NCBI GenBank assembly: GCA_028875225.1
Contig: JAPPFB010000011.1
Location: 62,001 to 126,000, forward strand
DNA: 64,000 bases
Source of the DNA: Chloroflexota bacterium
Lineage (GTDB): Bacteria; Chloroflexota; Dehalococcoidia; Bin125
Direction of reading: 5' to 3'
Shown: piece after piece, positions 1 to 64,000 of the stretch
Layout: each line of letters starts with the position of its first letter
Position numbering within the stretch: position 1 is the stretch's first letter
Notes under the pieces: model-generated
What the model saw: only the letters and a program-made list of their open reading frames with translations
Database searches by the model: none
What the model was told of the DNA's origin: nothing
Translations under genes and position numbers: made by a program

Positions 1-956
1 ATGAGCTTCATCTCTTCGTCGGGGTTGCCGGAGAGGAAGGGGGTGCCGCGGTCGGCGCTGGCTGCGGCGGCGGTCGCGAGGGGCGGCTCGGTGAGGAGTG
101 ATCCGTCGATTGTGGGTCCGAAGGGGAGGCGGACGGACCACATTTCGTTCAGGTCCTCGAAGGCTGCGGCCTCGACGGCTGCCTGGGCAGCGATCAGATC
201 GTCCAGGGGCAGGCTGCGAAGTTGTTCGGCGGATTGTTGGTCGAGGCCGAGCTGGGCGTAGAACTGATCGGTCGTTGGTTGGGTGCCGTCGAAGAGGATG
301 CCGTGGTCGCCGGCGGTGCTCATGCCGATGGCTCGGTGGAACAGTCCCTGGGCCTCGGGCGAGACGAGCAGGCAGGCGACGGCGGCTCCGCCGGCGGATT
401 CGCCGAAGATGGTGACGTTGCCGGGGTCGCCGCCGAAGTTGGCGATGTTGTCCTGGACCCATCGCAGGGCGACGATCATGTCGCGCATGCCGAAATTGGC
501 TTGTCCGAGTGCGGGCTCGTGCAGGAATCCGAGGGCGCCGAGGCGGTAGTTGATGGTGACGACGACGACGTCTCCGCGTCGGGCGAGGTTCGCGCCGGAG
601 TAGAGCGGCTCGCTGCCGGAGCCGAGGGTGAATGCTCCGCCGTGGATCCAAAGCATGACGGGGCGTGAGGCGGCGTCGAGGGCTGGGGTCCAGAGGTTGA
701 GGTAGAGGCAGTCCTCGCTCTGGGGTTGCGGAGGCGAGGGGAGGAGTGCGTCGAGGGCGTCCATGCCCGCCTGGGGAGCGATGGGGGCTAATTCGGTGGC
801 GTCGCGGACGCCGTCCCAGCCGGGATGGGGCTGGGGGGCGCGGAAGCGCAGGTCCTTGATTGGTGGGGCGGCGTAGGGCACGCCTCGGAAGACGGCGAGG
901 TCGCCTTCGATGGCGCCCTGGATTCGTCCGGTGGTGGTCTGGGCGATGGAGGGCAT
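1..956 (-). CDS. Carboxylesterase (type B family), 3' end cut by window edge
   Basis: Alpha/beta-hydrolase of the carboxylesterase type B family, expected to hydrolyse carboxylic esters. About 318 residues are visible, read from an ATG at 956; the C-terminal third, with the catalytic His, lies outside the window. The N-terminus carries FRGVPYAAPP, the EDCLYLN motif, the oxyanion-hole HGGA near residues 105-108, and the nucleophile elbow GESAGG with Ser near residue 187. No signal peptide is seen, so it is probably cytoplasmic. It is clearly paralogous to the complete 508-residue esterase at 48596-50122, sharing nearly every motif. The natural substrate cannot be told from sequence. The upstream gap to the serine hydrolase holds a C/G-rich hairpin repeat. 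Confidence 0.9.
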   Translation of the reverse strand, partial: MPSIAQTTTGRIQGAIEGDLAVFRGVPYAAPPIKDLRFRAPQPHPGWDGVRDATELAPIAPQAGMDALDALLPSPPQPQSEDCLYLNLWTPALDAASRPVMLWIHGGAFTLGSGSEPLYSGANLARRGDVVVVTINYRLGALGFLHEPALGQANFGMRDMIVALRWVQDNIANFGGDPGNVTIFGESAGGAAVACLLVSPEAQGLFHRAIGMSTAGDHGILFDGTQPTTDQFYAQLGLDQQSAEQLRSLPLDDLIAAQAAVEAAAFEDLNEMWSVRLPFGPTIDGSLLTEPPLATAAAASADRGTPFLSGNPDEEMKL

Positions 957-1034
957 CTGGGGTTCCTGTGGCTCTGGGTATTGCGTGGCGCAGGGTAGGG
1001 CTGTTTGGGTAGAGGCGATTGGTAGACGACTGTG

Positions 1035-1095
1035 GTCTGCCGGGAGCCCCCCTCTGCCTTCGGCATCTCCCCCCGCCGCGGGGGGGAGAACAGGA
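1035..1095. repeat. Interspersed CT/GA hairpin repeat, copy A
   Basis: Intergenic element between divergent esterase and serine-hydrolase genes. It reads GTCTG..GGGAG, a C run, CTCTGCC, CGGCATCTCCCCCCGC, then GCGGGGGGAGA and ACAGG. The C6/G6 halves form a strong hairpin. The same order of blocks recurs at 5293-5362, so this is a dispersed repeat rather than a gene-specific terminator. Function unknown. Confidence 0.7.
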
Positions 1096-1166
1096 ATGAT
1101 GGGAACGAGGCTGGGGGTCCGATAGTCGGCTAGGGTTGGCTTGAGGTTCGTGGATGGATTTGATTG

Positions 1167-2387
1167 ATGAGTCTGGTCGCGGGTGGGTTGGGGTTTGAGC
1201 GGAAGGCACTCGCGCGGCTTGATGGACATTTGCTGTCGCAGTACGTCGACGCGGGGAGGATTTCGGGGTGTGTGGTCCTGGTGGCTCATCGGGGGGAGGT
1301 GGTTCACCTGTCGGCTCTGGGGATGATGGACCGGGAGCGGCAGGCTCCGATTCAGCGGGATTCGTTGTTTCGGATCTATTCGATGTCGAAGCCGATTACG
1401 TCGGTGGCGATGATGCAGCTGCATGAGCGGGGATTGTTCCAGCTGGGCGATCCGGTGTCGCGGTTCATTCCTGAGTGGCGGGGTTTGCGGGTGTTTGCGG
1501 GTGGTGCGTACCCGGACTATGAGTCGAATGCGCCGGAGCGGGAGATGACGATGCGGGATTTGCTGTCGCATCAGTCGGGGTTGACGTACGGGTTCCAGGG
1601 GGGACCGGTCGAGGAGGGATACTTCGCGCGTGAGGTGTATCGGGCGGGAACGATGCGGGGTCGGGAATTGCGGTCGATGGTGGAGCGGTTGGGTGAGTTG
1701 CCGTTGAAGTTTTCTCCGGGCGAGCGCTGGAACTATGGGCTGTCCACGGATGTGTGCGGGTACCTGGTGGAGGTGATCACGGGACGGAGGTTCGATGAGT
1801 ACCTGCGGACCGAGATCTTCGAGCCGTTGGGGATGGTCGACACGGGCTTCCATGTGCCGACCGAGCAGCACGATCGTCTGGCGGCGAGCTATGAGATGGG
1901 GACGGACGGCGAGCTGCGCCAGAGCGATCTGTTCGGGGCGGATGAGTTCCTGGAGCCGCCGACGTTCCTGTCGGGCGGGGGCGGGTTGGTCTCGACGGCT
2001 GAGGACTACTGGCGGTTCTGCCAGATGATGCTGAACGGCGGTGCGCTTGATGGGGTTCGCGTGCTTGGTCCGAAGACGGTTGAGCTAATGACGATGAATC
2101 ACTTGCCCGACGGGGCCGAGCTCAGCGCGTGCGCTCTGGGGACGTGGGCTGATCGGAAGTATGACGGGATTGGCTTCGGGCTGGGGTTTGCGGTGGTGCT
2201 GGACCCGGTCCGGACGCCGTCGGCGGGGAGCGTGGGCGAGTACTACTGGGAAGGGTCGGCGAGCACGACGTTCTGGATCGATCCGGTCGAGGAGTTGGTG
2301 GTGGTCTTCATGACTCAGTTGATGCCGTCGGATACCTTCGACTTTCGAGGTGAACTCAAGCAGGTGCTGTACGCGGGGCTGGTTTGA
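1167..2387 (+). CDS. Serine hydrolase, beta-lactamase/class C esterase-like (tandem copy 1)
   Basis: Member of the beta-lactamase-related serine hydrolase family (class C penicillin-binding fold, EstB-type esterases). The SxxK catalytic motif is SMSK, Ser72/Lys75 from the ATG at 1167; the second motif tyrosine is probably in WNYGLSTDV. Other family landmarks are LLSHQSGLTYG, FEPLGMVDTGF and SGGGGLVSTAEDY. Length 406 residues, usual for the family, with no signal peptide, so probably a cytoplasmic esterase or amidase rather than an antibiotic lactamase. A TTG three bases upstream is an alternative start. The next gene is a close paralogue starting right at its stop, so the two are likely co-transcribed. 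Substrate unknown. Confidence 0.88.
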   Translation: MSLVAGGLGFERKALARLDGHLLSQYVDAGRISGCVVLVAHRGEVVHLSALGMMDRERQAPIQRDSLFRIYSMSKPITSVAMMQLHERGLFQLGDPVSRFIPEWRGLRVFAGGAYPDYESNAPEREMTMRDLLSHQSGLTYGFQGGPVEEGYFAREVYRAGTMRGRELRSMVERLGELPLKFSPGERWNYGLSTDVCGYLVEVITGRRFDEYLRTEIFEPLGMVDTGFHVPTEQHDRLAASYEMGTDGELRQSDLFGADEFLEPPTFLSGGGGLVSTAEDYWRFCQMMLNGGALDGVRVLGPKTVELMTMNHLPDGAELSACALGTWADRKYDGIGFGLGFAVVLDPVRTPSAGSVGEYYWEGSASTTFWIDPVEELVVVFMTQLMPSDTFDFRGELKQVLYAGLV

Positions 2388-2404
2388 CGGCGCCGCGAGT
2401 TGAA

Positions 2405-3655
2405 ATGAAAGCGACAACAAGCATGACAGCGACCGTTGGCAATACCGGGATCTCGATTGAATCGCTGGCTCGTCTGGACCGGCACCTGCTGGCTCGGTAC
2501 ATCGAGCCGGAGAAGATTGCGGGTTGTCTGACGCTGATTTCGCGGCGGGGAGAGATTGCGCACTTCTCGGCGATGGGGAGCATGGACCGCGAGCGCGGGA
2601 AGCCGATGGCGACGGATACGATCTTCCGGTTTTACTCGATGACGAAGCCGATCACATCGGTGGCGCTGATGCAGCTGCATGAGCGGGGAATGTTCCAACT
2701 GACCGATCCGGTGAGCCGGTTTATCCCTCAATGGCGCGATCTACAGGTGATGTCCGATCCCGGCGGTCCGGTCACGGACACCTGTCCGCCGGCGCGTCCG
2801 ATGTCGATGCGCGACGTGCTTTCGCATCAGAGCGGTCTGACCTACGGGTTCATGGAGGTTGCGGGGGCAGGGCTGGAACGGGCCTACAACGAGGCCGAGG
2901 TGTACTCGGCCGGGACGATGAGGGGCCGTGACCTGCAATCGATGATCGACCGGCTGGCGGAGCTGCCGCTGAAGTTCTCGCCGGGCGAGAACTGGAACTA
3001 CAGCGTCTCCACGGACGTCTGCGGCTACCTCGTGCAGACGATCTCGGGCCAGCGATTCGACGAGTACCTGGCGGAGCACATCTTTGAGCCGCTGGGGATG
3101 GTGGATACGGGGTTCGACGTGCCGGCTGAGAAGATTGAGCGGTTTGCGGCCAACTACGAGCGGGGTCCGGACCGGCGGTTACGGCTGCTGGACGATCCAG
3201 CGACGAGCCACTACGCGGAGCCGCAGACGTTTTTCTCGGGCGGGGGCGGGCTGGTGTCGACGGCGCATGACTATCACCGGTTCTGTCAGATGCTGCTGAA
3301 CGGCGGCGAGCTGGACGGAGCTCGGCTGCTGGGTCCAAAGACGATCGAGCTAATGACAATGAATCACCTGCCGGACGGGCAGGATCTGTCGGAGCGGGCG
3401 CTGGGCAGCTTCTCGGAGACGGCGAATGACGGGGTGGGGTTTGGTCTGGGGTTTGCGATGATCGTGGATCTCCCGCGGACTCAGAACGTGGGCTCGATTG
3501 GCGAGTACTACTGGGGCGGCGCGGCGAGCACGATCTTCTGGATTGATCCGGCGGAGGAGATGATCGTGATCTTCCTGACGCAGTTCATGCCGTCGGGGAC
3601 GTTCAATTTCCGCGGTCAGATCAAGCAGATCCTGTATCCGGGTCTGGTGGGGTGA
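2405..3655 (+). CDS. Serine hydrolase, beta-lactamase/class C esterase-like (tandem copy 2)
   Basis: Second, closely related copy of the preceding serine hydrolase. SxxK is SMTK (Ser78/Lys81 from the ATG at 2405), with YSVSTDVCGYLVQ as the tyrosine region and SGGGGLVSTAHDY near the active-site rim. Whole blocks are shared with copy 1, such as KFSPGE.WNY, FEPLGMVDTGF, TMNHLPDG and GLGFA. The start is uncertain: a TTG at 2384 overlaps the upstream stop, and ATGs lie at 2405 and 2423. I chose 2405 because it is the first ATG, but no strong ribosome-binding site decides it. The pair looks like a tandem duplication with divergence in the insert around residues 110-130, which may alter substrate preference. 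Confidence 0.87.
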   Translation: MKATTSMTATVGNTGISIESLARLDRHLLARYIEPEKIAGCLTLISRRGEIAHFSAMGSMDRERGKPMATDTIFRFYSMTKPITSVALMQLHERGMFQLTDPVSRFIPQWRDLQVMSDPGGPVTDTCPPARPMSMRDVLSHQSGLTYGFMEVAGAGLERAYNEAEVYSAGTMRGRDLQSMIDRLAELPLKFSPGENWNYSVSTDVCGYLVQTISGQRFDEYLAEHIFEPLGMVDTGFDVPAEKIERFAANYERGPDRRLRLLDDPATSHYAEPQTFFSGGGGLVSTAHDYHRFCQMLLNGGELDGARLLGPKTIELMTMNHLPDGQDLSERALGSFSETANDGVGFGLGFAMIVDLPRTQNVGSIGEYYWGGAASTIFWIDPAEEMIVIFLTQFMPSGTFNFRGQIKQILYPGLVG

Positions 3656-3675
3656 CGCGGGATACAGGGAACAGG

Positions 3676-4119
3676 TCAGGCGTTGCCGTTTTGCCCAGTT
3701 TGGATCTGGTTGAGCGTTCGGACGACCTGATCCAGCGTCTGCACGATCTGGTCGGTCTTGTCGTTCAGCGTCGCGACATCTGCTTCAATTTGATCGGTCT
3801 TACCATTCAGGGCGAGTAGGTTCGCTTCGATCCGTTCAAGCCGACTGTCGGTCCGGGAGAATTCTGGGGCCATTACGCCGATCAGAATCTCGCATATTCG
3901 ACGCTCGGAACCAGTGGTGTGAGAGGGAATGCGTTGCTCAAGCTCGCGCCGCTTTCCCATCGTCATGGCTGCACCGTCCCTCATCGCGCCACATACCACC
4001 TTGCCTGATGAAGTGTACAGCCTTGCCCTCCCGACACAGATCGACGAGAGCGCAGCGGATCTGCCGGGCGACACCATTTCCACCTCTTCCGTATCGCAGT
4101 CGATTTCGACAATCGACAT
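3676..4119 (-). CDS. Hypothetical protein with C-terminal coiled coil
   Basis: I do not recognise a family. The C-terminal half is a regular coiled coil with two near-identical units, LNGKTDQIEADVAT and LNDKTDQIVQT, followed by VVRTLNQIQ; these give a heptad-like hydrophobic spacing and suggest oligomerisation. The N-terminal part is unusual and starts MSIVEIDCDTEEVEMVSPGR. Starts are possible at 4179, 4119 and 3963 (MTMGKRRELEQ). From about 4060 to 3938 another minus-strand frame also looks protein-like (CALVDLCREGKAVHF), so this may be two small genes or one frameshifted gene with the coiled-coil protein beginning at 3963. Third-position GC is lower than in neighbours. No functional link to the flanking hydrolases is visible. 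Confidence 0.5.
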   Translation of the reverse strand: MSIVEIDCDTEEVEMVSPGRSAALSSICVGRARLYTSSGKVVCGAMRDGAAMTMGKRRELEQRIPSHTTGSERRICEILIGVMAPEFSRTDSRLERIEANLLALNGKTDQIEADVATLNDKTDQIVQTLDQVVRTLNQIQTGQNGNA

Positions 4120-4292
4120 ATTCTGAGGTCTGTCTTCTCGCTCCCGTTCTCTTGGGATGTTGCGCATTGGTGGACTCAAGTCGTAGAGGATTCGGATGAG
4201 CGTTCCACGGAGTGTCCCAAGACGAGCTGAAGGCCAGGCTGCTCAACAGCTAGACTTCTTCCACGTTCGATCTGATTGAATCTGGAACAAGC

Positions 4293-5273
4293 ATGGCCGA
4301 CATTCCTGAGACTCTTCCGACCTATGACCAGCTGCCGTACAAGGCTGGGAATCCCGCCAAGACGGCGTGGGGGTTGTTTGGCGATGACGACGAGGTGGGG
4401 ATGTTCAACCTGCAGACTCCGGAGCGGATTGTGCAGGCGGCGTCTTTGATCAACAAGGGCAAGATGTTCCCGATGAACTGGGATCAGTCGTTGCCGAGCC
4501 CTCCGCTGTACAACCGCGGGGCGGTTCGGCACACGGTGATGCGTCGGGCGGGGTTTGGTCACCACGGGGATGACGTGCTGGACAATTTCTACACGCAGCA
4601 GTCCTCGCAGTGGGACGCGCTGACGCATGTGGGCGATTTCGAGCATGGGTTCTGGGGCGGCGTGACGAACGAGTGGCTGCTGGAGCACCAGGACGCTCCC
4701 AAGCTGGGGATTGAGCACTGGGCGCAGCGCGGGATTGCGGGTCGGGCGGTGCTGCTCGACCTGGGACGCTGGTTCGAGTCGCAGGGGTCGCCGCTGCCGA
4801 TGGACGAGTACCGGCCGATCACGGCGGATGAGCTTGAGGCGTGCCGGGCGGCTCAGGGGGTTGAGCTGCGGGACGGCGACGTGCTGTTGATCCGGATTGG
4901 CTGGATCGGCTGGTACGAGCAGACGGACTTCATGGTTCGACAGTCGCTCTCGCAGATGCCGAACCTGGCGTTTCCGGGACTGGGCTGCTCGGAGGAGATG
5001 GCGGCGTACCTCTTCGACCACCATCCGTCGGCGGTGTGCTCGGACAATCCGGCGCTGGAGGCGTGGCCGCCGCCGAACTTTGCCGATCCGGACGGATTCC
5101 TGCATCACTGGATCATCGGTCGGTTCGGGATGGCGATCGGGGAGATGTTCACGCTCGACGCGCTGGCCGACGACTGCGCCGAGGACGGCGTGTACGAGAG
5201 CTTCTTCGCGGCTGCGCCGCTGAACGTGACCGGCGGCACGGGTAGTCCACCGAATGGTCTGGCGATCAAATAG
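4293..5273 (+). CDS. Cyclase family protein (kynurenine formamidase-like hydrolase)
   Basis: 326-residue protein of the cyclase family (PF04199), metal-dependent hydrolases related to kynurenine formamidase and isatin hydrolase that act on amide or lactam bonds. The family core is seen as SSQWDALTHVGDFEHG, with QWDALTH at residues 106-112 supplying metal-binding His and Asp; NRGVVLLDLGRW-type sequence (IAGRAVLLDLGRW) and DVLLIRIGW follow. The N-terminal arm GDDDEVGMFN is typical of the longer subfamily. ATG 4293 has a weak GGAA upstream. It stands alone on the plus strand between an unrelated minus-strand gene and a repeat-bearing gap; nothing nearby suggests tryptophan catabolism, so the substrate is open. 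Confidence 0.82.
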   Translation: MADIPETLPTYDQLPYKAGNPAKTAWGLFGDDDEVGMFNLQTPERIVQAASLINKGKMFPMNWDQSLPSPPLYNRGAVRHTVMRRAGFGHHGDDVLDNFYTQQSSQWDALTHVGDFEHGFWGGVTNEWLLEHQDAPKLGIEHWAQRGIAGRAVLLDLGRWFESQGSPLPMDEYRPITADELEACRAAQGVELRDGDVLLIRIGWIGWYEQTDFMVRQSLSQMPNLAFPGLGCSEEMAAYLFDHHPSAVCSDNPALEAWPPPNFADPDGFLHHWIIGRFGMAIGEMFTLDALADDCAEDGVYESFFAAAPLNVTGGTGSPPNGLAIK

Positions 5274-5292
5274 GTCGTAGCCTAGGTGCGTG

Positions 5293-5400
5293 GAGTCTGT
5301 TGGGAGTCCCCCCTCTGCCCACGGCATCTCCCCCCGCTTACGCGGGGGGAGAGCAAACAGGTGGAGCGGCATCTTACCCCGCTTAAGCGGGGGGAGAGCG
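5293..5400. repeat. Interspersed CT/GA hairpin repeat, copy B with an extra half-unit
   Basis: Intergenic copy of the element at 1035-1095, with the same block order: GTCTG..GGGAG, C run, CTCTGCC, CGGCATCTCCCCCCGC, GCGGGGGGAGAG, ACAGG. Its loop is CTTAC. A second shortened unit follows immediately (GGCATCTTACCCCGC, loop TTAA, GCGGGGGGAGAGC), giving two hairpins in a row. The array ends 25 bases before the macro-domain gene. Confidence 0.7.
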
Positions 5401-5425
5401 GAATCCATGGACGAGGGCTGAGGAC

Positions 5426-5956
5426 ATGACGGATTCGACGATCGAAGTTGTCCAGGGCGACATCACCCAGCAGGAGGTGGACGCCATCGTCAACGCGGCG
5501 AACAACCATCTCTGGATGGGCGCGGGGACGGCGGGGGCGATCGTGCGGGCGGGCGGTCGGGAGATCGAGGATGAGGCGATTCGGCAGGGTCCGATTGAGG
5601 TGGGCGAAGCGATCGTTACGGGTTCGGGGGATCTGTCGTGCAAGCACGTGATCCATGCTGCGGCGATGGGACAGGATCTGTACACGTCGGCTGAGAAGAT
5701 TCGCGCCTCGACCGACAATGCGCTCAAGCGGGCGGAGGAACTGGGTCTTTCATCGGTCGCATTTCCCGCGCTGGGAACCGGCGTGGGCGGCTTCGACTAC
5801 ACGCAGGCGGCGGAGATCATGCTGACGGTGTGCTACGAACACTCCGGCGGCGACCGCAGCGTGCGTACGATTCGCTTCGTGCTGTTTGACCAGCGCGCCT
5901 ACGAGGCGTTTGAGCAGGTCTGGCAGAACCTCGAGGCCGCTGCCGAGGTTCAGTAA
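5426..5956 (+). CDS. Macro domain protein (ADP-ribose-binding / deacylating)
   Basis: Single macro domain of 176 residues, predicted to bind ADP-ribose or hydrolyse O-acetyl-ADP-ribose and related esters. Diagnostic features are GDIT (11-14), IVNAANNHLWMGAGTAGAI starting at 21 with the substrate-binding Asn pair, the glycine loop GAGTAG, HVIHAAA, and FPALGTGVGGF with GTGVGG at 117-122 forming the phosphate loop. The catalytic Asp of MacroD-type enzymes is not evident after the Asn pair, so the exact chemistry is unsure. A GAGGAC-like ribosome-binding site precedes the ATG. The following small gene is 26 bases downstream and may be co-transcribed. No ADP-ribosyltransferase partner is seen in the window. 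Confidence 0.88.
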   Translation: MTDSTIEVVQGDITQQEVDAIVNAANNHLWMGAGTAGAIVRAGGREIEDEAIRQGPIEVGEAIVTGSGDLSCKHVIHAAAMGQDLYTSAEKIRASTDNALKRAEELGLSSVAFPALGTGVGGFDYTQAAEIMLTVCYEHSGGDRSVRTIRFVLFDQRAYEAFEQVWQNLEAAAEVQ

Positions 5957-5982
5957 TCGAGATTGACCAACAGGAGACTGCC

Positions 5983-6342
5983 ATGTCCCGTCGCATCGAC
6001 CATTGCGCCCTTGAGGTGCAGCTGACACCGGGCTCCGACGAATGGACGCGAGTGACCGGGCTGAGCGAGGCCGAATGGACGGGTTTCGCCCCGGCCGGCT
6101 GCGGGGTTGACCAGGGGCGGGTGATCGCGTTGCCCGATGACGCCGACTCCGGCTTGCTGGATCCGGACGCGCCTGACCGGATCTGGCGATTGTTGGATTC
6201 CGACGGGGAGCCGCTGTTCGAGTTCGTGGGCTACGTGGATGATCGGCGGCCTCGCAAGCGGGGATTCATCATCTTGGGGATCAGTACGACTCCAGAATTG
6301 CTGGGCGCGTGGTCCGAGCTGCAACCGGCGGTGGTTGACTGA
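5983..6342 (+). CDS. Hypothetical protein, 119 residues
   Basis: No family recognised. The gene has a good ribosome-binding site (AGGAGA seven bases before ATG 5983) and codon use like its neighbours, so it is likely real. The protein is acidic and soluble, with several tryptophans and no membrane segment or cysteine cluster. The middle contains LLDPDAPDRIWRLLD and a beta-hairpin-like LFEFVGYVDD; the end contains IILGISTTPELLGAW. It lies between the macro-domain gene and the cobalamin adenosyltransferase on the same strand, but a separate promoter seems to serve the latter. Confidence 0.65.
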   Translation: MSRRIDHCALEVQLTPGSDEWTRVTGLSEAEWTGFAPAGCGVDQGRVIALPDDADSGLLDPDAPDRIWRLLDSDGEPLFEFVGYVDDRRPRKRGFIILGISTTPELLGAWSELQPAVVD

Positions 6343-6360
6343 TTCGAGACCGCTCGCGGA

Positions 6361-6366
6361 TACCAT
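6361..6366 (+). promoter_or_regulatory. Putative -10 element of a leaderless promoter (TACCAT)
   Basis: TACCAT ends 6 bases before ATG 6373 of the adenosyltransferase, and no ribosome-binding site is present. TTGACT at 6335-6340 could be the -35 but is 20 bases away. Spacing of this type recurs at several genes in the window. Confidence 0.4.
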
Positions 6367-6372
6367 TGGACC

Positions 6373-6945
6373 ATGCCGCACTACACGCGCTCTGGCGACG
6401 ACGGCTCCACGACCCTGTGGGGCGGGGGGCGGATTGCCAAGGACCATCCTCAGCCGGAGGCGTACGGCGCGATCGACGAGGCGTCGTCGGCGCTGGGCCT
6501 GGGTCGAGCGTTGTCGACGGATTCGCGTACGCGCGAGATCGCGATTGAGATCCAACGACGGTTGTACCTGATCATGGCCGAGTTGGCGGTCGCGCCGGGG
6601 AAGCCGATCCCGGAAGATTTTGCGACTCGTGCAGACGATGTCGATCGACTCGAAGCCTGGGCGGCCGAATTGGAGGATCTGGCGCCTCCGCCGAATGAGT
6701 TCGTGTTGCCGGGCGGTTCGCCGGGTTCGGCGGCGCTGGACCTGGCGCGGACCACGATCCGGCGCGCGGAGCGCGAAGCCGTGCGGCTGCGCGGGCACGG
6801 TCATCCGGTCAACGACGAGACGATCCGCTATCTCAACCGTGCGTCTTCGGTGCTGTTCGACCTGGCGCGCTACGAAGAGCAACAGGCGGGGGTGGATGCG
6901 ATTCGGTCGCGGTCAGCGACGCCCAGCGACGTGGCGGCTCAGTGA
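6373..6945 (+). CDS. Cob(I)yrinic acid a,c-diamide adenosyltransferase, PduO type
   Basis: PduO-family ATP:cob(I)alamin adenosyltransferase, which transfers the 5'-deoxyadenosyl group of ATP to Co(I) corrinoid to make adenosylcobalamin. The ATP-binding N-terminus is YTRSGDDGSTTLWGGGR (4-20), followed by AIDEASSALGLGRA; FVLPGGSPGSAALDLART (110-127), RRAERE (130-135) and YLNRASSVLFDLARY (153-167) are the classical later motifs. At 190 residues it is the normal length for a cytoplasmic trimer. The start is the ATG at 6373, which lacks a ribosome-binding site but sits just downstream of a -10-like hexamer. Its stop overlaps the GTG of the TolB-like gene by four bases. No B12-dependent enzyme lies in the window. 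Confidence 0.93.
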   Translation: MPHYTRSGDDGSTTLWGGGRIAKDHPQPEAYGAIDEASSALGLGRALSTDSRTREIAIEIQRRLYLIMAELAVAPGKPIPEDFATRADDVDRLEAWAAELEDLAPPPNEFVLPGGSPGSAALDLARTTIRRAEREAVRLRGHGHPVNDETIRYLNRASSVLFDLARYEEQQAGVDAIRSRSATPSDVAAQ

Positions 6946-8180
6946 GTGACATGACGCCGACGCCGCTGGCACTGATTTCCGAAGACGCCTCGCTGCGGAT
7001 TGCCCAGATCCAGGGGTCGGGAGGGGATTGGAGCGCCGACCTGGTGACGCGGCTGGACATGAAGGCCGAAGGGATGGTCTTCATGTGGCCGTCGTGGTCG
7101 CCGAGCGGGGATCGGATCGCCGTGTCCGCGTCCTCGCAGCGACGCGAGGATCCTCGGCTGGAGCTGTGGTGCGGGCCCTACCACGAGGGACCGACCGCGC
7201 CGATTTTCACGAATCCGAGGGACGGCCGCCAGGTGATCGCCGCGGGCCTGGCGCACTACGTCAACTGGGCGCCGTCGGGTCGCGCGCTGGCGGTGGTCGG
7301 CAACGTGGGCAGCGGGCTCGCGGTCAACCTGGTGGCGGCCAGCGGGCAGGGTCGAGCGCGTCGTCTCGTGGACGGCGCGCCGCTGTACTTCGCCTGGGCG
7401 CCCGACGGTCGAGCGGTGATTGTGCACCGAGCCGCGCAACTGGTCCTGTTTGACCTCAGCGCCGAGTCGGAAGGGCCGATCCAGATTCAGCGAGTGCGAC
7501 CCAGCTTCCGTTCGCCCGCCTGGTCGCCGGACGGGTCGTCGTTCTACTTCGCGAAGCCACGGCCGGGAGGCGGTTCGATTATCGTCGGAGCGCGGCGCAG
7601 CGAGGTTGGGTCGGGCGCGGAGCACGAAGAGTTGATGGAGTTGACGGGGCCGGCATCGTTTGTGGCGTCGCGCAGCGACGACCGACTGGCCGTGTTGACG
7701 TTGTCGCAGGGTGACGCCGAGGGGCGCAACCTGACGATTCTCGATCCGGTGACCGGCGTGCAGCAACCAGTTATCGACCGGACAATCAACGGGATCTTCT
7801 GGGCGCCGGACGGTCGGGCAGTGTTCGCGTTCGAGCCGCAACCATCGAGCACGATGATCTCACTGACCCGCTACGACCTGAACCGCGACGGGGAATACAC
7901 CGGCAGCATGCGACTGGCCCGGTTCCAGCCGTCGGCGGAGTTTGCGACGATGCTCAACTTCCATGATCAGTTTGCGCATTCCCACGAGATCGTGAGCCCC
8001 TGCGGAAGCTGGATCACGTTTGCCGGGCTGGCGCTGGGCAACGGCGGTTCTGGTCGTCGCGGGTTTGGTCCGCAGAACGGCTGCTACGTCGTGCCGACCG
8101 ACGGCTCGGCTCCAGCGCGACGCGTCTCAGCGGGCAGCATCTCGTTTTTCCCCCCTGCCGTGCCCGAGCAGTCAGGCTGA
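6942..8180 (+). CDS. TolB-like beta-propeller (PD40 repeat) protein
   Basis: 412-residue protein built of PD40/WD40-like propeller repeats. At least five repeat cores are visible: WSPSGDRIAVS, WAPSGRALAVV, WAPDGRAVIVH, WSPDGSSFYF and WAPDGRAVFAF. Such propellers usually bind partner proteins or act as lids in peptidases; here there is no peptidase domain and no signal peptide or membrane segment, so a cytoplasmic scaffold role is inferred. The GTG at 6942 overlaps the adenosyltransferase stop as GTGA; an ATG at 6951 is the alternative. The coupling suggests co-expression with the cobalamin enzyme, but no functional link is known to me. Confidence 0.75.
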   Translation: MSDMTPTPLALISEDASLRIAQIQGSGGDWSADLVTRLDMKAEGMVFMWPSWSPSGDRIAVSASSQRREDPRLELWCGPYHEGPTAPIFTNPRDGRQVIAAGLAHYVNWAPSGRALAVVGNVGSGLAVNLVAASGQGRARRLVDGAPLYFAWAPDGRAVIVHRAAQLVLFDLSAESEGPIQIQRVRPSFRSPAWSPDGSSFYFAKPRPGGGSIIVGARRSEVGSGAEHEELMELTGPASFVASRSDDRLAVLTLSQGDAEGRNLTILDPVTGVQQPVIDRTINGIFWAPDGRAVFAFEPQPSSTMISLTRYDLNRDGEYTGSMRLARFQPSAEFATMLNFHDQFAHSHEIVSPCGSWITFAGLALGNGGSGRRGFGPQNGCYVVPTDGSAPARRVSAGSISFFPPAVPEQSG

Positions 8181-8187
8181 GGAGCAC

Positions 8188-8625
8188 ATGGCTTGCACCG
8201 TTGAATCCCAGGATTTGCTGCGCAGCAAGGAGTTGCGGGTGACCCGGCAACGGCTGGCGGTGCTGAGCGTGCTTCGTCACTCGGGACAGCACATCACGGC
8301 GGCGGACGTCTACGAGCGCGCTCGCGGAGACGCGCCCGAACTCAACCCGTCGACCGTGTATCGCACACTGACGCAGCTTCGGGACCTGGGGCTGGTCTCG
8401 CAGACGGATCTCGGCGGCGGTGAACGCACCTACAGCTGGCGGACGGAGCGGCCGCATCACCACCTGGTCTGCTCGTCCTGCGGCAGCATGAGCGAGTTGC
8501 CGCACGATCTGCTGGCGGAGTTCTCGTCGCGGCTGGGTTCCGAGTTCGGCTTCGAGACGGATCTCGATCACTGGGCCGTGTACGGACGGTGCCGGGAATG
8601 CGTGGAATCGGGGCGGCGAACGTGA
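8188..8625 (+). CDS. Fur family transcriptional regulator
   Basis: 145-residue Fur/Zur/PerR-type metalloregulator. The winged-helix DNA-binding half has RVTRQRLAVLSVL, ITAADVYERAR and STVYRTLTQLRDLGLV (55-70). The metal half has the His cluster PHHHLVCSSCG, with Cys95/Cys98, and a second pair Cys135/Cys138 (CREC) for a structural zinc. Start ATG 8188 has GAGGAG four bases upstream. Its stop overlaps the GTG of the polyprenyl synthase as GTGA, so the regulator is cotranslated with isoprenoid genes. Which metal or peroxide signal it senses cannot be decided by eye. I saw no obvious 19-bp Fur box near the operon start. Confidence 0.9.
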   Translation: MACTVESQDLLRSKELRVTRQRLAVLSVLRHSGQHITAADVYERARGDAPELNPSTVYRTLTQLRDLGLVSQTDLGGGERTYSWRTERPHHHLVCSSCGSMSELPHDLLAEFSSRLGSEFGFETDLDHWAVYGRCRECVESGRRT

Positions 8626-9674
8626 TTGCGACACCGGCCGCGTTGACTCGCTATCACGAGCTTGTGCAGTCGGAGATGCGCGCCGCGTTTCCCGATGTCG
8701 ACCTGCCGATCTACGACATGGCCCGGTACGGTCTGGGCTGGCTCGACGAACAGGGACGCCCGGCGAACGCGTCGGGCAAAGGGGCGCGCGCGGCGCTGAC
8801 GATGCTGGGCGCTGAAGCGATCAGCGAGGATCCAACAATCCTGAGTCGAGCGGCGTGCGGCGCGGCGGCGGTGGAGATCGTTCACAACTTCTCGCTGGTA
8901 CACGACGATGTGCAGGACGGGGACGTCGAGCGTCGCGGGCGTCCCACGGTGTGGAAGGTCTGGGGCGTGGCCCAGGCGATCAATACGGGCGACCTGATGC
9001 GCGAGTTGGCCGACGCCGCGCTGCGCCGGGCCCTCGACTATGGCGCCAAGGCTGAGTCGGTGCTGGAGGCGGTGCGTCGTCTGAACCAGGCGACGATGCT
9101 GATGATCGAAGGACAGTACCTGGATTTGACCTTTGAGCAGCGAACGGATGTGAGCGTCGACGAGTACCTGGCCATGGTGGAGCGCAAGACGGGGGCGATG
9201 ATGGGCGTGTCGCTCTCGATTGGGGCGACGCTGGCGGGGGCATCGAGCGCGCAGGCCGATGCGCTGGATCGGGCGGGCAAGCGGCTGGGTCGTTGTTTCC
9301 AGATGCGCGACGATTGGCTGGGGATCTGGGCAGACCCCGACGCGCTGGGCAAGCCGACCGATGCGGATATTCGCCGGCGGAAGAAGTCGTACCCGATCCT
9401 GTTTGCGCTGGATCACTCGCCGTTGGCCGCGAGGCGTGAGCTGGTGGAGCTGTACCGGCCGGAGTTGGCGGGCGACGGCGCGGACATGCCCGACGACCAG
9501 GTCGACTGGGTGCACAGCCTGCTGGGGGAGATTGGCGCGGATGGGGCGACCAATGAGGCGGCGCGTACGGAGTACGAGGCATTTCGCGGTGAGCTGGAGT
9601 CGGCGCATCCTCGCCGGGAGGCGGTGGCAGACCTGGAGGCGCTGGCGCTCTTCACGCTCGAGCGGGACCGCTAG
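8622..9674 (+). CDS. Polyprenyl (farnesyl/geranylgeranyl-type) diphosphate synthase
   Basis: Trans-isoprenyl diphosphate synthase, condensing isopentenyl diphosphate onto an allylic diphosphate. The first aspartate-rich motif is LVHDDVQDGD (DDVQD 95-99), with GRPTVWKVWG following; the second is FQMRDDWLGIWAD (DDWLG 230-234), a variant in which the last Asp is Gly, then GKPTDADIRRRKKSYP. Length is 350 residues from GTG 8622, chosen because it forms a GTGA overlap with the Fur stop; GTG 8589 and ATG 8598 are longer options. Being immediately before shc, it probably supplies farnesyl diphosphate for squalene, although a longer chain product such as geranylgeranyl diphosphate is possible. Confidence 0.88.
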   Translation: MIATPAALTRYHELVQSEMRAAFPDVDLPIYDMARYGLGWLDEQGRPANASGKGARAALTMLGAEAISEDPTILSRAACGAAAVEIVHNFSLVHDDVQDGDVERRGRPTVWKVWGVAQAINTGDLMRELADAALRRALDYGAKAESVLEAVRRLNQATMLMIEGQYLDLTFEQRTDVSVDEYLAMVERKTGAMMGVSLSIGATLAGASSAQADALDRAGKRLGRCFQMRDDWLGIWADPDALGKPTDADIRRRKKSYPILFALDHSPLAARRELVELYRPELAGDGADMPDDQVDWVHSLLGEIGADGATNEAARTEYEAFRGELESAHPRREAVADLEALALFTLERDR

Positions 9675-9677
9675 CGT
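9672..9677 (+). promoter_or_regulatory. Putative -10 element (TAGCGT) before shc
   Basis: TAGCGT begins inside the polyprenyl synthase stop codon and ends 6 bases before ATG 9684 of shc, which has no ribosome-binding site. TTCACG at 9651-9656 is a weak -35 candidate. It may give shc its own leaderless transcript. Confidence 0.35.
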
Positions 9678-9683
9678 ACGCGC

Positions 9684-11618
9684 ATGACGACGGCTGCTCC
9701 CTCGCCGGTCACGGATGACGCTCTTTCGAGCACGATTGCCCGGGCGACGAACTGGTTGCTTGAGCAACAGGATCCGGCCGGGTTCTGGTGGGGCGAGCTG
9801 GAGTCGAACCCTTCGATCACCGCTGAGTACCTGCTGCTGACGCATCACCTGGGGATCGGCGATCGACAGCAGTGGGACGGGATTGCCCGCTACATCCGGG
9901 CGCAACAGCGACCGGATGGATTCTGGGCTCAGTATCTGGATGGTCCGGGGGATGTGTCCACGTCGGTTGAGGCGTACTTCGCGCTGAAGCTGGCCGGGGA
10001 CGATCCCGACTCACCCCACATGACTCGGGCCCGTGAGTGGATTCTCGAGCAGGGCGGCATTGTCCGGGCCCGGGTGTTCACGAAGATCTGGCTGGCGATG
10101 TTCGGCGAGTTCGACTGGGACCGGCTGCCGGCGATGCCGCCGTGGATCAACCTGCTGCCGAGCTGGCTGCCGGTCAATCTGTACGAGTTCGCGAGCTGGG
10201 CGAGAGCGACGATCGTGGGGATCACGGTGATCATGACGCTGCGGCCGACGGCCGCGCTGCCGGCCGGGGCCGGTGTGCCGGAGCTCTGGGTGCGACCGTC
10301 GGACCGGCGCCGGTTCGCTGTTGCGCCGCCGAAGAATCCGTTCTCGGCGGCGGGGGCGTTTTATGTCGTGGATTCGCTGCTTCGGTTGCTGGATCGGAAC
10401 CGGATCCGCCCGTTTGAACATCGCGCGCTGGCGTTCTCGGAGCGGTGGCTGCTGGATCGGCAGGAGGCGGACGGGTGTTGGGGCGGGATTCAGCCGCCAT
10501 GGGTGTATGCGATCCTGGCGCTGCGAGCGATGGGTTATTCGCTCGAGCATCCGGTGATGCGCCGGGCATTGGCTGGCTTCGAGCGATTCACGTGGAGACA
10601 GGCCGGCCCCGGCGGCGAAGAGATCTGGACCGAGAGCTGCCAGTCTCCCGTCTGGGATACGTGCCTGGCAGCGGTTGGGCTGCTGGACGCCGGGCTGGAT
10701 CCTCAGCATTCGGCGCTGCAGAGTGCGGCTCGCTGGATGCTGCGTGAGCAGGTGCTGAGCGGGGGCGACTGGCAGGTCAAGAATCCGGATACGCCGCCGG
10801 GGGGCTGGGCCTTTGAGTTTGACAACGACGTGTATCCTGACGTAGACGACACGGCGGTCGTGTTGATGGCGCTGGAACGGATTCCGATGCCCGGGCTGGA
10901 GTCGGAGCGGCAACTTGCGTTGGATCGCGGACTGCACTGGATGCTGTCGATGCAGTCGTCGGGCGGGGGTTGGGGCGCGTTCGATGTGGACAATGAGAAA
11001 ACATTCCTGGCCGAGATGCCGTTCGCCGACTTTGGCGAGCTGCTCGATCCGCCGACGGCGGATGTGACGGCGCACGCGCTGGAGTACATCGGCCAGCTGG
11101 GCTACAGCGGGCAGTATCCGCCGGCCAGCCGGGGATTGCGATTCCTGTATGACGTGCAGGAGCCCGACGGGTCGTGGTGGGGTCGCTGGGGGGTCAACTA
11201 CATCTATGGCCTGGGAGCGGCCTTGCCGGCGCTGCAGGCGCTGGGCGAGCCGATGTCGGCGCCGGCGGTTCGCACTGCGGTCGAGTGGCTGTTCCGTCAC
11301 CAGCTGGAGGACGGCGGCTGGGGCGAGTCGTGCGACACGTATGCCGATCCGTCGCTGCGCGGTCTGGGACCGTCGACGCCGTCGCAGACGGCGTGGGCGC
11401 TGATGGCGCTGATTGCGGCGGGGGAGGCGGAGCATGAGTCGGTGGCTCGGGGGATTCGCTATCTCGTCGAGCGGCAGCGCGAGGACGGAACCTGGGACGA
11501 GCCGGAGTTCACCGGCACGGGCTTCCCCAGCGACTTCATGATCAACTATCACCTCTACCGACACTACTTCCCGCTGATGGCGCTCGGCCGCTATGAGCGC
11601 GCCATCGCGGCGCGATAG
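9684..11618 (+). CDS. shc: Squalene-hopene cyclase
   Basis: Membrane-associated class II triterpene cyclase that protonates squalene and folds it into the pentacyclic hopene. The catalytic DXDDTA motif is DVDDTA at residues 386-391. QW repeats occur throughout, for example RPDGFWAQYLDG, QEADGCWGGIQPPW, QSSGGGWGAF, QEPDGSWWGRW, QLEDGGWGES and QREDGTWDE. The C-terminal GTGFPSDFMINYHLYRHYFP block is characteristic of hopene cyclases. Length is 644 residues, normal for bacterial enzymes. It lies 9 bases after the polyprenyl synthase; hpnC-hpnD-hpnE follow after two intervening genes. Two overlapping hairpins cover its stop codon. Confidence 0.97.
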   Translation: MTTAAPSPVTDDALSSTIARATNWLLEQQDPAGFWWGELESNPSITAEYLLLTHHLGIGDRQQWDGIARYIRAQQRPDGFWAQYLDGPGDVSTSVEAYFALKLAGDDPDSPHMTRAREWILEQGGIVRARVFTKIWLAMFGEFDWDRLPAMPPWINLLPSWLPVNLYEFASWARATIVGITVIMTLRPTAALPAGAGVPELWVRPSDRRRFAVAPPKNPFSAAGAFYVVDSLLRLLDRNRIRPFEHRALAFSERWLLDRQEADGCWGGIQPPWVYAILALRAMGYSLEHPVMRRALAGFERFTWRQAGPGGEEIWTESCQSPVWDTCLAAVGLLDAGLDPQHSALQSAARWMLREQVLSGGDWQVKNPDTPPGGWAFEFDNDVYPDVDDTAVVLMALERIPMPGLESERQLALDRGLHWMLSMQSSGGGWGAFDVDNEKTFLAEMPFADFGELLDPPTADVTAHALEYIGQLGYSGQYPPASRGLRFLYDVQEPDGSWWGRWGVNYIYGLGAALPALQALGEPMSAPAVRTAVEWLFRHQLEDGGWGESCDTYADPSLRGLGPSTPSQTAWALMALIAAGEAEHESVARGIRYLVERQREDGTWDEPEFTGTGFPSDFMINYHLYRHYFPLMALGRYERAIAAR

Positions 11619-11641
11619 GTCGCCGCAGACCTATCGGCGAC
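11614..11641 (+). other. Two mutually exclusive hairpins over the shc stop codon
   Basis: GATAGGTC (11614-11621) pairs perfectly with GACCTATC (11628-11635). The overlapping GTCGCCG (11619-11625) pairs perfectly with CGGCGAC (11635-11641). The two stems share bases and cannot coexist. There is no T-tract, so this is not a standard intrinsic terminator; it could be an mRNA-end stabiliser or a processing site. Confidence 0.5.
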
Positions 11642-11744
11642 AGAACGATCCCCCCGGCCGGCTCTCCGTCATACGGAACGGCTAGCATGACAGATCATCG
11701 AATGCGCGTCGTCCCGCGCGTTGCATGGCCAGGGAGGGGGCGGC

Positions 11745-12428
11745 ATGACTACGTCATCAGAGACCAACGTTGACATTGAGATGCACCAGCTGCCTCGCGA
11801 TCTGCGGAGCGGTGAACGCACGATTCGGTTGCGCCATCTGGCCAGCGACGACGGCAACGCACTGCTCGACTTCGGCCGGCGGCAACCAAATGAAGATTTG
11901 CTGTTCCAGGAGCGAGACATTACCAACGTTGCCGACATCGGCGACTGGATTCACGAGACCGAGGCCGGGCGGATCCGTTCGGTGGTGGCGGAGGAACACG
12001 GTGAGATCATCGGCTACGCAACAATCGAGCGCGGGCGGCTGCGCTGGACTCGGCACGTGGCTGAGATCCGGGTGATGGTCGACGTTGGCGCGCGGCGAGT
12101 TGGTCTGGGTCACGTGTTGCTTGGGCTCGCGTTCGAGAGCGCGCTGAATGACGATGTGGCCAAGATCATTGCGCAGATGACGCCCGATCAGGTGGGTGCG
12201 CGGAAGATCTTCGAGCGCCTGGGGTTCGTCGAGGATGCTGTGCTGACGCGTCACGTGGCGTCGGCGGACGGTGAGTTGCACGACCTGGTCGTGATGCGCT
12301 TCGACACGAAACAGCGGTTGATTTGCCTGGAATGCGGTCAGGCAGTGTTGACTCTGATACCGCTGCAGGGCAAGCAGCTGTGTTGGGCCTGTTACGAAAT
12401 CCTTGATCTCGAACTGGGAGCGGGGTAA
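11745..12428 (+). CDS. GNAT N-acetyltransferase with C-terminal zinc-ribbon-like motif
   Basis: 227-residue protein. Residues 25-185 form a GNAT acetyltransferase fold: IRLRHLASDDGNALLDF, then the beta4/motif A region AEIRVMVDVGARRVGLGHVLL with RVGLGH as the acetyl-CoA pyrophosphate loop, and GARKIFERLGFVEDA. The tail (190-218) carries two CxxC knuckles, CLECG (Cys194/197) and CWAC (Cys213/216), spaced like a small zinc ribbon, which is uncommon for GNATs. The start is ATG 11745, preceded by GGGAGGGGG; an upstream ATG at 11721 is less likely. It leads the run GNAT-dodecin-hpnC-hpnD-hpnE. The acetylated target is unknown; the ribbon might recognise RNA or protein. Confidence 0.8.
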   Translation: MTTSSETNVDIEMHQLPRDLRSGERTIRLRHLASDDGNALLDFGRRQPNEDLLFQERDITNVADIGDWIHETEAGRIRSVVAEEHGEIIGYATIERGRLRWTRHVAEIRVMVDVGARRVGLGHVLLGLAFESALNDDVAKIIAQMTPDQVGARKIFERLGFVEDAVLTRHVASADGELHDLVVMRFDTKQRLICLECGQAVLTLIPLQGKQLCWACYEILDLELGAG

Positions 12429-12458
12429 ATCCAGAAGTAGAAGGAAATGGAGGACGAC

Positions 12459-12698
12459 ATGGCGGAACATCGCGATCACACGTACAAGATCATTGAACTG
12501 GTTGGCTCGTCGCCGGATGGCGTTGACCAGGCGATTCGCAATGCGATTGAGCGCGCCGGGGAAACGCTGCACAACCTGGACTGGTTCGAGGTCCGTGAGA
12601 TCCGCGGTCCGATTCAGAACGGGGAGATTGGCTGGTTCCAGGTGAAGCTGGGAGTTGGCTTCCGCATTCTCGACCCGGCCGACCTCGAGCAGGACTAG
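12459..12698 (+). CDS. Dodecin family flavin-binding protein
   Basis: 79-residue dodecin. These proteins form hollow dodecamers that bind flavins and buffer free FMN or riboflavin. Family signatures are YKIIELVGSSPDGVDQAIRNAI, LDWFEVREIRG and WFQVKLGVGFRI. ATG 12459 has GGAGGA just upstream; the ATG at 12447 adds four residues and is a possible alternative. It lies 30 bases after the GNAT gene and 23 before hpnC on the same strand. HpnE and other flavoproteins nearby could draw on such a store, but that is inference. Confidence 0.88.
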   Translation: MAEHRDHTYKIIELVGSSPDGVDQAIRNAIERAGETLHNLDWFEVREIRGPIQNGEIGWFQVKLGVGFRILDPADLEQD

Positions 12699-12721
12699 GA
12701 CTCGGCAGGCATCGAGCGCCG

Positions 12722-13642
12722 ATGAGCGTTATCAGCGAAGGCAGCGCATTTGCCGGCGACTCGGCCGACGCGCTGCGCTGGTGCGGGCGATACAGCCGCC
12801 GGCACGGCGAGAACTTCACCGTCGTTAGCTGGTTTCTGCCACGGGAGCTGCGAGCGCCGATGTTCGCGGTGTATGCGTTCTGCCGATTCACCGACAACCT
12901 GGGCGACGATCCCGACGCCGACCCGTCGGTGCGTCTTGAGCGGCTCGACAGCTGGCAGGCGGACCTGGAGCGGGCCTTCGATGGCAGTCGGCCGCAGCAT
13001 CCGATCAACGTCGCACTGCAGCACGTTGCCGAATCGAAGCCGCTGCGCGCCGATCCGTTTCGCCGGCTGATCGAGGCCAACCGACTGGATCAGCGCAAAT
13101 CCCGCTATGAGACGTTCCAGGATGTGCTGCGCTATTGCGAGCTGTCGGCGAATCCGGTTGGCGAAATGGTGCTGGGCATCTGGGACATCGAGACGACGAG
13201 CGATGAGGGGCGGTACCGGCTCGACCTGTCCGACGCCACCTGCACCGCTTTGCAGATTGCGAATCACTGGCAGGATGTGCGGCGGGACTACCTGGATGCC
13301 GGCCGGCTGTACTTGCCGATCGATGAGCTGAACGGATTTGGGCTGTCTGAGGAGGACATCGCGGAGGGAATTCGACGGCGGCAGTGTCCCGACGCCTACC
13401 GGACGATGATGCGTTTCCAGGTCGACCGGGCGGAGGTCTGGTTCCGCAAAGGGGAGCGGTTGATCGACGAAGTGCCACCCGAGTTGGCGATTGACCTGCG
13501 GCTGTTCACGGATGGGGGTCGAGCGGTGCTGAAGGCGATCGAACATCAGGACTACGACACGCTGACCCGCCGGCCCAGAGTGGGCAAGGGCACGCGAGCC
13601 TGGCTCGCGTTGCGCGCCGCGATTCAACTGAAACTACCCTGA
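12722..13642 (+). CDS. hpnC: Squalene synthase HpnC (hydroxysqualene synthase)
   Basis: Squalene/phytoene synthase fold. In the three-enzyme HpnCDE route, HpnC converts presqualene diphosphate to hydroxysqualene. The first aspartate region is YAFCRFTDNLGDD (51-63), which departs from the usual DDxxD by having Asp58 and Asp62/63; the second is NHWQDVRRDYLDAGRLYLP with DVRRD at 185-189. The NFTVVSWFLP opening is characteristic of HpnC rather than HpnD. Length 306 residues. It is followed after 7 bases by hpnD. Assignment to HpnC rests on order and the N-terminal motif; both paralogues are clearly present. Confidence 0.92.
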   Translation: MSVISEGSAFAGDSADALRWCGRYSRRHGENFTVVSWFLPRELRAPMFAVYAFCRFTDNLGDDPDADPSVRLERLDSWQADLERAFDGSRPQHPINVALQHVAESKPLRADPFRRLIEANRLDQRKSRYETFQDVLRYCELSANPVGEMVLGIWDIETTSDEGRYRLDLSDATCTALQIANHWQDVRRDYLDAGRLYLPIDELNGFGLSEEDIAEGIRRRQCPDAYRTMMRFQVDRAEVWFRKGERLIDEVPPELAIDLRLFTDGGRAVLKAIEHQDYDTLTRRPRVGKGTRAWLALRAAIQLKLP

Positions 13643-13649
13643 CCGGACC

Positions 13650-14555
13650 ATGGCACGAGGTATCGACCCGCAGATTGCCGACGCCTACCGCGAGTGCCAG
13701 GCATTCACTCGCCGGCGGGCGACCAACTTCTACATCGCCTTCTCGGCCTTGCCGGGAGACAAGCGTCAGGCGATCTATGCCGCGTACGCGTATGCCGGAA
13801 CGGTTGACGACGCGGTGGATGACGCCGGCACGCAGGAGGAACGCGCGGCTGCGTTGAGTCAGGCGCAGGAGTTGCTCAATGCCGCGTACAGCGGGGGCGA
13901 TGCCGAGCCGGGTTGGCTGACCGCTGGTCTGGCCGACGCGATCCAGCGCTACGACATCCCTCGCGAGCATTTTGAGGAGCTCGTACTGGGGATGGAACAT
14001 GACCTGACGTACACGCGATACGAGCGCTGGGCCGACCTGGAACAGTACTGTTACCGGGCCGCTTCGGTGATTGGTCTGATCTGCATCTGCATCTTTGGCT
14101 ACGACCGCCGTCGGACTGACCTGGCAATCAGTTCTGCCGTTTCGATGGGTAAGGCGCTACAGATCACGAACATCATGCGCGACGTCAAGGAAGACGCCGA
14201 ACGGGGCCGGATCTACATCGCGCAGGAAGATCTGGCATTGCATGGCGTGACTGAGGACGAGATTCTTGGCAGCGAGTACAACGACCGCTTCCGCCGGCTG
14301 ATGGCCGACTACGCGCAGCGAGCCTACGACTTCTACCGCGAGGGTGAACGTCTGATCCCGCTGCTCGATGGGCCTCGCAGCCGAGCCTGCTGCAATGGCC
14401 TGCAGGGCGTGTACCGCATGATCCTCGATGCGATTGTGGCGCGGGAGTACGACGTCTACAGCCAGCGGGTCTCGCCGTCCAAAGCGGGTCGGGTGGTGAG
14501 GATGCTGGAACTTTGGCTCAGGGGCGCAATGCCCAACGTCGCTCGAGTTGGCTAG
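13650..14555 (+). CDS. hpnD: Presqualene diphosphate synthase HpnD
   Basis: Joins two farnesyl diphosphates into presqualene diphosphate, the entry step of the HpnCDE squalene route. Classical motifs are present: YAAYAYAGTVDDAVDD (DDAVDD 53-58) and QITNIMRDVKEDAERGRIYI with DVKED at 178-182, both binding magnesium-diphosphate. The stretch CYRAASVIGLICICIFGY is the helix found in phytoene/squalene synthases. Length 301 residues. hpnC ends 7 bases before and hpnE follows directly, so these three are one transcription unit. Confidence 0.94.
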   Translation: MARGIDPQIADAYRECQAFTRRRATNFYIAFSALPGDKRQAIYAAYAYAGTVDDAVDDAGTQEERAAALSQAQELLNAAYSGGDAEPGWLTAGLADAIQRYDIPREHFEELVLGMEHDLTYTRYERWADLEQYCYRAASVIGLICICIFGYDRRRTDLAISSAVSMGKALQITNIMRDVKEDAERGRIYIAQEDLALHGVTEDEILGSEYNDRFRRLMADYAQRAYDFYREGERLIPLLDGPRSRACCNGLQGVYRMILDAIVAREYDVYSQRVSPSKAGRVVRMLELWLRGAMPNVARVG

Positions 14556-14562
14556 TCGGACA

Positions 14563-15969
14563 GTGACTGACTACGGCGCGGAGGCTCCGATCGCCGTTGT
14601 TGGAGGCGGACTCGCCGGTCTGAGCGCTGCCCTGGATCTCGCGGACGCGGGCCGTTCGGTTGCGTTGTTCGAACGACGACCGTTTGCCGGCGGCAAGGCG
14701 TATTCGTTCGACGACCCCAATCACGATGTCGTGCTCGATAACGGTCAGCACATCACGATGCGTTGCTGCACCGAGTTTCAGGCGTTTCTCGAACGGATCG
14801 GCTGCGCCGACATCGTTCGCTATCAAGAACAAATGGAGGTTGCAGTTATTGACCCCGAGTCGGACGGTCGCCGTGTCAGCGTGATCTCGAGTCAGCGGCC
14901 TCGAGCGCTCGGCGGGCTGGGACCATATCTGCTACCGGCTCCGCTGCACATGTTGCCTTCAATTGCGACCTATGAGCATCTCAGCATTGGCGAGAAGGCG
15001 CGGCTGGGATTTGCGTTCTGGTCGATACGCCGGATAAGCGAGTTTGAGCGGCTGGCGCTCGATCGGCAATCGTTTGCGCGCTGGTTGAGCGAGCATCACC
15101 AGAGCGAGCGGGTGATCGAGCGGTTCTGGGATCTAATCATCCTGCCGACCTGCAACGATCGTTGCTCCGACGTCTCGGCGACGCAGGGCATCCAGGTCTT
15201 CCAGGAGGGGTTCAGCAACGATTCCAGCGCGGCGGACATCGGTTTGTTCACGAGGGGTCTCGGGCAGGTTGCGGAGGCCGCGATCGACCGGCTGCGCCAA
15301 CGCGGGGCGGAGGTGCATCTCAACGGCGCTGTCGTGGAGCTCATGGCCAGGGACGCCGAGGTCTCGGGGATTCGCTTCGGGCGAGGGGAGCGGATGGACG
15401 TCAGCGCGGTGATTCTGTCGCTGCCGCCGCAGTCCGCCTTCAGCCTGATTCCGCCTCAGTGGCGACGGCGCGAGCCATTCTGGCGGCTGAGCCAACACGA
15501 AGTCAGTCCAATCATCAACGTCCATATGCAGTGGGATCGCCAGGTGATGGAGCGCGACTTCGTCGGCGTTCTGGATCCTGACGCGCAGTTCATCTTCCAG
15601 CGTTCCCAGATTCACGGCTGGCCGACGCCGCCGTACTGGATCTCGGTGTCGTTGAGCGGCGCTCACGAGCTGATCGATTTGCCGCAGGCGGAAATCGTCT
15701 CGCGCGTCGAACGCGCCGTGCGGCGGTCGCTGCGCAAGACCACCGGCGCGAACCTGCTGGCCGCGCGTGTGGTCAAAGAGGCGGAGGCGACGTTCCGGCC
15801 CAGGCCCGGCATGAATGCGCATCGGGTGCGGCCGCGGACATCGATCAGGAATCTGGTGTTGGCCGGCGCGTGGACCGCGACCGGCTGGCCTGCGACGATG
15901 GAGTCGGCGGTCCGGAGCGGTCGGGCGGCCGCGCAGGTTTTGCTGGAAGACGAGGCCCACGCATCATGA
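14563..15969 (+). CDS. hpnE: Hydroxysqualene dehydroxylase HpnE
   Basis: FAD-dependent amine-oxidase-like flavoprotein that reduces hydroxysqualene to squalene, the last HpnCDE step. The Rossmann dinucleotide motif is IAVVGGGLAGLSAALDL with GGGLAG at 14-19 and the acidic end of beta2 at LFERR. FDDPNHDVVLDNGQH and the C-terminal LVLAGAWTATGWPATMESAV block (FAD-binding) are typical of carotene-desaturase-like enzymes. GTG 14563 is preferred; a TTG at 14548 overlapping hpnD is the alternative. The stop overlaps the RidA ATG as ATGA. Confidence 0.92.
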   Translation: MTDYGAEAPIAVVGGGLAGLSAALDLADAGRSVALFERRPFAGGKAYSFDDPNHDVVLDNGQHITMRCCTEFQAFLERIGCADIVRYQEQMEVAVIDPESDGRRVSVISSQRPRALGGLGPYLLPAPLHMLPSIATYEHLSIGEKARLGFAFWSIRRISEFERLALDRQSFARWLSEHHQSERVIERFWDLIILPTCNDRCSDVSATQGIQVFQEGFSNDSSAADIGLFTRGLGQVAEAAIDRLRQRGAEVHLNGAVVELMARDAEVSGIRFGRGERMDVSAVILSLPPQSAFSLIPPQWRRREPFWRLSQHEVSPIINVHMQWDRQVMERDFVGVLDPDAQFIFQRSQIHGWPTPPYWISVSLSGAHELIDLPQAEIVSRVERAVRRSLRKTTGANLLAARVVKEAEATFRPRPGMNAHRVRPRTSIRNLVLAGAWTATGWPATMESAVRSGRAAAQVLLEDEAHAS

Positions 15970-16361
15970 GCGAACGACGGCGGACATCATCGAGCGGACC
16001 GTTCGAGGAGCGATTCGGCTATTGCCGGGCCATCCGAGTCGGCAATCAGGTCCATGTGAGCGGGACGGCGGCGGTCGAGGCGGACGGCCGGGTGACGCAG
16101 GGCGGCATGGGTCCTCAGACGGCACGATGCCTGGCGATCATCGGCGATGCGATTGTGAACCTGGGCGGGTCGCTGGCGGATGTCGTTCGCGTGCGGATCT
16201 ACGTCACCGACATCAGTCAGTATGAGGCCACCGGCGCGCACCTGAGGGCCGCCTTCGGCGATCATCCGCCTGCGGCCACGATGGTCGAGGTGAGTGGATT
16301 GATCGATCCTGAGATGTTGGTCGAGATTGAGGTCGATGCGGTCATTGACGCAGCGGATTGA
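15966..16361 (+). CDS. RidA/YjgF family protein
   Basis: 131-residue Rid-family protein; RidA proteins hydrolyse reactive enamine/imine intermediates from PLP enzymes, whereas other subfamilies have unknown roles. Visible family features are [46 protein letters not shown] and [26 protein letters not shown]. The Arg that binds the substrate carboxylate in true RidA (usually R105 in a TRxxV context) is not present here (MVEVSGL), which points to a non-deaminase Rid subgroup. It is coupled to hpnE by ATGA, an unusual partner. Its 3' end overlaps the convergent release-factor-like gene by 20 bases. Confidence 0.87.
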
Positions 16362-16926
16362 GGCCGTGTCGGTCGCGGATCGCATTGGCGGCCGCCCAGA
16401 GGTGCGATTCCGACGCGAACAGTTTTGTCAGCTGGCTTGAGGAGCAACCGAGCATTGAGGCGCAGTCTGCGGTCGACGCTTCCACGGCGTCAAACATATC
16501 GAGCAAAGGCGCGACTCCGGTCCAGAACTCGCGGTGTTTTGGGCCGACCCGCTCCTTGCGCGGTATCTCGGTCGGGACCGATCGGGGGAGGATCCGCTGC
16601 AAGGCCGTCGGCGGATGGTACATGTCCAGTTGCAGCTCGGCTCTGACTTCCAGCGCGATGGCGCGTCGCAACCTGGCGAGCGCGGTGGCCCGATTCTGGT
16701 GTTGTGAGCGGCGTTCCGAGGCGTAGCCGACGGCGCCGGTCGGCCGGTGGGTGAGGCGGACGGCGGAGTCGGTCTTGTTGCGGTGCTGACCGCCCGGTCC
16801 CGATGCACGGAAGCGCTCGAGCCGGCACTGGGCCAGCAGTGCGTCGTCGGACAGTGAGAGCCAGGCGTCACTGTTGCTGAACGACCCGGATCTCTGAGTG
16901 CTGCCGCGCGATGACGAATGAGACAT
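16342..16926 (-). CDS. Release-factor-like protein with GGQ domain (ArfB/PrfH-like)
   Basis: 194-residue protein with a class I release-factor peptidyl-hydrolase domain: [23 protein letters not shown] at 45-47, then a basic [17 protein letters not shown] segment. There is no codon-recognition domain, so it should act as a ribosome-rescue or RNA-ester hydrolase (ArfB or PrfH-like). Unlike ArfB, which ends in a short basic tail, it carries about 90 further residues ([18 protein letters not shown] onward) that resemble an all-helical, HTH-like module of unknown purpose. The first ATGs, 16941 and 16926, lie inside the 3' end of the permease gene on the same strand, implying translational coupling. 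Confidence 0.78.
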
Positions 16927-18628
16927 ATTGCCATCCAGCAATCGATGTGTGGTTCACACTAGTTGCCAGGCGGGTCAGCAGGACGAGTCCGAGGTCCTGC
17001 AGTTCGTCGGCGTCGGCCGCCAGCAGATCGGGCGGGACGTTGGGCATGTCTACGTCGCGCACGTCGGAGCGGTCGGTGACGACGACTTCGACCTCGTCCT
17101 CGTTGGCTGTGGCTTCGATGCGAACCGTGCGGTCGGCGTCGCCGCTGTCGACGACGTGTGTGAACAGTTCCTCGAGGCACAGTCCGAGGCGATTCGCGGG
17201 ACCGGTCTCCAGGCTCAACCCGTTTGACACGTCATTGCCGAATGCGATCACCTGGTCCAGGGAATCCGTCGATGCGGCTCCTTGCCAGCGGTACCGGCGC
17301 TTTGGCATCAGGACGAAGATGGTTGAGATCAGCACGGCGATGACGGAACCAAGCGCGATCGCGTTGCCCGTGATTGGCGCCAGCGCTTCGGGGATGTGTT
17401 CCAGGAACGGCAATCCCAGTTCGTCCGCGAACTCACCCGTGAATCCGCCCCAGAAGCCGAGTGAGACGATCAGCGCCGTTCTCGTGTTGATGCCGGCATC
17501 GACAACGGTCTGCATGCCGACGATGAACAGCAGCAACAGCGCGACGAAGGACACGCCGCCGACTGCAGGACCCGGCAGATCGAGCACGAAGCCGCCCAAG
17601 ATGGGGAAAAATGCCATCACGATCATCAGTCCGGCGCCCCAGAGCCCGACCCAGCGGGAAGCGACGCCGACTACGGGCACCATGCCAATGGGTGAGGAAT
17701 AGGTCGTATTGGGCGTCGTGCAGAAGATGCCGGCCAGCGCATTACCCACACCGTCGGCATTCAACGCGCCGCGCACGGAATCGTAGTCGATGCGCCGGAA
17801 GTTGCGTAGCGACACCTTCTGGATCGCGATGGCGTCGCCGACGGTCTCGAACGTACCGGCGAGGGTGGCGATGACGAAGGCGCCGAGGACGGCGAACGCG
17901 GCGCCGGAGGTGGGGAAGGTTGGCGCTTCCCACTCGCCAATCGGGAAGCCCAGGATTGCCGCGTCGCTGGCATGGTTGAAGGACCAGTGACCCGTAATCG
18001 CCGCCGCGATACAACCAGCGGCGAGTCCAACGATTGGCGACCAGAGCCGATAGCGCGCCGGCGCCAGGACGATCATCGCGACCATTGCGAAGACGGCCGC
18101 ACCACCGATCAGCATGTATTCCAGCGACCCGGCCTGGTCGGTGCCGACGCCATTCCATTGCTTGATGGTCAGGGGCACGACGGTCACCGCCACGCACATC
18201 ACCACGACGCCGCCGACCGTGGGGGTGAGAACGTTACGGAAGAACCGGAAGAACTGCGCGATGAGAATCTCGGTTGGCGCTGCGATCAGTGCCAATGCGG
18301 CGACAAAGCCGATGCCCGCCAGCGCGATGGCATCGAACGTCGCGGCGAAAAAGGTGCCCGAGGTGCCCATGAAGAGCATGAAGCCGGAACCCACGGCGCC
18401 GAAGCGTAGCGCCTGCACTGCGGTCGACAGACCGGCCGTGAGCAGAGACGCCGAGATCAGGAAGGCAGCCTCGCCGGCGGTGATCAGATCTGCGGCGCGC
18501 AGCAGAATCGGCAGCAGGATTGCGCCGGAGATGACAAACAGGGCGTTTTGCAGACCCAGACCAGCGGCGATGAACAGCGGCGGTCGCTCATTGACCTCGT
18601 AGCGCAGGGTCGGTCCGCGTTGGCGCAT
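16868..18628 (-). CDS. NCS2 (uracil/xanthine-type) permease fused to a HATPase-like domain
   Basis: 586 residues in two parts. Residues 15-442 form a polytopic NCS2 (UraA/UapA) nucleobase permease with the conserved acidic segment [12 protein letters not shown] (E261) and the family signature [23 protein letters not shown] (290-315). Residues about 455-575 resemble the RsbW/SpoIIAB-type HATPase fold: [34 protein letters not shown], beta strands, then [14 protein letters not shown]. The N-box Asn is replaced by His (H491) and the GGxG lid motif is lost (LQDLGL), so ATP binding may be altered. A cytosolic regulatory domain on a nucleobase carrier is inferred. It diverges from the alpha/beta hydrolase gene across 57 bases. 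Confidence 0.85.
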
Positions 18629-18685
18629 CGCGCGCGTAGTCTATAACCAGCCCCAATGCCAGGCGGCAGGAAGTGAGGCGTCGTC

Positions 18686-19519
18686 TTGACAGCTGGACGG
18701 ACTGCGACGGTCAATGGACTTGAACTGCATTACGTGGATCACGGCGGTGACGCTGCGGTGAGCGCTGTCGCGTTGCACGGATTTGCGCTGAACTGTCACT
18801 CGTTTGACGAGGTGGGACCGGCGCTGTCGGACCGGCTGCACTGGTACGCGCTGGACCAGCGCGGGCACGGGCATTCCGATCGGGCCGCGGAGCTGGAGGA
18901 GTATTCCCGAGACCACATGGCAGACGACATTCGCGGGTTCGTCGAACGCCGAGGGCTGGATCGTCCGGTGGTTCTGGGGCACTCGATGGGCGGGATGAAC
19001 GCGATGACGTTTGCCGCGCGTCACCCTGAGATGCTTCGCGCGCTGGTGTTGATCGATGTCGGTCCGGGAGTCAGCGTCGATGGTGTGCAGCAGGTGCGGC
19101 AGTTTGTCGCCGGGCCGTACGAGCTGGACTCGCTCGATGCGTGGGTCGAGATGACGCACCAGTACTATCCGTTCCGCTCCAAGGAAGGGATCAGAAAGCG
19201 GCTTGAGGTCTCGCTCCGCGAAACGCCCGAGGGCAAGATGGCGAAAATGTTTGACGAGCGATTCCGCCAGGCGGATTTCCGAGGCGTCGCCGACGCACGA
19301 GCCGGGATCTGGGAGACGGCCAGAGCGCTGACTGTTCCGACGCTGTTACTGCACGGGGAGAAGAGCCCAGTGCTGAAGCGGGAACAGGCGAAGGAATTCG
19401 CCGACCAGGTTCCAGTCGTACGGCTGGTCACGATTCCCGAGGCCGGCCACTCAGTGGCGGGCGATCAGCCGGAGGCGTTCGTCGAAGCGGTGCGCGATTT
19501 TCTTGACGATGTCCTCTAG
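18686..19519 (+). CDS. Alpha/beta fold hydrolase
   Basis: 277-residue cytoplasmic alpha/beta hydrolase. The oxyanion region is LHGFALN (30-36), the nucleophile elbow GHSMGGMNA (Ser100), a likely acid lies in LLLHGEKSP, and the catalytic His is in IPEAGHSVAGDQPE near residue 257. RGHGHSD is another family hallmark. Substrate cannot be assigned from sequence. The start is the TTG at 18686, with GTGAGG eight bases upstream; no ATG or GTG gives the complete first strand. The next gene begins 11 bases before this stop, so the two are coupled. Confidence 0.85.
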   Translation: MTAGRTATVNGLELHYVDHGGDAAVSAVALHGFALNCHSFDEVGPALSDRLHWYALDQRGHGHSDRAAELEEYSRDHMADDIRGFVERRGLDRPVVLGHSMGGMNAMTFAARHPEMLRALVLIDVGPGVSVDGVQQVRQFVAGPYELDSLDAWVEMTHQYYPFRSKEGIRKRLEVSLRETPEGKMAKMFDERFRQADFRGVADARAGIWETARALTVPTLLLHGEKSPVLKREQAKEFADQVPVVRLVTIPEAGHSVAGDQPEAFVEAVRDFLDDVL

Positions 19520-20099
19520 CCAGGCGCCCAGACGCACGGGGCGCTCGGGGCGCCGGCGCCAATCAACGTCGCTGCTGTTTCCGATCATCGGTGGGATCAT
19601 TGGCTTTGTCGCAGCGCTGTTCCTCTTGCGAGAGCTGGACATCTTCGAAGGCGACCCTCCGCCTCCGGAGCCGGCGGTCAACGCCGACTGTACGTATCCG
19701 CCAGGCAGCTATTACGACCAGCTCTGCAACCTGGTCGCTCGGGCGACGCTTGAGATTCAGACGGTGATCGAACCTGAAACGGCGACTCGATGCGCCGAGG
19801 AGCAGGTCGATTGCCGGGTCCATCGCGAGAACCTTCGGCGCGGTCTGCCGACGACCGAACGCTTCAGGGACGCGTTGTTCGACCTCGAGCCTCCGGAGAA
19901 GGCGGAGGACTGGCACAATCGCTATCTGACGGGCGTTTCGCTGTTGCACAGCGGCTACAACGCGCAGTTCGTGGCGCTGCAGAACGGGGATCGGGAGGCG
20001 TTTCTGGAGGCGCATGAGCGCACGATGGTGGCCGCGTCGGAAGCCGGGATACTGTTCGAGGACTTCCAGATCGCGTTTACGGACGAGCGAGCGCCCTAG
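19509..20099 (+). CDS. Membrane-anchored hypothetical protein
   Basis: 196 residues, no family recognised. The N-terminus is strongly basic (RRTGRSGRRRQ), followed by one hydrophobic segment near residues 23-41 (LLFPIIGGIIGFVAALFLL) and then a soluble, acidic region, giving a signal-anchor with the C-terminal part outside. The proline-rich stretch GDPPPPEP links the anchor to the domain. Four cysteines (CTYPP, QLCN, TRCAEEQVDC) could form disulphides outside. ATG 19509 lies inside the 3' end of the hydrolase gene, so expression is likely coupled; the 3' end overlaps convergent higA by 4 bases. Confidence 0.65.
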   Translation: MSSSQAPRRTGRSGRRRQSTSLLFPIIGGIIGFVAALFLLRELDIFEGDPPPPEPAVNADCTYPPGSYYDQLCNLVARATLEIQTVIEPETATRCAEEQVDCRVHRENLRRGLPTTERFRDALFDLEPPEKAEDWHNRYLTGVSLLHSGYNAQFVALQNGDREAFLEAHERTMVAASEAGILFEDFQIAFTDERAP

Positions 20100-20413
20100 C
20101 GAGTGGCTCTGGCCGGTTCGAGCGGCCGGATGCGCTCAATCTGATCTGCTTCTGAGCGTTGTGCGTGATACAGGTCCCAGCGAAGCTGCAGGTTCAGCCA
20201 GAGGTCAGGCGACGTTCCCAGGAATCGGGAGAGCCGCAGCGCCGTGCTGGGCGTCACGCCGCGGCGTCCGCGGACCACTTCATTGACCCGCTGGAATGGC
20301 ACGTGGATCGAGTCGGCCAACTCGCGCTGGGTCAAACCGAGCGGAATCAAAAACTCCTGCCGCAGCATCTCTCCTGGATGGGTCGGCTCGCGTTCGGACG
20401 GAATGCGCACCAT
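20096..20413 (-). CDS. higA: HigA family antitoxin (XRE helix-turn-helix)
   Basis: 105-residue antitoxin of a type II toxin-antitoxin system; it neutralises HigB and represses its own operon. HPGEMLRQEFLIPLGLTQRELADSI and VPFQRVNEVVRGRRGVTPSTALRLSRFLG form the HTH, and SPDLWLNLQLRWDLYHA is the usual HigA ending. The gene lies 14 bases downstream of higB on the same strand, the toxin-first order typical of higBA. A perfect palindrome upstream of higB is the likely operator. Confidence 0.94.
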   Translation of the reverse strand: MVRIPSEREPTHPGEMLRQEFLIPLGLTQRELADSIHVPFQRVNEVVRGRRGVTPSTALRLSRFLGTSPDLWLNLQLRWDLYHAQRSEADQIERIRPLEPARATR

Positions 20414-20427
20414 GATTGTCCTCTTCC

Positions 20428-20721
20428 CTAGTGGTAGTCGGTGATCTCCACCTGGTCGGGGCCGGCATCGGTCCAGATGAAACAGACGCGGAACCGATTG
20501 TTGATCCGAATGCTGTGTTGCCCACTGCGATCGCCGACTAATCGTTCCAGTCGGTTGCCTGGCGGGGCGGCCAGATCTTCAAGGACAGCGGCAGCGTCTA
20601 GCAGGTCCAGTTTTCTGCGGGCGACATTCCAAATGGAGGCCGGACAAGTGCTGCGTGCGCGTCGCGTGTCCCGCCCGTTGAACACGTCCTCAGTGCCGTC
20701 TCCCCGGAACGAGACGATCAT
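20428..20721 (-). CDS. higB: HigB family toxin (RelE-like mRNA interferase)
   Basis: 97-residue RelE/HigB-fold toxin, expected to cleave mRNA at the ribosome when free of HigA. Family sequence includes MIVSFRGDGTEDVFNG, ARRKLDLLDAA, LEDLAAPPGNRLERLVGDR, GQHSIRINNRFRVCFIW and VEITDYH. All the usual core residues are kept, so the toxin is likely functional. The ATG at 20721 is 9 bases from the palindromic operator at 20731-20751. Confidence 0.94.
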   Translation of the reverse strand: MIVSFRGDGTEDVFNGRDTRRARSTCPASIWNVARRKLDLLDAAAVLEDLAAPPGNRLERLVGDRSGQHSIRINNRFRVCFIWTDAGPDQVEITDYH

Positions 20722-20730
20722 GATGGCACA

Positions 20731-20751
20731 ATAGCACGGCTAGCGTGCTAT
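20731..20751 (-). promoter_or_regulatory. Palindromic operator of higBA
   Basis: Perfect inverted repeat: ATAGCACG, five-base centre GCTAG, CGTGCTAT. It lies 9 bases upstream of the higB start, where HigA-type antitoxins bind to repress their operon. The arms are AT-rich at the ends against a GC-rich background and probably overlap the -10 region. Confidence 0.72.
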
Positions 20752-20780
20752 GGCTGGCAGCCGCCCTGCGCTGTCTTGTT

Positions 20781-20800
20781 GCATGCCGTTCACGACATGC
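20781..20800. other. Inverted repeat between SRPBCC gene and higBA
   Basis: GCATGCCGT, two bases, ACGACATGC: arms pair over 8 of 9 positions. It sits downstream of the minus-strand SRPBCC/F420 operon and upstream of higB. It could end the F420 operon transcript, although no T-tract follows, or be a second protein-binding site. Confidence 0.35.
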
Positions 20801-20827
20801 GGGGTCGTAGCCATGCCGGTAACTGCT

Positions 20828-21283
20828 CTATGCCGCTTCGAGGATTGCTTTGAGCTGGCCCAGTTCCTTGCGCATCTGACGGCCCATCATGATTTTCATC
20901 AACGGGCGGAGTACGGTGAACATGATCGAGGTGACGATGTGATCGCTGCCGGCGGTCATCGTGTTGGTCACCATGGTTGACGGACCAGATCGCTCGAGGG
21001 TCAGGCGGCCGGTGAAGGGGAAGGGTCCTTGCGTCGTTTCGATTGCGAGTTCTCGGCCCTCTCGATATTCGGTGATAGTCATTTCGACCGGGCCGTCGTT
21101 GCCACCATAGGTGTAGACCCCGCGGATCTGCGTTCCGCGACCTATTGGACCGTCGCCGACCACCACGGAGTCGGACATTCCGTCGACCCAGTGGTCCTGA
21201 TTGGTGACATCGGAGACGTAGGCCCAGACATCGGCAGGGTCGCGATCAATCGTGATCTGTGCGGTTACGTTGAGATTGACCAT
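20828..21283 (-). CDS. SRPBCC family protein (copy 1)
   Basis: 151-residue START/SRPBCC ligand-binding fold (polyketide cyclase/dehydrase-like), a hydrophobic cavity that binds lipids or aromatic compounds. Visible are ITIDRDPADVWAYVSDVTNQDHWVDGM, VEMTITEYREGREL and TLERSGPSTMVTNTMT, and a C-terminal amphipathic helix with MKIMMGRQMRKELGQL. Its start overlaps the stop of the upstream paralogue (TGATG), so the two are cotranslated in the order npdG, cofE, copy 2, copy 1. Ligand unknown. Confidence 0.82.
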   Translation of the reverse strand: MVNLNVTAQITIDRDPADVWAYVSDVTNQDHWVDGMSDSVVVGDGPIGRGTQIRGVYTYGGNDGPVEMTITEYREGRELAIETTQGPFPFTGRLTLERSGPSTMVTNTMTAGSDHIVTSIMFTVLRPLMKIMMGRQMRKELGQLKAILEAA

Positions 21284-21738
21284 CAGGCTTGTTCTCCGAG
21301 GGCCCGGCGTAGGTGGACGATCTCTTGCCGGAGCATCCTGTTGGCGATGATCGTTCCCAGGGGGCGCAGCGGGCCCATGACGATCTTCATCAGGAGCGCG
21401 GTCGGATAGAGCGTGACGTGATAGCTCATCCTCGAGCTGGTCTGGTTCCCGGAGCAGGTGATCACCGTGATGAAGGGCGTGTGGCCGTCGGTGTTTTCCC
21501 AGGAGATTCTTGACGGCGGGTCGAATTCCTTGACCGTCATGGTGACTCGCAGCGCCTTGCCCTGCTCGGTCGAGGTGCCCACGATTTCGGAGCCGACTCT
21601 GATTTCGCCGCTGCCGACCACTTCAGAGTCGGACATGCCGAAGACCCAGTGATCCTGATTTGGCACATGCGACACGTACGACCACAAGTGATCCAGGGAG
21701 CATTCAAAGTCGGCTTCAATGCTGAATGCGGCGGCCAT
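21283..21738 (-). CDS. SRPBCC family protein (copy 2)
   Basis: 151-residue paralogue of the next gene with the same landmarks: DHLWSYVSHVPNQDHWVFGMSDSEVVGSGEI, MTVKEFDPPSRISWENTDG, and a C-terminal helix LMKIVMGPLRPLGTIIANRMLRQEIVHLR. The shared block NQDHWV.GMSDS shows tandem duplication. It lies 8 bases downstream of cofE on the same strand. SRPBCC proteins often accompany cofactor-dependent redox modules, so a role in presenting or binding an F420-linked substrate is possible but unproven. Confidence 0.82.
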   Translation of the reverse strand: MAAAFSIEADFECSLDHLWSYVSHVPNQDHWVFGMSDSEVVGSGEIRVGSEIVGTSTEQGKALRVTMTVKEFDPPSRISWENTDGHTPFITVITCSGNQTSSRMSYHVTLYPTALLMKIVMGPLRPLGTIIANRMLRQEIVHLRRALGEQA

Positions 21739-21746
21739 TGGTTTGC

Positions 21747-22508
21747 CTAGCGGAAGAGGTCCATCTCGGCCGGGCGGACGAGCGGCGTGTGGTCGTACTC
21801 CTCGACGGGCACATTGAGGCCACGGACCACGGCGACCGGGACCTTGTCGAGCTTGTTCATCACGGGTTCGGCGGCCGAGGCGAGCTCGTCGACGATTGCC
21901 ATCTCGGTCACGCGCAGGTCGTAGCCCTCGGCGTCGACCTCTCCGACATAGGAACGGATGGGGTTCATTCCGCTCACGCCGATGGCGACGTTGGTCAGTC
22001 CATTGCGCCAGGGGCGTCCGAAGGTGTCGGTGACGATGACCGGGACATCGACCTGGCCACGCGCAACCAGTCCCCGGCGAATGGCGAGGGCCGACGCGGA
22101 GGAATCTACGGGCAGGAGTGTGACGGCGTCGCCGCCGCCGACGTTGGACTGGTCGACGCCGGCATTGGCGCAGACCCAGCCGTGGCGGGTCTCGGAGAGG
22201 ATGAGACCGCGGGTCATGCGGACGATGCGCTTGGACTCACTCAGTACGAGCTCCACTGCTCGCGCGTCCTTTTCCCAGTCGTCGGCCCAGTCCTGGGCAA
22301 ACCCGCCGGCGCTGACGTCGTCCAATTGGATGACGCGGCCCTCGGCCTTGGAGACGATCTTCTGGGTGACGAGCAGGACATCGCCGGATTCAAGCGGCGT
22401 CTCCTGTTCGATCAGCGCGGAGTGGATCAGCCCTGCCAGATCGTCGCCCTCGACGACTTCGGGAATGCCCCCGACGGCGAAGACGCGGTATTCGGACGGA
22501 GGGGCCAC
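21747..22508 (-). CDS. cofE: Coenzyme F420-0:L-glutamate ligase
   Basis: CofE/FbiB-N-type ligase that adds L-glutamates to F420-0 with GTP, producing F420-2 and longer forms. Recognised by VFAVGGIPEVVEGDDLAGLI, LESGDVLLVTQKIVSKAEGRVI, RMTRGLILSETRHGWVCANAGVDQSNV and VIVTDTFGRPWRNGLTNVAIG, all classical CofE motifs. Length 253 residues matches the single-domain archaeal-type form and lacks the nitroreductase-like half of mycobacterial FbiB. npdG is 44 bases upstream, past a small hairpin (CTCTCC..GGAGAG). Together they show the cell makes and uses F420. Confidence 0.93.
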   Translation of the reverse strand: MAPPSEYRVFAVGGIPEVVEGDDLAGLIHSALIEQETPLESGDVLLVTQKIVSKAEGRVIQLDDVSAGGFAQDWADDWEKDARAVELVLSESKRIVRMTRGLILSETRHGWVCANAGVDQSNVGGGDAVTLLPVDSSASALAIRRGLVARGQVDVPVIVTDTFGRPWRNGLTNVAIGVSGMNPIRSYVGEVDAEGYDLRVTEMAIVDELASAAEPVMNKLDKVPVAVVRGLNVPVEEYDHTPLVRPAEMDLFR

Positions 22509-22552
22509 AGCTGTCCTCCCTCACTCCAATCCTCTCCTTTGGGGAGAGAAGG

Positions 22553-23221
22553 CTAGTCGTCGATGCCGACCATGCGCACGGCGGCCTGGGTCTTGTAGCG
22601 CATGTTCATGCCGATGATCAGCGCAGTCAGATCCTCGACGAACTTCGACATCGAGAGCGGTCCGGCGTCGATTGGACGTAGATCGGGCATCTTGCCGACC
22701 AGGTCGATGACTTCCTGTTTGGCGTCATCGTCGTCGGCGGTGATCAGGACGTCGCCCTCCATCGGATCGGAGAGTTTCTGCAGCTTGCGGGCGCTGAGGT
22801 TGTGGAAGGCGCCAACGACACGGGCGTCGGGCAGCAGGGCCTGGGCCTGTTCGGTGGCGGAGCCCTGTTCGACGTCCGAGATTCCGGGCACCCGGTTTTC
22901 CATGGTCAGCGGCACCGCGGCGTCGATGACGAGCTTGTTGCCGATGGAGTCACGGAGGTCGTTGAGTGTTGCTTCGTGCCCGTCGAAGGGGACGACGATG
23001 ATGACCACGTCGGATTGTTCGACGACGTCGCGATTCACGCCGCCGCCGGCGTCGGGAGTTCCACCGGCCTCGCTGACGGCGTCGCTGACGGTTTGCGCGG
23101 CGTCTTCGGCTCGTTCGATCCTTCTGGAACCGATCAGGACCCGTTCTCCGGCCATGGCCAGCCGCATCGCCAGTCCCAGCCCCTCCGGACCCGTGCCGCC
23201 GATAAAGCCAATGGTCGCCAT
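22553..23221 (-). CDS. npdG: F420H2:NADP oxidoreductase (NADPH-dependent F420 reductase)
   Basis: 222-residue enzyme that transfers hydride between NADP(H) and F420. The N-terminal Rossmann segment is IGFIGGTGPEGLGLAMRLA, with IGSRRIERAED binding the 2'-phosphate of NADP, then SDVVIIVVPFDGH and DAAVPLT; the C-terminal DAGPLSMSKFVEDLTALIIGMN is typical of Npd/Fno. First gene of the minus-strand F420 operon; it diverges from the ABC transporter ATPase over 84 bases, which must hold both promoters. A GGGAG ribosome-binding site precedes the start. Confidence 0.92.
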   Translation of the reverse strand: MATIGFIGGTGPEGLGLAMRLAMAGERVLIGSRRIERAEDAAQTVSDAVSEAGGTPDAGGGVNRDVVEQSDVVIIVVPFDGHEATLNDLRDSIGNKLVIDAAVPLTMENRVPGISDVEQGSATEQAQALLPDARVVGAFHNLSARKLQKLSDPMEGDVLITADDDDAKQEVIDLVGKMPDLRPIDAGPLSMSKFVEDLTALIIGMNMRYKTQAAVRMVGIDD

Positions 23222-23305
23222 ACCCGCTCCCGATCTACGCCTAAACTGAGGATTGCTTGCGCAGGACGCACAAGAAACAGGCTAACGCCAATCCTTGCGA
23301 ACGCC

Positions 23306-24187
<882 letters not shown>

Positions 24188-24194
24188 GTCCGCA

Positions 24195-25040
24195 ATGATT
24201 TCAGAGCCAATCCACGACCTGGAACATCTCGAACCGACTGCCGGCCGAATCCCACTGACCGCGCCGGATGTCCGGCCTCTGTTGGGCTGGATTGTGCCGC
24301 CGCTGATTGCGCTGCTGATCGCGGCTGTCGCGATCGAGGTCTGGGTGCGTCTGGCCGATGTCTCCGTCTGGGTGATGCCGCGGCCAACCGGAGTGATCGA
24401 GAACTTCTTCACGGACTTCGGCCGCTACTTCCATGAGGGCCTGAAGACGTTGGGGGTGTCGCTGGGCGGACTGGCGATCGGCACGGCGGCGGCCACGCTA
24501 CTGGCTGCTGGCGTGGCACATTCCCAGGTGCTGGAGCGGGCCGTGTTGCCGATTGCGATCATGGTCAAGGTGACGCCGGTCGTGGCGCTGATCCCGCTGT
24601 TCATCATCTGGATGGGCCATGGCTGGAACCCCAAGATCGCGATTGCGGCGTTGATCACTTATTTTCCGGTGCTGATCAACGCGATCGCCGGCTTTCGCGA
24701 CGTCGATCCGCGGATGCACGACTACTTTCGTTCGGTCGACGCTTCGACCTGGGAGATCTTCCGCCACCTGCGATTACCGGCGGCAGTGCCGTACCTGTTC
24801 GCTTCACTGAAGATCTCCGTCACGCTGTCGCTGATTGGCGCCGTCGTGGCGGAGTTCTTCCTCTCGGGGCAGGGCGGACTCGGCGCGGTGATCTGGATTG
24901 AGCAGAACAACCTGCGGCTCGAACAGGTCTTCGCGGCGGTACTGATGCTGACGTTGATCGGCGTCACCCTGTCGACCGCGGTGGTTGTGGCCGAACGGCT
25001 TTTCTCCTGGCGGCTCGACCAGCCCGTGACCGCCTCGTAA
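24195..25040 (+). CDS. ABC transporter permease (SsuC/ThiX-type)
   Basis: 281-residue inner-membrane permease of the BPD_transp_1 family, with about six hydrophobic segments, beginning with LLGWIVPPLIALLIAAVAIEVWV. The cytoplasmic coupling loop is seen as DASTWEIFRHLRLPAAVPYLFASLKIS, which docks on the ATPase, and VKVTPVVALIPLFIIWMGHGWNPK matches the SsuC/TauC group. It belongs with the flanking ATPase and binding lipoprotein. Confidence 0.9.
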   Translation: MISEPIHDLEHLEPTAGRIPLTAPDVRPLLGWIVPPLIALLIAAVAIEVWVRLADVSVWVMPRPTGVIENFFTDFGRYFHEGLKTLGVSLGGLAIGTAAATLLAAGVAHSQVLERAVLPIAIMVKVTPVVALIPLFIIWMGHGWNPKIAIAALITYFPVLINAIAGFRDVDPRMHDYFRSVDASTWEIFRHLRLPAAVPYLFASLKISVTLSLIGAVVAEFFLSGQGGLGAVIWIEQNNLRLEQVFAAVLMLTLIGVTLSTAVVVAERLFSWRLDQPVTAS

Positions 25041-25060
25041 GCTCAAATGCTGGAGCAGAT

Positions 25061-25336
25061 ATGACTACGCCTGATGCAACGCCTGAGGATGCCGAACACA
25101 CGGACCACCGCCTGCCGCAACAACAGGAGCCCCGCGCCGCCGACTCGGTTGTGATCAAGTTCTCGAACGACGGCCTCGTCCTGGAGCTCGAAGGCGACGA
25201 CGTCGACCTGGGCACTGACCTGAAGGTCCGCAACGAACACCGGTTGATCGCCGAGTTTCGGCGAGATGCGGTGGATGGTTGGTGGTTCAAGTCCTCGGTG
25301 ATCAGCGAACCGCGTTCCCTTCATCACGAAGCGTGA
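25061..25336 (+). CDS. Hypothetical 91-residue protein inside the importer operon
   Basis: No family recognised. The gene has a GGAG ribosome-binding site before ATG 25061, follows the permease by 20 bases and precedes the binding lipoprotein, so it is likely expressed with the transporter. The N-terminal 25 residues are hydrophilic and probably disordered; the rest alternates charged and hydrophobic residues (VVIKFSNDGLVLELEGDDVDL, HRLIAEFRRDAVDGWWF) like a small beta-rich domain. No signal peptide, so it would be cytosolic, perhaps a regulator or accessory of the importer. Confidence 0.6.
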   Translation: MTTPDATPEDAEHTDHRLPQQQEPRAADSVVIKFSNDGLVLELEGDDVDLGTDLKVRNEHRLIAEFRRDAVDGWWFKSSVISEPRSLHHEA

Positions 25337-25490
25337 CGCGCCTGCACACGTCCACTTGCCCGATACCGGCGGCGTTCATAATCTGAGAGCGGTCGCTATC
25401 GCCGTGGCAACCCCATGGAAGCGGCTCCGGCTCGCCGGCCCGGCAAGAGAATGCGCCCGGCGCCCGAGCAGCCAGAGGAGCCACGCGCCT

Positions 25491-26531
25491 GTGTTCAAGT
25501 CGTCCATTTCCGTCCGTACCCAACTGTTGATCCTGTGCTCGATGCTCGCTGCGCTGGCGGCATCACTGAGCGTCGCCTGTTCCGATGATGAATCCGACGA
25601 CGTGCTGACGATGACCTACATGGCCGGCTTCGTCGCCCAGGCCAACCTGCCCTTCGTCGCGGTCTACGTGGCCGAGGACCAGGGTTTCTTCGCCGACGAG
25701 AACCTGGAGGTCGAGATCCAACATGCCGGGTTCACCGGCGCGCACAAGGGTCTCGTGCTCTCCGGCGAAGTCGACATCACGACGCTGCCTGCATCGGAAA
25801 TGCTTCAGATTCGCGCCAACACCGGCGCGCCGTACGTGGCCGTGATGCTCTTCGGTCAACGGGGAGATTTCGGCTACGCGGTACTCAACTCATCCGGCAT
25901 TTCCTCGCCCTCCGACTTTGTCGGCCGCGACGTCGGGTTCAAGGGCATCGTCCAGGCCGAGTTCCACGCGATGCTCGCCGCGCACGGCCTGACGACGGAC
26001 GACATGAACATGATCGACGTCGGCTTCAATCCGGTCGTGCTGGTCGAGCAACAGGTCGAGGTCTATCCGGTGTTCCTGTCGAACGAGCCGGACACGCTGA
26101 CCCGCAAGCTAAACCAGGAGATCACGGTCTTTGAGGCGGCTGACGACGGCGTGCCGACGCTTGGTGTGGTCTACCTGGTAGGCGAGGAGTTCCTGGAGGA
26201 CGAGACGAACCGCGAGAAGCTGGAGCGGTTCTTGCGGGCCACGGTCCGCGCATTCGAGTTCGCAGTCGATGATCCGGCAGCCGCGATTGAGTCCACAGCC
26301 AAGTTCCTCGCCGAGGATCCGGAGCCGGATCTCGAACACGAGCGGTTCATCCTGGACACCGAGATCGAAAACGCGCTCAGCGATCTGACCCGCGCGAATG
26401 GGGTCGGCTGGTTCACCCAGCAGCAGTTCCGCGCACTGACCGACGTGTTGCTCGAGTATGGCGCGCTGGACAACGACATTGATCTTGAGGCGGCGCTGGA
26501 TCGCTCATTCCTCGAGGACATTCACCAGTAG
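25491..26531 (+). CDS. ABC transporter substrate-binding lipoprotein, NMT1/THI5-like
   Basis: 346-residue periplasmic-type binding protein. From GTG 25491 (AGAGGAG upstream) it has a basic start, a hydrophobic stretch and a lipobox ending at Cys30 (SLSVAC), so it is membrane-anchored. The mature part follows the NMT1/THI5 pattern: FVAVYVAEDQGFFADENLEVEI, GEVDITTLPASEMLQIRA, GRDVGFKG and FLSNEPDTL. Members bind thiamine precursors (ThiY), riboflavin (RibY) or alkanesulfonates. The family resemblance and absence of sulfonate-use genes favour a vitamin precursor, but the ligand is unproven. Confidence 0.85.
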   Translation: MFKSSISVRTQLLILCSMLAALAASLSVACSDDESDDVLTMTYMAGFVAQANLPFVAVYVAEDQGFFADENLEVEIQHAGFTGAHKGLVLSGEVDITTLPASEMLQIRANTGAPYVAVMLFGQRGDFGYAVLNSSGISSPSDFVGRDVGFKGIVQAEFHAMLAAHGLTTDDMNMIDVGFNPVVLVEQQVEVYPVFLSNEPDTLTRKLNQEITVFEAADDGVPTLGVVYLVGEEFLEDETNREKLERFLRATVRAFEFAVDDPAAAIESTAKFLAEDPEPDLEHERFILDTEIENALSDLTRANGVGWFTQQQFRALTDVLLEYGALDNDIDLEAALDRSFLEDIHQ

Positions 26532-26623
26532 GAGCGATCAGCCAGCTCGTGCCCGCCAGTCTCCGTTGGTTGCGTGCTGAGACGCCGTCGTGTTCCAGAG
26601 TTCCCTAGGCCTATCGAGCGCTG

Positions 26624-26656
26624 CGAGATACCCGCGGCAAGCGCGGGTATGACGAG
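26624..26656 (+). repeat. 33-bp interspersed hairpin repeat, forward copy
   Basis: CGAGATACCCGCG, loop GCAAG, CGCGGGTATGACGAG: a 9-bp perfect stem. The identical 33 bases occur in reverse orientation at 51107-51139. It lies between the binding lipoprotein and the ferredoxin gene, both of which end here, so it may also work as a bidirectional transcription stop. Confidence 0.75.
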
Positions 26657-26688
26657 TGTGGTTGGAGGTGGGTGGCGAACCCGAAGCT

Positions 26689-27192
26689 CTAGGCGCGGGT
26701 GCGGAGGAACTTTTCCTGGCCGGGGGTCGGCTTGTCGCCCGGGTAGTGGAGCTTCTTGAGCATGGGCCGGCGAGGGAAGATGTGGACAGCATCCCAACCG
26801 CACGATTGCTCGCAGAGTCTGCAGCCGGTGCAGTTTTTCTCGATGACGACGGCCTGCCCGAAGAAGTCTGACGCCTCGCTGGTGAAGTCCAGCTCCAGCG
26901 CGTCGAAGGGGCAGACGTTGATGCAGATTTCGCAGCCGGAGCCGATGCACTTGTCGGGGTCGACTTCGGCCTTGGGCCATTCCTTCTTGGCAAACTTTCG
27001 GCAGATGTCTCCATCGTCGTCGAGGATGCATTCGACCGGGCAGACGGCGCCACATGCTCCGCAATCAATGCAGAGCGCCGGGTCGATGTAGTGAATGGTG
27101 TTGCGCTCGCCCCAGATGGCGTTGGTCGGACATCGGTTGGTGCAGGCGGTGCAGCCAATGCACGTTTCCACGATTTCGTAGGCCACGACCAA
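26689..27192 (-). CDS. Ferredoxin with four 4Fe-4S cluster motifs
   Basis: 167-residue cytoplasmic electron carrier. Four cysteine sets are visible: Cys11/14/17/21 (CIGCTACTNRCP), 41/44/47/51 (CIDCGACGAVCP), 82/87/90/94 (CIGSGCEICINVCP, a CX4CX2CX3C variant) and 121/124/127/131 (CTGCRLCEQSCG). Alternating cluster ligands suggest two two-cluster ferredoxin units joined in one chain. Such proteins feed oxidoreductases, but no obvious dedicated partner is adjacent; the GltD-like enzyme at 29246 also has an iron-sulphur N-terminus. The start at 27192 (MVVAYEIVETC) fits usual ferredoxin N-termini. Confidence 0.9.
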   Translation of the reverse strand: MVVAYEIVETCIGCTACTNRCPTNAIWGERNTIHYIDPALCIDCGACGAVCPVECILDDDGDICRKFAKKEWPKAEVDPDKCIGSGCEICINVCPFDALELDFTSEASDFFGQAVVIEKNCTGCRLCEQSCGWDAVHIFPRRPMLKKLHYPGDKPTPGQEKFLRTRA

Positions 27193-27328
27193 CTCCTCTG
27201 CGTTCCCGACGGCGCTTCAACGATTATATCTCCGACCGGTTGTCGCATCCAATCAAGAGGGCCACTTGCGCCGATCAGCAAGTATTGCTCGTATAGTGAG
27301 GATGTGGCGGCCGGGATTAGGTGCTCCT

Positions 27329-28690
27329 ATGTTGGAAATTTCTGAGCGTGTTCCTCGCGCCGTAGTGGGATTGGTGGCGGGTGTTTCGCTCCTGGCGGTG
27401 GCGATCGTCGCCTGCGGTGACGACGCGCCGGAAGAGGTGGCGCAGCAGGCTCAGGAAGAGGCCGCGACTCAGGCCCAGCAGCAGCAACAACAAGCTGAGC
27501 CGATCGACGCTGCGCAACAGCAACAGGCGACCGAGCCGGAAGCCCAGCAGGCGGCGACTGAGGCTGAATCTGATCCCGAGCCTGAGCAGACGGAGGCCGA
27601 GCAAGCTTCGTCCGAGGATGAGGCCGCCGAGCCAGACACCGAGACGGAGCAATCGGTCAGCGATCCGAACCGCGACACGCTCAACGACGGAGAACTCTTC
27701 AGTTCTTCGATCACCCCCGACGAGACGGAGAAACTGTTCAAGTTCCAGGCGTCGACGAGCGCCTGGCTGCGGATCTTCGTCGATGGCAAGGGCGGCATGG
27801 ATCCTGTCGTCACCCTCCTGCAACCGGACGGCGTCGAAGTGGCGGTCAATGACGACTTGTCGACGACGAACCGCGACTCCTTGCTCATCGCACAGGTGCC
27901 GGTCGAGGGTTTGCAACTGATCCGCGTGCAGCCGTTCGATTCCAACGGGATTGGCGACTTCATCATCCAGGTACAGACGCTGACCATCGGCGCCGACGAC
28001 GACAACGCGATCATGGCCGTGGGCACGAGCAATGACGGCCGACTGAACACTCCGGGCGACGTCGATGTGTTTGAGTTCCAGGCGGAGATTGGACAGCAAC
28101 TGTTCGTGCTGGTCGACGGCGACACCGGTGTTGACGTCTTCGCCCAGCTGTTCCAGCCCGATGGCAACTTGCTGCAGATCGATGACGATGGCGGGCATGG
28201 ACTGGATTCGGAGATCTACTTCACCGCGGAGTCGGCCGGACTCTGGCGCGTCGAAGTGTGGCCGGCATCGAACAAGGCCGGGCAGCGGCAGTTGATCGGC
28301 GCCTACCGGATCACCGTGCAGGAGGGCCTGCCGACCAGCGCGGTCAACGAAGCGGTCGCATCGGACCTGGCCGGGGCTGCGCTGACGTTCCTGCAGGCGC
28401 TGCGCGACGGCGATGCGGCCACGATTCTGGCGCTGGCCGGACCTGAGGCGTTGACCATCTGGGGTTGGGACGACGTGGGCGACATCGGCCGCGACATCCA
28501 GAAGATCCAGTCGATCGACCTGGGCGGCGAGATCCTGCAGTCGGTGTCGTACGGCGACGTGTTGCACTCGGCCCGCGGACGCGTTTACTTCCAGTTCTCA
28601 GAGAGCGACTGGATGCGGGTGGAGCTGATTCAATTGGGCGGCCACTGGCTGGTCGATGACTGGGCGCACAGCGTCGGCCCTCCGAGCTGA
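27329..28690 (+). CDS. Surface lipoprotein with Q/E-rich linker and two PPC-like domains
   Basis: 453-residue predicted lipoprotein. The hydrophobic N-terminus LVAGVSLLAVAIVAC ends in a lipobox cysteine near residue 29. Next comes about 90 residues rich in Gln, Glu and Ala, a flexible spacer, then two beta-sandwich repeats resembling bacterial pre-peptidase C-terminal (PPC/DVUA0089) domains: one around FKFQASTSAWLRIFVDG..DPVVTLLQPDG and one around FEFQAEIGQQLFVLVDG..VDVFAQLFQPDG. The last 100 residues (ALTFLQALRDGDAATILALAG..GHWLVDDW) look NTF2-like. It has the layout of a cell-surface binding protein. ATG 27329 is chosen; ATG 27302 is 5 bases after a TATAGT and is an alternative. Confidence 0.75.
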   Translation: MLEISERVPRAVVGLVAGVSLLAVAIVACGDDAPEEVAQQAQEEAATQAQQQQQQAEPIDAAQQQQATEPEAQQAATEAESDPEPEQTEAEQASSEDEAAEPDTETEQSVSDPNRDTLNDGELFSSSITPDETEKLFKFQASTSAWLRIFVDGKGGMDPVVTLLQPDGVEVAVNDDLSTTNRDSLLIAQVPVEGLQLIRVQPFDSNGIGDFIIQVQTLTIGADDDNAIMAVGTSNDGRLNTPGDVDVFEFQAEIGQQLFVLVDGDTGVDVFAQLFQPDGNLLQIDDDGGHGLDSEIYFTAESAGLWRVEVWPASNKAGQRQLIGAYRITVQEGLPTSAVNEAVASDLAGAALTFLQALRDGDAATILALAGPEALTIWGWDDVGDIGRDIQKIQSIDLGGEILQSVSYGDVLHSARGRVYFQFSESDWMRVELIQLGGHWLVDDWAHSVGPPS

Positions 28691-28788
28691 TTCCTGAGTC
28701 TCCGGATTCTGCGAACGGACTCATCGCGGCCTGCTGATATCGTCGTGTTCGATTCGGTTGTCAGCGCAGCGCGCGTGGGGAGCATTGC

Positions 28789-29235
28789 ATGTCGGAACAA
28801 CGCTCTGATTCGGACGGTCCGCTGGACGGGGTGATTGTGATGACCAATGGCCAAGAGGCCGATTGGTCGAATCACCGCTCGGGGATGGCCATTCAGTTTG
28901 GAGTCTCAGGCGACCTGTCCGGGTCGGAAGAGGTGTTCATGACCCGGCAGAAGATTCCGCCGGGGATGTACTCAACGCCGCACTGGCACGTCAACTGCGA
29001 GACCGCGATGTACATCCTCCAGGGGCCGATCGTGATGTCGTATGGGGAGCAGCTGGAGCATGTCCACGAGGTGGAGACCGGAGACTTCCTCTACGTGCCG
29101 CCGCGAGCGATCCATCAGATCGGCAATCCGCGCAACGACCGTGACGCGGAAGTGGTGCTCTGCCGCAACGCGGCCGAGGAGATCGTGGCCGAGGTGGACA
29201 TTCCCGGCGCGCCCGGTTGTTCGCCGGCCAAGTGA
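28789..29235 (+). CDS. Cupin domain protein
   Basis: 148-residue single-domain cupin. Metal-binding motif 1 is PHWHVNCETAMYILQGPI and motif 2 is DFLYVPPRAIHQIGNP, together giving the His/Glu ligands of a small beta-barrel. Cupins of this size are found as dioxygenases, isomerases or sugar-sensing proteins; nothing nearby fixes the reaction. GGGGAGC precedes the ATG. It ends 11 bases from the end of the convergent GltD-like gene. Confidence 0.85.
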   Translation: MSEQRSDSDGPLDGVIVMTNGQEADWSNHRSGMAIQFGVSGDLSGSEEVFMTRQKIPPGMYSTPHWHVNCETAMYILQGPIVMSYGEQLEHVHEVETGDFLYVPPRAIHQIGNPRNDRDAEVVLCRNAAEEIVAEVDIPGAPGCSPAK

Positions 29236-29245
29236 TCAGCAGCGG

Positions 29246-30781
29246 TCAGCCGGCCGCCATTGCGAAGGCGCGCTCGGCCTGCAGTTCTTCGAGATAGTTC
29301 AACATTGCCGGGATCGCCTGGTGGGCGCCGCGCAGCGCGGTGACAACGAGATCGGCGCCGATCACGTTGTCGCCGCCGGCGAATACGCCGGGGCGCGATG
29401 TTCTGCCCTGTTCGTCGACAATAACCTCGCCCCAGTCGTTGACGTCGATGCCCGAGTCGCCGTAGACATCGCGGCCCACGTCGTAGCCGACCGCGACGAC
29501 GAACGAATCGCAGTCAATCACGAACTCGGAGCCGGGCACTGGTTGCGGGCGGCGGCGTCCACTGTCGTCGGGTTCGCCGAGACTCATGCGGACGCATTCA
29601 ATCCCGACCACTGCGCCATCCTTGCCAATCAGGCGAACCGGAGTGGTGAGGTACTCGAACGTGACGCCCTCTTCACGCGCGTGGCGTCGCTCCTCTTCGC
29701 GGCCGATCATCTCGTTCTCGGTCCGGCGATAGAGCAGTGTGACGTTGTTGGCGCCCAGTCGGATCGCTGAGCGGACGCAGTCCATCGAGGTGTCGCCACC
29801 GCCGACGACTACGACGTTGCGTCCGACGTGGGGGCGGCTACGTAATGCGGTGGGCAGGAATGCGTCGTCGAGGTTGGCGCGGACCAGGAATTCGGTGGCG
29901 CTGTAGACGCCGGCGAGGCGTTCGCCTTCGAGTCCGAGCTGCTTGCCCATACTGGCGCCATGGGCGAGGAACACCGCGTCCCAGCGCGACAGTTCGTCCC
30001 AGCCGACGTCGGAGCCGACCCGAGTATCGAATCGGAACTCAACACCGGCGGCCATCAGCGCCTCGGCCTTCTCGTCGACGATGTCCTTGGCCGTCTTGAA
30101 GTTGGGGATGCCGTAGCGCAGGACGCCTCCGGCCGCAGGCCAGGCCTCGAAGACCGTCACGTCGTGGCCGGCGGCGCGCATCTGCTCGGCGACAGCCAGT
30201 CCGGCGGGTCCAGCTCCGACGACGGCGACCCGCTGTCCAGTTTCGATCTCTGGATGAGGAACGGGGAAGCCGCCGCGTCGTTCGCGGTCCCAGTCGCCGA
30301 GAAACGCTTCCAGCTTGCCAATGGCGACCGGTTTGGCGTTCTTGCCGACGACGCAGACGCCCTCGCACAGGGCTTCCTGGGGACAGAGCCGGCCACAGAG
30401 TTCGGGCATCTCGGATGTTTGGCGGAAGACGGCTGCGGCGTCGGCCAGTTTGCCGATCTCGAGGAAGGCCAGGGCCCCGGGGATGTCGTTGTCAATGGGG
30501 CAGGCTCGGGTACAGGGGGCTGCGGGACATTGAATGCAGCGCTGCGCCTCGAACATCGCCGGGCCGGCGGTGTAGCCGTAGTAGACCTCTTGCCAGTTAT
30601 GGATGCGGTCGTGAGGCGTCTGCTTGGTGACGTGGTGAGGTGGAATCCTCAGGCGCTGCCGGCGATCGATCGGCTGGCCGGCGCGGGTGAGTTGGGGCTG
30701 CTTCTGGCGCTTCGTATTCGCCCGCCGATCAGGCGGTTCCTCTGGCTCGTCGAAACTGGAATCTGTCGTTTCGTTCAGCAT
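29246..30781 (-). CDS. GltD-like FAD-dependent NAD(P)H oxidoreductase
   Basis: 511-residue homologue of the glutamate synthase small subunit and related electron-transfer flavoproteins. The N-terminal helical domain has the cysteine sets CIQCPAAPCTRACP and CGRLCPQEALCEGVC for two iron-sulphur clusters, then FAD (VAVVGAGPAGLAVAEQM) and NADPH (VVVVGGGDTSMDCV) Rossmann motifs; the end has GVFAGGDNVIGADLVVTALRGA. No glutamate synthase large subunit is in the window, so it may serve another oxidoreductase, such as a dihydropyrimidine or 2-oxoacid enzyme. The first 45 residues are unusually basic and disordered. Confidence 0.88.
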   Translation of the reverse strand: MLNETTDSSFDEPEEPPDRRANTKRQKQPQLTRAGQPIDRRQRLRIPPHHVTKQTPHDRIHNWQEVYYGYTAGPAMFEAQRCIQCPAAPCTRACPIDNDIPGALAFLEIGKLADAAAVFRQTSEMPELCGRLCPQEALCEGVCVVGKNAKPVAIGKLEAFLGDWDRERRGGFPVPHPEIETGQRVAVVGAGPAGLAVAEQMRAAGHDVTVFEAWPAAGGVLRYGIPNFKTAKDIVDEKAEALMAAGVEFRFDTRVGSDVGWDELSRWDAVFLAHGASMGKQLGLEGERLAGVYSATEFLVRANLDDAFLPTALRSRPHVGRNVVVVGGGDTSMDCVRSAIRLGANNVTLLYRRTENEMIGREEERRHAREEGVTFEYLTTPVRLIGKDGAVVGIECVRMSLGEPDDSGRRRPQPVPGSEFVIDCDSFVVAVGYDVGRDVYGDSGIDVNDWGEVIVDEQGRTSRPGVFAGGDNVIGADLVVTALRGAHQAIPAMLNYLEELQAERAFAMAAG

Positions 30782-30857
30782 CTCAGCTCACACGCTCCTC
30801 GCTCCGAACCGTGCGACTTGAGTTCATCATAGTTCTGTCGGTCCTCGGTCTGCCTGA

Positions 30858-30863
30858 TAGCCT
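30858..30863 (+). promoter_or_regulatory. Putative leaderless -10 element (TAGCCT)
   Basis: TAGCCT ends 6 bases before ATG 30870 of the SirB1-like gene; there is no ribosome-binding site. It lies in the 88-base divergent region with the GltD-like gene. Confidence 0.4.
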
Positions 30864-30869
30864 CGATTC

Positions 30870-31742
30870 ATGGGCGACGATGTCAGGCAACATTCTGTAA
30901 AACATGACGATCTTCGGCTGGCACGGCAATTCGGCGCGCTCGCCAGAGGCAGTGAGCACGCGGTCCGTCTCGACCTGTGCTGCTTCCTGATCGGCCGAAT
31001 CATCGAGCCGGAGTTCAACCAGCTGGCCGCCCTGGTCAAGCTGGACGAACTGGCCGAAGAAGTGCGAGGCGGCGGCAGCCCGACGCCCGCTGAGCAGGTC
31101 GAGCGGCTCCGACAGGTGTTGTTCGAGGAGCATCAGTTTCAAGGCGACACCGAGACCTACTACGATCCGGCCAACTGCTGTCTGCATTCCGCGCTGGAGA
31201 CGGGACGCGGCATGCCAATCACGCTTGCGGTCTTGATGATCGAGGTGGCACGTCGGGCAGGACTGGAGTTGCACGGGGTTGGCGCTCCGTTCCATTTCCT
31301 GGTCAAGTACCACGATCCGGACGCCGATTCCGAGCGTTTCCTCGATCCGTTTCGTGGGGGACGCGAGATCGACCGGGACGCGCTGAGCGAACGTCTCCGG
31401 GCCAATGACCGCGGCGCCGGGCCGAATCCGGAGTCGTTCCTCGCATCGGTCACCAAACGGCAGATTCTGCAGCGGATCCTGACCAACCTCAAGGGCGCGG
31501 CGGTGCGCCAGCGGGACTACTTCGCGGCGATCACCGCGACCGATTTCTTGTTGGCGCTGACGCCCTGGTCGCTGGAGGATCGGCGTGATCGGGGCCTGCT
31601 CTGTTACCAGACCGGCCAATACATCGAGGCGCTCGACGACTTGCAGCAGTATCACGAGCATTCCTCCGGGGCGCCGGACGCGGACCGGGTCGCCGACTTC
31701 ATCGAGCGGGTGCGCCTGCGGATCGCCGAGGAGAGCGGCTGA
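30870..31742 (+). CDS. SirB1-like transglutaminase-fold protein with C-terminal TPR
   Basis: 290-residue protein of the SirB1/YchA family. A papain-like transglutaminase core is suggested by ETYYDPANCCLHSALETGRGMPITLAVLMIEVARRAG, where the usual Cys (N.SC) is present in the NCCL context, followed by FHFLVKYHDPDAD with a His and LDPFRGG. The C-terminal part LTPWSLEDRRDRGLLCYQTGQYIEALDDLQQY is a tetratricopeptide pair. YchA-type proteins are poorly understood; a role as a protein-modifying or chaperone factor is only suspected. It is separated from yjbQ by 155 bases. Confidence 0.82.
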   Translation: MGDDVRQHSVKHDDLRLARQFGALARGSEHAVRLDLCCFLIGRIIEPEFNQLAALVKLDELAEEVRGGGSPTPAEQVERLRQVLFEEHQFQGDTETYYDPANCCLHSALETGRGMPITLAVLMIEVARRAGLELHGVGAPFHFLVKYHDPDADSERFLDPFRGGREIDRDALSERLRANDRGAGPNPESFLASVTKRQILQRILTNLKGAAVRQRDYFAAITATDFLLALTPWSLEDRRDRGLLCYQTGQYIEALDDLQQYHEHSSGAPDADRVADFIERVRLRIAEESG

Positions 31743-31897
31743 TCCACCGTCCAGGTACGACGTTGGCGCGCTTCGTCGGCAACGGCAGATTGTTTTCCGC
31801 TATATTCAGTTGAAGCGGCCGCCGGGAATGCTGCAACCGACGCCGCGGAACTCATTTTCTGATTCCATCATCTCGCAGCTTGAGAAACCAAAGGGGA

Positions 31898-32419
31898 ATG
31901 GCCAACGCGACAGCCCTGCGCAGTGTCAACGGGGCTGTGACGAATAGCGCGGTGCCTGCCAACGCCTTCCGTCACGTACACGACGAACTTCGGTATCGCA
32001 CCGAGGACGGTCCGTCGTTCCGTGACATCACCGAAGAGGTACGAGCGATCGTCCACCGCTCCGGTGTCGGATTCGGACAGGTTTCCGTCTTCTCACAGCA
32101 CACGACCGCTGCCATCATTCTGCAGGAGCACGAACCACTGCTCCTGGACGACCTGCGTGATCGATTGATCGCGTTCGGTCCGCCGGAGACCTACTACCGG
32201 CACAATGACTTCGAGATCCGCACAGTCAACATGCACGAGAACGAGCCTGAGAATGGTCACTCGCATGTCCAGCACATGATGCTGGGCACGTCGGAGACCA
32301 TTCCGGTGCTGAGCGGCGAGTTGCATATCGGCGAGTTTCAGTCCATCTTCCTGGTCGAGCTTGACGAGTCGCGCAATCGACGCGTCAGCGTGACCGTGCT
32401 GGGAGTTCCGGGCGAGTAG
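31898..32419 (+). CDS. yjbQ: YjbQ family protein (secondary thiamine-phosphate synthase type)
   Basis: 173-residue YjbQ-family enzyme; YjbQ can form thiamine phosphate when overproduced, but its physiological role is unsettled. Conserved segments are FGQVSVFSQHTTAAIILQEHEP and the histidine-rich GHSHVQHMMLGTSETIPV. The first 25 residues extend beyond the usual length. The ATG 31898 start follows AAGGGG; a TTG at 31880 is possible. A TATATT at 31801-31806 is a promoter candidate. A strong hairpin at 32446-32477 ends the unit. Thiamine link to the NMT1/THI5-like importer is possible but far away. Confidence 0.85.
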   Translation: MANATALRSVNGAVTNSAVPANAFRHVHDELRYRTEDGPSFRDITEEVRAIVHRSGVGFGQVSVFSQHTTAAIILQEHEPLLLDDLRDRLIAFGPPETYYRHNDFEIRTVNMHENEPENGHSHVQHMMLGTSETIPVLSGELHIGEFQSIFLVELDESRNRRVSVTVLGVPGE

Positions 32420-32445
32420 CTCGGCGACTCAATCGGTCCCAACCA

Positions 32446-32477
32446 ACGACCGCTCCGGCGCCCGCCGGGGCGGTCGT
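32446..32477 (+). terminator. Intrinsic terminator after yjbQ
   Basis: ACGACCGC with wobble T, CCGGCG, loop of two, CGCCGG, GCGGTCGT: about 15 bp of stem, followed by TTTCTAT. It lies 27 bases after the yjbQ stop. The tail runs into the TATACT -10 element of the next gene. Confidence 0.75.
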
Positions 32478-32480
32478 TTC

Positions 32481-32486
32481 TATACT
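32481..32486 (+). promoter_or_regulatory. Putative leaderless -10 element (TATACT)
   Basis: TATACT, a close match to the consensus, ends 6 bases before ATG 32493 and directly follows the yjbQ terminator. No ribosome-binding site is present, and the -35 position is occupied by the hairpin. Confidence 0.5.
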
Positions 32487-32492
32487 CGGGCC

Positions 32493-33665
32493 ATGACGCA
32501 GCGCGGCCCGAGCACGTTCGATCCGACGGCCGTGGCCGGACAGAACCTCGACACGCCGCTTTCCCGGATCCTTGCCGACCGCATCCAATGTGACGGTCCG
32601 ATCAGCTTCGCCGAATGGATGGAGGCCTGCCTCTACCATCCACAGTTCGGCTACTACCGATCGGGCAGACCAACGGTCGGACGGGATGGCGACTTCCTGA
32701 CCAGCCCCGAGGTGCATCCGATCTTCGGAGCGGCCGTCGGGCACATTGCGCTCGAACTGTGGAACAATCTTGACCGCCCCGGGCGATTCGAGATGGTTGA
32801 GGTCGGGCCGGGAACCGGGGCGCTGGCGGAGTCCATGCTCCGACATCTGCATTCGTCCGCTCCAGAGTTGGCTGCCGCCTGCCGACTCTCCCTGGTTGAG
32901 CCTGACGCCGCGGCCGCTGCACAGCAGGCCGAGAGGTTACGGGCAGTTCTACGGCCAGACCAGATCGAGTTCCTCCCGCATCTCGACGAACTTCCGGAGG
33001 GATATCACCTGGTCGTCGCCAACGAGTTGTTGGATGCGTTGCCGGTTCACCGTCTGAGATTCACTGGAGGCGTCTGGCGCGAGCTACACGTCGACTGCTC
33101 GCCAGCGCTGGGATTTCACGATCTCGCAGTCGATCTGAGCACTCCACAGTTGCTGCAGCCTCTGAGCAGGGTGACGGCGGCCGAGCAACAGACTGTCGAA
33201 GTCTCGTCGGAGCGGGGATCCGTGGTGACCCGGTTGGCCGTCGCAGTGGGCGAACGGGGATTGCTGCTGTTGCTGGACTATGGCTACGCGCGGGAGCGTC
33301 TCTACGCTTCCTGGCGGCGCGACGGAACGTTGATGACCTTTCGCAATCACGTTCCGGGCGACGATCTGTACGTCCATCCGGGGGAACAGGACATCACGGC
33401 GCATATCGATGTTGACCAGGTGCGAGAGGCGGCGCAGTCGGCAGGCATGTCGCCGTTGCCGGCGTTGTCTCAGGCCCAGTGGTTGCAACAAATGGGCGCC
33501 GCCGTGATGCCGGCTGTGGCGGACGCTGAGATGGAGACCGGCCGCTACCTGGCGGCGAGGCGTGCGATCGAAACGCTCACCGATCCTGCGGGACTGGGAC
33601 GAATCGCGGTGATGGGATTCAGCCGAGGTGCGGTGGGCTCCTTGCCCGGTTGGAGCGGGCCATGA
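32493..33665 (+). CDS. MidA/NDUFAF7-type SAM-dependent methyltransferase
   Basis: 390-residue class I methyltransferase of the MidA/NDUFAF7 family, which symmetrically dimethylates an arginine of complex I in mitochondria; bacterial members likely have related protein substrates. Features: ISFAEWMEACLYHPQFGYYRSG, GRDGDFLTSPEVHPIFG, the SAM loop EVGPGTGALAESML, and VVANELLDALPVHRL. Ends with an ATGA overlap into the peroxiredoxin gene, starting an operon with peroxiredoxin and M20 peptidase. Confidence 0.88.
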   Translation: MTQRGPSTFDPTAVAGQNLDTPLSRILADRIQCDGPISFAEWMEACLYHPQFGYYRSGRPTVGRDGDFLTSPEVHPIFGAAVGHIALELWNNLDRPGRFEMVEVGPGTGALAESMLRHLHSSAPELAAACRLSLVEPDAAAAAQQAERLRAVLRPDQIEFLPHLDELPEGYHLVVANELLDALPVHRLRFTGGVWRELHVDCSPALGFHDLAVDLSTPQLLQPLSRVTAAEQQTVEVSSERGSVVTRLAVAVGERGLLLLLDYGYARERLYASWRRDGTLMTFRNHVPGDDLYVHPGEQDITAHIDVDQVREAAQSAGMSPLPALSQAQWLQQMGAAVMPAVADAEMETGRYLAARRAIETLTDPAGLGRIAVMGFSRGAVGSLPGWSGP

Positions 33666-34093
33666 TTGGCGTCGGCGACCAACTGCCGGACACCGAACTC
33701 AACCTGCGCGAATACCTGTCCGATGGTCCGTTGCTGATCCTGTTCTACGCGGAAGCCAGTACCCCGCTGTGTACTCAGCAGTTGTGCGCATTCCGCGACG
33801 ACGAGGAGATGATCAACGAGCTGGGCGCGTCGGTGGTCGCAGTCTCTTCGGACCCGCCCTGGGAACTTGAGCGATTTGACGCCGAACATCGCTTCCCGTT
33901 CCCGCTGCTTTCCGACCCGGCGCTTGAGGCGGCCGGGACATTCGGGGTCGTCGATGAATCCGGCAAGCGGGCCCAACGGGCGGCATTCGTCGCCGACGCC
34001 GCAGGCGATATACGGCTTGCGATTCCGTTCTATCAGCCGAACAATCTCGATGACTACCAGGAAATCTTTTCGGCGCTTGGCCTGGACATCTGA
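33662..34093 (+). CDS. Peroxiredoxin, PrxQ/BCP type
   Basis: 143-residue thiol peroxidase reducing peroxides through a thioredoxin-like fold. The active site STPLCTQQLCAFRDD aligns with the BCP motif, putting the peroxidatic Cys at 37 and the resolving Cys at 42; SSDPPWELERFDAEHRFPFPLLSDP and FGVVDE are family segments. An upstream ATG at 33650 is in frame, but 33662 gives ATGA coupling to the methyltransferase. It is followed by the peptidase with a TGATG overlap. Thioredoxin (59470) is a likely reductant. Confidence 0.85.
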   Translation: MIGVGDQLPDTELNLREYLSDGPLLILFYAEASTPLCTQQLCAFRDDEEMINELGASVVAVSSDPPWELERFDAEHRFPFPLLSDPALEAAGTFGVVDESGKRAQRAAFVADAAGDIRLAIPFYQPNNLDDYQEIFSALGLDI

Positions 34094-35268
34094 TGTTCGA
34101 CCACTTCGACGCCGAGGCGGATTTCATCCTGGAAGAACAGATCAGGATTTGCGAGATCCCGGCGCCGACCGGACTGGAGGCGGCTCGCGCCGCATATCTG
34201 GCGGAGCAATTCGAGCAACTGGGTCTGGTCGTCGTTCAGGACGAGGTCGGCAATGTGATTGGGCGGCTGGAATCCGTCGTAGACGATCCTGTGGTGTTGA
34301 GCGCTCATCTGGATACGGTGTTTGGCGCGGATCAACCAGTTTCGGTCGCCCGGCCTGGCGAGTCCAATCCATACCGCGACGGCGAGACAGTGCCGGAAGG
34401 CGAGTATCACGCTCCAGGGATATCCGATGCCGCGGCCGGACTGGTTGCCATGCTGTCGATCGCGCGTACGATTCGGCGAACGCCCTGGGCGTCGGAGCTG
34501 ATGTTCGTGGCAACGGTCGGCGAGGAGGGGCGTGGCGACTTGCGCGGCGCCCGTCACTTGTTTGAGACCGACCGTGGTCGTCGAGCTCGCGCATTCATCA
34601 CTATCGACCATTCCGACGCGGCTGCGGTGGTCAACGCGGGGATTGGGTCGCGTCGCTACAACGTGCAGTACCGCGGCATCGGCGGTCATAGCTGGGCGCA
34701 CTTTGGCCGCTACAATCCGGCGTTTGCGCTCGCCGCGGCGGCCGACCGGCTGGCTGAGGTTCGGGTGCCGCGCAGTCCGCGCACGTCCTACAACGTCGGC
34801 GTCGTGCAAGGCGGCGAGACGGTGAATGCGATTCCCGAGTTCGCCGAGATGGACATCGACCTGCGCAGCGAATCGCCTGAGCAACTCGAACGGCTGGACG
34901 AGGATGTCCAGGAGATCATCCGTCGCGGACACTCGCGCGAGCTGCGACGCCGCGGCGAGGGAGCAATGGAGCCCGTGGTCAGCAGGATTGGCGACCGGCC
35001 CGCGGGCGTGACACCGGCCGATTCGGCCCTCGTGCGAGCGGCCTGCCGGGCTCTCCAGGCTGAAGGCCTGGCGCCCCGCACGATCGCCGCCTCGACCGAT
35101 GCGAACGCGGCCATGGCCGCCGGCGTGCCAGCCGTCGCGATGAGCTGGGGCGGCCGATCGGACAACCAGCACAGCGTCCGCGAGTGGTTCGACCCGACGG
35201 ATCGGAGCCGCTCGCTGCGGGTGATCACTCGCATGCTGCTGGACCTGGCTCAGCGGGGGGCTGTCTAA
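34093..35268 (+). CDS. M20 family metallopeptidase (PepT-like)
   Basis: 391-residue di-zinc exopeptidase/deacylase of family M20. Metal ligands can be followed: HLDTVF (His72, catalytic Asp74), bridging Asp112 in GISDAAAG, catalytic Glu144 and ligand Glu145 in GEEGRG, a further Asp in TIDHSD and a His near 354 in DNQHS. IGGHSWAHFGRYNPA is the dimerisation lid segment. It resembles tripeptidase T and the carboxypeptidase G group, so a small peptide or N-acyl amino acid is likely the substrate. Cytoplasmic, last gene of the methyltransferase-peroxiredoxin-peptidase unit. Confidence 0.88.
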   Translation: MFDHFDAEADFILEEQIRICEIPAPTGLEAARAAYLAEQFEQLGLVVVQDEVGNVIGRLESVVDDPVVLSAHLDTVFGADQPVSVARPGESNPYRDGETVPEGEYHAPGISDAAAGLVAMLSIARTIRRTPWASELMFVATVGEEGRGDLRGARHLFETDRGRRARAFITIDHSDAAAVVNAGIGSRRYNVQYRGIGGHSWAHFGRYNPAFALAAAADRLAEVRVPRSPRTSYNVGVVQGGETVNAIPEFAEMDIDLRSESPEQLERLDEDVQEIIRRGHSRELRRRGEGAMEPVVSRIGDRPAGVTPADSALVRAACRALQAEGLAPRTIAASTDANAAMAAGVPAVAMSWGGRSDNQHSVREWFDPTDRSRSLRVITRMLLDLAQRGAV

Positions 35269-35271
35269 ACT
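35266..35271 (+). promoter_or_regulatory. Putative leaderless -10 element (TAAACT)
   Basis: TAAACT begins with the peptidase stop codon and ends 6 bases before ATG 35278 of the IscU/NifU-type gene, which lacks a ribosome-binding site. The same TAAACT recurs at 41231 before hpnG. Confidence 0.45.
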
Positions 35272-35277
35272 GAAGCC

Positions 35278-35682
35278 ATGCCGAGCGAAGATCTACGCGC
35301 CTACAGCGACATCGTGATCGACCACTTCCAGCACCCGCGGAATGCGGGGCCGTTGGACGACGCCAATGCGATCGGCGAGGACCGCAATCCAGTCTGCGGC
35401 GATCACATGAAGCTGATGCTGCGGATCGAGGATGAGGCGATCGTGGAAGCGCGGTTTCAGACACGCGGGTGTCCCGCCGCGATCGCGACGAGCAGTATGG
35501 CGACCGTGGTCCTGACCGACATGCACATCGATGACGCGGCGGGGCTGAAGCGTCAGGATTTTGTCGACGCGGTCGGGGGATTACCGAAAGCGAAGGTTCA
35601 CTGCTCGGTGCTGGCCGCTGCGGCACTGAAGAAAGCACTGGACCACTACCGGGAGCAGATATCCGCAGGTCGACCCAAGTGA
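35278..35682 (+). CDS. Iron-sulphur cluster scaffold protein, IscU/NifU N-domain
   Basis: 134-residue scaffold on which Fe-S clusters are assembled. The three conserved cysteines are in NPVCGD (Cys40, with Asp42), RGCPAAIATSS (Cys65) and KVHCSVLA (Cys109); HFQHPRNAGPL is the typical N-terminus. No cysteine desulfurase is next to it in this window. It overlaps the truncated FAD-subunit gene by four bases, so it heads an operon with that gene and a MocA-like enzyme; Mo-hydroxylases carry Fe-S clusters, which makes the combination sensible. Confidence 0.92.
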   Translation: MPSEDLRAYSDIVIDHFQHPRNAGPLDDANAIGEDRNPVCGDHMKLMLRIEDEAIVEARFQTRGCPAAIATSSMATVVLTDMHIDDAAGLKRQDFVDAVGGLPKAKVHCSVLAAAALKKALDHYREQISAGRPK

Positions 35683-36341
35683 GCGAGCGCCGCTTGCCGC
35701 TGCACCAGACGGTGCTTGACCTGCAGACCGCTGGTGAGAACACGCTCAACGACTGGTTCTCGATCGGCAACTCAGTCTCGACCATTCGGATCTGCCTGGA
35801 GGATCCCCAGCACAACGCCCTGGCCGCGGCGCTGATCGTGCTGGACTCCTATCTCACACTTGGCGATGGGGACACAGCGCGAGTCGATGAGCGGCTGCTC
35901 GCTGAGGGCGGCGTTGACGTTGACGGACGAGATGGAGCGACGTCGGCCGAACAGCTCTGCATTCCACGGCTGCCCAGAGGAGCGCAGACTGCGATGGCGG
36001 CGGCCAAAGCGAATCCGGGGGTGAGCGCCGCTGCCCGACTGTCGCTCAACGGCGATGCTGCGGTCATGCTGGTCGGCGTCGCGCCGCACCCGATCCGGGC
36101 GCGACAGATCGAGTCGGTCGTGCGAGGCCGGACGCTGAACGATCAAGTCATCGACCTGGCCGCACAGACGGCCAGGTCGGAAGCGCAGCCCTACGGCGTT
36201 GGCGATCTGACCAATTCAGCCGACGTCGACGATGTCGAAGACGCGGTACGCCGGCTGTTCCGGCGTCTTCGCGATCGCTTCGACGCTGACCAGTTGCAGG
36301 TCCAACCCAATGATCGCCGCCATCCTCCTCGCCGCCGGTGA
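35679..36341 (+). CDS. Truncated molybdenum-hydroxylase FAD-binding subunit (C-terminal part)
   Basis: 220 residues resembling only the later part of CoxM/XdhB FAD subunits: RICLEDPQHNALAAALIVLDSYLTL matches the end of the FAD domain, and RLSLNGDAAVMLVGVAPHPIRARQIESVVRGRTLNDQVIDLAAQTA matches the C-terminal CO_deh_flav_C domain. The roughly 90-residue N-terminal FAD-loop region is missing, so FAD binding is doubtful. The first 40 residues do not match the family. No large molybdopterin or 2Fe-2S subunit genes are adjacent. It overlaps the scaffold gene before and the MocA-like gene after, so it is still expressed in frame. It may be a relic or a repurposed helper. Confidence 0.62.
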   Translation: MSERRLPLHQTVLDLQTAGENTLNDWFSIGNSVSTIRICLEDPQHNALAAALIVLDSYLTLGDGDTARVDERLLAEGGVDVDGRDGATSAEQLCIPRLPRGAQTAMAAAKANPGVSAAARLSLNGDAAVMLVGVAPHPIRARQIESVVRGRTLNDQVIDLAAQTARSEAQPYGVGDLTNSADVDDVEDAVRRLFRRLRDRFDADQLQVQPNDRRHPPRRR

Positions 36342-36900
36342 GTCGACCCGGATGGGTCGTCCGAAGCAATTGCTCGACTGGCATGGTCGGCCGCTGGTCG
36401 CCGCCCAGATTGAGACATTGCTCAGTGCGGGCTGTCGGCCCGTGGTTGTGGTGCTCGGCGCGCACGCGAACAGCATCCGGCCGATCCTGCCGTCACGAGC
36501 AGAAGTGCAGTTGACGACCAATCGCAACTGGCGAGCGGGGCGAGCATCCTCAATTCGGACGGGGGCGCGCGCCGTCCCGACTGCCGCCGAAGCGGTGGTG
36601 ATCACTTCGGTCGATCAACCGACCGAGGCCTCGGTGATTGAGCGGCTCCATCATGCGCTGACCGCAGCTCGCGATGCGCTCATCGCGGTCCCCCGACACA
36701 ACGGACGCAACGGACATCCGCCGATGTTTCGTGCTGAGTTGCTGTCCGAGCTGCGTTCCGTGAGTGAACGTCAGGAAGGTCTTCGACAGGTCAGGCGGCG
36801 GCATGCGGAGCGAACTATCTTCGTGGAGGTGGACAACCCGATCGTGACGCTCAACCTCAACACTCCGGAGGAGTACCGACGTGCGCTCGAACTCCTCTAA
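36310..36900 (+). CDS. Nucleotidyltransferase, MocA/MobA-like (molybdenum cofactor cytidylyltransferase type)
   Basis: 196-residue nucleotidyltransferase. The CTP/GTP-binding start is AAILLAAGESTRMGRPKQLL, then ADPxxP-like ITSVDQPTEASVIERL with the metal-binding Asp, and PRHNGRNGHPPMF (typical of MocA: GxPGHP). MocA attaches CMP to molybdopterin for Mo-hydroxylases. ATG 36310 lies 32 bases inside the preceding FAD-subunit-like gene, consistent with a joint function. The relaxed motif GRNGHPP keeps the same spacing. Ends 109 bases before hpnH. Confidence 0.85.
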   Translation: MIAAILLAAGESTRMGRPKQLLDWHGRPLVAAQIETLLSAGCRPVVVVLGAHANSIRPILPSRAEVQLTTNRNWRAGRASSIRTGARAVPTAAEAVVITSVDQPTEASVIERLHHALTAARDALIAVPRHNGRNGHPPMFRAELLSELRSVSERQEGLRQVRRRHAERTIFVEVDNPIVTLNLNTPEEYRRALELL

Positions 36901-37009
36901 ACTGCAACAGGTGCAAGAATCCAGCACACTCCGTGGAGCTGATGCTGTGGAGTGAGGTTCCGGCTCAAGCGGGATTGACGGAACTCTCACCAGATAGAGT
37001 GGACAACCA

Positions 37010-38017
37010 ATGGCCACACCGCTGAGACAGACGATCCAGGTCGGCAAGTATGTCGTCGGCCAGCAGTTGCGCCGGACAGAGCGCTATCCGCTGGTGCTGA
37101 TGCTCGAGCCGTTGCTGCAGTGCAACCTCGAGTGCGCGGGCTGCGGCAAAATCCAGCATCCGACCGACATTCTGCGCCGCCGTCTGACGCCGCAACAGTG
37201 CTGGGAAGCGGTGGAGGAGTGCGGCGCGCCGGTCGTCGCGATCGCCGGCGGCGAACCGCTGATCCACAAGGACATCGTCGAGATCGCCAACGGCTTCACC
37301 GAGCGCAAGAAGTTCGTCTACCTCTGCACCAACGCCATCCTCTTGGAGCGCAAGCTGCAGGATTTCGAGCCGAATCCGTACCTGACGTTTTCCGTCCACG
37401 TCGACGGATATGAACAGGATCACGACGATTCGGTTTGCCGCGACGGGATCTGGGATGTGGCTATTCGCGCGATCGAGGCGGCCAAGGAGCGCGGCTTCCG
37501 CGTGACCACGAACAGCACGTTCTTCCTGGGCGCCCAACCGGACCGGATCCGAATGATGTTCGACAAGCTGATGGAGATCGGCGTGGACGGACTGATGATC
37601 TCGCCGGGCTACCCGTACGAGAAGGCGCCCGACCAGGAGCACTTCCTCGCCCGCAACCAGACCAAAGAACTCTTCCGCGACATCCTCAACGATCCGCCGC
37701 GGCACTGGAAGTTCAACCATTCGGAGCTGTTCCTCGACTTCCTCAAGGGTGAGATCGAGTACGACTGCACCCCGTGGGGGAATCCCACGTACACCGTCTT
37801 CGGCTGGCAGCGACCCTGTTACCTGATGGACGAGGGCTACGCGGAGAGCTGGCAGGAACTGATCGATGAGACCGAGTGGGAGAACTATGGCGTCGCGTCG
37901 GGCAATCCGAAGTGCGTCGACTGCATGGTGCACTCGGGCTACGAGGCGTCGGCGGTGATCGACGCGACGACGAACATCAAGGCCGGTCTGCGCAGCTTCG
38001 TCGGCTCGATCCGCTAA
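37010..38017 (+). CDS. hpnH: Hopanoid biosynthesis radical SAM protein HpnH (adenosylhopane synthase)
   Basis: 335-residue radical SAM enzyme that joins the 5'-deoxyadenosyl radical to hopene, making adenosylhopane, the first extended hopanoid. The 4Fe-4S motif is CNLECAGC (Cys38/42/45), with GGEPLIHKDIVEIA and the long conserved HpnH segments VVAIAGGEPLI, FSVHVDGYEQDHD and PGYPYEKAPDQEHFL. The C-terminus has CxxC-type cysteines (PKCVDCMVHSGYE). It stands apart from shc but its partner hpnG lies 3 kb downstream. TAGAGT at 36995-37000 is a possible -10. Confidence 0.95.
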   Translation: MATPLRQTIQVGKYVVGQQLRRTERYPLVLMLEPLLQCNLECAGCGKIQHPTDILRRRLTPQQCWEAVEECGAPVVAIAGGEPLIHKDIVEIANGFTERKKFVYLCTNAILLERKLQDFEPNPYLTFSVHVDGYEQDHDDSVCRDGIWDVAIRAIEAAKERGFRVTTNSTFFLGAQPDRIRMMFDKLMEIGVDGLMISPGYPYEKAPDQEHFLARNQTKELFRDILNDPPRHWKFNHSELFLDFLKGEIEYDCTPWGNPTYTVFGWQRPCYLMDEGYAESWQELIDETEWENYGVASGNPKCVDCMVHSGYEASAVIDATTNIKAGLRSFVGSIR

Positions 38018-38104
38018 GCACCCCGCCCCTCTGACCCCGCGAACCTGCCGCGCTGCGCCCGTGCGGCTCGGCGTCGCGATCTCGACGAATGAGAAGGCCT
38101 CGCT

Positions 38105-39481
38105 ATGTCAAGACACGAACCAGGCACTGAGCCGATCGCGGAGGCACAGCCACCGACAGAGCTGGCTCCGGCAATCCCACTGGAGGAAGTCGGACGGATC
38201 GCCGAACGCGTGCAGGAGTTGATCGCCGCCGGCGATCCGCGCGAGGCGTGGCAACGGCTCAATCAACTGCATCCCGCCGACGTCGGTCTGATCCTCGCCG
38301 GCCTGCCGCGCACCAGCAGCGAGGCGTTGCTGCAACACATGAATCCAGTCGAGGCCAGCCGCCTCGGCGCTCGGCTGAGCATTCAGACCCTCTCCTTTGT
38401 GCTCGATCAGGTCAATCCCCGTCACGCGCTCACCGCCCTGCAGCGGCTGCCGATCCGACGGGCGCAGGAAGTCGCGGAGCAGCTGGAGCAACCGATCGCC
38501 GAGAGCGAGCTGCTCAGCCAGGATCCGAACACGGCCGGCGCGCTGATGACCGATCGCTTCGTCGCGGTCGACGCCGACGCCGACATCGCCGACTTGCGAA
38601 CGGCACTGGAAGCGCTACAGGAGGATCGTGGTCAACTTACGTACCTCTACGTTCTCAACCCGCAGGGCCTGCCCGATGGTCAGATCTCCATGGTCGACCT
38701 GGCGCTGGCGCCCGCAGATGCGGCGGCTTCCTCGGTCGCCGCTCCACTGACTGCCGTCGTCTCCGTCGACACGCCGGCCCAGGAATGCGCGCGACTGCGG
38801 CGCCACTACAACCTCACCCAGCTTCCCGTGGTCGAAGGCAACACACTGATCGGAGTCGTGCTGCCCGATGCGCTGCTCGGAGTCACGGTCGAGGAGGACA
38901 CTCGGCAGATGCTCCAGGTGGCCAACGTCCCGGGCGAACGGGCCGACGGCCCCATGGCGCTCTCGATCTGCACGCGCCTGCCCTGGCTGACGATCAACCT
39001 GGCGACCACATTCCTGGCGGCCGCCACCATCTCGCTCTTCGAGTCCACATTGACGCAGCTCGTTGTGCTGGCAGCGTTTCTGCCGGTAGTCGCCGGGCAG
39101 GGCGGCATTGGCGGAACCCAAACGCTCACCCTGATTGTCCGCGCGATTGCCCTCGGAGAGTTGGTCGGTATCCGGGCGAAGCGGTTGCTGGTCCGAGAGG
39201 CCACGCTCGGCGTCATTCACGGCATCTGGCTCGGCCTGCTGGTGGCCGCGATCGCGATCATCTGGCAAGGCAACTATGGACTCGCGCTGGTCCTCGGGAT
39301 CGCCATGATGGGCAACATGCTGATTGCGGGGACGGTCGGTGCAGGGGTGCCGCTGCTCATGCGACGCGTGGGCATCGACCCGGCGGTCGCGTCCGCCGTG
39401 GTCGTCACGACGTTCACCGACGTCTTCGGCTTCCTGCTCTTTCTCGGCATTGCCCAGGCAGCGATCAGCCTGCTCGTTTAG
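38105..39481 (+). CDS. mgtE: Magnesium transporter MgtE
   Basis: 458-residue MgtE-type Mg2+ channel. Order: N-terminal superhelical MgtE_N domain (LHPADVGLILAGLPRTSSEALL), paired CBS domains (NTAGALMTDRFVAVDADADIADL and LTAVVSVDTPAQECARLRRHYNLTQLPVV) that sense Mg2+, then five transmembrane helices with the pore motif PVVAGQGGIGGTQTLTLIVRAIALGE and TDVFGFLLFLGIA. GAGAAGG precedes the ATG. Only 87 bases separate it from hpnH, too short for an M-box riboswitch; none is seen. Convergent with the VOC gene by a 4-base overlap. Confidence 0.93.
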   Translation: MSRHEPGTEPIAEAQPPTELAPAIPLEEVGRIAERVQELIAAGDPREAWQRLNQLHPADVGLILAGLPRTSSEALLQHMNPVEASRLGARLSIQTLSFVLDQVNPRHALTALQRLPIRRAQEVAEQLEQPIAESELLSQDPNTAGALMTDRFVAVDADADIADLRTALEALQEDRGQLTYLYVLNPQGLPDGQISMVDLALAPADAAASSVAAPLTAVVSVDTPAQECARLRRHYNLTQLPVVEGNTLIGVVLPDALLGVTVEEDTRQMLQVANVPGERADGPMALSICTRLPWLTINLATTFLAAATISLFESTLTQLVVLAAFLPVVAGQGGIGGTQTLTLIVRAIALGELVGIRAKRLLVREATLGVIHGIWLGLLVAAIAIIWQGNYGLALVLGIAMMGNMLIAGTVGAGVPLLMRRVGIDPAVASAVVVTTFTDVFGFLLFLGIAQAAISLLV

Positions 39482-40245
39482 ACCAGCCGAAAGCGAACCC
39501 CGCAGAGCGTCACCATCGACTCGTCCTCTGAGACTTCGAGTTCATGATGCCGCGCCGTCGTCACGACGTGCCCACGATCGACGGTTGCCACGTCCAATCC
39601 GCCCAGACCTTCTCCGCGCCCGTCGGCGGCCTCGACGAAGCGCAGCGTCGCGTCGTCCAGGGAGACGGTCGGGTGACCGTCGCTGTCTGAGCCAACTGGA
39701 ATCTCCAGGACTTCCGACCATCGCGCCGCCATGCCGTTCGGGTCATCGCTTTGCAACTCGGCCGCGGTCATCGCGGTGACCACGTGTTCGCGCTTCGCCG
39801 GCAGCCAATGATCGCCGGCCGGACTCCAGGGTCCGTCAAGCTGGTCGTCGCCGGTGTTCCAGCGCAATTCGGCGATCGCTCCTGGCAGGTCCTTGGGGTG
39901 GAGCTGGATTCCATCGGTCTGATCGTTTGCCGAATCGGTGATCAGTCGGATTCCCAGATCGGCGACATGCGCTCGCCGTTCAGCGATATCGCCGCACTGC
40001 ATGATCACCATGTAGCCGCCGTCGCCGCCGCGCCGTCGCAGGTAGCGTCCGCCGGCTGTGCCGGGCGTCATCGGAGAGACGACTTCGAGGAATGCATTGC
40101 CGACGGGCATGAGGAAGTTGTGCAGGCCGAAGCGGCCGACGCCGGGATCGCGGTGACAGACCTCCAGCCCGAAGACGCCCCGAAGATGCGCCTCAATCAT
40201 GTCGAGATCTTCAGCGACCAGGCAGATCTGCCGCATTCGCAACAT
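39478..40245 (-). CDS. VOC (glyoxalase/bleomycin resistance) family protein
   Basis: 255-residue protein with two vicinal-oxygen-chelate repeats. Module 1 begins MRMRQICLVAEDLDMIEAHLRGVFGLEVCHRDPGVG-like sequence and has NAFLEVVSP; module 2 starts HVVTAMTAAELQSDDPNGMAARWSEVLEIPV and ends ATLRFVEAADG. The expected metal ligand His at the first strand is replaced (ICLV), so catalytic activity may be absent. Substrate unknown. Stands alone on the minus strand, 44 bases downstream of the enoyl-CoA hydratase gene. Confidence 0.8.
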   Translation of the reverse strand: MLRMRQICLVAEDLDMIEAHLRGVFGLEVCHRDPGVGRFGLHNFLMPVGNAFLEVVSPMTPGTAGGRYLRRRGGDGGYMVIMQCGDIAERRAHVADLGIRLITDSANDQTDGIQLHPKDLPGAIAELRWNTGDDQLDGPWSPAGDHWLPAKREHVVTAMTAAELQSDDPNGMAARWSEVLEIPVGSDSDGHPTVSLDDATLRFVEAADGRGEGLGGLDVATVDRGHVVTTARHHELEVSEDESMVTLCGVRFRLV

Positions 40246-40288
40246 GGCGCACCTCTCTCAGACTGTCGGCCTCAGTGGACCGTTCAAC

Positions 40289-41074
40289 TCACCGTCCTTT
40301 GAACACGGGACGCCGCTTTTCGACGAACGCCCGTCGTGCTTCGATCGAGTCTTCCGTCTCGCCCACGCGCCGCATCCGATCCGCCTCGCGCCGGACAGCC
40401 TCCGAGAGCGGGATCGTGAAGGCGTCGTTGAGGTTGTTCTTGATCTGCGCGATTGCGCCGGGATGCGAGTCGCGTAGCTGGGCCGCGACTTGCAAGACGT
40501 TTGGCATCAGTTCCTCGGGGTCGTAGACGCCATTGGCCAGGCCGAGCGACAGCGCCTCTTCCGGATGCACGCGGTCGGGCAGCAGGTACATTTCACGCGC
40601 CTTGCCCATGCCAACCAGGCGCGGCAGGGTCCAGGTCCCGCCGAAGTCTCCGGAGAAGCCGACCTTGAGGAACGCGGTGTAGAGATACGCCGTCGTCGAC
40701 ATGTAGCGCAGATCGCAGGCCAGCGTGAGTGAACAGCCGGCGCCCGCCGCGCCGCCGTTGATCGCGGCGATCGTCGGTTTCGGCATCTGGTGCAACAGCA
40801 CCGAGGCGCGCTCCTGGTAGGTCAGCGAGTAGATGCTCTGCTCGAGGTTGCGAATGTCGCCGCGGCCGGTGTCCTTGAGGTCGCCGCCTGCGCAGAACAG
40901 CCGACCCGCTCCGGTCAGGATGACCACACGAACATCGTTGTCGGCAGCGGCCTGCTCGCAAGCCAGCGGCAGCTCATTCAACATCGTTCCGTTGAGTGCG
41001 TTAAGCGACTCGGGCCGGTTCAACGTGATGGTGCAGATGCCGTCTTCAATCTCGTACAGGAGCGTTTCGTACAT
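40289..41074 (-). CDS. Enoyl-CoA hydratase/isomerase family protein
   Basis: 261-residue crotonase-fold protein acting on acyl-CoA thioesters. The oxyanion hole is formed by FCAGGDLKD and AAINGGAAGAGCSLTLACDLR; ITLNRPESLNALNGTML and GDFGGTWTLPRLVGMGKARE are canonical. The usual catalytic Glu in the second site (EGG/..E) is not obvious (SGDFGG), as in some isomerase or hydrolase members, so hydration is not certain. Start ATG 41074; a TTG three bases earlier is weaker. The acyl-CoA dehydrogenase at 45417 may belong to the same pathway. Confidence 0.87.
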   Translation of the reverse strand: MYETLLYEIEDGICTITLNRPESLNALNGTMLNELPLACEQAAADNDVRVVILTGAGRLFCAGGDLKDTGRGDIRNLEQSIYSLTYQERASVLLHQMPKPTIAAINGGAAGAGCSLTLACDLRYMSTTAYLYTAFLKVGFSGDFGGTWTLPRLVGMGKAREMYLLPDRVHPEEALSLGLANGVYDPEELMPNVLQVAAQLRDSHPGAIAQIKNNLNDAFTIPLSEAVRREADRMRRVGETEDSIEARRAFVEKRRPVFKGR

Positions 41075-41230
41075 CAATGATCCTTACGGCTCACAAGTTC
41101 CCAGTGGTTGCTTGCTGTTCAGTTTACTCAGCAGAACGGAGGCACCCGATTGGGAGGCCGCTGCGCCACAGGATGGCAAGCGCCACGCCATAAGCATCGT
41201 TCACGACGCTTCCACCGCGCTGCTCTGGCC

Positions 41231-41236
41231 TAAACT
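41231..41236 (+). promoter_or_regulatory. Putative leaderless -10 element (TAAACT) before hpnG
   Basis: TAAACT ends 7 bases before ATG 41244. It is the same hexamer as at 35266. No ribosome-binding site is visible. A weak CTTCCA lies 16 bases upstream. Confidence 0.45.
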
Positions 41237-41243
41237 GACTCGC

Positions 41244-41936
41244 ATGCTCACGATCACTGCCGCGTTGCCCTGGGAGGCCAAAGCCGCTCGAGCCGGGCAG
41301 GCGATTGCCGGTCGCGGCCGAGTGCGGATCATCACCTCAGGCGTTGGCCCACAACGCGCTCGGGAGGCGGCTGAAGAGGCGTTGGAGGAGTATCCCGACT
41401 GCGTGATCAGCATCGGCGTCGCCGGTGGACTGACCAATACGCTGCGCCGACCGTCGATCACACTTCCGATCACCACCATCCGACAGACCGACGGCGCCGT
41501 CTTTGAGGCGGACGACCAATTGCGCAAGCAGGCGATTCGTTTGCTGAACAAGGCCGACATCTACTGGCAATCGGTGACCAGCATCACGACCCCTGAGATC
41601 CTGTTCACCAAGCCGGAAAAGCGCGCCGCCGCAGACTCGGGCGCCGAGATCGTTCAGATGGAAGACGCCGAATGGGCCGAGGTCTGCGCGGAAGCGGACG
41701 TTCCCTTCGCCAGTGTGCGCGTGGTCATGGACGCGCTCGACGACGACATTCCCAACGAAGTCGTCCAGTGGCGGGGCAAGCCGTCGGCGCTGGACATCGC
41801 GGTCGGCGCGATCCGGCGGCCGGGATTGCTGCCCGAGCTGCTCTCGCTGGGGATCCAGCGAGAGTCGGCGATCCGGGAGTTGGAGCGGGCGATGACGTTG
41901 ATCATTCCCGCTCTGGTGGACGAAGACGGCGGCTAG
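41244..41936 (+). CDS. hpnG: Adenosylhopane nucleosidase/phosphorylase HpnG
   Basis: 230-residue nucleoside phosphorylase-like enzyme (MTAN/PNP fold) that removes adenine from adenosylhopane to give ribosylhopane. Core motifs: MLTITAALPWEAKAARAG, IITSGVGPQRAREAAEEAL, ISIGVAGGLTNTL, VQMEDAEWAEVCAEADVPFASVRVVMDALDDDIP. The assignment to HpnG rather than a generic nucleosidase rests on length and on hpnA lying 19 bases downstream, the arrangement known from hopanoid clusters. The start is ATG 41244; in-frame sequence further upstream is antisense to the enoyl-CoA hydratase gene. Confidence 0.82.
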   Translation: MLTITAALPWEAKAARAGQAIAGRGRVRIITSGVGPQRAREAAEEALEEYPDCVISIGVAGGLTNTLRRPSITLPITTIRQTDGAVFEADDQLRKQAIRLLNKADIYWQSVTSITTPEILFTKPEKRAAADSGAEIVQMEDAEWAEVCAEADVPFASVRVVMDALDDDIPNEVVQWRGKPSALDIAVGAIRRPGLLPELLSLGIQRESAIRELERAMTLIIPALVDEDGG

Positions 41937-41955
41937 GTCCGCTCACGGTTGGCAC

Positions 41956-42957
41956 GTGAACCGCGTTTTGGTCACCGGCGCCAATGGATTCATTGGCGCG
42001 CATGTCACGCGCGCCGCGCTCGACGCTGGCGCCGAGGTCCGTGCCATGGTGCGTCAGGGCAGCGACCAGCGCAGTCTGGATGGGTTGCCGATTGAGATTG
42101 TGCATGGCGATCTGACCGACGCCGCGTCACTCGCGGACGCCGCTGCGGGGGTCGACACACTATTCAATGTCGCCGCGCGTTACGACCTGAGTCGACGCGC
42201 CAGGAGAGATGCATATCGCGCGAACGTCGATGGCACGCGAGCGCTGATGTTGGCCGCGCTGCGAGCGCAGGTTGACCGAATCGTCCACACCTCATCAGTC
42301 GCCGCGATCGGTCCGCCGTCCGATCGTTCACGTCTCGCCGATGAGACTCAGTGGGCCGCGGTCGAACAGGCGCCAGGACCGTACGAGGAGACCAAGATCC
42401 TCAGCGAGCAGCTCGTCCACGAGCTGGTTCGGACCGAATCGCTGCCCGCGGTCTGCGTCTTGCCCACCGCCCCAATTGGACCACTCGACATGAAGCCCAC
42501 GCCGACCGGTCGGTTGATCCGCGACGCGGCGAATGGCGCCATGCCCGCCTACATCCGCACGGCAGGGCTGAACATCGTTCATGTACGGGACGTTGCGATT
42601 GGACACATCAAGGCGGCAACCATCGGGCGAATCGGAGAGCGTTACATCCTCGGACACCAGGACGGAAACTTGACGTTGCGGGAAATCATCGAACACGCAG
42701 CATCGTCGAGCGGCGCCTCGCCTCCACGGACATCAATCCCGTCAACGATCGCCTTGGCGGTTGCCCTGATCGACGAGTTTCTGATCAGCGCTTTGACCAG
42801 ACAACAGCCACGGGCGACTATTGCGGGAGTCCGGCTCGCTCGGCAACGGCAGTTTTTCGATTGCCGCAAGGCCATCGAAGAACTGCAATTGCCGCAGACC
42901 AATCTGGACGAGGCATTCAACGACGCGGTGAACTGGTTTCAGAAAGTCGGCCAATGA
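41956..42957 (+). CDS. hpnA: Hopanoid-associated sugar epimerase HpnA
   Basis: 333-residue extended short-chain dehydrogenase with NAD-binding VTGANGFIGAHV. The sequence VDTLFNVAARYDLS, YEETKILSEQLV (YxxxK), VLPTAPIGPLDMKPTPTGRLIRDAANG and AYIRTAGLNIVHVRDVAIGHI is diagnostic of HpnA, which is proposed to modify the hopanoid sugar moiety. GTG 41956 is the start. It overlaps the next SDR gene as ATGA, so hpnG-hpnA-SDR-DinB form one unit. Confidence 0.92.
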   Translation: MNRVLVTGANGFIGAHVTRAALDAGAEVRAMVRQGSDQRSLDGLPIEIVHGDLTDAASLADAAAGVDTLFNVAARYDLSRRARRDAYRANVDGTRALMLAALRAQVDRIVHTSSVAAIGPPSDRSRLADETQWAAVEQAPGPYEETKILSEQLVHELVRTESLPAVCVLPTAPIGPLDMKPTPTGRLIRDAANGAMPAYIRTAGLNIVHVRDVAIGHIKAATIGRIGERYILGHQDGNLTLREIIEHAASSSGASPPRTSIPSTIALAVALIDEFLISALTRQQPRATIAGVRLARQRQFFDCRKAIEELQLPQTNLDEAFNDAVNWFQKVGQ

Positions 42958-43820
42958 GCACATCATCAACACCACCAGTTGTCCTGATCACCGGAGCCAA
43001 CAGCGGCATCGGCAAGGCCGCCGCGACCGAGCTGGCACGTCGCGGCTGGCAAGTGTTCGCGGCTTCCCGATCGGTTGAGCGAGGACAGGCGGCGGTCTCT
43101 CAGATCCAGAAGGAGAGTGGTTCAATCGCCGTCGAGCTATTGGAAATGGACCTTACCTCGTTTGCATCCGTTCGGCGCGCCGCAGACGGACTGCTGGAGC
43201 GCTCCGAGCGGCTCGATGTCCTGGTCAACAACGCCGGCCTCACCCTCAATGATCGGCGAATCACCGTCGACGGCCACGAGACGATGATGCAGACGAATCA
43301 CCTCTCACCCGTCCTCCTCACCTCGCTACTGCTGCCAAAGCTGCTCGAGTCGGACGATGCCCGCGTCGTCAATGTCAGCTCGCGCGTCTACGAGCGCGTC
43401 GAGGCAATGCCGCTCGACGACCTCAACTTCGAGCACTACTGGGGTGGGATCCGACCGTATTGCGCGACGAAGCTGGCCAACATCCTCTTCACCAACGAAC
43501 TGCACCGACGCACACACGACCTCGGACTGGCAACCTTTTCCGTCCACCCCGGCGTGGTAGCAACCAGCTTCATGCGAAACTTCCCCGCGCCCCTTCGGGC
43601 GGGCCTCAAGCTCCTGCGGCCATTGCTGCGCAATCCCGAGCAGGGCGCCGCGCCGGTGGTCGAGCTGGTCACCGAGTCGGCGCGTCGCTCCGACGCCGGC
43701 GAATACTTCGACCGTCACACCCGCACGCAGCAGCAACCACAGGCGAGCGACCGTCAGGCGGCCGAACGCCTCTGGGAGCTGACCAACGAGATCATCGGAG
43801 CGGAGTGGCCGGCCTCATGA
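42954..43820 (+). CDS. Short-chain dehydrogenase/reductase (retinol dehydrogenase-like)
   Basis: 288-residue SDR. NAD(P) motif TGANSGIG (13-20), NNAGLT, catalytic Ser in VVNVSSRVYE and Tyr/Lys in YCATKLAN; DLNFEHYW and HPGVVATSFMRN resemble retinol dehydrogenase/protochlorophyllide reductase-type SDRs that take lipophilic substrates. Being in the hpnA operon it could act on a hopanoid or other isoprenoid alcohol, but this is inference. ATG 42954 overlaps the hpnA stop; a longer in-frame reading from 42351 is antisense-like extension through hpnA and is not used. Ends in ATGA into the DinB-like gene. Confidence 0.88.
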   Translation: MSTSSTPPVVLITGANSGIGKAAATELARRGWQVFAASRSVERGQAAVSQIQKESGSIAVELLEMDLTSFASVRRAADGLLERSERLDVLVNNAGLTLNDRRITVDGHETMMQTNHLSPVLLTSLLLPKLLESDDARVVNVSSRVYERVEAMPLDDLNFEHYWGGIRPYCATKLANILFTNELHRRTHDLGLATFSVHPGVVATSFMRNFPAPLRAGLKLLRPLLRNPEQGAAPVVELVTESARRSDAGEYFDRHTRTQQQPQASDRQAAERLWELTNEIIGAEWPAS

Positions 43821-44314
43821 CGATCTCCAGCCGCGAAGAACTGATCGCCGAACTGCAGCAGGACAGCGAAGAGTTCCAAGAGGCAGTCGCGCGACTCCCC
43901 GCCGAGGCATTCGAACGGGGTGTCTACGAGCAGGGCTGGAACACCCGTCAACTGCTCGCCCACATCGCCGCGATCGAATGGACCTATCCCCGCCTGATCG
44001 AGCGAGCCGAGCAACGCGCTTCAGGAGCAGATGTCCCCCAGGGCGGCGGCGCCGGTTTCGATATGGACGCCTACAACGCCAAACAGGTCGCGCGTCGAGA
44101 CGATCAACCGGTTGAACAACTACTGACCGAGTTTCGGCGGAACCGGGCCGAGACGATCGACGCGATCCGAGCCGCAGATGAAGAATTGCTCACCCAACCG
44201 ACGCGCTCGGCTGGCGGTGTCGAGGGGACGCTGTTGGATGTGCTGGAGGGCGTCGCCGTGGGTCACGTGCGTGAACACGTCGATGATCTGCTCAGGGGTG
44301 CACGCCCGGCCTGA
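43817..44314 (+). CDS. DinB/mycothiol-maleylpyruvate isomerase-like protein
   Basis: 165-residue four-helix protein of the DinB/MDMPI superfamily, often thiol-linked or metal-binding transferases. ELIAELQQDSEEFQEAV, NTRQLLAHIAAIEWTYP (His), and VGHVREHVDDLL (His/His) supply the usual three-His metal site. Substrates are diverse. ATG 43817 is coupled to the SDR stop. It ends 33 bases from the convergent ClpP-like gene. Confidence 0.8.
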   Translation: MTISSREELIAELQQDSEEFQEAVARLPAEAFERGVYEQGWNTRQLLAHIAAIEWTYPRLIERAEQRASGADVPQGGGAGFDMDAYNAKQVARRDDQPVEQLLTEFRRNRAETIDAIRAADEELLTQPTRSAGGVEGTLLDVLEGVAVGHVREHVDDLLRGARPA

Positions 44315-44347
44315 AAGCTCACCGATCCGAGGCCGGTCTTTCGCGCA

Positions 44348-45220
44348 CTATGGGCTGGGATCCAAGTAGAAGCGAATCGAAAGATCCGCGCTCTCGTACA
44401 CCTGGTTCTCTGGAATCTGGGTGTACATGCTCCAAAGCTCCCAGATATCAATCCATGTCTGATCCTGAGGACGTAGCTGCACCATGGGTAGGCCGGCTCC
44501 GTTCAACTGGTCCGGCGAAATCGACGCTTCGTGGACCTGTGGAACATCAATCAGAATCTCCTGCAGCTGGTCGGTCATCTGGAGTACGTCTTCGCGACTC
44601 CGTCCAGGACGGTTGGCAAGCGATTGCTCCAACTCCAGTTTCGTGTGGCTGAGCGACTCCCGGGCTTCCTGAGCCTCGAATGCGCTTCGGTTTTCCAAGA
44701 CCATTGCGTGAAACGATGCAAGCACTCCATCTGCAGCAGCCGCTGACTCAGCCCTTTCGAAAGCCCCGAGGATCGTCTTGGCGGGCTTGCGGCCGTAGTG
44801 CTCCAACCACATCTGCGGATCGATAGGACCCAAGTCGCTGGTCGGTCCCGTGACAATCTGGTCCGCACCAAGCAGAAGTAAGGTCCCAGCGCTCTTTGCC
44901 TCCCACGGCACGACTACGGTCAGATTCTCGCATCTCGTTCGCATTTGCCGGACAAGGCGAATCGCCGCACCGCCTTCGCCGCCTAAGGTGTTCAGGAACA
45001 AATGCAGAGACTTACAGTCGCCGATCTCAAGCAGTATGTCCTCGAGATTGACGGCGCTGAGAGTGAGTATCTCAGCATCTAGCACAATCGCGCGACAGTG
45101 GTAACGGCGCTCATATTCCTCCAGCGCCGCCTGTCGACTGTCTAAGGCTTCTTCCTCTTCGTCACCGACTTCTCCCGCTTCAAGTTCGTCATTCTTGTCA
45201 GCGCAGTCGGAGCCACTCAC
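44348..45220 (-). CDS. ClpP-like serine protease, SDH proteinase family
   Basis: 290-residue protein of the SDH (serine dehydrogenase) proteinase family (PF01972), relatives of ClpP and crotonases. The core is SLHLFLNTLGGEGGAAIRLV (glycine-rich oxyanion strand, 77-84) then VVPWEAKSAGTLLLLGAD with the probable nucleophile Ser110 and DLGPIDPQM. No signal peptide or transmembrane helix. The N-terminal 35 residues are very acidic. It starts with GTG in a GTGA overlap with a 50-residue basic protein, so the two are made together. Third-position GC is lower than in neighbours, hinting at transfer. Its target is unknown. Confidence 0.8.
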   Translation of the reverse strand: MSGSDCADKNDELEAGEVGDEEEEALDSRQAALEEYERRYHCRAIVLDAEILTLSAVNLEDILLEIGDCKSLHLFLNTLGGEGGAAIRLVRQMRTRCENLTVVVPWEAKSAGTLLLLGADQIVTGPTSDLGPIDPQMWLEHYGRKPAKTILGAFERAESAAAADGVLASFHAMVLENRSAFEAQEARESLSHTKLELEQSLANRPGRSREDVLQMTDQLQEILIDVPQVHEASISPDQLNGAGLPMVQLRPQDQTWIDIWELWSMYTQIPENQVYESADLSIRFYLDPSP

Positions 45221-45369
45221 GCGGCCTTCTGCTTCTTCTCCTTGCGCCGTCGGTCGTTCTCCAGCCGACTCTTGCGCAACTGCGGTGCGATTTGCTTTCT
45301 CCAGAAGGAGTCACTGAGACTTGGCGCCCGTGCTGGCGCCCTCGTTGGGCCTGTAGGTCGTTCAGCCAC
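45217..45369 (-). CDS. Small basic protein (50 residues) coupled to the ClpP-like protease
   Basis: Reads from GTG 45369 with a GGGAGAGA ribosome-binding site a few bases before it, to TGA at 45217-45219, which overlaps the protease GTG as GTGA. The protein starts MAERPTGPTRAPARAP, has a central SFWRKQIAPQLRKSRL and ends RRRKEKKQKAA; it is strongly positive, with no cysteines or membrane segment. No family recognised. The reverse charge of the protease N-terminus suggests direct contact, as an adaptor, inhibitor or nucleic-acid tether. It is easily missed by automatic length cut-offs. Confidence 0.65.
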   Translation of the reverse strand: MAERPTGPTRAPARAPSLSDSFWRKQIAPQLRKSRLENDRRRKEKKQKAA

Positions 45370-45416
45370 TGCTCTCTCCCTGCCTTGACTGTACCCCGGA
45401 AATGGCGCACAAGCCG

Positions 45417-46598
45417 CTACTGGCGCGGAAGCTGCAGGCCCCTCGTCGCGATGATGTTGCGCTGGATCTCGGACGTGCCGGCTGCGATGGTGCTGGGCAC
45501 CGTCGACATGTAGGCGCGGCCGATCCGGGCGGCGAGGGGAGCGTCCGGGTCGTCGGGGTGGATCCGCTGGCTGTGCAGACCCATCATGTTGACTCCGAAG
45601 CGGGCAACTCGCTGTCCCAGCTCCGAGCCGAACATCTTGGACATCGACGCTTCGTGATTCGGGACGAGTTCTTGCGACTGCATCCAGACCACCCGGTATG
45701 AGATCAGCTTGGCAATCTCAGACTCGATCATCAGGTTGGCGAGGCCGTTGCGGACGCCCGGGTCGTCGATCAACTTGGCGCCGCCGCGGCGGCCCGGCTT
45801 CTCGGCTGCATACTCGGACATCAACTCGACGCTTTTGCGCGAGGTCGCCGACCAGGCCACGCCGGAGCGCTCGAAGTCGAGGAGCGTCGCGGCGACGTAC
45901 CAGCCACGGTTGTACTCGCCCATCATGTTCGCCGCAGGTACGCGTACGTCGGTGAAGTAGACCTCGTTGAAGCCGTGCTCGCCGAGCATATTGATCAGCG
46001 GCCGCACTTCGATGCCGGGCGTGTTCATGTCGAGCAGGAAGTAGGAGATACCGCGGTGCTTGGGCGCCTCGGGGTCGGTGCGGGTGAGCACGTGGATCCA
46101 ATCGGCGTAGTGCGCGCCGGAGGTCCAGATCTTCTGGCCGTTGATGACGAAATCGTCGCCGTCGCGGACGGCGCGAGTCTGCAGACCGGCGAGGTCGGAG
46201 CCATTGCCCGGCTCGGAGAAGCCCTGCGCCCAGTAGGACTCGGCGTTGGCGATCCGCGGCAAGTGCTCCTGGCGCTGTTCCTCGGTGCCGTGCAGCATCA
46301 GACAGGGGCCGACCATCGAGATGCCCTGACCGCCGGAACCTGGCGCGCCGCGGTAGGCGGCTTCCTCGCGGTAGATCATCTGCTGGATGTGGCTCGCGCC
46401 GCGGCCGCCGTACTCCTCCGGCCAGGCCATCGTCAGCCAGCCCTTGGACGCAGCGCGCTTCTCGAAGGCGCGCTCGGCGATGAAGTGCGAGTCATCGCCC
46501 TCGACCTCCGGACCGGACGCCGGCTCCCAATTGTTGTCGATGAAGTCCACGACTTCGCTGCGGAACGCATTGTCTGCTTCGGTGAATTGATAGTCCAT
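45417..46598 (-). CDS. Acyl-CoA dehydrogenase
   Basis: 393-residue FAD-dependent acyl-CoA dehydrogenase, oxidising an acyl-CoA to the 2-enoyl form with an ETF as acceptor. Family blocks: TMAWPEEYGGRGAS, AQGFSEPGNGSDLAGLQTRA, NGQKIWTSGAHYADW (substrate/FAD sites), FNEVYFTDVRVP, and GTSEIQRNIIATRGLQLPR at the end. ATG 46598 follows GAGGAG; a longer reading to 46664 is not needed. The final arrangement resembles the group of long-chain or atypical dehydrogenases (IPHD-type), so the chain length is open. The enoyl-CoA hydratase is 4.4 kb away. Confidence 0.92.
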   Translation of the reverse strand: MDYQFTEADNAFRSEVVDFIDNNWEPASGPEVEGDDSHFIAERAFEKRAASKGWLTMAWPEEYGGRGASHIQQMIYREEAAYRGAPGSGGQGISMVGPCLMLHGTEEQRQEHLPRIANAESYWAQGFSEPGNGSDLAGLQTRAVRDGDDFVINGQKIWTSGAHYADWIHVLTRTDPEAPKHRGISYFLLDMNTPGIEVRPLINMLGEHGFNEVYFTDVRVPAANMMGEYNRGWYVAATLLDFERSGVAWSATSRKSVELMSEYAAEKPGRRGGAKLIDDPGVRNGLANLMIESEIAKLISYRVVWMQSQELVPNHEASMSKMFGSELGQRVARFGVNMMGLHSQRIHPDDPDAPLAARIGRAYMSTVPSTIAAGTSEIQRNIIATRGLQLPRQ

Positions 46599-46687
46599 GC
46601 TTGGCTCCTCGGGTCTCTGCGCACCATCCCGCGACCTGCTCGCAGGCGCACAAAGTATAGCCAACCCTCCCGATACGCTGATTAGCC

Positions 46688-47854
46688 ATGACCGTGACGA
46701 GTTCTCGGATCTGGGATGCGCTGGTGGTCGGAGCCGGCCCCGCCGGCGCGACGGCGGCGCGCAGACTCAGCCTCGCCGGAGCGTCGACTTTGCTACTGGA
46801 GAAACAGTCTCTCCCCCGCTACAAGGCATGCGGCGGAGGCGTCCCGGCCCGAACGCTCCGACTCTTGAACAATCTCGACATTGCTCCGGTCAGCGAGGGC
46901 TACGTCGACACCATCGACGTCTCGCGTTTCGGACGGCGCCAATTCCGCAAGGCATCCAACCGACCGCTCGCCTGGATGGTGATGCGCGACCGATTCGACC
47001 AGTTCCTCACCGACCTGGCCGCCGAGTCAGGCGCGTCGGTGCGGGATGCGACGCCCGTCCAATCAATCATCGAGGGTGATGGCTGCTACGAAGTCGAAAC
47101 GTCCACGGGAGCAGTCCGGGCGCGCCATCTTCTCGCCGCAGACGGCGCCACCGGTCCGACGGCTCGCTGGCTGGGAATCGATTCCGCCCCAACTCGCAGC
47201 GCCGCGTATGAGGTTGAGGTCGTTGCGCCCCGCGATGCCCTGGATCACTGGCATCAGGCAGCCAACGTCGATATTGGATACCGACCATGGGGCTATGGCT
47301 GGGTGTTTCCCAAGGACGGCAAGCTCTCTGTGGGCGTGGTGACCGCGCCCAATCGAGGCCGCACAATTCGCAAGCAGACGGACCGGTATCTGGGCCGCCT
47401 CGGACTCGCAGACGCCGACGTGCTCAACGTCCAGGGACACCCGATTCGCTATCGCCGCTCGATCGGTGAACCGGTCGCCAGGGGCCGAGCGCTGCTCCTC
47501 GGCGACGCGGCGGGCCTCGCGGACGAGTTCACTGCCGAGGGCATCGCCTACGCCGTCCACTCCGCCAATCTCGCCGCCGACGCCGTTCTCAACAGCAACA
47601 ATCCAGCCGCTGTATACACGGAATCAGTCAACCAACGCATCCAACCCGAGCTCAACGCCGCCCGAACCATCTCCCGCCTCTACTACTGGTGCGTCACCAC
47701 CTGGCCCTGGCTCGCGCTGACCGCCTCCAGGCACATCAACTACCTCTGGAGAGCCTTCTTCCGAGTCATGCGCGGGGACAGCACATACACGGACGAGTTG
47801 TCGATATTGCCATTTGACGAGCGCCTGACACAGGCGTTGAGCGGAGACGCCTGA
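46688..47854 (+). CDS. Geranylgeranyl reductase family flavoprotein
   Basis: 388-residue FAD-dependent reductase that saturates isoprenoid double bonds or acts as a related hydroxylase. FAD motif ALVVGAGPAGATAARRL, PRYKACGGGVP (typical of the family), RDRFDQFL, GYGWVFPKDGKLSVGVV and LLLGDAAGLADEFTAEGIAYA. The ancestral archaeal enzymes reduce lipid chains, and bacterial ones reduce menaquinone or chlorophyll side chains. TACGCT at 46674-46679 is a possible -10, 8 bases before the ATG. Overlaps nth as TGATG. Confidence 0.88.
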   Translation: MTVTSSRIWDALVVGAGPAGATAARRLSLAGASTLLLEKQSLPRYKACGGGVPARTLRLLNNLDIAPVSEGYVDTIDVSRFGRRQFRKASNRPLAWMVMRDRFDQFLTDLAAESGASVRDATPVQSIIEGDGCYEVETSTGAVRARHLLAADGATGPTARWLGIDSAPTRSAAYEVEVVAPRDALDHWHQAANVDIGYRPWGYGWVFPKDGKLSVGVVTAPNRGRTIRKQTDRYLGRLGLADADVLNVQGHPIRYRRSIGEPVARGRALLLGDAAGLADEFTAEGIAYAVHSANLAADAVLNSNNPAAVYTESVNQRIQPELNAARTISRLYYWCVTTWPWLALTASRHINYLWRAFFRVMRGDSTYTDELSILPFDERLTQALSGDA

Positions 47855-48543
47855 TGCCTCGCCGAAGACGCACTCCCAAACCACTCCGACCGACCGCGAT
47901 CATCAATCGGCTGATCCGCGAGGCGCCGCTCACGCCCTGGCGGGCGACGAATGATCCGGTGACCGAACTTGTCCTGACCCTGCTCTCGCAGAACACGTCC
48001 GACACCAACTCTGGGCGCGCGTTCCAACAACTGCTGAAGCGCTATCCCGACTGGGACGCCGTGCTCGAGGCGCCGGTCGAGGAGCTGGAAGAAACCATCC
48101 GCCCCGGCGGCCTCGCTCGGACGAAGGCTCCGCGGATGCAGGCGTTGCTGGCGATGGTGCGCGAACGACTCGGTCCTGACTGGGACGCCTCGCGGCTTGA
48201 GGACATGCCAATCGACGAAGCCAAGACCTGGCTCACCGAGCTGCCCGGCGTCGGACCCAAGACGGCCGCCTGCGTGCTGCTCTTTTCGCTCGGTCGTCCC
48301 GCCCTGCCGGTCGACACGCACGTCCACCGCGTCGCCCAGCGTCTTGGACTGATTGGCTCGAAAGTCGCGGCCGTCCCGGCCCACGACATGCTCGAGGCGC
48401 AGATCCCGCCCGACAAGTACTACGACTTCCATGTCACGCTGATCCGTCACGGTCGGCGCGTGTGTCACAAGCAACGACCAAAGTGCGGAGAGTGCGTCCT
48501 GCTCGACCGCTGTCCGGGCGCCGATGACTTCATCTACGGCTGA
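47854..48543 (+). CDS. nth: Endonuclease III
   Basis: 229-residue bifunctional DNA glycosylase/AP lyase that removes oxidised pyrimidines in base-excision repair. Helix-hairpin-helix LPGVGPKTAACV carries Lys136, LPVDTHVHRV carries Asp154, and the C-terminal 4Fe-4S ligands are Cys204/211/214/220 (CX6CX2CX5C). The N-terminal arm PRRRRTPKPLRP is basic. It is translationally coupled to the reductase gene upstream, an unusual pair. Complete and probably active. Confidence 0.94.
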   Translation: MPRRRRTPKPLRPTAIINRLIREAPLTPWRATNDPVTELVLTLLSQNTSDTNSGRAFQQLLKRYPDWDAVLEAPVEELEETIRPGGLARTKAPRMQALLAMVRERLGPDWDASRLEDMPIDEAKTWLTELPGVGPKTAACVLLFSLGRPALPVDTHVHRVAQRLGLIGSKVAAVPAHDMLEAQIPPDKYYDFHVTLIRHGRRVCHKQRPKCGECVLLDRCPGADDFIYG

Positions 48544-48595
48544 CTCTCAAAGATGTAGCCTCATTTCGTTTCAACCGTGATGAAGGAGACGAAGC

Positions 48596-50122
48596 ATGAG
48601 CGCCATCGCACAGACGACCGCAGGAATCATCGAAGGCACCGAAGAGAACGGCCTCTGCATCTTCCGCGGCGTGCCATTCGCCGCGCCTCCGGTCGGCGAC
48701 CTCCGCTTCAAGGCGCCGCGACCGGTCGAGTCCTGGGACGGCGTCCGCGAGGCCAAGTCGTTCGGCCCAATCTCGCTACAGGCGCCCAACGAGATGCTGG
48801 AGGCGCTGCTGCCGGCGTCCGACCCGCCGCAGCCGCAGAGCGAGGACTGCCTCTACCTCAACGTCTGGACACCGGGCCTGGAGGGCGCACGGCCAGTGAT
48901 GGTCTGGATCCACGGTGGCGCATTCACAATCGGCTCGGGCAGCGAGGATTACTACGACGGAGCATCGCTCGCCAGCCGTGGCGACGTGGTGATCGTCACG
49001 ATCAACTACCGGCTCGGCGCGCTCGGCTTCCTCAACCTGCCGGCGCTGGGCGAGACCAACTTTGGCATGCGCGACCAGGTCGCGGCGCTGAAGTGGGTGC
49101 AGGCCAACATCGCCAACTTCGGCGGCGACCCGGGGAACGTGACCATCTTCGGCGAATCCGCCGGCGGGATGAGCGTCGCCTCGCTGATGGCCTCGCCCGA
49201 GGCGGCCGGACTCTTCCAGAAGGCAATCCCGCAGAGCGGCGCCGCGCACAACGCGCTCAGCGTCGAGGAGACCAACGCCACAGCCTTCAGGTTCTGCCAG
49301 GCATTGGGCGTCGACCCGGAGGATGTTGACGCGCTGATGGCCGCCGATCCGGCAGACATCCTCGCCGCTTCGGTCGCGGTCGACCCAATCGCCAGCGCCG
49401 AAACCGCCAGCGACATGGCCGACGCCGGCGCATCGGCCACGCCGCAGATGCCCTTCCAACCGGTGATTGATGGCGCGTTTCTTTCGTCAATGCCGATCGA
49501 GCACATCCGCGCCGGTTCCGCCGACGGCATCGCCACGCTGGTCGGATCGCTCGACGAAGAAATGAAGCTGCTGGCTGCCGCCGGACCGGGTGAGCCAATG
49601 AGCGAAGAGGCCGTCACCGCCATGTTCGGCATGATGCACCCCGATGCAGCCTCCGCCTACGGCACCTATCGAGCGGCGAGACGCGAGCGCGGCGAGGACG
49701 ACTCGCCCGACGAAATCTTCGTCGCCGCGATCGGAGACGTCATGCTCCGCGTCCCTGGCCTCCGGCTCGCCGACGCCCAGACCTCGCGCGCGCCGACCTA
49801 CGCTTATCTCTTCGACTGGAAGTCGCCCGGCATGAACGGCGCGCTGGGTTCCTGCCACGCGCTCGAACTGCCCTTCGTCTTCGGAACCCATGCCGCGGCG
49901 CCCGAGTTTTGCGGCAGCGGTCCCGTCGCCGACGCCTTCTCGGAACTGACGATGGATACCTGGCTCAACTTCGCCAGGACCGGCAACCCCGCCGGCGACG
50001 GCGTCGACGCCCCAGCCTGGGACGCAAACTCCAAGCCGATCCAGGTGCTCGGCGACAACCCAAGAGTCGAGCACGACTGGCGCGGACCTGAAGTCGGCGT
50101 CTGGGACGAAGTCATCTCCTAG
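48596..50122 (+). CDS. Carboxylesterase (type B family)
   Basis: 508-residue esterase. FRGVPFAAPP, EDCLYLNVW, oxyanion HGGA (107-110), nucleophile GESAGG (Ser188), and catalytic His in LGSCHALELPFVFGT are all present; the acid is probably Glu in LVGSLDEEM. No signal peptide, so cytoplasmic. It is paralogous to the truncated gene at the left edge (1-956), about 48 kb away. AAGGAGA precedes the ATG. The SMP-30-like gene follows after 13 bases in the same unit, suggesting joint action on an ester or lactone substrate. Confidence 0.93.
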   Translation: MSAIAQTTAGIIEGTEENGLCIFRGVPFAAPPVGDLRFKAPRPVESWDGVREAKSFGPISLQAPNEMLEALLPASDPPQPQSEDCLYLNVWTPGLEGARPVMVWIHGGAFTIGSGSEDYYDGASLASRGDVVIVTINYRLGALGFLNLPALGETNFGMRDQVAALKWVQANIANFGGDPGNVTIFGESAGGMSVASLMASPEAAGLFQKAIPQSGAAHNALSVEETNATAFRFCQALGVDPEDVDALMAADPADILAASVAVDPIASAETASDMADAGASATPQMPFQPVIDGAFLSSMPIEHIRAGSADGIATLVGSLDEEMKLLAAAGPGEPMSEEAVTAMFGMMHPDAASAYGTYRAARRERGEDDSPDEIFVAAIGDVMLRVPGLRLADAQTSRAPTYAYLFDWKSPGMNGALGSCHALELPFVFGTHAAAPEFCGSGPVADAFSELTMDTWLNFARTGNPAGDGVDAPAWDANSKPIQVLGDNPRVEHDWRGPEVGVWDEVIS

Positions 50123-50135
50123 AGAGGAACCAACC

Positions 50136-51098
50136 ATGCCCCTCACCCCAATCCGCAAAGACCAACTCAGCAAAGTCGGACTCGGCGTCCAGCGACCCGA
50201 GGATGTCGTCGTCTCCCGCGACGGCCGCGTCTGGATGTCCGACCAGGCCTCCGCCGCGGCCGAAGCACTGCCCGACGGCACGCTCAACCGGGTCGGCAAC
50301 GCCGGTGGAGCGCCCAACGGCAACAACATGGACACCGAGGGACGGATCATCATCGCCAACGTCGGCGGACTCGACGGCCAGGGTTCCGACGACAGCGGAA
50401 CCGGTCCCGTCCAGCGCCTCGACGTCGACACCGGCGAGATCGAAGTCCTCGCCGACCAAATCGACGGCATCCCGCTCGTTGCCTCCAACTATCCGCACGT
50501 CGACTCCCAGGGCCGGATCTGGGTGACGCACTCGACCTCACGCTCGGGCGGCGACGCCTTCTCCGGCGACCCGGACGGCTTCCTCTTCCGGATCGAGACC
50601 GACGGCTCGCTGACGATGCTCGCCACCGAGATTGAGTTCGCCAACGGGATCACGCTCGACCCGCGCGAGGAGAACGCCTACGTCTGCTCAACCACGGGCT
50701 GCCACGTCCTGCGCTATCCGATCAACGACGACGGCTCGCTGGGCGAGCCCGAAGTCTACGGTCCCCAGCTTGGCAAGTCGGTTGCGGACCTCGCAGCGAT
50801 GCGCCCGCTGAGCGCCGAACAGCGCGGCGAACTGGGCCTCACCGACGGCTGCGGCTTCGACCAGGAGGGCAACCTCTGGGTCACCCTGCCGATGTCGAAC
50901 AAGGTCGTCGCGATCACGCCGCAGTTCGAGGTCGTCACGATGATCGAAGACCTCGAAGGCGAGATCATGCAGGCGCCAACCAACGTGAGCTGGGGCGGCG
51001 ACGACATGTGCGACCTCTACATCGGCTCAATCCGCAGCGACTACGTCGTCCACGCCCGCTCCCCCATCCCCGGCGAGCGCCTGGTCCACCAGCGGTAG
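50136..51098 (+). CDS. SMP-30/gluconolactonase-like beta-propeller protein
   Basis: 320-residue protein of the SMP-30/gluconolactonase/LRE-like propeller family, which hydrolyse lactones using a single Ca2+ or Zn2+. Repeats include PEDVVVSRDGRVWMSD, NNMDTEGRIIIAN, PHVDSQGRIWVTHS, ANGITLDPREENAYVC and DGCGFDQEGNLWVT; the metal ligands would be the Glu near residue 22 (RPEDV), Asn in FANGITLD and Asp in TDGCGFD. No signal peptide. GAGAGGAA precedes ATG. Operon partner of the upstream carboxylesterase. Confidence 0.85.
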   Translation: MPLTPIRKDQLSKVGLGVQRPEDVVVSRDGRVWMSDQASAAAEALPDGTLNRVGNAGGAPNGNNMDTEGRIIIANVGGLDGQGSDDSGTGPVQRLDVDTGEIEVLADQIDGIPLVASNYPHVDSQGRIWVTHSTSRSGGDAFSGDPDGFLFRIETDGSLTMLATEIEFANGITLDPREENAYVCSTTGCHVLRYPINDDGSLGEPEVYGPQLGKSVADLAAMRPLSAEQRGELGLTDGCGFDQEGNLWVTLPMSNKVVAITPQFEVVTMIEDLEGEIMQAPTNVSWGGDDMCDLYIGSIRSDYVVHARSPIPGERLVHQR

Positions 51099-51106
51099 CC
51101 TCTGGT

Positions 51107-51139
51107 CTCGTCATACCCGCGCTTGCCGCGGGTATCTCG
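51107..51139 (-). repeat. 33-bp interspersed hairpin repeat, reverse copy
   Basis: Exact reverse complement of 26624-26656. The 9-bp stem ATACCCGCG/CGCGGGTAT with a five-base loop starts 9 bases after the SMP-30-like stop codon and could act as a transcription stop. Open-frame readings across it give VIPALAAGIS-like peptides, an artefact of the repeat. Confidence 0.75.
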
Positions 51140-51178
51140 TCGCGAACAGCACCGTCCTCGCATTCACGGATACTGAGC

Positions 51179-51511
51179 ATGCGACAGCGCCTCTGGCCCC
51201 GCGACCGCCTCGCCATTGCGATCCTCCTCTACGCGATCTGGATCCCGTTCATCGTCATGTTGGTCGTCTACGTCAACGACAACGAGGACTCCAACGCGAC
51301 GAGCGAGGTGAGGACCGAAGAGGACGAACCCGACGACTTCGCCGAAACCGTCGGTTGGACCTGGGGCGTGCTCTGGGTCGGATACGCCGCACTGGCCGCC
51401 TGGCTCGCCCGGATCAAGGGCCGCGACCCAGTTCGTTGGGGCCTGGCCAGCCTCCTCACCTTCATCGCGCTGTTCCCGTTCCTGGCGGTGGCGCCAGAGC
51501 GCCGGAACTGA
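51179..51511 (+). CDS. Small membrane protein, three predicted helices
   Basis: 110-residue integral membrane protein of unknown family. Hydrophobic spans are near AIAILLYAIWIPFIVMLVVYV, WTWGVLWVGYAALAAWLA and GLASLLTFIALFPFLAVA; between the first and second lies an acidic loop (NDNEDSN..TEEDEPDD) that is likely extracytoplasmic. The N-terminus MRQRLWPRDR is basic and cytoplasmic. ATG 51179 is the first start after the repeat. It is followed by a 407-base gap. Function unknown. Confidence 0.6.
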   Translation: MRQRLWPRDRLAIAILLYAIWIPFIVMLVVYVNDNEDSNATSEVRTEEDEPDDFAETVGWTWGVLWVGYAALAAWLARIKGRDPVRWGLASLLTFIALFPFLAVAPERRN

Positions 51512-51552
51512 CAAGTCAACACGGTTCCGCCCTCCATTCCGCCAGCCTGACC

Positions 51553-51862
51553 TCAATCGAGTGACGCGCCGCTGACCCCGGCCAGGCCAGTCGGGTTTGC
51601 TACAGAACACACACGCAGTTCTGTCTCTATGCGCACTCTGAGCACATAGACATCAACCTCTGTTTCAACATATCCATGCAATACATTGCACCGTGGGCCT
51701 GACGACGCCCCTATTGGCACGATTGCACCACGGACCGAGGTAGAAGCGATGATCGGCGTTCCCCAGGTCGCGTGCGCGCACCACGAGAACATCACCGGCA
51801 GTCACAGCAGGCTGCCCGACCTCGACAACCGTTCCATCCCGCGTCTCCTTCGAGTGAGACAT
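51553..51862 (-). other. Possible small frameshifted gene in a 407-bp gap
   Basis: The gap between 51512 and 51918 has lower GC than its surroundings. On the minus strand two overlapping frames look partly protein-like: 51862 to 51665 (MSHSKETRDGTVVEVGQPA..DVLVVRARDLG) and 51795 to 51553 (EVDVYVLRVRIETELRVCSV at its end). Joining the first part of one to the end of the other would give about 100 residues, which suggests a decayed small gene, but this is weak. I see no tRNA, terminator or clear promoter here. Confidence 0.25.
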
Positions 51863-51918
51863 CCTCGTTCCGAAGCGGACATCGAGCGCGCATAGGCGCG
51901 GCTTCGAGCGGGTAACCG

Positions 51919-53559
51919 ATGAGGCCTGCGTTGCGCCTGCGACCTCGGGGATACGGCCTGGACGATCTGCGCGGAGACCTGATCGGTGGTCTGCTCGCCG
52001 GCGTCACTTCAATACCATTCGCAATCGGCTTCGGCATGCTCTCCGGTCTGGGACCGGTCGCCGGCATGTACGGCTCAATCGCGCTGGCGCTGAACTCCGC
52101 CATCGTCGGCGGCGGTCGGGGCATCCTGATCTCACCGGCGCTGGTCGTCTCGATGATCTTCGCCCAATACAGCAACTCGCTGACAGAGGCCGTGGCCATT
52201 GGCGTCCTGGCAGGCGCGGCGCAGATCGTGTTCGCCGCCCTCGGCCTGGGGCGATACATCGCGTATCTGCCCCACTCGGTGCTCGCCGGATTCTGGTCCG
52301 GGCTCGGAATCCTGCTGTGCTTCAGTCAGATCGGACACGCGATCGGGATCGAACCGGCGGCGTCCGGCGTCGTGCCGGTCGTCAATGAGGCAATCGACCG
52401 CTTCGGCAGCCGCAACGGCGACGCCCTCACGCTGATCGCGATCTGTCTCGCCGTTGCCCTGATCTGGCGGGGTCGGGTGGCCCTCAAGCTGCCGAGGTCG
52501 TTGATCGTGCTCGTCATCGGCACGATCCTGGGCGTGCTCTGGTTGGACGCGGCGCCGCCCGTGCCGGCGCTCAGCATCGAGTCTCCGGGCTTCGAGCTCT
52601 CCGGGCTGTCGCTTGGTCTGTTCGTCGACGTCATCGAGCCGGCCATCCTGGTCGCCCTGCTCAACAGCCTCGCCACGCTGGTGGGCGCGATCAACTGCGA
52701 CCTGGTCAGCGGATCGGATCACCAGCCAAACCGGCTCACCTTCGGGCTGGGGCTCGGAACCGTCGTCACTTCGTCCATCGGCGGCCTGCCGGGAGCGATC
52801 GGGCCCGCCAGCCTCGTCTTCACCTACAACGGCGGACGCACCGCGATTGGTTGCCTCGCGGTCCTGTTGGTGGTGGTCGCGGCCGTGACCGTGCTCGAGG
52901 GAGTGATCCAGCAGATCCCGCTGGCCATCATCGCGTTCATCATGATCGTCACGGCGTGGCAGATGATCGACTGGCGATTCCTTCGCTCCATTCCACAGAT
53001 GGAAATGTCGTACGCCGTCTGCATGGTCGCGACGATGCTGTGTACGGTATTCGTCGGCTTCGCCGACGCCGTATTGGTCGGCGCGATTCTGACGCTCGTG
53101 CTGAATTCCAGGCGCGACGAGGATCGGGAACTCGACGGGCTGATTTCTGTGCCGCTCCTGGATCGCGTGCTGTTCCCGGATTCGGATGCGTCGGAACGGG
53201 ATCCGTTCGCGGCTCACTGCGGTCTGATCGTGTTGCCGGAACGGGTCACGACCGCCTCGGCGAGGCGGATCAAGCGCTCGCTGCTTCCTGATATCGAGGG
53301 CCACCGGATCGTGATCCTGGATGGCTCGAAGACGAAGATCATTGACGATTCCGGCGCCACGATGATCGCCGAGCTGATCCGGGTGGGACAACTGGACGGA
53401 CGCCTCTTCGTGATTATGACGTCCCTGGCGCCCGATGTCGGCAGGCTGCTTCGAGCGATGCTCAGCCACAACCAGGGGCCGGACGTCCAGCTCGCCGATA
53501 CAACGGAAGCGGCATACGAGATCGCCCGCTCGGAAGTGCTCAAGCTCGAACGACGCTAG
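51919..53559 (+). CDS. SulP family anion transporter with STAS-like domain
   Basis: 546-residue inner-membrane transporter. About 10-12 hydrophobic helices (residues 20-400) match the SulP/SLC26 pattern, including LLAGVTSIPFAIGFGMLSGLGPVAGMYGSI near the start and GGLPGAIGPASLVFTYNGGRT later. The cytoplasmic C-terminus (about 430-546) resembles a STAS domain: GLIVLPERVTTASARR, HRIVILDGSKTKIIDDSGATMIAELIRV, FVIMTSLAPDVGRLL. SulP members carry sulphate, bicarbonate or dicarboxylates; the substrate is not set by the sequence. STAS domains bind nucleotides and partner kinases of the HATPase type. Confidence 0.88.
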   Translation: MRPALRLRPRGYGLDDLRGDLIGGLLAGVTSIPFAIGFGMLSGLGPVAGMYGSIALALNSAIVGGGRGILISPALVVSMIFAQYSNSLTEAVAIGVLAGAAQIVFAALGLGRYIAYLPHSVLAGFWSGLGILLCFSQIGHAIGIEPAASGVVPVVNEAIDRFGSRNGDALTLIAICLAVALIWRGRVALKLPRSLIVLVIGTILGVLWLDAAPPVPALSIESPGFELSGLSLGLFVDVIEPAILVALLNSLATLVGAINCDLVSGSDHQPNRLTFGLGLGTVVTSSIGGLPGAIGPASLVFTYNGGRTAIGCLAVLLVVVAAVTVLEGVIQQIPLAIIAFIMIVTAWQMIDWRFLRSIPQMEMSYAVCMVATMLCTVFVGFADAVLVGAILTLVLNSRRDEDRELDGLISVPLLDRVLFPDSDASERDPFAAHCGLIVLPERVTTASARRIKRSLLPDIEGHRIVILDGSKTKIIDDSGATMIAELIRVGQLDGRLFVIMTSLAPDVGRLLRAMLSHNQGPDVQLADTTEAAYEIARSEVLKLERR

Positions 53560-53728
53560 TGCGACTTCGGTTCCTCTGTGTGGGCTCGGTCGTCGTGGAA
53601 GCCTGCGTGGCTCCCTATGGCGAGTCAGGGAGTCTGAAGCCACACATCACCGCTTGACGAAGACGCCTCCGGCGGGGCACTATGAATAGAACATATGTAT
53701 CACTACATCCAGTCGCAAAGGAACCGCC

Positions 53729-54094
53729 ATGCCCAATCCATTCCAATACCGAGCCGCCATCGACAACCTCTGGCGCCGCGCCAACGGCAACGCCCCGGCC
53801 TACCGTCGGCTCAACGCCCTGGACGCCATTGTGCGAGAACTCTTCGCCCCCACCGAACGCGCCCGACTCAACTACCAGCGCTACCTCGCCACCGACCCAT
53901 TCGACGTCGCCCGCCACAAACTCCGCGACCTCTACGACCACGCCGCTCCTCAACACGTCGAAGCCGACCTCGACATTCCTCAGCACTTCGAATACGACCT
54001 CGACGCTCCTCAGCTCTTCGAAGTCGCCCCCGCGCAGGCGGGGGCTGCCCTCCCTGAGGAAGAATCCCCCGACGAGGACGACGACCCCTTGTAG
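53729..54094 (+). CDS. Hypothetical protein with a 10-residue tandem repeat tail
   Basis: 121 residues. AAAGGAA precedes ATG 53729, so translation is likely. The first 70 residues are helical and basic (NPFQYRAAIDNLWRRANGNAPAYRRLNALDAIVREL). From residue 73 three 10-residue units follow, consensus APQHFEYDLD, encoded by 30-bp DNA repeats. The end passes through a GC-rich inverted repeat (CCCCCGCGCAGGCGGGGG) that looks like an intergenic hairpin element absorbed into the gene, then an acidic tail EEESPDEDDDPL. No family recognised. The neighbour downstream starts 149 bases later. Confidence 0.55.
   Translation: MPNPFQYRAAIDNLWRRANGNAPAYRRLNALDAIVRELFAPTERARLNYQRYLATDPFDVARHKLRDLYDHAAPQHVEADLDIPQHFEYDLDAPQLFEVAPAQAGAALPEEESPDEDDDPL
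53945..54034 (+). repeat. Three 30-bp in-frame tandem repeats
   Basis: Units at 53945-53974, 53975-54004 and 54005-54034 share the pattern (G/A)(C/T)TCCTCA(A/G)C.C(T/G)TCGAA....ACCTCGAC; the third diverges at its end and merges into the GC hairpin at about 54026-54043. They encode APQHVEADLD, IPQHFEYDLD and APQLFEVAPA. Confidence 0.7.
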
Positions 54095-54242
54095 TCGAAC
54101 CCCAACCTCAACCCCGCGTTTTTTTTCTTTCCCGATCCCCATCCACCTCAGCCTCGCCATGCCCGTCAAAGTTCTCTGGTTGCCTCGCCGCAGCATCTGG
54201 CATACTGCGCTCAAGCATCAGCACCGACCTGAAGGAACAACC

Positions 54243-55952
54243 ATGCACGATCTCGTCATCCGCAACGGACTCGTCGTCGACGGCACCGGCGCGCCCGCCC
54301 GCCACGCCGACGTCGCCATCGACGACGGCGTCGTCGCCGCCATCGGTGAAGTCAACGACCTTGGCCGCGAGGAAATCGACGCCGATGGCCTGCTGGTCAC
54401 GCCCGGCTTCGTCGACATCCACACGCACTTCGACGGCCAGATCACCTGGGACCCGGTGCTCACGCCGTCCTTCTGGCACGGCGTGACGACCGTAGTCTTC
54501 GGCAACTGCGGCGTCGGCTTCGCGCCAGCCGCTCCGAATCGCCGCGACTGGCTGATCGGCCTGATGGAAGGCGTCGAGGACATCCCCGGCTCGGCCCTGG
54601 CCGAAGGCATGCAATGGGGCTGGGAATCGTTCCCCGAGTACCTCGACTTCCTCGACACGCTGCCCAAGGCGATCGACATCGGCACGCAGGTCCCGCACGG
54701 CGCCGTCCGCGCCTACGTGATGGGCGACCGCGGCGCGCGCAATGAGGACGCCAACCCCGAGGACATCCAGGAGATGGCCGCGATCGTCAAGGAGGGCCTC
54801 AAGGCTGGGGCGCTCGGCTTCACCACCTCGCGCACGCTGGCGCACCGCGCGATCGACGGCGAACCGGTGCCCGGCACCTTCGCCGCCGAGGACGAGCTGT
54901 TCGGCATCGGCCAGGCGCTCAAGGAACTGGGCACGGGCATCTACGAGGTCGCCCCGGCCGGCGTGACCGGCGACGACGCCAACGCGCCTGAGTTGGAGAT
55001 CGCCTGGATGCGCAAGCTCTCGGCCGAGATTGAGCGACCGGTCAGCTTCGCCATGGTCCAGTTCGACAACGAGCCCGAGGCCTGGCGCGACGCGCTCGAC
55101 CGCTCGCTCGAAGCGCTCGAGGACGGCGCCGAGCTCTATCCGCAGGTCGCCGCGCGCGGCATTTCGATTTTGCTGACCCTGCGCGGACGCCACCCGTTCA
55201 TCCACTCCGCCAGCTACCGCGAGCTGGACGAACTCGACTGGGCCGAACGCGCCGAGGCGATGCGCGACCCGCAGCGCAAGGAGAAGATCCTCGCCGAGGT
55301 TGAAGCGCCCGACGCCGCGCTCGGCTTCGTCATGTGGAACAAGCTCTACCCGATGTCCGACCCGCCCAACTACGAGCCGACCGCCGACGAATCGGTCGCG
55401 GCTCGGGCCGAGGCCGCCGGTCAGACACCGCTGGAGTTCGCCTACGACTTCCTCAGTCAGGGCGACGGCCAGAACGTGCTCTTCGCGCCGCTGTTCAACT
55501 ACGCCCACAACAACCTCGACGCCACCCGCGAGATGATGATGCACCCGCGCGTCGCGATGGGACTGTCCGACGGCGGCGCTCACTGCGGCGTAATCTGCGA
55601 CGCCGGAATGCCGACCTTCATGCTCACTCACTGGTCGCGCGACCGCAGCCGCGGCGAGAAGCTGCCGCTCGAGTGGGTCGTCAAGCGCATGACCAACGAC
55701 ACGGCCGAGCTCTACGGTCTCGGCGACCGTGGCACGCTCGAAGTCGGCAAGAAGGGCGACGTCAACGTCATCGACTACGACGCCCTGCAGCTCGAGCCGC
55801 CGCAAGCCGTCCACGACCTCCCGACCGAGGCCATGCGCCTGATCCAGAAGTCGCGCGGCTACGTCGCCACCATCGTCAGCGGAGAGGTCATCTCCCGCCA
55901 CGGCGAGGAAACCGGAGCCCGCCCCGGCCAACTCATCCGCGGCGCCCGCTAA
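54243..55952 (+). CDS. N-acyl-D-amino-acid deacylase-like amidohydrolase
   Basis: 569-residue amidohydrolase-superfamily enzyme resembling D-aminoacylases, which release D-amino acids from N-acyl derivatives. The metal-binding HxH is in FVDIHTHFDG (His60/62), followed by GVTTVVFGNCGVGFAP, a later catalytic region LSDGGAHCGVICDAG, and ERGTLEVGKKGDVNVIDYDALQL-type end (GDRGTLEVGKKGDVNVIDYD). GAAGGAA precedes ATG 54243; a longer open frame from 53682 runs through the preceding gene in another frame and is not used. Cytoplasmic. Specific substrate unknown. Confidence 0.9.
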   Translation: MHDLVIRNGLVVDGTGAPARHADVAIDDGVVAAIGEVNDLGREEIDADGLLVTPGFVDIHTHFDGQITWDPVLTPSFWHGVTTVVFGNCGVGFAPAAPNRRDWLIGLMEGVEDIPGSALAEGMQWGWESFPEYLDFLDTLPKAIDIGTQVPHGAVRAYVMGDRGARNEDANPEDIQEMAAIVKEGLKAGALGFTTSRTLAHRAIDGEPVPGTFAAEDELFGIGQALKELGTGIYEVAPAGVTGDDANAPELEIAWMRKLSAEIERPVSFAMVQFDNEPEAWRDALDRSLEALEDGAELYPQVAARGISILLTLRGRHPFIHSASYRELDELDWAERAEAMRDPQRKEKILAEVEAPDAALGFVMWNKLYPMSDPPNYEPTADESVAARAEAAGQTPLEFAYDFLSQGDGQNVLFAPLFNYAHNNLDATREMMMHPRVAMGLSDGGAHCGVICDAGMPTFMLTHWSRDRSRGEKLPLEWVVKRMTNDTAELYGLGDRGTLEVGKKGDVNVIDYDALQLEPPQAVHDLPTEAMRLIQKSRGYVATIVSGEVISRHGEETGARPGQLIRGAR

Positions 55953-55957
55953 CCAAG

Positions 55958-56089
55958 AGCTCCCCCTCCGGGGGAGCTGTCGCGAAGCGACTGAGGGGGC
56001 CCGGCCTTCGCGAGTCCAACAACCGTCGATTGGGCGACGCGCTGCGGGCACCTTCGGCCCCTTTGGGGCACCTCCTCCGGAGGGGAGGT
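55958..56089. repeat. Composite hairpin-rich intergenic repeat
   Basis: Begins with AGCTCCCCC, loop TCC, GGGGGAGCT (perfect 9-bp stem, 55958-55978), then GTCGC, GAA, GCGAC (79-91 of this line), TGAGGGGG, and later CTCCTCCGGAGG near 56069-56080. The first hairpin could terminate the amidohydrolase transcript. The block resembles non-coding repeats scattered between genes elsewhere in the window, but it is not identical to the 1035 or 5293 copies. Confidence 0.5.
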
Positions 56090-56105
56090 CCCTTCACGTA
56101 GGAGC

Positions 56106-56134
56106 TTGACGCCCCATAAGAACACATGTACTAT
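56106..56134 (+). promoter_or_regulatory. Leaderless sigma70-type promoter
   Basis: TTGACG (56106-56111), a 17-base spacer, then TACTAT (56129-56134), ending 6 bases before ATG 56141. This is the best-formed promoter of the leaderless type in the window and supports 56141 as the start; no ribosome-binding site is present. Confidence 0.7.
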
Positions 56135-56140
56135 CGGTAC

Positions 56141-56980
56141 ATGCTGCAACTTTCCCTATTCGACCCCAACCCCGCTCCATCCCGACCCTCCAACCAGGGC
56201 AATGCCGAGGTCATCTACGCCGACTCCTCGGCCATCCTCGCCAGGCCGACCGGTCGGCTGGCTGATCTCGACTTCGTGATCAATCCCTACCAGGGCTGCA
56301 CCTTCGCCTGCACCTACTGCTACGCCGCCTTCTTCGTCCCCGAGGATGAACAGCGCGAGCGCTGGGGCCAGTGGGTCCGGGTGAAGACCAACGCAATCGC
56401 CAAACTGCGCAACTCTCGCCAGAACCTGCACGGCAAGACGGTCCTGATGAGCAGCGCGACCGACCCGTATCAACCGATCGAGGCGAAGCTGGAGCTGACC
56501 CGGTCGCTATTGCCGATCCTCGAGCAACGAGGAGCGCACCTGGCGGTGCTCACCCGCAGCCCACTGGTCACACGCGACATCGATCTGTTCAAGACCTTCG
56601 AACACTTCAACGTCACGATGAGCATCACGACGGACTCGGACGAGATCCGCAAGCGGTTCGAGCCGCAATGCGCCAGCATCGATCGCCGCTTCGAAGCCCT
56701 CCGCCAGTTGACCGATGCCGGATTCCGGACGCGAGTCAACGTCTCGCCGTTGCTGCCGCTGCAGGATGCTCGGGCGTTTGCCGAGCGGATTCTGGAGACC
56801 GGCGTGTCGCGGGTCCACATCAACACATTCCATGAGGCGTCAGGCCCGTTCGCGTCGGGGACGCGGCAACCGGCGCTCGCAATCGCAAGGGAAATGGGCT
56901 GGACCGAGGCGCGTCGCGAGCAGGTGTTGGCGGAGCTGCGCGGGTACCTGAACCGCGACGGCCGTCGGCTGGCGGCCTGA
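56141..56980 (+). CDS. SPL/Rv2578c-type radical SAM protein
   Basis: 279-residue radical SAM protein of the spore-photoproduct-lyase-like/Rv2578c group. The 4Fe-4S motif is GCTFACTYCYA (Cys53/57/60). INPYQGC, VLMSSATDPYQPIEAKLELTRSLL and LAVLTRSPLVTRDIDLF are diagnostic of the Rv2578c subgroup, whose reaction is unknown. Fully repair-type lyase Cys residues are not evident. The start at ATG 56141 fits a well-formed promoter; an earlier in-frame ATG at 56126 overlaps the -10. Ends 11 bases before the convergent serine hydrolase. Confidence 0.88.
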   Translation: MLQLSLFDPNPAPSRPSNQGNAEVIYADSSAILARPTGRLADLDFVINPYQGCTFACTYCYAAFFVPEDEQRERWGQWVRVKTNAIAKLRNSRQNLHGKTVLMSSATDPYQPIEAKLELTRSLLPILEQRGAHLAVLTRSPLVTRDIDLFKTFEHFNVTMSITTDSDEIRKRFEPQCASIDRRFEALRQLTDAGFRTRVNVSPLLPLQDARAFAERILETGVSRVHINTFHEASGPFASGTRQPALAIAREMGWTEARREQVLAELRGYLNRDGRRLAA

Positions 56981-56991
56981 GGTTCAGAACG

Positions 56992-58128
56992 CTACAGGCT
57001 TGAGTACACCGCGTCGATCATCGGCTTCCAGCGAGGGTCGGCGCCCAGTCCAGCCGACATCTGGTTCATCACGTAGCCAAAACCGATCCCCGCGTCCGGG
57101 TCGGCGAAGCCGAGCGAACCGCCCGCCCCCGAGTGTCCGAACGTCCGCGGATTCGGTCCCCACTCATAGCGACCCCCAGCCGTGCTGAGAATGAAACCCA
57201 GCGACCGGCGGACGAGAAAGCCGAGCACCATATCCTCGCGTGCGGCATACTCGGTCGGACCACAGGTCTCGACGGCCTCGCCGGACAGCAGTCCGCCGCC
57301 ACCCTGCGCGAGTGCCGAGTACATCGCCGCGAGAGAGCGTCCATTGCCGTGCCCGTTGGCTGCCGGAAACTCCGCGGCGCGCCACTCGCGCGAGTTCACC
57401 GTCCCCGCCAGCCGCGGAGCGGCCAGTCCCAGCGCCTTCGCCGCGAGGTTGTCCACTGCGCTCACACCAATCGGAGGCGCACCCGGCGCAGCGATCAGTT
57501 CGGCCGTGCGTCCATCCTCAGACTCTGGCAGGCCAATGTAGAAGTCGACGCCCAGTGGTCCGGCAATCTCATCGCGCACGAACTCGCCGCAGGTGCGGCC
57601 ATCAACCCGGCGGATCACTTCACCCACCAGCCAGCCATAGGTAATGGCGTGGTATCCCATGCCCTCGCCCGGCGTCCACAGCGGCGCCTGGCGCTCCAGC
57701 GCGCCGACCATGAGCTTCCAGTCCAGCGCCGCGCCGTCGGGCAGATCTTCGTCCACGCCGGCCAGACCGGCCTCATGCGTGAGGAGGTGGCGAACCTTGA
57801 TCTCCGACTTGCCGGACTGAGCGAACTCAGGCCAGTAGTCGACCACCGGCCGCTCCACGTCGAGCCGGCCTCGGTCAACCAGCATCGCGGCGGCGGCGGC
57901 GGCGACGCCCTTGGTCGAGGAATAGACATTGGCGATCGTGTCGCGTTCCCAGGCTTGGGAACGCTCGGCGTCGGCGTGTCCGCCCCAGAGGTCGACAACC
58001 GTCTCGCCGCCGACGATCACGCAGAGCGAGGCGCCGACTTCATCGTGGTCGGTCCAGTTGGCGGCAAACGCGTCGCGAACCGCGCCGAAGCGCGGTTCGC
58101 AGGTGCCGTGCAGCTCAACCTGAGTCAT
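56992..58128 (-). CDS. Serine hydrolase, EstB/beta-lactamase-like
   Basis: 378-residue class-C-like serine hydrolase. SxxK is SSTK (Ser70/Lys73), LLTHEAGLAGVDE matches the family block, YHAITYGWLVGEV carries the motif-two Tyr, and FGHSGAGGSLGFADPDAG is the third motif (H-x-G). The sequence is closer to EstB-type esterases than to the tandem pair at 1167-3655, so it is a separate paralogue. No signal peptide. It follows the LLM oxidoreductase by 4 bases on the same strand, so the two are co-transcribed. Confidence 0.89.
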   Translation of the reverse strand: MTQVELHGTCEPRFGAVRDAFAANWTDHDEVGASLCVIVGGETVVDLWGGHADAERSQAWERDTIANVYSSTKGVAAAAAAMLVDRGRLDVERPVVDYWPEFAQSGKSEIKVRHLLTHEAGLAGVDEDLPDGAALDWKLMVGALERQAPLWTPGEGMGYHAITYGWLVGEVIRRVDGRTCGEFVRDEIAGPLGVDFYIGLPESEDGRTAELIAAPGAPPIGVSAVDNLAAKALGLAAPRLAGTVNSREWRAAEFPAANGHGNGRSLAAMYSALAQGGGGLLSGEAVETCGPTEYAAREDMVLGFLVRRSLGFILSTAGGRYEWGPNPRTFGHSGAGGSLGFADPDAGIGFGYVMNQMSAGLGADPRWKPMIDAVYSSL

Positions 58129-58132
58129 GCGC

Positions 58133-59305
58133 TTAGTCGGCCGGGACGGCTTCTGCCGCCGGGCGGCCCGACAGCTCTTCCGGCATGGTGCCTTCGAGCT
58201 CGTGGATCGCCGGCAGCACGTCGGAGGCGAAGAGGCGCATGCTGCGCTCGGCGGTCTCGGCCGGCATCCCGCCGGAGATGCGGAAGTTCATGATCATCTC
58301 TTCCGCGGCGGTCATCTGCTGGATGTGCTTGAGCTTCTCGATCACCTGGTCGGGCGTGCCCCAGGCCTGCGGCATGGCCGCGAACTGGGCGCGCTGTTCG
58401 GGGGTGGTTCTCTCGTTGGTCTTGCCGAACTCGGCGTAGTACTTGTACCCCTTGGTCGCGGCGAAGCGAGCCGACTCGGAGAAGTGGTAATGGCGCTCAA
58501 CGCTCTCCTGGAACTTGCCGGTGTGTTCCAGCATGACGTCCCAGGCCTCTTCCTCGGTGTCGAAGCAGGCGACGTTGGCGACCACTGTTGGCTGCTTGGG
58601 TTCCCAGCCATTGGCGACGCGGATCTGGTTGAAGTGCAGGACGTCGGCCTGGTACTCCTCCCACTTCTTCGAGTTGGTGAAGAGCATGCCCAGTCCGGCA
58701 TTTGCGGCGATCTCCAGCGTCTCGGGAGAGATCCAGGCGACGCGCATCGAACTGAGCAGTTCCTCCGGGTTGCGCGGCCTCGGGCGGATCGTGGTCTCGG
58801 GAATCGTGTAGAAGTCGCCCTCGTGAGAGAAGAACTCCTGGGTCAGGCCCTTGCGAACGACTTCGAGAGACTCCATGAAACGGTCGCGGGACTCGCCCAT
58901 CGGCGAGCGGAAGGCTTCGAACTCGCGCTTGGCCGCGCCGCGGCCGAGGCCGAGTGTCAGCTTGCGGCCCTGGAGCATATTGTCGAGCACCGTGATTTGC
59001 TCGGTGATCGCCACCGGGTCGTACCAGGGCAGCACGATGACCATCGTGCCGAAGTCGATTCGCTCGGTCTTGCCGGCGAAGTAGGTCAGGTTCTGCATCG
59101 CGCCCGAGGTCATGATGTAGGGCGAGAAGTGGTGGTCGATGCACCAGTAGGAGTCGAAGCCGAGGGGCTCAACCAGGCCGCCGAGATGGATTTCTTCCTC
59201 GTAGACCTGCTGGTCGCTGATCTGCGGTTGTTCCGAAACCGCTTGCGCCTCGAATCGGTCCCAGTCGCTGTAGTTCTGGTAGTTGAAGTGAACGCCGACC
59301 TTCAT
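58133..59305 (-). CDS. LLM class flavin-dependent oxidoreductase
   Basis: 390-residue luciferase-like monooxygenase/F420-dependent reductase-type TIM barrel. The first strand MKVGVHFNYQNYSDWDRFE and LVEPLGFDSYWCIDHHFSPYI, VLPWYDPVAITEQITVLDNMLQGRKLTLGLGRGAAKREFEAF, and FRISGGMPAETAERSMRLFASDVLP near the end are family features. Whether it uses FMN or F420 cannot be told by eye; cofE and npdG in the window make F420 possible. GAGG precedes ATG. The 164-base gap to the trxA stop has a TAATCT -10 candidate. Starts the oxidoreductase-serine hydrolase operon. Confidence 0.88.
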   Translation of the reverse strand: MKVGVHFNYQNYSDWDRFEAQAVSEQPQISDQQVYEEEIHLGGLVEPLGFDSYWCIDHHFSPYIMTSGAMQNLTYFAGKTERIDFGTMVIVLPWYDPVAITEQITVLDNMLQGRKLTLGLGRGAAKREFEAFRSPMGESRDRFMESLEVVRKGLTQEFFSHEGDFYTIPETTIRPRPRNPEELLSSMRVAWISPETLEIAANAGLGMLFTNSKKWEEYQADVLHFNQIRVANGWEPKQPTVVANVACFDTEEEAWDVMLEHTGKFQESVERHYHFSESARFAATKGYKYYAEFGKTNERTTPEQRAQFAAMPQAWGTPDQVIEKLKHIQQMTAAEEMIMNFRISGGMPAETAERSMRLFASDVLPAIHELEGTMPEELSGRPAAEAVPAD

Positions 59306-59469
59306 CAGGAATGCCTCGTTTCGGGATGGCGCGGTTCACACGCCAGATTAGACGGGGCGCGGAGTGGCCGCGCCGGGTGGGAATGGGGGCAGGATACGGG
59401 AAACGGTCGGACAGCGCCGCCAGGGGCGCCGTCGGACCCGTTCGAGAGGGCGCTTATGTGGATTGTCGC

Positions 59470-59796
59470 TCAGGTGAGGACTTCGTCAAGTCGCTTGGCG
59501 AGGTCGCTCTTGGGCCGGAAGCCGACAATCTGGCCGGCCACTTCGCCACCCTTGAAGACGAGCAGCGTGGGGATGCTGCGGATGCCGTACTCGGTGGCGA
59601 TCCCGGGGTTTTCGTCGGTGTTGAGCTTGTAGAACGCGACTCGGCCATCGTACTCGTCGGAGAGCTCGTCAACGATGGGGGCAACCATGCGGCAGGGTCC
59701 GCACCAAGGCGCCCAGAAGTCGACCAGGACCGGCAGATCGTTGTCTTTGACGTCTGCCTGGAAGCTCGCGTCGGTCACTTCCTGCGGCTTTGCCAT
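59470..59796 (-). CDS. trxA: Thioredoxin
   Basis: 108-residue thioredoxin reducing protein disulphides. Active site WAPWCGPCRMVAP has Cys32/Cys35; the cis-Pro is in SIPTLLVFKGG. GGAGG lies 6 bases before ATG 59796 and a sigma70 promoter (TTGACG/GATACAT) is at 59843-59873. plsX ends just upstream on the same strand but the promoter indicates separate transcription. Likely electron donor to the PrxQ-type peroxiredoxin. Confidence 0.96.
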   Translation of the reverse strand: MAKPQEVTDASFQADVKDNDLPVLVDFWAPWCGPCRMVAPIVDELSDEYDGRVAFYKLNTDENPGIATEYGIRSIPTLLVFKGGEVAGQIVGFRPKSDLAKRLDEVLT

Positions 59797-59842
59797 ATCA
59801 ATCCTCCAAGCGAATCACGAAATCTGGGGCGCTGACGAGACA

Positions 59843-59873
59843 AATGTATCGCATCGTTCGCGCGGCACGTCAA
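59843..59873 (-). promoter_or_regulatory. Sigma70-type promoter of trxA
   Basis: On the minus strand, TTGACG (59873-59868) is followed after 17-19 bases by GATACATT (59850-59843). It lies between plsX stop and trxA start, with GGAGG at 59807-59803, a normal leadered arrangement. Confidence 0.6.
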
Positions 59874-59876
59874 GAT

Positions 59877-60986
59877 TCAGCGGCGCTCATAGCGCCAAGT
59901 GTCACTCACCTGACCATCGCGCTGCGAACTACGCGGCGGTTCGTTGAGATCGTCGTCGTCGACCGGGGCGGTTCCGGCCACGGCGTCTCGGATGGCGTCG
60001 ACCATGCCGGCCTCGACGACGCTGCGGGCGGAGCGGATGCCGCTGGCGACGGCCTCGGTATTGGCGCGACCGTGTCCGACCAGCACCGCGCCGTCGATGC
60101 CGAAGAGTGGAGCCGAACCGACCTTGGCATAGTCCCAGTGGGCGCGGAGGCGCTGGAACGCGCCGCGCATGAGCCAGGCGCCGGCCATGTGGACTGGGCT
60201 GGCCTGGATGCTGCGCTTCAGCTCTCCGAAGAGCTGCTCGGCCAGACCTTCGGTCAGCTTGACGGCAACATTGCCGGTAAAGCCGTCGGAGACGATCACG
60301 TCGGCCACTCCCGCGACCATCTGGTTGCCTTCGATGTTGCCGACGAAGTTTGCTTCCTGCCGCGCCAGCAGCTGGTAGGTCTCCTGGTGCAGACTGGTGC
60401 CCTTGACCTCTTCCTCGCCCACGTTGAGCAAGCCCACGCTTGGATTTCGGTGGCGGAGGACGCGTTCGACATACGCGCGTCCCATGGTGGCGAACTGTGC
60501 CAGGTGCTGGGGCCGGGCCTCGACGTTGGCGCCGACATCAAGCAACAGCGACGTAGTTCCGCGTCCATTGCGGAAGAGCGCACCGAGCGCCGGCCGGCCG
60601 ACTCCGGAGACGCGACCCAGCGTGAACAGTGCGCCGGCCATCACCGCTCCCGTGTTTCCGAAAGAGAGAAATGCGTCCGCCTCTCCGTCCTTCAATAGCT
60701 CGAGGCCGACCATGATCGATGAGTCGCGCATCCGCCGAACCGCGGTGGGAGGCGCGTCCATGGCGATCGCTTCGGAGGCCTCCTGAATGCGAAGATTGCG
60801 CTGAGCCGCTGGCAAGTGGCTGCGAATCTCTCGGCCGCGACCAACGAGGATGATGTCGACATCGCCATCCCGCGCCGCGCTCAGTGCGCCGCGAACGATA
60901 TTGGCCGGCGCGTTGTCGCCGCCCATCGCATCGAGCGCGACCGTGACCGGCCGGGGGTGAGCACGCGTGGATGATCGTTGCGTCAC
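59877..60986 (-). CDS. plsX: Phosphate acyltransferase PlsX
   Basis: 369-residue enzyme making acyl-phosphate from acyl-ACP and phosphate for phosphatidic acid synthesis. VTVALDAMGGDNAPANIVRGAL, AFLSFGNTGAVMAGALFTLGRV, LLLDVGANVEARPQHLAQFATMG, VGLLNVGEEEVKGT, VIVSDGFTGNVAVKLTEG, and LFGIDGAVLVGHGRA are all classical PlsX blocks. The C-terminal 30 residues (PVDDDDLNEPP..) are a disordered tail. Membrane-peripheral. Downstream are trxA; upstream the lipoprotein gene is 23 bases away. Confidence 0.96.
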   Translation of the reverse strand: MTQRSSTRAHPRPVTVALDAMGGDNAPANIVRGALSAARDGDVDIILVGRGREIRSHLPAAQRNLRIQEASEAIAMDAPPTAVRRMRDSSIMVGLELLKDGEADAFLSFGNTGAVMAGALFTLGRVSGVGRPALGALFRNGRGTTSLLLDVGANVEARPQHLAQFATMGRAYVERVLRHRNPSVGLLNVGEEEVKGTSLHQETYQLLARQEANFVGNIEGNQMVAGVADVIVSDGFTGNVAVKLTEGLAEQLFGELKRSIQASPVHMAGAWLMRGAFQRLRAHWDYAKVGSAPLFGIDGAVLVGHGRANTEAVASGIRSARSVVEAGMVDAIRDAVAGTAPVDDDDLNEPPRSSQRDGQVSDTWRYERR

Positions 60987-61009
60987 CAGCTGCTCCGGGG
61001 TTGCGTCTG

Positions 61010-62299
61010 CTATTGGTCTTCGCCCGCTTCCGGAGCATCGTCGTCAATTGCGGCGCTGCAGCGGAAGCTTTCAATCAACGGTAATGCTACGGATTCCGGG
61101 TCGTCCGGGTCGAGCACGTGGAGCGAGAATTCGCGTCCGCCTTCTCGGCAGTACCAGGCGAACGACTGGATTTTCATTGTGCCTTCACCGAACTGCGTTT
61201 CCGTGTCTCCGGTCCGGGCCGGTTGGCCGTCCACCGGCCCCCAGTCCCGCAGTCCGGTGATGTTCTCGATGCCCAATGCGTCACTCAACGACTGTTGAAT
61301 GGCGGTGTCGCCGTCGAAGAACGCCTCACCCAGCACTTGCCAGGTCAATACGGCCTTCAATGCGGTGGTCGATTGCAGGACGAAGATTCCCGCCTCCGTG
61401 CTCGGCGGACTGTTGGTGGGCTGACCAAACTCCTGTGATACGTCATCGGTGTCATAGTCGATGACGAAATCGAACCGGTCGTAGCGACCAGGGCGCGCGG
61501 CAATCTCCAGCGGCAGGATGAACGACGAGATGGCGCGCTCGAGCGCTGGCGCGACTCCTTCGTAGTCGTCGAGCACCGCTCCGGCGCGCAAGATGATGGC
61601 CACGTCCTGAACGCGAACCAGTAGGGCGTGCCAGCGCACCTGGAACCCGCCGGTGGCGCGGCGATCTTCGTCCCAGTTGAAACGTTGGGCCGACTCACCG
61701 GTGACGATCGTGGACTCCTCGATGGATGAGAACTCCACGTTTTCAGGCAAGGCGAGCGTCGACCTGAGGAAGGCCTCCCCTTCAGATCCATCGTCCTCGT
61801 GTACATCCACACCAATCAGCGCTCTGCCTGTTTCCGACAGGAAGGACACCCGATCGATGCCATTCGAGTTCGGATCGCAGAAGGGCGAACAGACCAACTC
61901 GAACGAGTAGCCGTAGCTGGGATTGGTGTAGCGGCGGACGATGTCGTCGGACGTGTCGATCGGAGCGTCTTCGCTCGCGGGCGTTGAGGACTGGTCCTGG
62001 TCCTGTCCCGGCTCGTCGTCGGTTGCCGCCTGTTGCGCTGAATCCTGCCCGCGATCTTCGCCCGCGGAGTCCGACTGCTGCGATTGGTCGCCTTCGCCTG
62101 TCTGATCCGCCGCTTGCCGCTGGCCCTGTTCGGATTGCCCCTGCGCCTGGGCTGCGGACTGTTGCGCGGACTCCGCGGCTGCCGGACGGAAGAACTCGTT
62201 CGACTGCACATGCTGATTGGGATTGGATGAACCGCAAGCGAAGAGCGACACGGCCAGCAGGAGCACCGGGGCGGCAGCGAACATCCGGCGGATCGTCAC
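61010..62299 (-). CDS. Lipoprotein with Gln/Ser-rich linker
   Basis: 429-residue predicted lipoprotein. N-terminus MTIRRMFAAAPVLLLAVSLFACGSS has a lipobox at Cys22. Residues 38-110 are low-complexity, rich in Gln, Ser, Asp and Ala. The remaining globular part has DIVRRYTNPSYGYSFELVCSPFC, beta-strand-rich WHALLVRVQDVAIILRAGAVLDDY, and no recognised family. The GTG start overlaps the methyltransferase stop as GTGA. Same layout as the lipoprotein at 27329 (lipobox, Q-rich spacer, beta domains), suggesting related cell-surface proteins. Confidence 0.7.
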   Translation of the reverse strand: MTIRRMFAAAPVLLLAVSLFACGSSNPNQHVQSNEFFRPAAAESAQQSAAQAQGQSEQGQRQAADQTGEGDQSQQSDSAGEDRGQDSAQQAATDDEPGQDQDQSSTPASEDAPIDTSDDIVRRYTNPSYGYSFELVCSPFCDPNSNGIDRVSFLSETGRALIGVDVHEDDGSEGEAFLRSTLALPENVEFSSIEESTIVTGESAQRFNWDEDRRATGGFQVRWHALLVRVQDVAIILRAGAVLDDYEGVAPALERAISSFILPLEIAARPGRYDRFDFVIDYDTDDVSQEFGQPTNSPPSTEAGIFVLQSTTALKAVLTWQVLGEAFFDGDTAIQQSLSDALGIENITGLRDWGPVDGQPARTGDTETQFGEGTMKIQSFAWYCREGGREFSLHVLDPDDPESVALPLIESFRCSAAIDDDAPEAGEDQ

Positions 62300-63108
62300 G
62301 GCGCCGCCTCGGCGATCACGATCAGGCGGTCTCCATCGCCAACCGGATCCAGATCCCAGGAGCCAAACCAGTCAACTGCACGTAGGCCCGCCTCGGCCAG
62401 CAGACCGGTCATCTCGCCGGCGCCGAGATTGACTCGAAGCGGAAATCGCGCGACCGAGCGACGGACGAGTCCGTCCTCTTCGAGGGCGTCGTACTGATAG
62501 GTGATCCAGGCAATCGGCAGGGCGCGGTCGAGCGCATCGCCGCAACGGCGATCCAGAGCCAGTTCCTGGCCGGCGCTCTTGGTGACCAGCGCTCCCGACT
62601 CCGAGCGGCGCGACCACTCCACCTGCATGACCTGGGGCGCCGGCTCGATGTCATCGGGTCGAGGCGCGGTCCAGTCGATCAGCAGCCGTCCGCCGGAGGC
62701 CAGATGTCGTTGCGCGGTGCGCAACGCACCAAGCTGATCTCTTCGTCGGAGCAGATGCTGAAATGTCGACAGGCCGAAGACGATGAGATCGAAGTCCTGC
62801 GACAGCTCCAGGCAGCGCATGTCTGCGCGGAAGACGCGGACCCCGGCCTGCTGCATTTGCCGCTGTCCGGCGGCCAGCATCGCATCCGAGGAATCGACGG
62901 CTGTCACATCGCATCCGTGTTCGGCGAGAGGGATGGCCAAGCGTCCGTTGCCCGAGCCGAGCTCGAGGACTCGCTGCCCCGGCGCACAGAGTTCAAGCAG
63001 CATGTCTGCGTCGTCGGTCAATCGGCCAAAATCGAGCTGATACCAGGGCGCGATCGCACGCAGCGCCCGTTCCTGATCGTCCGCCGACCAGTTGAGTGGA
63101 TCGTCCAC
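62296..63108 (-). CDS. SAM-dependent methyltransferase
   Basis: Class I Rossmann methyltransferase of about 270 residues. The SAM-binding loop is RVLELGSGNGRLAIPLAEHG, followed by VTAVDSSDAMLAAG (acidic residue after beta2), and LIVFGLSTFQHLLRRR (motif IV region); RLLIDWTAPRP follows. GTG 63108 has GGAGG four bases upstream; a longer GTG start at 63132 is possible. Acceptor unknown. It is coupled to the following lipoprotein gene by a GTGA overlap and diverges from apt. Confidence 0.85.
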   Translation of the reverse strand: MDDPLNWSADDQERALRAIAPWYQLDFGRLTDDADMLLELCAPGQRVLELGSGNGRLAIPLAEHGCDVTAVDSSDAMLAAGQRQMQQAGVRVFRADMRCLELSQDFDLIVFGLSTFQHLLRRRDQLGALRTAQRHLASGGRLLIDWTAPRPDDIEPAPQVMQVEWSRRSESGALVTKSAGQELALDRRCGDALDRALPIAWITYQYDALEEDGLVRRSVARFPLRVNLGAGEMTGLLAEAGLRAVDWFGSWDLDPVGDGDRLIVIAEAAP

Positions 63109-63192
63109 GCGGCCTCCGCTCGCCCTCGGCACCTGAGGGCCAGCCTACCAGCGAAATGCGGCTCGACTGCGACTCGAATCCACGACCGCTAG

Positions 63193-63198
63193 TACGCT
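63193..63198 (+). promoter_or_regulatory. Putative leaderless -10 element (TACGCT) before apt
   Basis: TACGCT ends 6 bases before ATG 63205, with no ribosome-binding site. Region 63109-63204 must also hold the divergent methyltransferase promoter. Confidence 0.4.
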
Positions 63199-63204
63199 GA
63201 CCAC

Positions 63205-63735
63205 ATGACCGATACGCCAACGGCGCGCGACCTTGTCGCGCAATACATTCGCGCGATTCCGGACTTCCCGGAGCCGGGAATCCTGTTTCGCGACATTACT
63301 CCGCTCCTGGCTGAACCCGAGGCATTTTCGCAGGCGCTGGACTGGCTGACCGAACATTGCGAGGGCGCCGATGCGATCGTCGGCATCGAGTCCCGGGGCT
63401 TCATCCTCGGCGCGCCGATCGCGCAACGCCTGAGCTGTCCGTTCGTACCGATCCGCAAGGCGGGCAAGCTGCCGGCTGACACGATCGCGCGTTCGTACGA
63501 TCTCGAGTACGGATCCGCCACGATTGAAATGCACGCCGACGCGCTGGGTGACGGCGCGCGGATCGCGCTGGTCGACGATCTGCTCGCGACGGGCGGGACT
63601 GCCGAGGCATCGTTGCAACTGGTGCTCCAGACGGGCGCAGAGATTGCCACCGTCGCATTCTTGATTGAACTCGAAGCGCTCAACGGGCGTGAACGCCTGC
63701 ATCCGCAGGACATCGTCTCTTTGCTGGTCTATTGA
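63205..63735 (+). CDS. apt: Adenine phosphoribosyltransferase
   Basis: 176-residue purine-salvage enzyme making AMP from adenine and PRPP. IPDFPEPGILFRDITPLL, IVGIESRGFILGAPIA, PIRKAGKLPADTIARSYDLEYG and the PRPP loop VDDLLATGGTAEA (123-135) are diagnostic. A TACGCT -10-like element precedes it. mtnP follows after 18 bases, so adenine released by MTA phosphorolysis can be recycled by the same operon. Adenine from HpnG would also enter here. Confidence 0.95.
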   Translation: MTDTPTARDLVAQYIRAIPDFPEPGILFRDITPLLAEPEAFSQALDWLTEHCEGADAIVGIESRGFILGAPIAQRLSCPFVPIRKAGKLPADTIARSYDLEYGSATIEMHADALGDGARIALVDDLLATGGTAEASLQLVLQTGAEIATVAFLIELEALNGRERLHPQDIVSLLVY

Positions 63736-63753
63736 AACCGTGAGGACGCGCCA

Positions 63754-64000
63754 ATGACGAACCCACATCCGAGCGCACAACTGGCCGTGATCGGCGGCTC
63801 GGGGTTCTACCGGATGCCCGGCCTGAGTGATGTTGAAGGTTGGACTCCATCCACCCCGTTCGGAGACACCTCGGATGAGATCGTCATTGGCACATTGCAT
63901 GGCCGGCGGGTCGCTTTTGTGCCGCGACACGGCGTGGGACACCGGTTGATGCCCCACGAGATCCCGGTGCGGGCGAACATCTGGGCGCTGAAGGCGCTTG
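63754..64000 (+). CDS. mtnP: S-methyl-5'-thioadenosine phosphorylase, cut by window edge
   Basis: 82 residues are visible before the window ends. The enzyme splits methylthioadenosine into adenine and methylthioribose-1-phosphate. LAVIGGSGFYRMPGL, TPFGDTSDEIVIGTLHGRRVAFVPRHG, GHRLMPHEIPVRANIWALKAL match the MTAP N-terminus with the phosphate-binding GGSGFY and the RHG loop. GAGGAC precedes ATG 63754. Forms an operon with apt. Confidence 0.93.
   Translation, partial: MTNPHPSAQLAVIGGSGFYRMPGLSDVEGWTPSTPFGDTSDEIVIGTLHGRRVAFVPRHGVGHRLMPHEIPVRANIWALKAL

Follow-up and report, generated by a model that had tools for sequence, protein, structure and literature searches.

Organisation of the gene pair

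By sequence comparison, two coupled genes on the minus strand of the window, the whole 64,000-nucleotide stretch of Chloroflexota DNA that was analysed, are a real, conserved small-protein/protease unit of which no description was found in the searched libraries and papers. The pair is neither a multiubiquitin operon nor a recognised head-maturation gene nor a listed defence system. The first gene (45369..45217) runs from a GTG start to a TGA stop and encodes a basic protein of 50 residues (VAERPTGPTRAPARAPSLSDSFWRKQIAPQLRKSRLENDRRRKEKKQKAA), and the second (45220..44348; GTG start, TAG stop) encodes a predicted SDH-type ClpP-fold serine protease of 290 residues. Stop and start codons overlap in the sequence GTGA (45217..45220, minus strand). 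A Shine-Dalgarno-like GGGAGA is located ahead of the small gene at 45375..45380 on the same strand, and the leader aligns with that of the corresponding locus in G006, a genome of the same genus. The first-pass annotation had proposed the GTG-started frame with its ribosome-binding site and the overlap with the protease start, and all of these were found where it had placed them. Further upstream, the stretch CGGGGTACAGT (45388..45398, minus strand) is common to the G006 locus and may represent a -10-like element. A scan for consensus promoters gave no match, and terminator-like sites occurred close to the level of shuffled sequence. On the minus strand, the pair begins 47 bases beyond the end of a gene for an acyl-CoA dehydrogenase (ACAD).

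The small protein of the window carries a net charge of +10, whereas the protease has a net charge of -28, of which -11 resides in the first 40 residues. The proposed contrast between a basic small protein and an acidic protease N-terminus was confirmed; the very acidic N-terminus was found in the window only and is not family-wide. The difference in third-position GC from the neighbouring genes, also proposed at first, holds only mildly. The small frame has a value of 0.667 and the protease one of 0.646, compared to 0.744 +/- 0.084 for the 43 long open reading frames of the window, 0.882 for the flanking ACAD gene and 0.697 for the DinB-like gene on the other side.

The protease passed the gathering cut-off of Pfam family PF01972, SDH_protease (E 5e-11; 42.6 bits, cut-off 31.3), and remained far below the cut-off of the NCBIfam equivalog NF047768 (52.5 bits, cut-off 250). 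With both families it shares the serine-containing KSAGT stretch and the SDLGPIDPQ stretch, but it falls into a separate clade with a coupled small protein of its own. The candidate catalytic residues S110, D134, and H230 were invariant in 42 sequences, and K148 was conserved in at least 90% of them. A Ser-Lys dyad, which is used by NfeD/SppA, may thus be an alternative to Ser-Asp-His. A single-chain model of the protease, predicted with 41 relatives aligned, had a pLDDT of 91.7 and matched ClpP structures in Foldseek, and a profile search returned NfeD/PH1510-N and ClpP as the nearest solved relatives. Both have a ClpP-type fold like that predicted for the window protease; however, identity to ClpP is about 15%, and the window protease has a longer C-terminal part and no ATPase partner gene. 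In the protease tree, it was placed inside the clade of paired proteases (52 rows, SH-aLRT 99), on a long branch beside L003 and L004 from the same genus. Together, these data place the window protein, as a diverged member, among the SDH-type serine proteases with a ClpP fold. The open literature searched contains almost nothing on SDH-type proteases; the searches returned no specific result, and neither a function nor a partner was found there.

Conservation of the small protein beside the protease

Within the window's class, we identified five close relatives of the protease (36–42% identity to the window protein). In all five, a short frame runs into the beginning of the open protease frame and overlaps it, and the short frames have a motif in common. 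The overlaps are comparable (GTGA, ATGA, CTGA, and TTGAGTGA); at L003, no obvious standard start codon is present at this position. When genome contigs were scanned, the single sequence of the window protease found nothing, and an alignment of the subfamily was required. The subfamily search yielded 59 loci, 54 genomic and 5 viral, which are not all independent: five of the 54 genomic loci come from genomes that had been identified before, and three of the five viral ones are near-copies. The loci are distributed over at least six phyla (Actinomycetota, Gemmatimonadota, Acidobacteriota, Chloroflexota, Pseudomonadota, and Spirochaetota).

By profile search, 47 of the 59 loci proved to have a homologue of the small protein immediately ahead of the protease; the profile was seeded from 22 upstream frames. 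As these frames were drawn from part of the same 59 loci, independent support comes from the specificity of the profile and from a search of 393 genomes of the class. At E≤1e-3, the profile gave no match beside other SDH proteases or at multiubiquitin loci. Among the 393 genomes, it returned five strong matches (E≤1e-9), which correspond to the five non-window genomes that hold the close protease relatives, and three weak ones. Outside the 47 loci, variant-looking upstream frames are present at L090, L103, L111, L115, L121, and L123. All three frame relations between the small gene and the protease gene occur, and dN/dS of the small gene ranged from about 0.1 to 0.35 in the pairs that could be computed, as expected for a protein family under purifying selection. 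The frequent upstream position, the varying frame relations, and the dN/dS values show that the small frame is more than a chance occurrence. The first-pass annotation had described the pair as a two-gene module and had named absence of the short frame and its overlap beside homologous proteases as the result that would refute this; instead, we found the pair conserved and coupled across phyla.

Pairwise distances of the small protein and the protease were correlated (Mantel rho 0.54, with 0 of 2000 permutations as high), a correlation that is expected from co-inheritance of the partners alone. The net charges of the partners did not covary (rho -0.09). Within the family, the small protein was positively charged in 42 of 44 cases, and the protease cores were all negative. 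Across 50 loci, neither a recurrent third gene nor an ATPase partner was observed, indicating that the module is self-contained. In a single genome, G132 (L169:1453-1656), a small protein (IDPDWWERIETARRI..; profile E 2.1e-5) may be an orphan relative of the family, with no protease within about 1.5 kb.

Members of the small-protein family range from about 50 to 70 residues, with a median length of 57 residues and a median net charge of +5. A proline-rich N-terminus is followed by the consensus DW..+I..AK.ARE.G+..R.GKP..F, in which the W, A, A, and R columns are conserved, and ribosome-binding sites are present upstream. The protein is predicted to form one helix. Searches against Pfam, NCBIfam, PADLOC, PHROGs, and PDB chains gave no convincing match. 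A ubiquitin-like (Pup-like) tag was also considered and was rejected, as the C-terminus is unconserved and only a helix is predicted.

Turnover, phage carriage and gene surroundings

The junction between the ACAD and DinB-like genes was readable in 14 members of the genus, among them the genome of the window. It contains the pair in three (G000, G006, and G009), another gene in two (G001 and G007), and is compact (19–90 bases) in nine. In G010, the ACAD protein is 99% identical to that of the window, yet the pair is absent. In G006 and G009, the ACAD proteins are about 94% identical to that of the window and the proteases 40–42%. The distribution at the junction and these different identities indicate that the pair is gained and lost at one fixed site, where it diverges rapidly; this turnover occurs either by replacement or by rapid evolution. 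Phages carry the pair as well. On one phage contig it is located shortly upstream of terminase and portal genes, and on a second, a provirus, it lies between tail-region genes and an integrase. Junction distribution, the conserved flanks beside diverged proteases, and phage carriage all lend support to the lateral acquisition that had been suggested for the pair. The other gene in the junction, observed at L135 (G001), L146 (G007), and L002, encodes a protein that begins with MRDGMDAALEIVHRTGPEYGPG and presumably resembles questin oxidase-like proteins. The ACAD/DinB junction looks like a variable site.

A scan of 130 neighbouring frames, many of them shadow frames, gave a few matches to defence genes. 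A full drmD gene (DISARM) is located directly downstream at L103, an HmaB/DUF1156-type methylase and a PLD-helicase occur on either side at L076, a type IIG enzyme is encoded nearby at L097, and a phage contig with the pair also carries a C5 methylase. Such neighbours occur in only a few of about 45 loci, an uncontrolled count, and many loci sit among ordinary metabolic genes; the defence surroundings are no more than suggestive of a defence role.

In 11 of about 51 loci the protease is broken, and in 10 of these 11 the small gene is intact. Nonsense codons, frameshifts, a deletion, or an insertion interrupt the protease at L091, L117, L119, L120, L097, L108, L122, and L126; among these, the small frame is detectable at all loci except L126. 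A broken protease beside an intact small gene is a weak signature of toxicity, because the protease has five times the length of the small protein and many of the cases come from metagenome-assembled genomes, in which errors may contribute.

Possible function and relation to known systems

The reading that we favour, with the chances evenly balanced, is that of a compact, self-contained mobile module: the small protein would bind the protease and control it, and the whole would probably be a unit of the defence, exclusion, or addiction type. The coupled order with the small gene first, the contrast in charge, the conservation of helix and tail, and the parallel divergence of the two proteins suggest that the small protein is a dedicated binding and controlling partner. 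Because the pair is sporadic and mobile, is carried by phages, and often has a broken protease, we incline to the view that the small protein controls a protease which is harmful under certain conditions. The small protein would be translated in tandem, just before the protease, and would dock on the acidic protease via its Trp-containing helix and its basic GKP..F tail. Once docked, it would control the protease, which would act only after a trigger disturbs the complex, and the module would probably serve the host or its prophage as a unit for defence, exclusion, or addiction. Binding, control of activity, the trigger, and a role in defence or toxicity are what we infer from these features. 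Opposite charges and a conserved helix would fit binding, equally as an inhibitor, an activator, or an adaptor; the first-pass annotation had named adaptor and inhibitor. Toxin-antitoxin and two-gene phage defence modules have a small gene first and a coupled effector, and are sporadic, mobile, and phage-carried. The pair likewise is a sporadic, mobile, phage-borne two-gene unit with the small gene ahead of a coupled, larger putative effector; no PADLOC-DB model matches either protein. A more far-reaching version is tentative and somewhat doubtful: a new, widespread, and self-contained system for phage defence or addiction, whose ClpP-fold serine protease, held by a dedicated basic helical partner, would be unleashed on infection, and which would have spread by phages and other mobile elements across at least six phyla.

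Alternatively, the small protein might be an adaptor or activator that delivers substrates to a housekeeping or stress protease, the pair being an accessory of metabolism or quality control. Substrate delivery to an acidic ClpP-fold protease is conceivable for a basic helix with a conserved GKP..F tail, and the metabolic surroundings of many loci, as well as the position of the window pair 47 bp behind the ACAD gene, are consistent with such a role. However, sporadic distribution, phage carriage, and fast divergence are unusual for housekeeping factors, and no ATPase partner recurs alongside; we regard this role as unlikely. It is less likely still that the family is real elsewhere but the frame in the window is in decay or arose by chance. 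In the family profile, the window frame scored 0.8–3.4 bits, which is at chance level (equalled by about 5–22% of shuffles); the window protease sits on a very long branch, and broken proteases are frequent across the family. On the other hand, the frame is open over 50 codons with a ribosome-binding site, a GTG start, and the GTGA overlap, and the protease frame is intact with every catalytic candidate kept. At the DNA level, the leader, ribosome-binding site, and start align with those of G006 with a score of 46, matched by 1 of 500 shuffles. In a start-anchored, ungapped comparison of the small proteins of the window and G006, VA+R, AP, and W...I occur at identical offsets (p 0.007); comparisons with G009 and G015 found no similarity. 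The window gene also lies directly upstream of, and is coupled to, a protease of the clade. Position, protease tree, and the similarity of leader and start to the same-genus G006 tie the window frame to the family; we regard it as a diverged, though not proven, counterpart of the coupled small proteins, its similarity to G006 being modest.

Two known kinds of system were also weighed against control of the protease by its partner. A head-maturation protease that remained in the chromosome from a prophage, together with a small scaffold-like partner, seems very unlikely. Weak matches to models of ClpP-related head maturation proteases and the phage contig with terminase and portal genes agree with such an origin. 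However, the NCBIfam scores are about 12–27 of 120 bits (17.7 for the window protease), far under the cut-off; the best-matching PHROG has no assigned function; the pair of the other provirus lies between tail-region genes and an integrase; and capsid genes are neither near the window pair nor recurrent at other loci. Even more improbable is that the protease is an orphan of multiubiquitin conjugation operons, with the small protein replacing the ubiquitin-like part. The best plasmid matches of a close relative are the last genes of multiubiquitin-E2-E1-DUF6527 operons, but in the protease tree a strongly supported branch separates their proteases from the paired clade, which led us to reject this origin. 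In addition, the window's genome gave no Multi_ubiq match (a weak negative, as the control genomes also gave none), and the small protein has neither a conserved C-terminal glycine nor a beta-grasp but a single predicted helix. The operons share with our pair a related protease, in terminal position, and differ in protease clade, in their five-gene conjugation organisation, and in having no protein of the small family. On the plasmids of L067, L068, L069, and L072, the SDH-type protease that ends these operons is annotated as 'hypothetical protein' (at L069, E2 and DUF6527 are not listed), and a similar but fragmented set is present on a Microbacterium plasmid (L070). The protease at the end of the operons may process or deconjugate in these systems. 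In a keyword search, Iyer 2006 (PMC1779556) gave no mention of ClpP.

Related SDH proteases also occur beside ORFs of 56–71 residues near the temperate-phage repressor in lambdoid E. coli prophages and in Klebsiella phage ST13-OXA48phi12.4. By eye, these small ORFs look unrelated in sequence to the family, and in E. coli the small gene lies downstream. An E. coli plasmid record (L071:3974-5047) contains a lambdoid prophage in which the protease and a 56-residue ORF adjoin the repressor gene, the site of exclusion genes such as rex; of 5426 E. coli genomes, 19 have this type of pair, which is nearly full length in 17. In the Klebsiella phage (L163:2194-3391), a 71-residue ORF overlaps the gene of an SDH-type 'SppA protein' beside the repressor, representing another small-gene/protease pair whose small protein is apparently unrelated to the family.

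The small proteins of the pair form a family that is absent from the curated libraries searched, and a dedicated, conserved partner with a sharp motif provides a concrete handle on the SDH-type proteases.
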